20,748 nt of DNA from a virus: positions 1 to 20,748 of the IMG/VR virus record IMGVR_UViG_3300003322_000407; one strand, given 5' to 3'. The position numbers and the translations under genes are program-made. Of this stretch, positions 1 to 20,748 are shown in pieces (within the stretch, counting starts at the first letter, position 1; the number at the start of each line of letters is the position of its first letter). The notes under the pieces are model-generated. The model worked only from the letters and a program-made list of their open reading frames with translations, had not been told where the DNA came from and made no database searches.

Positions 1-96
1 GCGCTGCACTTTACGTTCGTGGACGCCGGCACTTATCTGGTGGTAGCGCGTCTGTTCCCGTTTGCTGACAAGGAGGTAGAGATCCATGCGGTTTGA
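1..96 (+). CDS. C-terminal end of an unidentified phage protein (partial)
   Basis: Frame 1 is open from the window edge to a TGA at 94-96 and encodes the last 31 residues of a protein, ending in VEIHAV. The composition (alternating hydrophobic and aromatic residues, as in VDAGTYLVVARLFPF) suggests beta structure, as in many tail or baseplate proteins, but I cannot name the family from so little. Its stop lies inside the next gene, which starts at 86, so the two are probably translationally coupled. The strong Shine-Dalgarno of the next gene (AAGGAGG near 70-76) lies within this coding sequence. The real start is outside the window. Confidence 0.6.
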   Translation, partial: ALHFTFVDAGTYLVVARLFPFADKEVEIHAV

Positions 97-499
97 CCTG
101 CACCCGTTCAAGAGCATTGACGAGGCGCGAGAGTGGGCGCGCAACCAGATCGATACCAGCGCGGGAGACGCGCGCTCGCGCTACCTCACCATCACACCCG
201 GCCAGGATGCGACCTACCAGGCGAAGTACGCGGACGCCCAGGCGTTCATGCGGGCGGGTTATCCGGACGAGGCAATCGATCAGTATCCGTGGGTGAAGGC
301 TGAAGCGCGGGCCACTGGCGTCAGCTACCGGACCGCCGCCGACGGCATCAAGGCGGTGGGCGATCCCTGGAATATGGTGATCGGCCCGAAGATCGAGAAC
401 CTGCGCATCGGCGGCAAGAAAGCGTTGGATGCCTTGACTAAGATCTCCGACGTCGTCACCCAGACCCGCGATATTCAGGCCCAGTTGGTTGCTGTTTGA
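86..499 (+). CDS. Phage tail fiber assembly-like / DUF4376-like protein
   Basis: This 137-residue protein starts at ATG 86 behind AAGGAGGTAGA, a near-perfect ribosome binding site. It contains the pattern Y-x-x-K-x-x-(D/E)-A, then a GYP motif, a WxKAEA stretch (about residues 69-74) and a TG before a final helix. That pattern recurs in small proteins or C-terminal modules beside phage tail fibers (DUF4376 and related assembly proteins). The family is thought to help fold or attach fibers. The location directly upstream of the side tail fiber fits that role. The C-terminal third is helical. I recognise the pattern rather than a catalytic motif, so the specific role is inferred. The gene overlaps the preceding one by 11 bases. 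Confidence 0.55.
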   Translation: MRFDLHPFKSIDEAREWARNQIDTSAGDARSRYLTITPGQDATYQAKYADAQAFMRAGYPDEAIDQYPWVKAEARATGVSYRTAADGIKAVGDPWNMVIGPKIENLRIGGKKALDALTKISDVVTQTRDIQAQLVAV

Positions 500-521
500 T
501 CATTCGCCCTGTCAGCGGTGC

Positions 522-550
522 TTATTGTAAGTCATCAATGACTTATGATA
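522..550 (+). promoter_or_regulatory. Promoter with dyad operator upstream of the tail fiber
   Basis: The gap between 499 and 584 holds a perfect dyad, AAGTCAT-CA-ATGACTT (529-544). Its last T is the first base of a -10-like TATGAT (544-549). A weak -35 (TTATTG, 522-527) lies 16 bases upstream. Transcription would begin near 556. The same dyad, with the -10 at the same offset, recurs at 10554, 12231 and 15337, so the element is a shared phage control site rather than chance. A bound regulator would cover the spacer and the edge of the -10. Whether it represses or activates cannot be told from sequence. Confidence 0.65.
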
Positions 551-560
551 GACTGCGCCA

Positions 561-580
561 TCATTGACATGGGTGAATGA
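561..580 (+). promoter_or_regulatory. Imperfect dyad over the tail fiber ribosome binding site
   Basis: TCATTGAC (561-568) and GTGAATGA (573-580) form an inverted repeat with 7 of 8 positions pairing across ATGG. It overlaps the weak ribosome binding site of the fiber (start 584). The half-site resembles the inner part of the AAGTCAT dyad upstream, so it could be a second, weaker operator or a small hairpin in the messenger that limits fiber translation. The evidence is only the symmetry and the position. Confidence 0.3.
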
Positions 581-583
581 GTA

Positions 584-3500
584 ATGCCGCAGATTAAACA
601 GACCTGTTCCGTCACCAACGGCAGCCAGAACGTCACGATTGCTGGCGTCAACCTGTCCAGTCGTGTTCGGAAGAACAACATTTTCATGGTGGAGGGCGCT
701 CTTGTGCCCTACGTCGTGGCGTCCGACTCGGTCTTCGACGGCACCAACACCATCGTCACACTGACCGGCGCCTACCAGGACGCCACCGATCCGGCCGCCA
801 AGGGCGTGTTTGCCGTCGATCTGACCTACCCGGACAACATTCCGACCATCGCGCAGGGCGACGTGGGCACCGCCGCGATCTTCACCCAAGCGATGTACAA
901 GCTGCAGGACATGATCAGCGCGGTCAATCCGAACGGCTTCCAGATGTACTCGGACATGTACAACGATGTCGTGACCATGAAGGACTCGGTCGACGCCAGC
1001 GAGCGCCATGTCTCCACCCTGGAATCGAGCGCATCGGCAAGCGCCACCGCGGCTGCTACCTCGGCTACCAACGTGAAAACCAGCGAGACCAATGCCGCGG
1101 CAAGTCAGGCTGCGGCAGCGACCTCGGCCGCCAACGCCAAGACGAGCGAAACGAACGCCAAGACGAGCGAGACCAATGCCTCCGCGTCGATGACGACCGC
1201 CCAGAAGTGGGCGACCCAGACCAGCGCCGAAGTGGTTGCTGGCCAGGGCTACGGCGCCAAGAAATACGCCACCGACGCGGCCGGCTCTGCAACTGCGGCG
1301 GCCACCTCGGCGACGAATGCGAAAACGTCCGAGACCAACGCCAAGACCAGCGAGACCAACGCTGCTACGTCGGCCAGTACCGCGACCACCCAGGCCACCA
1401 CGGCGACCACGCAGGCAGGCAACGCCTCCACGTCCGCCACCAATGCTGCCAACTCGGCAAACGCAGCGTCGAACAGCGCGACCGCGGCGAGCACCAGCGC
1501 GGGCAATGCCAAGACAAGTGAGAACAACGCGGCCGGTTCCGCCAGCGCAGTCGCCACTTCGGCCACCAACGCGAAGACCTCGGAAACCAACGCGAAGGCG
1601 AGCGAGACGAACGCCGCCGCCAGCGCGTCGGCTGCCGCCTCGTCCAAAACCGCGGCCGGCACGAGCGAAGCCAACGCTGCAGGCTCGGCGAGCGCCGCGT
1701 CCACCAGCGCGACGAACGCCGCCAACTCAGCGACGGCCGCAGCGACCAGCGCCAGCAACGCCAAGACCAGCGAGACCAATGCAAAAACGTCCGAGACCAA
1801 CGCTGCTGGCTCGGCCAGCTCGGCGGCCAGCTCGGCTTCGTCCCTGCAGGCGGCGCTTGCGGCCTTCAATTCGACCTTCATCGGCCGCCTGGCATCGGAT
1901 CCAACCAAGGACGGCAACGGCAACCCGCTGACCGACGGCGCGGAATACTTCAACACCACGACCGAGAAGCTGCGCGTCTATTCCGCCGGCGCCTGGTCCA
2001 ACTACGACGCATCGGCCCAGACCTACACCACGAACGCGAGCCTGTCGGCGACCAATGCGGCAAGCTCCGCGTCGGCTGCGTCGACCAGCGCGAGCAATGC
2101 CGCCACCAGCGCGAGCAACGCCAAAACGTCCGAGACCAATGCCGCCACCAGCGCCAGCAATGCCGCCACCAGTGCATCGAACGCGAAGACGAGTGAGACG
2201 AACGCCAAGACCAGCGAGACCAACGCAGGCACCAGCGCGACCAATTCGGCGACTTCGGCAACGAACTCGTCGAACTCGGCGACCCTGGCCCAGAATTGGG
2301 CTACACAGGCGAGCGGCGAGGTTGTGACCGGCAAGGGCTACAGCGCCTACTACTACGCCCAGCAGGCGGCGGCGAGCGCGGCGACCGCACTGTCCGGCCA
2401 GATTTCGTCCGACTGGGGCCAGACGAATACCAGCGCCAAGGACTTCATCAAGAACAAGCCGAACCTGCCAATCGTCTACCCGATTCCGTACAACAGCAAC
2501 ACGGCAGGCTGGGTCAAGCTGGGCACGTTCACTGTGCCAAGCCAGACTGGGCACATGCTCAAGCTGGAAATCACGTCGCACACCGGCTACAACTCGAGCG
2601 CCGCCCAGAGTCAGGAAACTGTGATCGTCTTCAAGACGACCAATGGCTCCAGTTTCGACGGCAACGGCTTCGCGGGCGACGGTTACTTTTACACCATCGG
2701 CCTGAATGGCGGTCAATTGAGCGCACCCATTGCCGTCAAGATCAAGGCGGACGCCGCCGGCGCCGGCGCGCGCAACTACGACGTCTGGATCAATCAGGGG
2801 GTCTTCGAGGACAATACATTCTACGCTGCTTCGGTGTCGCCAGCCGCTACCTGGGCCAACAACGCCAGCCTGACCTTTGGTCAGGCCGACCCGGGCGCTG
2901 CCAGCTCGACAATCGTGGCCCTGTCGAACATCGTGCCGTCATTCGGTGGCAAGCAGCTTGCACTGGCCGGCGCCAACACCGACATCACCAGTCTAACCGG
3001 ACTGACGAGCGTAACCTACGGCAGCGCGTCCCGCATCCTGGGTGAATTCAGCAATGGCGTCCTCGCATCGCGTACGATGTTCCAGTCGACCTCGACGAAT
3101 GGCTTTACCTCGGTCGGCCTCATGCCGAACGGGTCTGGCACGACGTCGCAGATCAACGCGCACAACACGTCCGACCCGGGCAACTCCAGCTACCTGGCGG
3201 TAGGCGCCAACGGGGGCACGACCTTCATCAACTCGAAATTCATCGGCACCGGCACGCAGTTACCGATTCAGTTCATGCTGAACGGCACCATAACGGCGCA
3301 AGTCGATTCGACCGGTTTGTCCGTGACGGGCACGACCGGCTCTACGAACGGCTTTACCACCCCTGCCTATGTGCTCAACGCGCGCAACCCGATCTGGCGC
3401 TTTGGCAATGCCGATCAGTACGGCATCAGCTACTTCCAGGACACGGCTGGCTACAATCAACACGACACCATTGGTTTCCACTTCGGAAATGCCACGGCGG

Positions 3501-5488
3501 CGGGTAACGCATTCTGGGTCAATGACCAAGGCTGGGTGGGTGGTGGCTGGTTCCGTGGATACGGCAGTGACAGCGGCATTGTGTTCAGCTCATTCAACAC
3601 CACGGCGCAAGGCTCGCCGGAGCAGTTCCGCGTTTACCACAACCTCTCCGACACGTACTTGACGAACCAGCGCGGCGCCCTTTACCTGAAGGGTCAAGCC
3701 GACACTGCGGCCAAGCTGGCGATTGCGCGCAATATCCAGGGCGTCGCGTTCGACGGCAGCGGCAACATCAGCCTGCCGGTGCCGCTGTCCGGCGCCGATG
3801 GCGCGTCGTACCAGATTGCCGCCGGCACGGACCTGAACGCCCTGGTTGGCACGACCGGCTTTTATCGCGGCCAGCAGCTGCTGAACGCCCCGAACGGCAA
3901 TACTGGATGGTTCTACATCACGCAAGAAGTGCACGACAGCGGCTGGACCAAGCAGATCGCGACTTCGTACGGCTCCGGTAACAAAGCCGGCGAGACGTAC
4001 CAGCGTATGAAATACAACGGCAGTACGTGGGGTATCTGGATTCAGATCACGGATGGCTCCTACGACATGCGCTACGTCATAAAGCGCCGCGCGAGCCGCT
4101 ACAACACGGCGGACGGCACCTCGATCAACAACATTGCTAACCCGGAAACCGGATTCGACTACGACACGGCAGGTGCCGGCGTCACCGGTCCATTCATTCA
4201 TTTCGGCGGCCTGAGCAGCTACGGCGACTATGGCTGCCAGATCGTGGCCGCCTACAAGAACGGCAACGACATTCGCTTCCGTACGAAGGACAACGACACC
4301 AGTGGCGTCTGGAACCCGTGGCGCTACTTCTGGCACTCGGGCAATCTGATGCAATCGGTGGTTGCTACGGCAAATACGGTAGTCCAGCGCGACGCCAATG
4401 GCTACATCCAGGGCAATTACATCAACATGTCTGACGACAGCAACCCCAATGGGGCTGGTGGCGTGGGCACGGGTGGACCGGTCACAGCGATTATCACCAA
4501 GCAGGGCGATAACTACTATCGCGGCGTAAGTGCGCAAAAGGTCAAGGATTTCCTCGGCCTGTCGACGATCAACGCCTCCGGCATCGGCGCCACGACCAAC
4601 CTGAACACGGTACTGTCGCCCGGGTTCTATTACATGGCCTCGTTGCCGATCAATGCACCTGGCGGCACATCGGACGGGCAACTGCTGGTGCTGGGCCATC
4701 CGAATAAGGACACCACGGCGCAGATCGCTTCCGACTACAGCACCGGGCGCCTGTTCGTGCGTACCGGCCGCTACTGGGGAAATGCGTGGTCGGTCTGGCG
4801 TACTCTGGCTTGGACTGACAGTGAAGTGTACCGCGATGCCACGCTGGTCAATGCCAATATCCGCAACTCGGACAACGGTCCTTCCACGTTCTTCAGCACG
4901 CTGGCGTCGGCAACCCGCATCGTAACCTTCCCGGACAAATCGGGCACGGTCGCGATGACCTCGGATATCCCTGCGGTGGCGACACCCGCTCTTGTGCTTT
5001 TGGCGCAGATGCAACCGTTAAACGTCACCTATATGGACTTTCTGAATGTGTGTAGCGATGCGTACGACAAATACATCATCGAAATCACGAGGGTGCTACC
5101 CGCTCAAGCCGCTAGTCTGATCCTGCGCATGGCGAATGGCGGCACGGTGGATACGAGTGGCGTGTACTCGTCAACATTAAGCAGCGGCAGCACGACGATC
5201 ACGACCAACCTGACCTCCATGTCGCTTGCAGGGGCGGTCGCTTCGCCCGCCGAAACCAGCAATGCGTGCGTCAACCTGACGATTGAGGTCACCAACGCAC
5301 GTAACGCTGGCGGGATGAGGACCGTACACCTTCACGGCGGCTTCTACAACTCAAGCGGAGCCTTCCAGTCGGTTGCGACCAACGGCGTGTACAACGGTAG
5401 CACGATCTCCGGCTTCCGCCTGTACTGGAGCGTCGGCAATACCTACCCAAGCGGCGTCGTGCGCGTGTACGGCGTTGTTAACAATTAA
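584..5488 (+). CDS. Side tail fiber (receptor-binding), Stf-like, 1634 aa
   Basis: This is the long fiber that contacts the host surface. The N-terminal ~140 residues likely attach to the tail. Residues ~148-420 and ~480-600 are low-complexity Ala/Ser/Thr/Asn repeats built on units such as SATNAKTSETNA, as in lambda Stf, and expected to form a trimeric shaft. Each block is paired with a WATQ(T/A)SxEVV...GYxAxxYA motif (about 209-228 and 572-591). A compact module sits between them (~428-472, DPTKDGNGNPLTDGAEYFNT). Later come a DWxxTxxxxxDFIKNKP motif (~610-626), two pyocin-knob-like domains (about 1083-1155 and 1339-1408, ending WGIWIQI and WSVWRTL), a FPDKSGTVAMTSDI segment (~1447) and a beta-rich tip. 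No frameshift was seen. It sits behind its own dyad promoter, and the start is the first ATG after that promoter. Confidence 0.9.
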   Translation: MPQIKQTCSVTNGSQNVTIAGVNLSSRVRKNNIFMVEGALVPYVVASDSVFDGTNTIVTLTGAYQDATDPAAKGVFAVDLTYPDNIPTIAQGDVGTAAIFTQAMYKLQDMISAVNPNGFQMYSDMYNDVVTMKDSVDASERHVSTLESSASASATAAATSATNVKTSETNAAASQAAAATSAANAKTSETNAKTSETNASASMTTAQKWATQTSAEVVAGQGYGAKKYATDAAGSATAAATSATNAKTSETNAKTSETNAATSASTATTQATTATTQAGNASTSATNAANSANAASNSATAASTSAGNAKTSENNAAGSASAVATSATNAKTSETNAKASETNAAASASAAASSKTAAGTSEANAAGSASAASTSATNAANSATAAATSASNAKTSETNAKTSETNAAGSASSAASSASSLQAALAAFNSTFIGRLASDPTKDGNGNPLTDGAEYFNTTTEKLRVYSAGAWSNYDASAQTYTTNASLSATNAASSASAASTSASNAATSASNAKTSETNAATSASNAATSASNAKTSETNAKTSETNAGTSATNSATSATNSSNSATLAQNWATQASGEVVTGKGYSAYYYAQQAAASAATALSGQISSDWGQTNTSAKDFIKNKPNLPIVYPIPYNSNTAGWVKLGTFTVPSQTGHMLKLEITSHTGYNSSAAQSQETVIVFKTTNGSSFDGNGFAGDGYFYTIGLNGGQLSAPIAVKIKADAAGAGARNYDVWINQGVFEDNTFYAASVSPAATWANNASLTFGQADPGAASSTIVALSNIVPSFGGKQLALAGANTDITSLTGLTSVTYGSASRILGEFSNGVLASRTMFQSTSTNGFTSVGLMPNGSGTTSQINAHNTSDPGNSSYLAVGANGGTTFINSKFIGTGTQLPIQFMLNGTITAQVDSTGLSVTGTTGSTNGFTTPAYVLNARNPIWRFGNADQYGISYFQDTAGYNQHDTIGFHFGNATAAGNAFWVNDQGWVGGGWFRGYGSDSGIVFSSFNTTAQGSPEQFRVYHNLSDTYLTNQRGALYLKGQADTAAKLAIARNIQGVAFDGSGNISLPVPLSGADGASYQIAAGTDLNALVGTTGFYRGQQLLNAPNGNTGWFYITQEVHDSGWTKQIATSYGSGNKAGETYQRMKYNGSTWGIWIQITDGSYDMRYVIKRRASRYNTADGTSINNIANPETGFDYDTAGAGVTGPFIHFGGLSSYGDYGCQIVAAYKNGNDIRFRTKDNDTSGVWNPWRYFWHSGNLMQSVVATANTVVQRDANGYIQGNYINMSDDSNPNGAGGVGTGGPVTAIITKQGDNYYRGVSAQKVKDFLGLSTINASGIGATTNLNTVLSPGFYYMASLPINAPGGTSDGQLLVLGHPNKDTTAQIASDYSTGRLFVRTGRYWGNAWSVWRTLAWTDSEVYRDATLVNANIRNSDNGPSTFFSTLASATRIVTFPDKSGTVAMTSDIPAVATPALVLLAQMQPLNVTYMDFLNVCSDAYDKYIIEITRVLPAQAASLILRMANGGTVDTSGVYSSTLSSGSTTITTNLTSMSLAGAVASPAETSNACVNLTIEVTNARNAGGMRTVHLHGGFYNSSGAFQSVATNGVYNGSTISGFRLYWSVGNTYPSGVVRVYGVVNN
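1016..1844 (+). repeat. Coding repeat array, fiber shaft block 1
   Basis: About 275 codons of imperfect, mostly 7- and 12-residue Ala/Ser/Thr/Asn units, with recurring KTSETNA, produce highly redundant DNA (many copies of AAGACGAGCGAGACCAA-like strings with silent changes). Codon choice varies between copies (AAGACGAGC, AAAACGTCC, AAGACCAGC), as expected if protein rather than DNA sequence is conserved. The redundancy also creates long open frames on the opposite strand that should not be taken as genes. Confidence 0.75.
2024..2384 (+). repeat. Coding repeat array, fiber shaft block 2
   Basis: A second, shorter block of the same SASNAKTSETNA-type units follows the globular insert at about residues 428-472. 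It ends in WATQASGEVVTGKGYSAYYYA, a near copy of the motif in block 1 (~209-228). The block-plus-motif arrangement looks like a partial internal duplication of the shaft, with the spacer domain between the copies. Confidence 0.65.
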
Positions 5489-5497
5489 GGAATCAAT

Positions 5498-5860
5498 ATG
5501 ACCTTTCAGATCACTTATTGGGACAGCGAACTGCAACAGCAGATGACGCGAGACAGCACACCGGAGGAAGACGTGCAGCGAGAAGAGGATATTGCCGCTC
5601 ATGAGGCGGCCCAAGTGCCGGAGGAAATCTCACGGCGCCAGGCATTGCAAGCACTCGCTATTCGCGGGCTGCTCGATAAGGTGCAGCCGCTAATCGATGC
5701 AATCGAAGACCCTCTCGGTCGGCAGCTGGCTCAGATCGAGTACGACACCTCGCAGTTGTTCAAGCGTCATCGCCCCTTGGTTGTACAGCTGTTGCCCGGC
5801 CTCGGACTAACCCCGGAGCAGGGTGACGAGCTGTTTACTTTTGCGGCAAGCCTCGTGTAG
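5498..5860 (+). CDS. Small tail-associated phage protein (120 aa)
   Basis: The ATG at 5498 follows AAGGAATCAAT, only 9 bases after the fiber stop. The protein has an acidic, Gln-rich N-terminal half and a conserved-looking core (SRRQALQALAIRGLLDKV at about 46-63, then IEDPLGRQLAQIEYD, HRPLVVQL and a terminal LFTFAASL). I recognise this pattern from small proteins encoded directly after tail fibers in many phages and prophages of Proteobacteria. Their biochemical role is not established, and a fiber or tail chaperone is the usual guess. No membrane segment or catalytic motif is visible. Confidence 0.6.
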   Translation: MTFQITYWDSELQQQMTRDSTPEEDVQREEDIAAHEAAQVPEEISRRQALQALAIRGLLDKVQPLIDAIEDPLGRQLAQIEYDTSQLFKRHRPLVVQLLPGLGLTPEQGDELFTFAASLV

Positions 5861-5895
5861 CGGGTTTTGAAAATAACTTTTAAAAGAGGATGACC

Positions 5896-6363
5896 ATGGC
5901 AAAGTTTCAAATGGCGTTCTACAAGGGCACCCATCCGGGCCTGTCCGGCATCTACAACCGCGGCGTTCGCTTCTGGACCCGCGGTATCTACAGTCACGTC
6001 GAGATGATTTTCTCGGACGGGATTTCGGCGTCGGCTTCATATGTCGACGGCGGTGTTCGGTTCAAGCGGATCGGCTACACGTCCGATGTATGGGACTTCA
6101 TCGATTTGCCGGCAGAATGGGAGGCGGCGGCCCGTCAGTATTTCAAGGAGCATGAAGGTGAGGCATACGATTTGCTTGGCAACCTCCATTTCGTGATCGG
6201 CGCCGTACCCGATGCACGCTGCAAGAAGTTCTGCTCCGAAGCCTGCGGAGGCGCCATTGGGATCGAAGGCTCCTGGCGCTTGGAGCCAAACGCCTTGTAT
6301 TGCGTCGTCAAGCGTATGGCGGAACAGGCACAGGCCGTTGCGCAGCTTTCTATTGTAGCTTAG
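5896..6363 (+). CDS. Permuted papain-fold (NlpC/P60 or YiiX-like) phage protein
   Basis: The protein begins MAKFQMAFYKG and is 155 residues long. I chose ATG 5896 over the in-frame ATG at 5890 because AGAGGA (5885-5890) is correctly spaced only from the later one. It shows the hallmarks of circularly permuted papain-like hydrolases: an N-terminal YSHVEM with the candidate catalytic His (H34) and a later FCSEACGGAIG with the candidate Cys (C113), preceded by YDLLG. Family members are thiol peptidases, amidases or acyl hydrolases. In tailed phages such proteins often lie near fiber or lysis genes. The substrate is unknown, and cell-wall peptide or lipid are both possible. Confidence 0.6.
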   Translation: MAKFQMAFYKGTHPGLSGIYNRGVRFWTRGIYSHVEMIFSDGISASASYVDGGVRFKRIGYTSDVWDFIDLPAEWEAAARQYFKEHEGEAYDLLGNLHFVIGAVPDARCKKFCSEACGGAIGIEGSWRLEPNALYCVVKRMAEQAQAVAQLSIVA

Positions 6364-6365
6364 AG

Positions 6366-6408
6366 AAGTCATTGATGACTTACAAAAATACGCTTTTCCT
6401 GTTAGAAT
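6366..6408 (+). promoter_or_regulatory. Sigma70-like promoter with dyad operator over the -35
   Basis: TTACAA (6380-6385) and TAGAAT (6403-6408) are separated by 17 bases, a good sigma70-type promoter. A perfect dyad, AAGTCAT-TG-ATGACTT (6366-6381), overlaps the -35 box. This is a different geometry from the copies that abut the -10. The -10 context, TGTTAGAATC, is repeated at the other -35-type site (8251-8259). It would drive the lysis genes from 6450 onward. Confidence 0.7.
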
Positions 6409-6449
6409 CCGCCTGGATCTCTTTGGCGAGCGAATGACAAAGGATGAAC

Positions 6450-6803
6450 ATGGAAACCAACCACCAAGGATTTGAGATGCCTAACCAGTCTGTGTTCGAA
6501 CAGCGCATGGATTCCCTCGCGGAAGAAATGCGGGACATTCGCGGCGCCTTGACGGAAGTCGCCAAGGCCCTTACCAAATTGTCGGTCCTGGAGGAGCGTA
6601 ACGTCGTTACCAGTCAGGCTATCGAGAAGATCGCCCAGCGCCAGGACAAGCTCGAGGACAAAGTCTCCGACATTGAGCTGGAGCAGGTCAAGTTCGAATC
6701 GAACGCCAAGGGCATGGCCACGGCCATGAAGCTCATGTGGGCTGCGTTCGGCAGCGGCGTCCTTTACATCGGCAGCGAACTGGTCAAGCAGTTCGCACAC
6801 TGA
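6450..6803 (+). CDS. Coiled-coil protein with C-terminal membrane segment (XhlA/holin-like)
   Basis: The product is 117 residues from ATG 6450. The earlier in-frame ATG at 6444 lies immediately against the AAAGG ribosome binding site and is less likely. Residues ~10-85 are charged, heptad-like helix (QRMDSLAEEMRDIRGALTEV, then KIAQRQDKLEDKVSDIELEQ). A single hydrophobic stretch, MKLMWAAFGSGVLYIGSELV (about 92-111), lies near the C-terminus. That architecture matches XhlA-type hemolysin or holin accessory proteins encoded beside endolysins. The endolysin starts 2 bases after this stop. A holin role is inferred from shape and position only. Confidence 0.5.
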   Translation: METNHQGFEMPNQSVFEQRMDSLAEEMRDIRGALTEVAKALTKLSVLEERNVVTSQAIEKIAQRQDKLEDKVSDIELEQVKFESNAKGMATAMKLMWAAFGSGVLYIGSELVKQFAH

Positions 6804-6805
6804 TC

Positions 6806-7450
6806 ATGACGCTCACACTCGACCAGCTGAAGGCAGCCATGCCGGCGTGCGCGGACGACCGGGCGCAGCAGTTCCTGGCGCCGCTCAACGCCGCGATCGC
6901 CGCTGCCGAGGCGAACACGTTCGACCGGCTGTGCATGTTCCTGGCCACGATTGCGCACGAATCCTTCGACCTGAACGTCCTGGAAGAAAACCTCAACTAC
7001 AGCGCCGTTGCACTGCAGCGGGTATGGCCTTCGCGTTTCCGTTTGTATCAGTCATCGGTGATTTATGAACGCAAGCCGGAGAAGATCGCCAACTACGTGT
7101 ACGCCCTGCGCGGCGGCAATGGCGACGAGGCATCGGGTGACGGCTGGCGCTTCCGCGGCGCCGGCGCGATCCAGTTGACGTTCCGCGTGAACCACTCGGC
7201 CTGCGCCAAGTTCTTCGGCAAACGGCTCGAAGACATGGCCGCCTGGCTGCGCAGCCCGGAAGGGGCGTGCATGTCGGCCGCCTGGTTCTGGAAGACCCGC
7301 GGCTGCAACGACTTCGCCGACCACGACGACTTCGACGGCGTGTGCGACGTGGTCAACATCGGCCGCAAGACGGCACCCGTCGGCGACGCGGTCGGTTTCG
7401 TCAACCGCCTGGCCAAGCTGCATAGCATTCGTGGAGCACTGAAGAAATGA
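6806..7450 (+). CDS. Endolysin, glycoside hydrolase family 19 (chitinase-like muramidase)
   Basis: The protein has 214 residues. The open frame extends upstream, but ATG 6806, two bases after the preceding stop, is the natural coupled start. The GH19 lysozyme/chitinase signature is clear: TIAHESFDLNVLEENLNYSA (about 48-67) carries the proposed catalytic Glu (E52) and a second acid near E60/E61. FRGAGAIQLT (about 116-125) is the substrate-groove motif, and a later AWFWKTRGCNDFAD is also typical. Phage members of this family cleave the peptidoglycan glycan backbone. No signal peptide is visible, so export should depend on a holin. It has the usual length of a single-domain phage GH19 enzyme. 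The stop overlaps the HNH gene start (ATGA). Confidence 0.88.
   Translation: MTLTLDQLKAAMPACADDRAQQFLAPLNAAIAAAEANTFDRLCMFLATIAHESFDLNVLEENLNYSAVALQRVWPSRFRLYQSSVIYERKPEKIANYVYALRGGNGDEASGDGWRFRGAGAIQLTFRVNHSACAKFFGKRLEDMAAWLRSPEGACMSAAWFWKTRGCNDFADHDDFDGVCDVVNIGRKTAPVGDAVGFVNRLAKLHSIRGALKK
7049..7069 (+). promoter_or_regulatory. Intragenic copy of the dyad/-10 element in the endolysin gene
   Basis: Within the endolysin, CAGTCAT-CG-GTGATTT (7049-7064) is followed by TATGAA (7064-7069) at the same offset as the fiber promoter (16 of 21 positions identical). TTTGTA lies upstream as a weak -35. The codons used here (TTG, TAT, CAG, TCA, TAT) are more AT-rich than those around them, as if constrained by more than protein sequence. 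It could feed the HNH gene or serve as an extra binding site. It is degenerate and may be coincidental. Confidence 0.35.
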
Positions 7451-7935
7451 GCGTGACCGAGACCCATGAGGTGAAGGAGACGCTGGTCGTGGAAGTCAAC
7501 GTGCCCGGTCACGACGCGCGCGTTGCAACCAGCCTGTTCAAGCGCACCAAGAAGCTCCTGATCGAGCGCGATGGCGAGCGCTGCTACGTCTGCAACCGCA
7601 CTCCGGAGCAGTCGGGGCACCCGCTCGAATCGCACCATCACCCCATCGAGCGATCGATGGCGAACATGATCGACTGGACACTGTTCATGAAAGACGCCAA
7701 GGCCGGCAAGTCCGGTCCGCACGCGCAAGCCTTCGACTGGGACAAGTTCGATCCGAACGACCCTATGACCTTTGTGGACGATCAGACTGTGAACGGCATC
7801 TTGCTGTGCAAGGACCACCACACCGGCATGAATCAGGGCATCCACGACATGCCGTACCCGCTGTGGATCGCGCAGAAGTACGGGAAGGAGGGCTATGTGT
7901 TCTCCGACCATGAAGTAATCCACCATGCAACCTGA
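7447..7935 (+). CDS. HNH endonuclease
   Basis: This 162-residue protein carries a zinc-bound HNH nuclease core: CYVC (C46, C49), LESHHHPIE (H63-H65) and NGILLCKDHH (N116, C121, H124/H125). The inserted stretch between the HHH and the second Cys pair is long (about 55 residues). HNH proteins in phages act in DNA packaging, homing or host DNA degradation. Here the gene overlaps the endolysin stop by four bases and precedes the rest of the lysis genes. It therefore looks like an inserted or moron-type nuclease, not a terminase partner. The N-terminal 30 residues have no recognisable motif. Confidence 0.75.
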   Translation: MSVTETHEVKETLVVEVNVPGHDARVATSLFKRTKKLLIERDGERCYVCNRTPEQSGHPLESHHHPIERSMANMIDWTLFMKDAKAGKSGPHAQAFDWDKFDPNDPMTFVDDQTVNGILLCKDHHTGMNQGIHDMPYPLWIAQKYGKEGYVFSDHEVIHHAT

Positions 7936-7937
7936 CC

Positions 7938-8214
7938 ATGAGCATCGTATCCATCGACCTGATGATCAGGCAGGGCGCCACGTTCCGTCGTGGCTAGGCT
8001 AAAGAAGCCCTACGACCTGACCGGCTTTCGCGCGCACATGCAGTCCGGAGCGATCACGCAGATTGTGGATGCGCTCGTCGGCACAAACACAAAGCCGCTC
8101 GTCGTGTACCAGGGCGCCGTTCGCGAGCGCGTGGCCGCCGAGGGACGCCCATTTTGCTGGTGGGTGGCCAGCTGCGTTGTCTCGCTGCAGGCGAAACGCT
8201 TGTCATCCTATTAA
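7938..8214 (+). pseudogene. Frame-broken remnant of a phage structural protein
   Basis: ATG 7938 opens a 19-codon frame, MSIVSIDLMIRQGATFRRG, ending in TAG (7995-7997). The overlapping frame from GTG 7990 continues with RLKKPYDLTGFRAHMQ and runs to 8214. Joined, they match the start of a common phage structural family (pattern IDLTIxQGATF...DLTGYxARMQ). One indel near 7990-7998 would restore it. The remaining residues (about 95 codons in all) do not look like the rest of that family. The likeliest reading is a decayed or truncated gene. A sequencing error and a genuine 74-residue GTG-start protein are alternatives. There is no ribosome binding site before GTG 7990. Confidence 0.5.
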
Positions 8215-8215
8215 T

Positions 8216-8258
8216 AAGTAATAAGTGACTTAGTTGAGTCGCCATTTATTGTTAGAAT
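8216..8258 (+). promoter_or_regulatory. Promoter with dyad operator upstream of the holin-like gene
   Basis: TAGAAT (8253-8258) lies in TGTTAGAATC, identical to the 6403 promoter. A weak -35, TTAGTT (8230-8235), sits at 17-base spacing. The dyad copy is AAGTAAT-AA-GTGACTT (8216-8231), with its right half intact and its left half degenerate, placed over the -35 as at 6366. It would drive the holin-like, spanin and phosphoesterase genes. Confidence 0.6.
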
Positions 8259-8289
8259 CGCCGGCAGATCAACGCTATAAGGAGTACGT

Positions 8290-8514
8290 GTGAAGAATTT
8301 TTTTGACAAGCTCAAGGGCGCCTGGCGCTCCAAGACCATCTGGTTCAACGTCGGTGCCGGCATCGCGCTGACCTATTCGAACGAGATCCTGGGCGTGCTG
8401 CCGCAACTGCAACCGGTGCTCGGCGCCGACCACTACCAGACCGCGTTTGCCGTGGTCACGGTTGTCAACGTCACGCTGCGCTTCCTGACCAAGCACCCGC
8501 TGGAGGCCAAGTAA
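8290..8514 (+). CDS. Holin-like small membrane protein
   Basis: The protein is 74 residues with a GTG start behind AAGGAGTAC. After a short basic N-terminus (MKNFFDKLKGAWRSK) come two hydrophobic stretches (about 18-39 and 50-64, the second FAVVTVVNVTLRFLT), then a polar tail. The pattern SKTIWFNV followed by two membrane segments is typical of small holin-like proteins just upstream of Rz/Rz1 in betaproteobacterial phages. Holins form the inner-membrane lesion that releases the endolysin. A run of seven T (8298-8304) in codons 3-5 is a potential slippage site. The stop overlaps the next start (TAATG). Confidence 0.6.
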   Translation: MKNFFDKLKGAWRSKTIWFNVGAGIALTYSNEILGVLPQLQPVLGADHYQTAFAVVTVVNVTLRFLTKHPLEAK

Positions 8515-8984
8515 TGATGCGCATTGAGGCCCTGATCGCCGCTGTCGCTCTGACGCTGGCTGTCGGTTTCGGTGCCGGCTACTACACCAAGGGCCAGTTC
8601 GCCCAGGCCAAGGTCGTCAAGCAGGTCACAGCCGCCGTCAAGCAGGCCGGCACCAACATCGTTCAATCGGCGGAAGAAAGCCAGCGGGTCGAGGCTTCCA
8701 TCCAGCAGTCCGACAACCAGATCGACCAGCTCAGGAAGGCGGCCGTAGAGCGCCTGCAGAAAGGGAAAGCTCATGATGAACAACGCATTGCTGCTGGCGG
8801 TCACGCTGGCAATGCAGACAGGACGGACAACGACGCCACTGCCGCCCAATCCGCGCTGGTGGAAGTTCGTGACGGCGCTGATGATTGCGCTGGCGATCGT
8901 CTTGACTTTGGCACTGTCCGGCTGCTCAACCGTGCCCGCGAGGACGACACCGCTGTGGAGTCCGCCACAGGCAGCGCTCGCTAA
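8514..8984 (+). CDS. Rz-like inner-membrane spanin subunit
   Basis: The protein is 156 residues: an N-terminal membrane anchor (IEALIAAVALTLAVGFGAGY, about 4-23), then a long Gln/Lys/Glu-rich coiled coil (about 30-88), then a polar C-terminus with the FGTVRLLNRARED pattern usual in Rz proteins. With the lipoprotein Rz1 it bridges inner and outer membranes and fuses them in the last step of lysis of Gram-negative cells. The Rz1 gene begins inside this one and runs beyond its end, the classic overlapping arrangement. The start is coupled to the holin-like stop. Confidence 0.75.
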   Translation: MMRIEALIAAVALTLAVGFGAGYYTKGQFAQAKVVKQVTAAVKQAGTNIVQSAEESQRVEASIQQSDNQIDQLRKAAVERLQKGKAHDEQRIAAGGHAGNADRTDNDATAAQSALVEVRDGADDCAGDRLDFGTVRLLNRAREDDTAVESATGSAR

Positions 8985-9168
8985 GTCCGAGCCACTGCCA
9001 AAGCTGGCCGACGACACGGCTCAGCCCGACGACGCCAAATCCACAATCGGTCTGCCGGAACTGGTGGACGACAACTTCAATCTCGTCAAAGCCTACAAAC
9101 GCCTGGCAAAGCGTCACGACGAACTCGTCGACGCCGTCATGGCGCATTTGCGAGACCAGGCGAAGTGA
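8773..9168 (+). CDS. Rz1-like outer-membrane lipoprotein spanin, overlapping Rz
   Basis: In the +1-relative frame to Rz, this gene encodes a lipoprotein signal, RWWKFVTALMIALAIVLTLA followed by the lipobox LSGC (Cys51 counted from ATG 8773), then a Pro-rich mature chain and a helical C-terminus. ATG 8773 follows AGGGAAAG at good spacing. An internal ATG at 8881 would give a shorter 14-residue signal. The start is therefore uncertain, and the 30 or so residues before RWWK are unusual for Rz1. The mature part (about 80 residues) is longer than many Rz1 proteins. It overlaps Rz by 212 bases and extends 184 bases further. Confidence 0.7.
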   Translation: MMNNALLLAVTLAMQTGRTTTPLPPNPRWWKFVTALMIALAIVLTLALSGCSTVPARTTPLWSPPQAALAKSEPLPKLADDTAQPDDAKSTIGLPELVDDNFNLVKAYKRLAKRHDELVDAVMAHLRDQAK

Positions 9169-9193
9169 TCAACAACGAACCGCAAAAAAGAAC

Positions 9194-10525
9194 ATGGCCA
9201 AAGACGTAGACCTGACCCGATTCATCTCCATCTGGAACGACGTGGAGCGTTACCAGACCCTGGCTGACGTAGCCGACGCCTGCGGCATCAGCCCCAAGAC
9301 CGCGCGAAATAAAGCCGGGTTTCTTCGCAACCTGAACAAGAACAACCCGGCGGCACCGCAGCTGATCCAGCGCGCGACAACGGTCGATGCGCCGATGTCG
9401 GAAGACGCGGCAAGGTTTATGGAGGACTGGACGGCCGAGGATTGTATCGCCGAATTACGCCGAGTCGCCGCCAAGGATCCGGATATGGTCGTCACGCGCA
9501 ACTACTTCCGCGTGCACAGTGCCATTTCGGAAAGTACATGGACTAGATATTTCGGTACGTTCAACGAGTTTAGCCGCCAGGCGGGTCTGAAGCTGTCCCG
9601 CCAGCAACATGCCCTTGAACGCAACATCGCCAAGCATGCCTCGGTCGACCACTACAGACAGATGAACATCGACCGGGCCGACTATGGCAGCAAGTACGAC
9701 CGGCCGACGGACAGCCGCTTCAAGACCATCGTGGTCGGCAGCGACCTCCACGACGAGGAGATCGACCCGTTCTTCCTGCGCGTGTGGCTCGACACCATCG
9801 CCCGCGTGCAGCCGGACATCGTGTGCCTGGGCGGTGACATCCTGGACCTGCCTGAGTTCGGTAAGTACGGCGTGGACCCGCGCGAGTGGGACGTGGTCGG
9901 CCGCATCAAGTTCGCCCACGAGAAGATCCTCGGACCGACGCGCGCGGCCGCGCCGAATGCTCAACTGGACTACGTCGAGGGCAACCACGAGGCGCGAATG
10001 CTGCGCCACCTGGCGGACCAGTCGCCGGCCCTGCGCGCGGTCCTGGCCGACCTGCACGGCTGGACGGTCCCGATGCTCCTGGGTCTGGACAAGTTCGAGG
10101 TTAACTACATCGCCAAGGCTGACCTGGCCGCCTTCACCAAGCGCGACTTCGAGCGCGAACTGGCCCAGAACTACAAAATCTACTTCAACGCCTTCGTTGT
10201 TCACCACTTCCCGCATGCACGCAACTGGAAGATGCCTGGCGTGAACGGGCACCACCACCGCCACATCGTCTGGTCCGACTTCAACCCGCAGTTCGGCGCC
10301 TTCGAGTGGCACCAGCTCGGATGCGGTCACAAGCGCAGCGCGTCGTACTGCGAGGGCGAGAAGTGGCACATGGGCTTTGACATCGTGCATATCGACACCC
10401 AGACGGGCGCCACCCAGCACGACTACGTCACGGTTTCGGATTTCTCGGTGGCGGGCGGGAAGATGTACTACCGCGAGCCGGGCGAGGTCGATCCCGCGAT
10501 TGTCAAGCTGTTGCGCGCAGCATAG
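9194..10525 (+). CDS. Calcineurin-like metallophosphoesterase with N-terminal HTH-like region
   Basis: The 443-residue protein has the full metallophosphoesterase motif series: SDLHDEE (about 182-188), GGDILD (about 213-218), GNHEAR (about 263-268), VVHHF (about 334) and GHHHRH (about 352-357). Together these form a two-metal site. Ahead of it is a helix-turn-helix-like segment, LADVADACGISPKTARNKAGFLR (in two parts within about 23-45). Next is a segment ending TWTRYFGTFNEFSRQAGL (about 115-132) that resembles the HNH-associated DNA-binding repeat. The enzyme may act on nucleic acid, as SbcD/Mre11-type members do, or on nucleotides or proteins. The DNA-binding-like N-terminus favours nucleic acid (inference). 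The ribosome binding site before ATG 9194 is weak. Confidence 0.8.
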   Translation: MAKDVDLTRFISIWNDVERYQTLADVADACGISPKTARNKAGFLRNLNKNNPAAPQLIQRATTVDAPMSEDAARFMEDWTAEDCIAELRRVAAKDPDMVVTRNYFRVHSAISESTWTRYFGTFNEFSRQAGLKLSRQQHALERNIAKHASVDHYRQMNIDRADYGSKYDRPTDSRFKTIVVGSDLHDEEIDPFFLRVWLDTIARVQPDIVCLGGDILDLPEFGKYGVDPREWDVVGRIKFAHEKILGPTRAAAPNAQLDYVEGNHEARMLRHLADQSPALRAVLADLHGWTVPMLLGLDKFEVNYIAKADLAAFTKRDFERELAQNYKIYFNAFVVHHFPHARNWKMPGVNGHHHRHIVWSDFNPQFGAFEWHQLGCGHKRSASYCEGEKWHMGFDIVHIDTQTGATQHDYVTVSDFSVAGGKMYYREPGEVDPAIVKLLRAA

Positions 10526-10543
10526 AAGAACCTTCTCTTTTTT
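10524..10543 (+). terminator. Weak intrinsic terminator after the phosphoesterase
   Basis: AGAAG-AAC-CTTCT (10524-10536) forms a short perfect stem that includes the end of the stop codon. It is followed by C and six T (10538-10543). The stem is only 5 bp with two G-C pairs, so termination would be partial. It lies just before the dyad promoter of phoH, so it may separate the two transcription units. Confidence 0.4.
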
Positions 10544-10544
10544 G

Positions 10545-10574
10545 TTGGTAGATTAGTCATCGATGAGTTATTAT
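10545..10574 (+). promoter_or_regulatory. Promoter with dyad operator upstream of phoH
   Basis: TTGGTA (10545-10550), an 18-base spacer and TATTAT (10569-10574) form a fair sigma70-like promoter. The spacer holds TAGTCAT-CG-ATGAGTT (10554-10569), whose last T begins the -10 exactly as at 529, 12231 and 15337. Initiation would be near 10581, about 30 bases before the phoH start. Confidence 0.65.
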
Positions 10575-10610
10575 CGTGGCTCGGATAACCCTCAGTAAGG
10601 AAGGGGAAAC

Positions 10611-11375
10611 ATGGCTCGCAACAAGTCCACCCGCAGCGAACAGCGCCAGGCCAAGCGCTGCGGAGCCTCCCAAGACCAGACGTTCCTTGAGGTTCTGCCT
10701 CCGCCGCGCCCGCAACGGGCCACTCCATTCGAACCCCGCACCGAGAAGCAGCGCAAGTACGCCAGCGCCATGCGCCAGGGTGGCGTCACGTTCGGGCTTG
10801 GGCCGGCTGGCACAGGTAAGACCTATGTCGCCGGGTGCATGGCGGCGGAAGCGCTGATGGGCAAGCAGGTCGAAAAGATCATTCTGACGCGGCCGGCGGT
10901 CGAAGCCGGTGGCGAAAACCTTGGCTTCCTACCTGGCGAGAAGGAAGAAAAATTCGACCCGTATTTCGATCCGTTCAGGGATGTCCTGGAGGAGCGCCTG
11001 GGTGCCTCGTTCGTCCAGTACCTGATCAAGGAAGGTCGGATCAAGTGCGAGCCGTTCGCCTACATGCGCGGCAAGACCTTCAAGAACGCCTTCGTGATCC
11101 TGGACGAGGCCCAGAACGCCACCACCGAGCAGCTGAAGCTGTTCCTGACCCGCATCGGCGAGGGCGCCACCGTGGTCATCGATGGCGACGAGACTCAGGC
11201 CGACATCCGTGACTCGGGCCTGCTGGATGCGGCCAACCGCGTGATGCACATTCCGAGCGTGAAGGTGGTCGTGTTCCAGAAGACCGACATCGTGCGCTCG
11301 GGCTTCGTGCAGGAAGTCGTCGAGGCTTTCGAGGCGCCGGCGCCGGATCGCATGAACCCGGTCCTGCAGCGCTGA
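10611..11375 (+). CDS. phoH: PhoH-like P-loop ATPase
   Basis: The protein has 254 residues from ATG 10611, behind AAGGAAGGGG. The Walker A is GPAGTGKT (64-71), the Walker B is VILDEAQN (about 162-169), and RPAVEAGGENLGFLPGE between them is a strongly conserved PhoH signature. A downstream GDETQAD is also family-typical. The fold is that of a superfamily 1-like helicase core. Bacterial PhoH proteins have been linked to RNA helicase and RNase activity. Phage PhoH is widespread but its role in infection is not settled. The N-terminal ~35 residues are basic and polar. It has its own dyad promoter and so appears separately controlled from the phosphoesterase. Confidence 0.9.
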   Translation: MARNKSTRSEQRQAKRCGASQDQTFLEVLPPPRPQRATPFEPRTEKQRKYASAMRQGGVTFGLGPAGTGKTYVAGCMAAEALMGKQVEKIILTRPAVEAGGENLGFLPGEKEEKFDPYFDPFRDVLEERLGASFVQYLIKEGRIKCEPFAYMRGKTFKNAFVILDEAQNATTEQLKLFLTRIGEGATVVIDGDETQADIRDSGLLDAANRVMHIPSVKVVVFQKTDIVRSGFVQEVVEAFEAPAPDRMNPVLQR

Positions 11376-11386
11376 ACACCGGCACC

Positions 11387-11431
11387 GGCCCCTTGTCCCT
11401 GTGGGTGGACTTGGGGCTGGGACTTGGGGCC
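11387..11431 (+). repeat. Tandem 13-base repeat and long stem after phoH
   Basis: GGACTTGGGGCTG (11407-11419) is followed directly by GGACTTGGGGCCG (11420-11432), differing at one base. The second copy pairs with GGCCCCTTGTCCC (11387-11399) at 11 of 13 positions across a 19-base loop. A strong GC-rich hairpin without a T-tract could slow polymerase, act as a processing site or protect the phoH message 3' end. It is not a canonical intrinsic terminator. Confidence 0.45.
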
Positions 11432-11476
11432 GCCATGCCCGTTCTATAAGTCTTTTCTATTATTCGGGAAAGACAA

Positions 11477-11508
11477 GTATTTAAGTTTTTAAGATTTTAC
11501 GATTTTAT
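11477..11508 (+). repeat. Four AT-rich tandem octamers ending in a start codon
   Basis: GTATTTAA, GTTTTTAA, GATTTTAC and GATTTTAT follow each other without gaps. The last contributes the first two bases of ATG 11507. This AT block stands out sharply in a GC-rich window. It occupies the place of a ribosome binding site, and none is visible. Upstream, GTCTTTTC (11450-11457) and GGAAAGAC (11466-11473... approximate edge) form a small hairpin. The block may be an AT-rich promoter, a translation enhancer or a protein-binding tract. Confidence 0.5.
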
Positions 11509-12232
11509 GGAAACTGCGGACATCCCCAACTCGATCGAAGCCACGCACGGCGCCTTCTTCGGCTCAAGCCTGGACCTCTTCACCTGCGAAGCGCTCGCGA
11601 TCGCCAGAATCGACCGCAAGAGCCTGACCGCGGAGGCGGAGCTGTACGCGCGCAAGTGGTTCGACTACCGGCGCCTGCACCCGACGATGGCCACCTACCT
11701 GCTCGCGCACCATTTCAATATTGCGTACGGGCGCTTCATGGGCGAGGCACTCGACCACAAGAAGCGCTTCATGGCGGCGTTCAAAGGCAAGGATGTGATG
11801 GCCGCACGCGAGGTCAAGTCCTTTTGGAAGCTGCGCCAGAAGATCGACGATGTCGGCGTGCGCTACGACTTCTTCTGTCGCAAGGCGATGGAATGGTGCA
11901 TGGCAAACGGTTGGCGCCAGCCACCGCGGCCGTCCCATGTGGCCACCAACGACGAGATGATCGTGTGGATCCTCAACCAGTGGGAGGAGGAGCGGCGCGC
12001 GAAGATCCAGTGGGCCACCGACCCGTACTTCGCGGCATCCAACTGGTGCGGCGCGCCCGACCAGGCTGCGTACGAGGAATACATCGTGGAACAGGTCATG
12101 AAGAAACCGCTTCCGCAGTTCGCCCTTCATGCTGCGCTTTATGTGTACGACGCGCTGCGTATCGAAACGGCGATCGCCCGACTGCCAGCGACGGCGGTTC
12201 AAGAGGCGATTGAATTCGAGCGCCATAGATAA
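11507..12232 (+). CDS. Hypothetical phage protein (241 aa)
   Basis: I do not recognise this protein. It is largely helical and rich in aromatic and charged residues (LYARKWFDYRRLHP near 45-58, then SFWKLRQKIDDVGVRYDFFC near 104-123). There is a WILNQWEEERRAKIQWATDP stretch in the middle and no membrane segment, P-loop or metal-binding cluster. Cysteines are scattered. It has no visible ribosome binding site and is preceded by AT-rich octamers. No earlier ATG, GTG or TTG start is seen in frame back to the stop at 11447. Its stop TAA overlaps the first bases of the next dyad operator (12231). Coding potential is supported by GC-rich third positions throughout. Confidence 0.7.
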   Translation: METADIPNSIEATHGAFFGSSLDLFTCEALAIARIDRKSLTAEAELYARKWFDYRRLHPTMATYLLAHHFNIAYGRFMGEALDHKKRFMAAFKGKDVMAAREVKSFWKLRQKIDDVGVRYDFFCRKAMEWCMANGWRQPPRPSHVATNDEMIVWILNQWEEERRAKIQWATDPYFAASNWCGAPDQAAYEEYIVEQVMKKPLPQFALHAALYVYDALRIETAIARLPATAVQEAIEFERHR

Positions 12233-12251
12233 GTCATCACTGAACTATAAT
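12231..12251 (+). promoter_or_regulatory. Promoter with dyad operator upstream of the Hfq-like/helicase operon
   Basis: AAGTCAT-CA-CTGAACT (12231-12246) abuts a perfect -10, TATAAT (12246-12251), whose first base is the last of the operator. No good -35 is visible 16-18 bases upstream (CCATAG/GCCATA), so activation by the dyad-binding protein is plausible. Initiation would be near 12258. Confidence 0.65.
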
Positions 12252-12261
12252 ATGTGAGTCA

Positions 12262-12284
12262 GCGCCGCACCTTTTCAGCGGCGC
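12262..12284 (+). promoter_or_regulatory. 5' leader hairpin of the Hfq-like gene
   Basis: GCGCCGC (12262-12268) and GCGGCGC (12278-12284) form a perfect 7-bp GC stem with a 9-base loop. It lies within the first few bases of the predicted transcript and 25 bases before the Hfq-like start, with an AGGAG ribosome binding site at 12297-12301 or nearby. It is not followed by a T-tract, so messenger stabilisation or autoregulation is more likely than termination. Confidence 0.5.
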
Positions 12285-12308
12285 GTCTATTCAACCAGGA
12301 GAACGACC

Positions 12309-12755
12309 ATGACTTTTGCACAAAGCACCACCGACGCAATCCGCCAGGAGCAGATCGCGGAAGCGCGCCGCCTGGCCGACCAGGAGCACGAACCGGTCGC
12401 CCGCCGCACCACCCTGCACCTTGCCCATCCCCGCGCCGGCTCCCGTACCGGCACCGGCCATGTCGAAAAGAAGAAGAACGTGCTCAAGGGGCACGAAGCC
12501 TTCCTGAAGGCGCTGGAGATAAACGGCGCACGCATCGAGGTCGAGAAGAAGGACGGCATCCTGTACCGCGGTGTCCTGAAGCACACGGACAAGTACACGA
12601 TCACGCTGCACGTCACCGAACAGGGCCACGTCGAAGACGGCGAGGAATTCAGTCTGGTCGAAGGCCGCGACCGCGTGATTTTCAAGCATGACATGAGCGA
12701 GTTCTCGGCCCTGACCCCGCGCCAGGCCTCGACCACCACCGAAGGAAACGAGTAA
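12309..12755 (+). CDS. Phage Hfq-like (Sm-fold) RNA-binding protein candidate
   Basis: The protein has 148 residues from ATG 12309, behind CAGGAGAACGACC. Residues ~60-135 align by eye with Hfq. GHEAFLKALEINGARIEV corresponds to Hfq LQDPFLNALRRERVPVSI. The following DGILYRGVLKHTDKYTITL corresponds to NGIKLQGQIESFDQFVILL (Sm1). RVIFKHDMSEF (about 122-132) corresponds to QMVYKHAIST (Sm2), including the Lys-His pair (K126, H127) that lines the RNA-binding proximal face of Hfq. Tyr replaces Phe42. It differs in an 18-residue acidic insert between strands and a polar ~58-residue N-terminal extension. An RNA chaperone or sRNA-binding role is inferred, and another small-barrel function is possible. 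It overlaps the helicase start by one base (TAATG). Confidence 0.6.
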   Translation: MTFAQSTTDAIRQEQIAEARRLADQEHEPVARRTTLHLAHPRAGSRTGTGHVEKKKNVLKGHEAFLKALEINGARIEVEKKDGILYRGVLKHTDKYTITLHVTEQGHVEDGEEFSLVEGRDRVIFKHDMSEFSALTPRQASTTTEGNE

Positions 12756-14215
12756 TGACCGACGCAGCAACCGTTGCGGAAGACGCGGTTGTCGACATGA
12801 TCGGTGCTGTGATGAGCGGCACCGGTTACGCCACGCCCGCATCATCGTCGTCGCCCGAAGTCCTGTTCGGCGACGAGAAGTTTGAATTCGACGCGGAGTT
12901 CCAGACCAAGGTCGCGGTCCACGCGATGCGCAACCTGGACTTCCTGCGAAAGGTTGGCCACCTGCTGAAGCCGGACTACTTTGAGAATGCCGGCGAGGCC
13001 GCGATGGTCAACATCGCCTTGCGTTACTACCGTCAATACGGGACCACGCCGACGCCGCTGGCGGCGCGCGAATTCTTCGCCGACGACATCAAGGCCAAGG
13101 TGATCAGGAGCGACATCAAGCCGGCGGCGATGGATGCGTTCAAGGCGTGCTTCCAGCCCACCGCGGACCTGTCCGACAGCCAGTACATCGCCGAGCGCGT
13201 CGCGGAGTTCGCCCGCCACCAGGCGATCAGCGCCACGATCCTGCAGTCGGTTGAGCTGCTGGACAAGAAGCAGTTCGACAAGATCGCGAAGAACGTCAAG
13301 GCGGCGTGCGAGGTTGGCATCAACACGGCCGGCGAGGAGTACGACTACTTCGAACGCATCGCCGAGCGCACCAACGAGCGCGCGGACCGCCTGGCCGGCA
13401 AGCTGCCGCCGACCGGGATCACGACGGGCCACAAGCTGATCGATGAACTGCTGTATCACAAGGGATGGGGGCGCAAGGAGCTGTCCGTGATCCTGGGGGG
13501 CGCGAAGGCGGGTAAGACCACCTTTCTGATCAACTGCGCGAAAGCTGCGTCCCTGGCCGGCTTCAACATTCTCTACGTCACCTGCGAGGTGGCCAGCCGC
13601 ATCATCGCCGAGCGTCTCGACGCCACGATGACGGACACCGAGGTCAAGAACCTCATGGCCAAGATGAAGGAGGTCGAGGGCAAGCTGAAGGCGACCATGC
13701 CGCGCGCTGGCAAGATCAAGTTCGCCGAGTACCCGTCCGGCACCCTGACGCCGACGATGCTGCGCGCCCTGATCGAAGGATACAAGTCGCCGCGCCTGAA
13801 CCCGGACGGCACCGTGCGCGAGCCAGTCCAGTTCGACCTGATTGTCGTCGATTACGCGGACATCATGGCGCCGGACATCCGGACCCAGGACGCGATCGAG
13901 AACTCCAAGTCGATCTACCTGGCCTTGCGTGCCATCGCACAGGAAGAAAACGTTGCGATGCTGTCAGCCACGCAGACCAACCGCGAGGGCATGAAGTCGA
14001 CGGTGGCAACCGCCACGCACGTCGCGGACGACATCAACAAGGTACGGACGGTCGACATCATGATCTCGATCAACATCACCGACGAGGAGCGGGCCAACGG
14101 CGAAGCGCGCCTGTATTTCGCGGCGTCGCGTAACCAAGCCGGCGGCTTCACCATCTTCATCAAGCAGGAGTTGGAGAAGATGAAGTTCATCTCCAGCATC
14201 ATCAGGGTGGAGTAA
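12755..14215 (+). CDS. DnaB-like replicative DNA helicase
   Basis: The 486-residue protein has a RecA-type helicase core. GITTGHKLIDELL (about 221-233) precedes the Walker A GGAKAGKTT (248-256). The Walker B is LIVVDYADIM (about 362-371), and LSATQTNREG (about 403-412) is the DnaB-like H3 motif, followed by a C-terminal DNA-loop and arginine-finger region. The N-terminal ~200 residues are helical, as in DnaB, but poorly conserved. It would unwind the phage replication fork as a hexamer with the adjacent primase. The Walker A starts GGAKAGKT where host DnaB has GRPxxGKT. Both ends are coupled: TAATG with the Hfq-like gene and TAATG with the primase. Confidence 0.88.
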   Translation: MTDAATVAEDAVVDMIGAVMSGTGYATPASSSSPEVLFGDEKFEFDAEFQTKVAVHAMRNLDFLRKVGHLLKPDYFENAGEAAMVNIALRYYRQYGTTPTPLAAREFFADDIKAKVIRSDIKPAAMDAFKACFQPTADLSDSQYIAERVAEFARHQAISATILQSVELLDKKQFDKIAKNVKAACEVGINTAGEEYDYFERIAERTNERADRLAGKLPPTGITTGHKLIDELLYHKGWGRKELSVILGGAKAGKTTFLINCAKAASLAGFNILYVTCEVASRIIAERLDATMTDTEVKNLMAKMKEVEGKLKATMPRAGKIKFAEYPSGTLTPTMLRALIEGYKSPRLNPDGTVREPVQFDLIVVDYADIMAPDIRTQDAIENSKSIYLALRAIAQEENVAMLSATQTNREGMKSTVATATHVADDINKVRTVDIMISINITDEERANGEARLYFAASRNQAGGFTIFIKQELEKMKFISSIIRVE

Positions 14216-15321
14216 TGAGCCATCACGCCAGCTATCGCCGCGACGAAGAATTGCAGGAAGCGATCGACGCTATCGACATCGAGTGGTGGCTCGATCGCGA
14301 GGGCATTCGCTACCGGCATACCCGCGGTGCGCGCGGCCCGCAACTGAACGTGAAGGAGTGTCCCTGCTGCGGCAACTCGAACTACAAAGTGTACCTGTCG
14401 GCCGAGACGGGCCTCGGGAACTGCTTTCACGGCGACTGCGAGACGAAGTTCAATCGCTGGAAATTCATCAGCGCATATCTTGGACTGCCGGCGCGCGACG
14501 TCATCGAGCATATCAAGCAGTACGCCCGCGAACAGGGATGGCGCCCGCCGCGTAAGCGCGCGATCGCCGTGAACAACCGCGGCGCGCTCACGCTGCCCGA
14601 GTCCATCGCGTTACCGCACAACGGGCGTAACCTGAGATACCTGGACAACCGCGGCATCAATGGTGACATCGCAGCGTACTTCGAACTGCGCTACTCGCAT
14701 CGCGGACACTTCGACTACATCAGCGAGGAAGGCAAGCCGATGACTCAGGACTACGCCGGCCGCATCATCATCCCGGTCTACGACCTGGAGGGCGAGCTGG
14801 TGTCGTTTCAAGGGCGCGACATCACCGGCGAGGCGGACAAGAAGTACCTGTTTCCACCAGGCTTCGCGTCGACCGGCAGCCACCTGTACAACGGCTACAA
14901 CGCCATCGGCGTCGAGCATGTGGTGCTTGGCGAGGGTATCTTCGACGTCGCCGGCATCAAGGTCGCCTTCGACGCCGAGGTCACGCTGCGCGACATCGTG
15001 TCGATCGGTTCCTTCGGCAAGCACCTGTCGCACGGCGACGACGACAGCCAGCTGGCCAAGCTAGTGCAGTTGAAGGAGAAGGGCCTGCAGGCGGTCACGT
15101 TCATGTGGGATGGCGAGCGCCAGGCGATCCGCGACGCGGTGAAGGCGGCGCAGATGGTGCAAAGCGTGGGCCTGACGGCCCGCGTGGCGCTGCTGCCGAA
15201 GGGGAAAGACCCGAACGAGGCAAGTCCGGAGGAGGTGCGCAACGCCTTCTGGAAGGCCACGTCGATCAACAACTCGAGCGCCACCAAGCTCTTGCTGATC
15301 GCAGAGCGGGAATATGCTTAG
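14215..15321 (+). CDS. DNA primase (zinc ribbon plus TOPRIM)
   Basis: The protein has 368 residues. An N-terminal zinc-binding region (CPCC at 49-52; then NCFHGDC at 69-75) is followed by a helical linker and a TOPRIM core. VVLGEGIFDVAG (about 235-246) holds the conserved Glu. TFMWDGERQAI (about 295-305) supplies the acidic motif, with SIGSFGKHLS between them. The C-terminal LLPKGKDPNEA resembles T7 gp4 and DnaG-like primases. It makes RNA primers for lagging-strand synthesis. It lacks a helicase domain, which is supplied by the preceding gene, so the T7-type fusion is split here. Translation is coupled to the helicase stop. Confidence 0.87.
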   Translation: MSHHASYRRDEELQEAIDAIDIEWWLDREGIRYRHTRGARGPQLNVKECPCCGNSNYKVYLSAETGLGNCFHGDCETKFNRWKFISAYLGLPARDVIEHIKQYAREQGWRPPRKRAIAVNNRGALTLPESIALPHNGRNLRYLDNRGINGDIAAYFELRYSHRGHFDYISEEGKPMTQDYAGRIIIPVYDLEGELVSFQGRDITGEADKKYLFPPGFASTGSHLYNGYNAIGVEHVVLGEGIFDVAGIKVAFDAEVTLRDIVSIGSFGKHLSHGDDDSQLAKLVQLKEKGLQAVTFMWDGERQAIRDAVKAAQMVQSVGLTARVALLPKGKDPNEASPEEVRNAFWKATSINNSSATKLLLIAEREYA

Positions 15322-15336
15322 GAAAGTTGTTTGGAT

Positions 15337-15405
15337 AAGTCATAAATGAATTATATTTCCTGACATTCATCGGTATGATTCATCTATCGACAGCGCAACG
15401 TGCGC
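15337..15405 (+). promoter_or_regulatory. Promoter with dyad operator and leader hairpin upstream of the WGR/ligase operon
   Basis: AAGTCAT-AA-ATGAATT (15337-15352) abuts a -10-like TATATT (15352-15357) at the standard offset. A second TATGAT (15374-15379), with TTATAT 17 bases upstream, could be an alternative start. The leader then carries GCGCA-ACG-TGCGC (15393-15405), a perfect 5-bp stem just before the GAGGG ribosome binding site of the next gene. No strong -35 is visible for the first -10. Confidence 0.6.
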
Positions 15406-15415
15406 GAGGGAACAC

Positions 15416-15865
15416 ATGACATACAAGATTGACACGAACTATCTGGAGCACAGCGGCGGGACCAAGTTCTACGAGACCGTGATGATCCAGGAAGATAACG
15501 GGCCTGGTCTGTTGATCAAACGGTGGGGCGCCATCGCACTGAAGAACGGCGGCGGGCAGACCAAGTACGAGCGCGGCACCCACAGCGTCGTCGCCGGCGA
15601 GAACAACAAGATCCTGGCCGAGAAGCGCAAGAAGGGCTACGACAACGCCACCAAGAGCGGCGCGCTGCACACATGGGCGGGCAAGGAGGTCGACGCCGCG
15701 ATGCTGGCGGGTCTGGTCAAGGGGCATTACGGCCGCGACACCGAAGACTACGTCAAGGACTACTTCGGGCTGAACGGCAGCGCACCGGTCGTCAACGAGG
15801 AGCCGCCGGCGCCGAAGGAACCAGAGACACCCATCGAGCGCGGCGAGACGTGGGGGAGCTGGTAA
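15416..15865 (+). CDS. WGR-domain protein with GSW C-terminal tip
   Basis: Residues ~15-80 of this 149-residue protein match the WGR domain: TKFYE, then LLIKRWGAI (W37, G38, with Ala at the usual Arg), then GGGQTKYE and EKRKKGYD. WGR domains bind DNA breaks and 5'-phosphorylated ends in PARP-type proteins and occur in bacterial MolR-like proteins. A stand-alone phage copy beside DNA ligase suggests recognition of nicks or ends (inference). The C-terminal third is Pro/Glu-rich linker ending ERGETWGSW. That tip is shared with the next protein (KGEDFGSW). The gene starts at ATG 15416 behind GCGAGGG, and its stop overlaps the next start (TAATG). Confidence 0.65.
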   Translation: MTYKIDTNYLEHSGGTKFYETVMIQEDNGPGLLIKRWGAIALKNGGGQTKYERGTHSVVAGENNKILAEKRKKGYDNATKSGALHTWAGKEVDAAMLAGLVKGHYGRDTEDYVKDYFGLNGSAPVVNEEPPAPKEPETPIERGETWGSW

Positions 15866-16092
15866 TGGCTGTTATATCCGAGAACGCCTTCCGATCATAC
15901 TACGCGCGCGGTGAGGCAGACGCCCTTATCGGTCGCCTGACACCCGACATGCAGGACGCGGTGCGCCAGAACATGCTGTGGAACGTGCGCAACGCGATCG
16001 CCTACGAAGCCCGACAGAAGCAAGAGATCGAAGAATTGGAGCAGTACACCACACAAGTCGTCGCCAAGGGCGAGGACTTTGGCAGCTGGTAA
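15865..16092 (+). CDS. Small helical protein with GSW C-terminal tip (75 aa)
   Basis: The start is ATG 15865, overlapping the WGR gene stop. The longer open frame upstream in this phase is a shadow of the WGR gene. The 75 residues are mainly helical (ADALIGRLTPDMQDAVRQNM, then AYEARQKQEIEELEQYTTQV), and the protein ends KGEDFGSW. The last residues parallel those of the preceding protein (GETWGSW): a GE, an aromatic, then GSW. I know no function for it. The short acidic helix with a tethered terminal aromatic tip suggests a small adaptor (inference). Confidence 0.7.
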   Translation: MAVISENAFRSYYARGEADALIGRLTPDMQDAVRQNMLWNVRNAIAYEARQKQEIEELEQYTTQVVAKGEDFGSW

Positions 16093-16106
16093 ATCAAGGA
16101 GCGCAC

Positions 16107-16787
16107 ATGAAAAACGAACCGATCAAGCACGACCAGTCTTACCCGCCGGCCGTGTCCGCCGGCCCGGAGAACGCCTACTACCTGCGCGGCTGCGACGCCG
16201 TGCAGCGCGGCCCATCGTACGCCAGTTGTCTGTTTAAGATCGCCGAGTACGAGCGCGGCGTGGAGCGTGAAATCTACCGCGAGTGCCACCAGGCCATCGC
16301 CGGCCGCCGCTGCATAGCGCTGGAAATGCGCGAACAGGAGAAGCTGCAGGGTGTGGCGCTGTACTACTTCCCGCGCAAGTCGCCGCAGCCTTTGTACCTG
16401 CCATTTAAAGTCACTGGTGACTTTGGTGTACGCATCACAAACCTCACCGATCCGGCGCTGATCCCGAAAGACCCGAAGCCATTGGGGCGCAGTGCTGGCG
16501 TGACCACGAAGCCCGCACCGGCGGCTAAATCGCTCGACGACCATCTGACCGCGGCGACAAGCAGTGGCTTCGCTGATGCGCTGACTGCAGCGGTGGCGGA
16601 TGCAGCGACCGAGAAGCCGATCACCGGCGGCAGCGATGCCATGAAGGCGCTCGTTGCCGAAGCGGTTAAGAGCAGCCCGCCGGTCACGGTGCCGCCGATG
16701 GTCAAGCCCAGCCGGCCGCCGATGCAGCCTGGCGAAACCCCTTTGCAATACGCCCGCCGCCTCGCGGCACAAACCACCAACGCATAA
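16107..16787 (+). CDS. Hypothetical phage protein with Pro/Ala-rich C-terminus (226 aa)
   Basis: The start is ATG 16107, behind AAGGAGCGCAC. The frame is open further upstream only as a shadow. The N-terminal ~115 residues look folded (YYLRGCDAVQRGPSYASCLF, then REIYRECHQAIAGRRCIALE, with VALYYFPRK). The rest is an Ala/Pro/Thr-rich linker ending MQPGETPLQYARRLAAQTT. I do not recognise the family. It lies between the GSW-tip pair and DNA ligase in one operon, so a role in nucleic-acid metabolism is plausible but unproven. A dyad identical in plan to the phage operator is embedded in its coding sequence (16408-16423). Confidence 0.7.
   Translation: MKNEPIKHDQSYPPAVSAGPENAYYLRGCDAVQRGPSYASCLFKIAEYERGVEREIYRECHQAIAGRRCIALEMREQEKLQGVALYYFPRKSPQPLYLPFKVTGDFGVRITNLTDPALIPKDPKPLGRSAGVTTKPAPAAKSLDDHLTAATSSGFADALTAAVADAATEKPITGGSDAMKALVAEAVKSSPPVTVPPMVKPSRPPMQPGETPLQYARRLAAQTTNA
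16408..16423 (+). promoter_or_regulatory. Perfect dyad operator inside a coding gene
   Basis: AAAGTCAC-TG-GTGACTTT (16407-16424) is a perfect 8-bp inverted repeat. It differs from the site at 6366 only at the symmetric inner T-A/C-G pair. It encodes FKVTGDF with unusually AT-rich codons (TTT AAA ... TTT GGT GTA) for this gene. No -10 box follows, so it is not an obvious promoter. It may be an auxiliary operator for looping or a silencing site. Confidence 0.5.
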
Positions 16788-16796
16788 CGAGGAACC

Positions 16797-18200
16797 ATGA
16801 ACTCCAACGAAATTTTCGATTTGATCGAACAAGTTGCCGCTACCCCCGGCAAGAACGACAAGATCGCCCTGCTCAAGGCCCACGCCGGCGACTACACGCT
16901 CAAGCGCGTGCTCGCTGCAGCCTACAACCCGCTCATTAGCTACGGTATCCGCAAGGTGCCCGAGCGCCCCTCGATCGAAATCCAAGGTATGAACCCCATC
17001 GACGATAAGACGTGGGCAATCATCGACGACATGGCGACGCGCAAACTGACTGGCAATGCCATGCTCGAGCAAGTGGCGAGCGAACTGGTACGTCTGTCCC
17101 ACAAGAGTGCCGAGTTGTTCAAGCGCATCCTGCTGAAGGACATGCGCGCGGGTTTCGACGAAGGCACTGTGGGTAAGGTGTGGCCTGGCCTGGTGCCCGA
17201 CTTCCCCTACATGCGCTGCTGCCTGCCGAAGGACGCCAAGATGGACGGCTGGAATTGGGGCGACGGCCAGATCAGCCAGGAGAAGGCTGACGGCATGTTC
17301 ATGAACGTGAACCACGAGGCGGCCGGCAACGTGTTCATTTACAGCCGGCAGGGTTCGATGTTCCCGATGGAGAAGTTCGAATCGCTGGCGACAGCAGTGC
17401 GCACGACGCTCAATCCTGACACACAGAACCACGGAGAGTGCCTGGTGCTGCGCGACGGTGAAGTGCTGCCGCGCGAGATCGGCAACGGCATCCTGAACAG
17501 CGTGCTCAAGGGCAGCGACTTCGGGCCGAACGAGCGCCCGATCTTCCTGGTGTGGGACCAGATTCCGCTGTCCGCGGTCAAAACCAAGGGCAAGTACGAC
17601 GTGCCGTACGTGCAGCGCCTGACCGGCCTGATCCAGCAGCTCCAGCGCAACCAGAGCGGCACCGTGCAACTGGTGCCGACGCGCATCGTCAAGTCGCTGG
17701 CTGACGCCTACAAGCACTACGGCGAACTGCTCGCCAAGGGCAAGGAAGGCACGATCATCAAGCGGCGCGACGCAATCTGGAAGGATGGCACCAGCAAGGA
17801 ACAGGTGAAGCTGAAACTGGAGTTCGAGCTGGACCTGGAAGTGGTAGCGATCGTGCCTGGCAACGAGAACACGAAGAATGCCGGCCGCGCTGGCAGCCTG
17901 ACGTGCAAGACCGATGACGGTCAGCTCGTTGTCGACGTGGCAATCAAGGGCGAAGCGATGCGCGATGTCGTGGACGCGAACCCGGACAACTGGATCGGCA
18001 AGATCATGCCCGTCACGGCGAACATGATCATGCGGCCGAGCGAATCGAATAAACTGTTTAGCCTGTTTCTGCCCCGCTTCACCGAGAGCACGCCGCGCGC
18101 TGAGAAGACCGAGGCCGACTGCCTGGAGCGCGCGTTCGCGATCGAGGAAGCCGCCAAGCAGGGCAAGAAGATCGCCGATGACTGGAAGGAGGCAGCATGA
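16797..18200 (+). CDS. ATP-dependent DNA ligase
   Basis: The 467-residue enzyme joins DNA nicks through a ligase-AMP intermediate. The adenylation motif is QEKADGMF, with the nucleophile K163 (usual pattern KxDG). Later nucleotidyltransferase motifs are GECLVL (about 213-218), KEGTIIK (316-322) and VKLKLEFE (337-344). An OB-fold domain follows, with EVVAIVPG and a C-terminal region as in T4- and T7-type ligases. The N-terminal ~150 residues are a helical DNA-binding-like part. The start is ATG 16797, behind ACGAGGAACC. The stop overlaps the next start (ATGA). It would seal Okazaki fragments made by the helicase-primase operon upstream. Confidence 0.9.
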   Translation: MNSNEIFDLIEQVAATPGKNDKIALLKAHAGDYTLKRVLAAAYNPLISYGIRKVPERPSIEIQGMNPIDDKTWAIIDDMATRKLTGNAMLEQVASELVRLSHKSAELFKRILLKDMRAGFDEGTVGKVWPGLVPDFPYMRCCLPKDAKMDGWNWGDGQISQEKADGMFMNVNHEAAGNVFIYSRQGSMFPMEKFESLATAVRTTLNPDTQNHGECLVLRDGEVLPREIGNGILNSVLKGSDFGPNERPIFLVWDQIPLSAVKTKGKYDVPYVQRLTGLIQQLQRNQSGTVQLVPTRIVKSLADAYKHYGELLAKGKEGTIIKRRDAIWKDGTSKEQVKLKLEFELDLEVVAIVPGNENTKNAGRAGSLTCKTDDGQLVVDVAIKGEAMRDVVDANPDNWIGKIMPVTANMIMRPSESNKLFSLFLPRFTESTPRAEKTEADCLERAFAIEEAAKQGKKIADDWKEAA

Positions 18201-18553
18201 GCGAATACCGCATCGAAGTGCGGCTGAAGAACGCCGACGCCGAGTCGGCGCAGCAGACGCACGAACCGCTGGTGAAGTGGGGCGACATCATCAACGCGCA
18301 GACTGCGGCTGACAAAATCAAGGTGGCAGTCGGCCCGCTGGTCGAGATCGAAACCTGTCAGCTGTACGGCGTGAAAGACGGCCGCCAAGTGGATCTCGGC
18401 GACATCCCGCTGACGCCCGAGCTGAAGGCGCGCGAGATCGTGCGCCAGTACGGACTGGGCGATCCCGACGATGAATGGAGCGAGGCGAGCACCATGCTCG
18501 GCGCTATGCAGGAGATGATCAACTGGCTCAAACAACAAGGACGACTGAAATGA
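18197..18553 (+). CDS. Hypothetical small acidic phage protein (118 aa)
   Basis: I do not recognise it. It starts at an ATGA overlap with ligase and ends at an ATGA overlap with the next gene, so it belongs to the same transcript. The N-terminus (YRIEVRLKNADAESAQ) looks like a beta strand plus helix, and KAREIVRQYGLGDPDDEWSE is followed by a C-terminal helix, ASTMLGAMQEMINWLKQQ. There are no cysteines clustered for metal binding and no membrane segment. Confidence 0.65.
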   Translation: MSEYRIEVRLKNADAESAQQTHEPLVKWGDIINAQTAADKIKVAVGPLVEIETCQLYGVKDGRQVDLGDIPLTPELKAREIVRQYGLGDPDDEWSEASTMLGAMQEMINWLKQQGRLK

Positions 18554-18966
18554 AATTCACCTTCCCCATCACGGTCGATGCCGCCAGCGAAGAAGCGGCG
18601 CTGCGCGTGCGTAACTACGTGAAGACGGCGATCGGCAACGGCTTCAACGCGGGCGAGTTCGACGACGTGGCGACCGCGCACACCGGTGACCTGGATCTCG
18701 TCGAGGATCCGGACGACGTCGGCGCCATCCTTGCCGCGCGCGAGTGTCATGGCGAAGAAGGCAGGATTGAGATCGACGACAACGCCAAGGTCTCGTACAG
18801 CACCGACGGCGGCGCGTACGTGCAGGGCTGGCTGTGGATCGACGACGACATGATCACCCACTACGGTGGCAGCAACCCCGAGACCGGCGCTGGCATGCCG
18901 GCCGACGATGAGCGAGGCGTCGAGCACGCGCCGGCGGAAGATACCGGAGGAGGCCACTGTGACTGA
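18550..18966 (+). CDS. Hypothetical acidic protein, possible DNA-mimic-like composition (138 aa)
   Basis: The start is ATG 18550 at an ATGA overlap. The longer upstream frame is a shadow of the previous gene. The protein begins MKFTFPITVDAASEEAALRV and is strongly acidic: DLDLVEDPDDVG, RIEIDDNAK, then WLWIDDDMI. The composition resembles phage acidic inhibitors, but no known family pattern is recognised, so function is open. The C-terminus GGGHCD overlaps the following GTG start by eight bases. Confidence 0.65.
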   Translation: MKFTFPITVDAASEEAALRVRNYVKTAIGNGFNAGEFDDVATAHTGDLDLVEDPDDVGAILAARECHGEEGRIEIDDNAKVSYSTDGGAYVQGWLWIDDDMITHYGGSNPETGAGMPADDERGVEHAPAEDTGGGHCD

Positions 18967-19144
18967 TCAGCAGATGCAGGCGCTGCGCGCGACGATGCCC
19001 TGGACCGAGCGCACTATCACCAACGGCCGACACACGTTGATCCAGGTGATCGACAATCAGGGGCGCGAAGTGCCGCTCCTGACGCTGGTGCCTTTTGCTA
19101 CCGCCATTAGCCGCAAGCTCGCGGCGAAGGAGAAGGTTGAATGA
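18959..19144 (+). CDS. Hypothetical small protein (61 aa)
   Basis: A GTG start at 18959 is favoured by the excellent GGAGGAGG ribosome binding site 5-12 bases upstream. The upstream part of this open frame lies inside the previous gene. The protein begins with a short helix (MTDQQMQALRATMP), then strands NGRHTLIQVIDNQGREVPLL, then a basic C-terminal helix (AISRKLAAKEKVE). I do not recognise a family. It overlaps both neighbours (8 and 4 bases), so it is fully embedded in the operon. Confidence 0.6.
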   Translation: MTDQQMQALRATMPWTERTITNGRHTLIQVIDNQGREVPLLTLVPFATAISRKLAAKEKVE

Positions 19145-19758
19145 AATACCTGACCACGCTTACCGGCCCGTCTTGCGCGGGCAAGTCGACTCTGGAGCGC
19201 ATGCTTGCCGATCGCGGCGCCCAACGCGTTATTTCCACCACCACGCGCCCGCCACGTGGCGCCGAGAAGAATGGTGAAGACTACTATTTTGTCAGCGATG
19301 GCGAGTTCCACAAGATCAAGAGCAGCGCCGGTTTCGTCGAATGCGTGAAGTTCGGCGACTACTGGTACGGCGTGACGGTCGACGAGCTGGAGCGCTTGTA
19401 CGTGAAAGGCGAGCATATCGTCCTCGTGTGCGAACCGGTCGGCGCCACCCAGATCAAGGAGTACTGCAGCCTGCGCGAGGACATCAAGCTCACTCGCGTG
19501 TTCGTGGACAATCCGTTCGACGTGATCAACGATCGATTCCTCACACGCTTCTACGAAGACATGCGCACGGCAATGATGCTGCGCCAGGGCGACCCGCGTC
19601 AAATCATCGCGCGATACGCCAAACGGTTGACAGTGATGCAGACCGTAGAACAGGGATGGCGCGACGAGCAGGGCGACTACGACATCTACCTGCAGGAGTT
19701 CAACGAGTACACGGCAAAAGCTACCGCGATCACGCTGTCGGACCCTTCCAGGTTGTAA
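19141..19758 (+). CDS. Guanylate kinase-like nucleotide kinase
   Basis: The 205-residue protein has the P-loop TGPSCAGKST (8-17) and the GMP-binding signature STTTRPPRGAEKNGEDYYFV (about 32-51), with EF following. The fold is therefore guanylate kinase, which converts GMP or dGMP to the diphosphate. Phages use such kinases to raise dGTP supply. The central WYGVTVDELERLY is also typical. The C-terminal ~50 residues diverge. It starts at an ATGA overlap, closing the ligase operon, and fits nucleotide supply for replication. Catalysis on a modified nucleotide is possible but not indicated by sequence. Confidence 0.8.
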   Translation: MKYLTTLTGPSCAGKSTLERMLADRGAQRVISTTTRPPRGAEKNGEDYYFVSDGEFHKIKSSAGFVECVKFGDYWYGVTVDELERLYVKGEHIVLVCEPVGATQIKEYCSLREDIKLTRVFVDNPFDVINDRFLTRFYEDMRTAMMLRQGDPRQIIARYAKRLTVMQTVEQGWRDEQGDYDIYLQEFNEYTAKATAITLSDPSRL

Positions 19759-19795
19759 CCTTACTCTGCTATGCTTGAGCGTCTGGAGTGAACCT

Positions 19796-20434
19796 ATGCC
19801 AACGCTCAAAGACATCATTGCCGGCAATTCCGGCGTTTCTCATTTATCTCGCACCCCGCTTTGGGACCAGGACGTGTCAACAATCACGCCGGCCCAGATG
19901 GTCGCCTTCGTCGCAAAGATGAAATTCGCAGGCCGCCGTGACGAGGCTGAATCTGCCATTGAAATTACCCTTCGGGCGATTCGTGACGTTGCGTCTGAGG
20001 GTGTGATCCCGGCACTTAAAATGCTCAGTTATCGACGCGAGGACAGGATCGTGCTCTCTGCCGGTGAACTCGTCCGTGGCCTTCGCTTCCTGGACAGCCT
20101 GCGCGCTGCCGCCATTCTGTTCGCGCTGGAAGTGGGCCTAGACGGCACGGAAGTCACACAGCTTACCCACACGAGCCTCGTTCAGCTACGCGACACTGGC
20201 AAAGTCACCAAGCTTGCTCAGAAATGCTTGGAACGATTCCCACGCCATATCCGATCGCCTTACGTCTTCTGGTGTAATCGCGATGGTCTGCCGGCCCCCA
20301 TCTTTGGTATCGATGAGGCGGTGTTCGATGCCTTCGGTCTTGTCTGGGCAGAGTTGGCGCAAGGGTACGCATACCTTCTCATGATCGATGAAGAGGCGGA
20401 TCGGGATGCCATCAGATTCTTCTTGCACCACTGA
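19796..20434 (+). CDS. Tyrosine-recombinase-like protein lacking catalytic residues (212 aa)
   Basis: The start is ATG 19796, with GGAGTG seven bases upstream. The frame extends to a TTG at 19775 but without support. DRIVLSAGELVRGLRFLDSLRAAAILFALEVGLDGTEVTQLTH (in parts, about 77-121) resembles the integrase core around box I (pattern LLxxxTGLRxSELxxLxW). The expected Arg is Asp (GLDGTEV), and no HxxR or terminal catalytic Tyr motif follows. The N-terminus (PAQMVAFVAKMKF) is helical, like a core-binding domain. It may be a DNA-binding regulator or excision cofactor derived from an integrase, or an unrelated helical protein. It lies beside the tRNA-Cys fragment. Confidence 0.45.
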   Translation: MPTLKDIIAGNSGVSHLSRTPLWDQDVSTITPAQMVAFVAKMKFAGRRDEAESAIEITLRAIRDVASEGVIPALKMLSYRREDRIVLSAGELVRGLRFLDSLRAAAILFALEVGLDGTEVTQLTHTSLVQLRDTGKVTKLAQKCLERFPRHIRSPYVFWCNRDGLPAPIFGIDEAVFDAFGLVWAELAQGYAYLLMIDEEADRDAIRFFLHH

Positions 20435-20515
20435 TGCAATAATGCAACACCTCTAATGTCGAGATAACTCAGGTGGATTGTTGGGTGGATGGCGTATATA
20501 ACATATTGATTTTTA
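20435..20515. other. Non-coding AT-rich stretch before the tRNA-Cys fragment
   Basis: No gene is seen here. The stretch holds short direct repeats (ATGCAATAATGCAA at 20434-20447; GTGGATT and GTGGATG around 20473-20490). TATATAAC (20495-20502) is the inverse of GTTATATA (20518-20525), inside the tRNA fragment. Such repeats around a tRNA edge are typical of phage attachment regions, but recombinase sites cannot be assigned from sequence. Confidence 0.4.
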
Positions 20516-20571
20516 TGGTTATATAGCGGCTTGCAAAGCCGTTCAGACGTGTTCGACTCACGTCCTCGCCT
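20516..20571 (+). other. tRNA-Cys 3' fragment, likely phage attachment-site core
   Basis: From the D-loop onward the sequence reads as tRNA-Cys. TGGTTAT is followed by the anticodon stem-loop GCGGC-TTGCAAA-GCCGT (anticodon GCA). Then come a T arm ACGTG-TTCGACT-CACGT, the acceptor 3' strand CCTCGCC, and the discriminator T typical of tRNA-Cys. The matching 5' acceptor GGCGAGG and the D-stem are absent upstream (only GGCG at 20491). The encoded CCA is missing after the T, where sequence continues ATCGATTCCA. It is therefore a fragment, not a functional tRNA. Temperate phages often carry the 3' part of a tRNA as their att core. The anticodon palindrome CGGCTT...AAGCCG would be the crossover site (inference). 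Confidence 0.65.
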
Positions 20572-20587
20572 ATCGATTCCATCCGCC

Positions 20588-20748
20588 TGCGGCAAGAGCG
20601 CGTCACTCGGCGAAATGTTCCGGCAGTTGCAAGGGCAGGGCCTGGCGCGCGGCGGTGACGTGCCGAAGGTCTACGTGATGTGCGAGATCCCCAACATCGT
20701 GATCCAGATCGACGCGTTCGCGAGCCTGTTCGACGGCTTCTCGATCGG
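20588..20748 (+). pseudogene. ppsA: Scrambled phosphoenolpyruvate synthase fragment
   Basis: One frame, open to the window edge, reads CGKSASLGEMFRQLQG and then LARGGDVPKVYVMCEIPN followed by VIQIDAFASLFDGFSIG. The first part matches the N-terminal GGKNASLGEM of PEP synthase. The second matches the C-terminal MCEIPNN...FDGFSIGSND region near the catalytic Cys, normally several hundred residues away. The junction lies at about 20630-20645. There is no start codon of its own. It is either a host gene remnant with a large internal deletion next to the attachment site or a contig-end chimera. Confidence 0.6.

Follow-up and report, generated by a model that had tools for sequence, protein, structure and literature searches.

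The two proteins encoded one after the other between the primase and ligase genes of an uncultivated phage end in RGETWGSW and KGEDFGSW, which raises the question of why neighbouring proteins of different sequence should share a C-terminal tip. The first-pass annotation had described a GE-x-aromatic-GSW tip and guessed that it docks onto a common partner, perhaps in the replisome or on the ligase. We analyzed the locus, its relatives and the distribution of such ends among phage proteins.

The locus and its relatives

The window is a 20,748-base IMG/VR phage fragment (IMGVR_UViG_3300003322_000407, positions 1 to 20,748). The two genes lie downstream of a DnaB-type helicase gene and between those of a DnaG-type primase and an ATP-dependent ligase, as assigned by Pfam and PHROGs. 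The features of the locus are:

14215..15321, plus strand: DNA primase (Pfam, PHROGs), upstream of the WGR gene, without a tip
15416..15865, plus strand: WGR-domain protein of 149 aa (Pfam PF05406), carrier of tip 1
15776..15838, plus strand: variable linker at residues 121-141 of the WGR protein, with predicted disorder
15839..15862, plus strand: tip 1, RGETWGSW; core WGSW at 15851-15862, stop codon TAA at 15863-15865
15852..15858, plus strand: GGGGGAG within the tip 1 codons, probably serving the next gene as its Shine-Dalgarno site, read from the sequence
15865..16092, plus strand: 75-aa protein, carrier of tip 2; its ATG overlaps the WGR-gene stop as TAATG
16066..16089, plus strand: tip 2, KGEDFGSW; core FGSW at 16078-16089, stop codon at 16090-16092
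16107..16787, plus strand: phrog_4558-like gene after the small-protein gene, without a tip but with its own conserved C-terminal segment (...ETPLQYARRLAA)
16797..18200, plus strand: ATP-dependent DNA ligase (Pfam, PHROGs), downstream, without a tip

Both ends were confirmed. The WGR protein scored 23.8 bits against PF05406 (cut-off 22, E = 4.7e-5), within the family limit, and gp034 of phage RHEph10 scored 58.2 bits. The AF2 model gave block mean pLDDT values of 86-98 to about residue 120 (mostly above 85) and of 49-61 from residue 121 to the end, and the tail is thus predicted to be disordered. The top PDB matches of the model in Foldseek were the WGR domains of PARP1 and PARP3, and although these matches were weak (E = 0.03-0.04, TM about 0.4), they and the high pLDDT of the body suggest a WGR fold. 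The 75-aa protein had no Pfam or PHROG match, and in BLASTP its similarity to the WGR protein was confined to the last 10 residues.

The ...ETPLQYARRLAA ending of the 16107..16787 protein was retained in relatives. This protein also contains an internal LTAATSSGFADALTAAVADA resembling a C-terminal segment of Rhizobium phages, AAxTGDLxAA[I/L]N, which is common to their pre-ligase protein and to small proteins encoded between SbcD and SbcC (L036 14094-14651, 36036-36368 and 36368-36676; L024 15896-16471 and 36911-37261). Elsewhere in the window, a 148-aa protein encoded before the helicase (12309-12752) gave a sub-threshold Hfq/Sm-like match (PF17209, E = 0.002) and, if the match is real, would be a phage Sm-like protein, and a tail-fibre-like protein of 1634 aa (584-5488) carries repeated ATSATNAKTSETNA units in its first third.

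Nucleotide comparison and tblastn searches with both window proteins gave no match in cultured phages, and neither did tblastn of the WGR protein against plasmids; cultured relatives were located through the helicase and ligase. Among IMG/VR contigs, which may be incomplete, the 111.6-kb G001 (IMGVR_UViG_3300028585_000002) carries orthologues of both proteins, ending RGETWGSW (WGR protein) and KGSDWGAW (small protein).

Conservation of the ends

A WGR profile scan gave 21 loci, and the 20 intact-ended sequences, the window protein included, were aligned (alignment A5); the broad alignment A3 was too divergent for scanning and A6 was used in its place. All 20 proteins end in [WFY][GA]x[WF], at identities of 20-70%. 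The domain has a mean pairwise identity of 0.40 and the linker one of 0.19; the last four residues reach 0.51, against 0.22 for positions -8 to -5. Position -7 is G, D or N and position -6 is variable. As read from these alignments, the constrained part of the tip is aromatic - Gly/Ala - x - Trp/Phe - COOH, and the "GE" of the pattern first described is incidental.

Relatives of the small protein were found in G001, G003, RHEph10 and Y2_11 (alignment A2), and also at IMG/VR loci. The body of the G001 protein is about 40% identical to that of the window and retains the tip pattern, and the tip ends 13/13 of the small proteins examined whose gene directly follows a WGR gene. Loss or variability of the tip in homologues, which the first-pass annotation had named as evidence against docking, was therefore seen in neither family.

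Recurrence of the tip on other proteins

The annotation had also called for a search of the phage proteome and its relatives for similar ends, and this search revealed the tip on several non-homologous proteins. In G001 two more carriers were found, both in recombination genes: an ExoX-C-like protein, encoded downstream of the RecA-like gene, ends YAESWGSF, and a protein encoded between SbcC-like and RuvC-like genes ends VYADFGSW. The ExoX-C-like protein ends WG[SA]F in 4/4 sequences, and the SbcC-RuvC-slot protein ends FG[SA]W in 9/9 aligned sequences, some of which are overlapping copies of one genome. Y240, F243, G244 and W246 are among the few invariant residues of the latter, whose C-terminal domain was well predicted, with low confidence for the last four residues. 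Its fold had no convincing PDB match and matched one viral protein in BFVD; being unrecognised, it was dropped as a clue to function.

Each of the cultured relatives, which include Nickievirus, Rhizobium phages and SSU5-type phage-plasmids, shows a tip of its own on the proteins of the corresponding gene slots, although the association of tip variants within one phage is confounded by descent. In Rhizobium phage RHEph10 the WGR protein ends RFGMF and both the next protein and the pre-RuvC protein end NFGRF; the same slots read RFGMF, NFGRF and NFGRF in RHph_Y2_11 and LYGRF, NFGAF and LFGAF in RHph_X66. Cyrano has SWGSW and IWGTW, SSU5 has GWATW and TWATW, and nickie has GWGAFG, DFGGWA, DIGGWA and EDFGGWS, among others. 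Two families of the SSU5-type group end W[A/G]TW in 26/26 and 24/24 intact members. Nickievirus tips have one extra terminal residue, and Nickievirus hairong has at least eight strict tips, several of them on small proteins outside the replication cluster. On the other hand, Stenotrophomonas phage ANB28, with a similar replication module, lacked tips in the matching slots and had few at other places.

When the WGR profile was compared by hhalign with those of the small protein, the SbcC-RuvC-slot protein and the SSU5-slot protein, the tip alone aligned, with negligible probability, and nothing aligned between other pairs of tip-carrier profiles. Together with the BLASTP result this bears out the view that the two window proteins are otherwise unrelated. 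In Nickievirus the slot encodes a divergent WGR protein (E = 5.7e-6), whereas the SSU5 slot is occupied by a different, non-WGR body with a tip of the same kind. That the body was replaced and the tip retained argues for a function in the tip itself.

Conserved tip-like ends were also noted on small proteins encoded away from the replication cluster (G001 51118-51561 and 61073-61698; G003 62021-62467 and 69117-69497), with the sequences DD[VI]AGVGAW, DDFGSFG, VDFGAFG and DEFGSF. Small proteins encoded between SbcD-like and SbcC-like genes end GGTF or GGSF (L020 9140-9508; L022 12704-13156), possibly a weak form of the tip. A second common C-terminus, P[Q/K/S]TxV[E/D]xVW or similar, was noted on several small proteins, some of which may be paralogues (PQTVVEVIW, PQTPVDVVW, PKTTVEVVW and PQTEVDAW; G003, IMGVR_UViG_3300045976_000096, 78875-79977, minus strand; G001 36959-37312; L020 12749-13123; G004 6525-6866).

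Enrichment over chance

The motif C-terminal [WFY][GA]x[WF](A/S/G)? was counted and compared with the internal frequency of the same string. The 23 called genes of the window have 2 tips against 0.02 expected (P = 2.9e-4), for a motif picked after it had been seen; the evidence from the relatives and from the motif-free test below is far stronger. Observed and expected numbers were 6 and 0.08 in G001, 5 and 0.16 in G003, 3 and 0.08 in G004 and 8 and 0.12 in hairong and, for 50 kb each, 4 and 0.02 in nickie, 3 and 0.04 in RHEph10 and 2 and 0.03 in SSU5; genes were called by a simple codon-score script, so these counts are approximate, and the genomes are not independent. No tips were found in 249 called genes of T4, T5 and phiKZ (50 kb each) and T7.

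Since the motif had been defined in hindsight, we also ran a motif-free test, in which protein pairs without shared 5-mers were scored over their last six residues (BLOSUM62 score of at least 21). This test gave 21 pairs in hairong and 9 in nickie against 0-1 in null windows shifted inward, and no pairs in T4, T5, T7, phiKZ or ANB28.

A candidate docking motif and its proposed hub

The recurrence on non-homologous proteins, the conservation of the tip against a diverging linker, the disordered tail, the enrichment and the absence from T4, T5, T7 and phiKZ give good, if indirect, support to docking on a common partner, as proposed at first. From these sequence comparisons we consider it likely that several unrelated proteins bind one common hub through the tip, as a short linear docking motif at the C-terminus. 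The motif would read [D/E/N/x]-[W/F/Y]-[G/A]-x-[W/F]-(A/S/G)0-1-COOH, on flexible tails of unrelated non-virion phage proteins. The clients would be the WGR protein, the small protein that follows it, the SbcC-RuvC-slot protein, the ExoX-C-like protein and many small Nickievirus accessory proteins. The two aromatic side chains of each tip, often with the terminal carboxylate, would plug into the same hub pocket, and the hub would recruit varied accessory activities to the place of phage DNA synthesis, such as sensing of DNA breaks or nicks by the WGR domain and recombination and resolution functions.

The phages themselves probably encode the hub, within the replication and recombination core common to all of them; we favour as candidates the DnaE-type polymerase, the gp32-like SSB and the RecA-like recombinase. 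The first-pass reading was thus upheld in part. The ligase, helicase, primase and polymerase themselves lack the tip, and "replisome" may be too narrow, as several of the Nickievirus carriers are encoded away from the replication cluster. With the extra residue of the Nickievirus tips, this makes a replisome-only hub uncertain. A phage-encoded clamp was set aside, since Pfam recognised neither a gp45-type nor a beta-type clamp in nine relatives. For gp45, PF02916 gave no match in these nine relatives at E = 0.1, a weak test, as the 14 control genomes gave one weak hit and included no T4-like phage. A tentative extension, to which we give somewhat less than an even chance, is a "toolbelt" hub other than the canonical sliding clamp, perhaps the DnaE-type polymerase or some other protein of the core, served by interchangeable aromatic tips. 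Were this so, any protein, small host-takeover proteins included, could be plugged in by gaining four residues, and the hub would organise many accessory proteins in changing combination.

That the docking motif is read by a protein of the host, for instance its beta-clamp or some other subunit of the replisome, appears rather unlikely. Use of the host clamp is plausible in phages with a DnaE-type polymerase and no recognised clamp of their own, and some clamp motifs are C-terminal (PMC11139829). However, the tips have neither the Gln nor the aliphatic residues of the beta-clamp motif, and clamp binding is weakened when the final residue is Trp (PMC11139829). In addition, the tips vary by phage lineage although the clamp pocket is conserved.

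A C-terminal degron for a host or phage protease or adaptor, which would make accessory early proteins short-lived, is in our judgement improbable. The carriers are mostly accessory, non-enzyme proteins, and degrons are often C-terminal and hydrophobic. On the other hand, to our knowledge the tip is unlike the C-terminal signals of ClpXP, Lon or Tsp, and the E. coli phages T4, T5 and T7 are without tips, although one might expect a general host degron in them.

Overlap with translation signals

The codons of tip 1 and the start of the next gene (TGG GGG AGC TGG TAA TG) place GGGGGAG six bases upstream of the next ATG, and positions 15852-15858 are, as read from the sequence, probably of dual use, as tip codons and as the Shine-Dalgarno site of the next gene. 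Such use of tip codons was seen in 11 of the 20 WGR genes and in many Nickievirus tips. The overlap can favour Gly-Ser, Gly-Arg or Gly-Gly in the tips, and the additional A or S that ends Nickievirus tips comes from an ATGA overlap. Where genes overlap, Shine-Dalgarno use can account for some of the conservation.

It is very unlikely, though, that the shared ends are wholly a by-product of translational coupling, in which GGGAG- or GGAGG-type sites force the Gly-Ser, Gly-Arg or Gly-Gly pair and ATGA the final residue. In five WGR relatives without next-gene overlap (L042, L044, L048, L050 and L051) GGGGGAG is absent and the same residues are specified by other codons (GGC AGT, GGT AGC or GCC AGC). 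The gene after tip 2 has its own AAGGAG past the stop, and the tip 2 codons therefore do no Shine-Dalgarno work. Strict tips were found in 21 of 345 genes with a close next start, and also in 18 of the 522 genes whose next start is more than 8 nt away, far above the approximately 0.4 expected at the internal rate; the latter kind includes the window small protein, the G001 SbcC-RuvC protein and genes of SSU5 and X66, with gaps of 10-80 nt. Coupling also leaves the two aromatics unexplained, and T4, T5, T7 and phiKZ are likewise rich in close or overlapping genes, yet have no tips. As the sole cause, Shine-Dalgarno overlap is thus largely refuted by the non-overlapping cases.

The probability of mere chance, or of a local duplication that copied one gene's 3' end into its neighbour, is negligible. 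Duplication, which the annotation had named as counting against docking, would be favoured by the likeness of the last 24 bases of both window genes (GGCGAG...GGnAGCTGGTAA), but this similarity does not continue upstream. Both readings are refuted by the enrichment and by the recurrence of tips on unlinked, non-homologous genes in many genomes and with different codons.

Relation to known C-terminal motifs

The docking motif thus remains our preferred reading, and no description of it was found in the literature searched, the coverage of which was partial. It would supply a sequence rule for picking, among the many small genes of large phages, those working at one site, and it predicts a hub and pocket open to direct tests by peptides; the phages concerned infect Salmonella and E. 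coli, Pseudomonas syringae and Rhizobium.

The WGR family (PF05406; PARP1-3 and bacterial WGR proteins) accounts for the body of the first window protein and not for its tip, which lies outside the domain and has a similar counterpart on the non-WGR body in the slot of SSU5-type phages. The flexible C-terminal tail of SSB and the acidic tail of T7 gp2.5 contact replication proteins (PMC5686142). There, however, one tail serves many partners, whereas in the tip phages many proteins carry the tail, and a long acidic run is missing from it. Neither Pfam nor PHROGs identifies the carriers as SSB; the phage SSB is encoded by a gp32-like gene of its own (PF08804) and ends differently, in G001 for example as ...DALLGELPE.

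The bacterial beta-clamp motif, Q-phi-x-[L/M]-[F/L] or a six-residue variant with Trp disfavoured at the last position (PMC11139829), resembles the tip in being short and hydrophobic, in lying in disordered regions and sometimes at the C-terminus, and in having many clients per hub; lacking Gln and aliphatic residues, the tips were rejected as examples of it.

The nearest mechanistic analogue would be T4 gp43, gp33 and gp55, whose C-termini resemble one another, follow divergent and probably unstructured linkers, all bind the clamp gp45 and are interchangeable in vitro (PMC2988020). The T4 epitope differs in sequence, being hydrophobic and acidic, no gp45 or clamp homologue was recognised in the nine relatives scanned, and the tip phages have many more clients. 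In both systems, nevertheless, a short C-terminus is carried by several unrelated phage proteins on divergent linkers.
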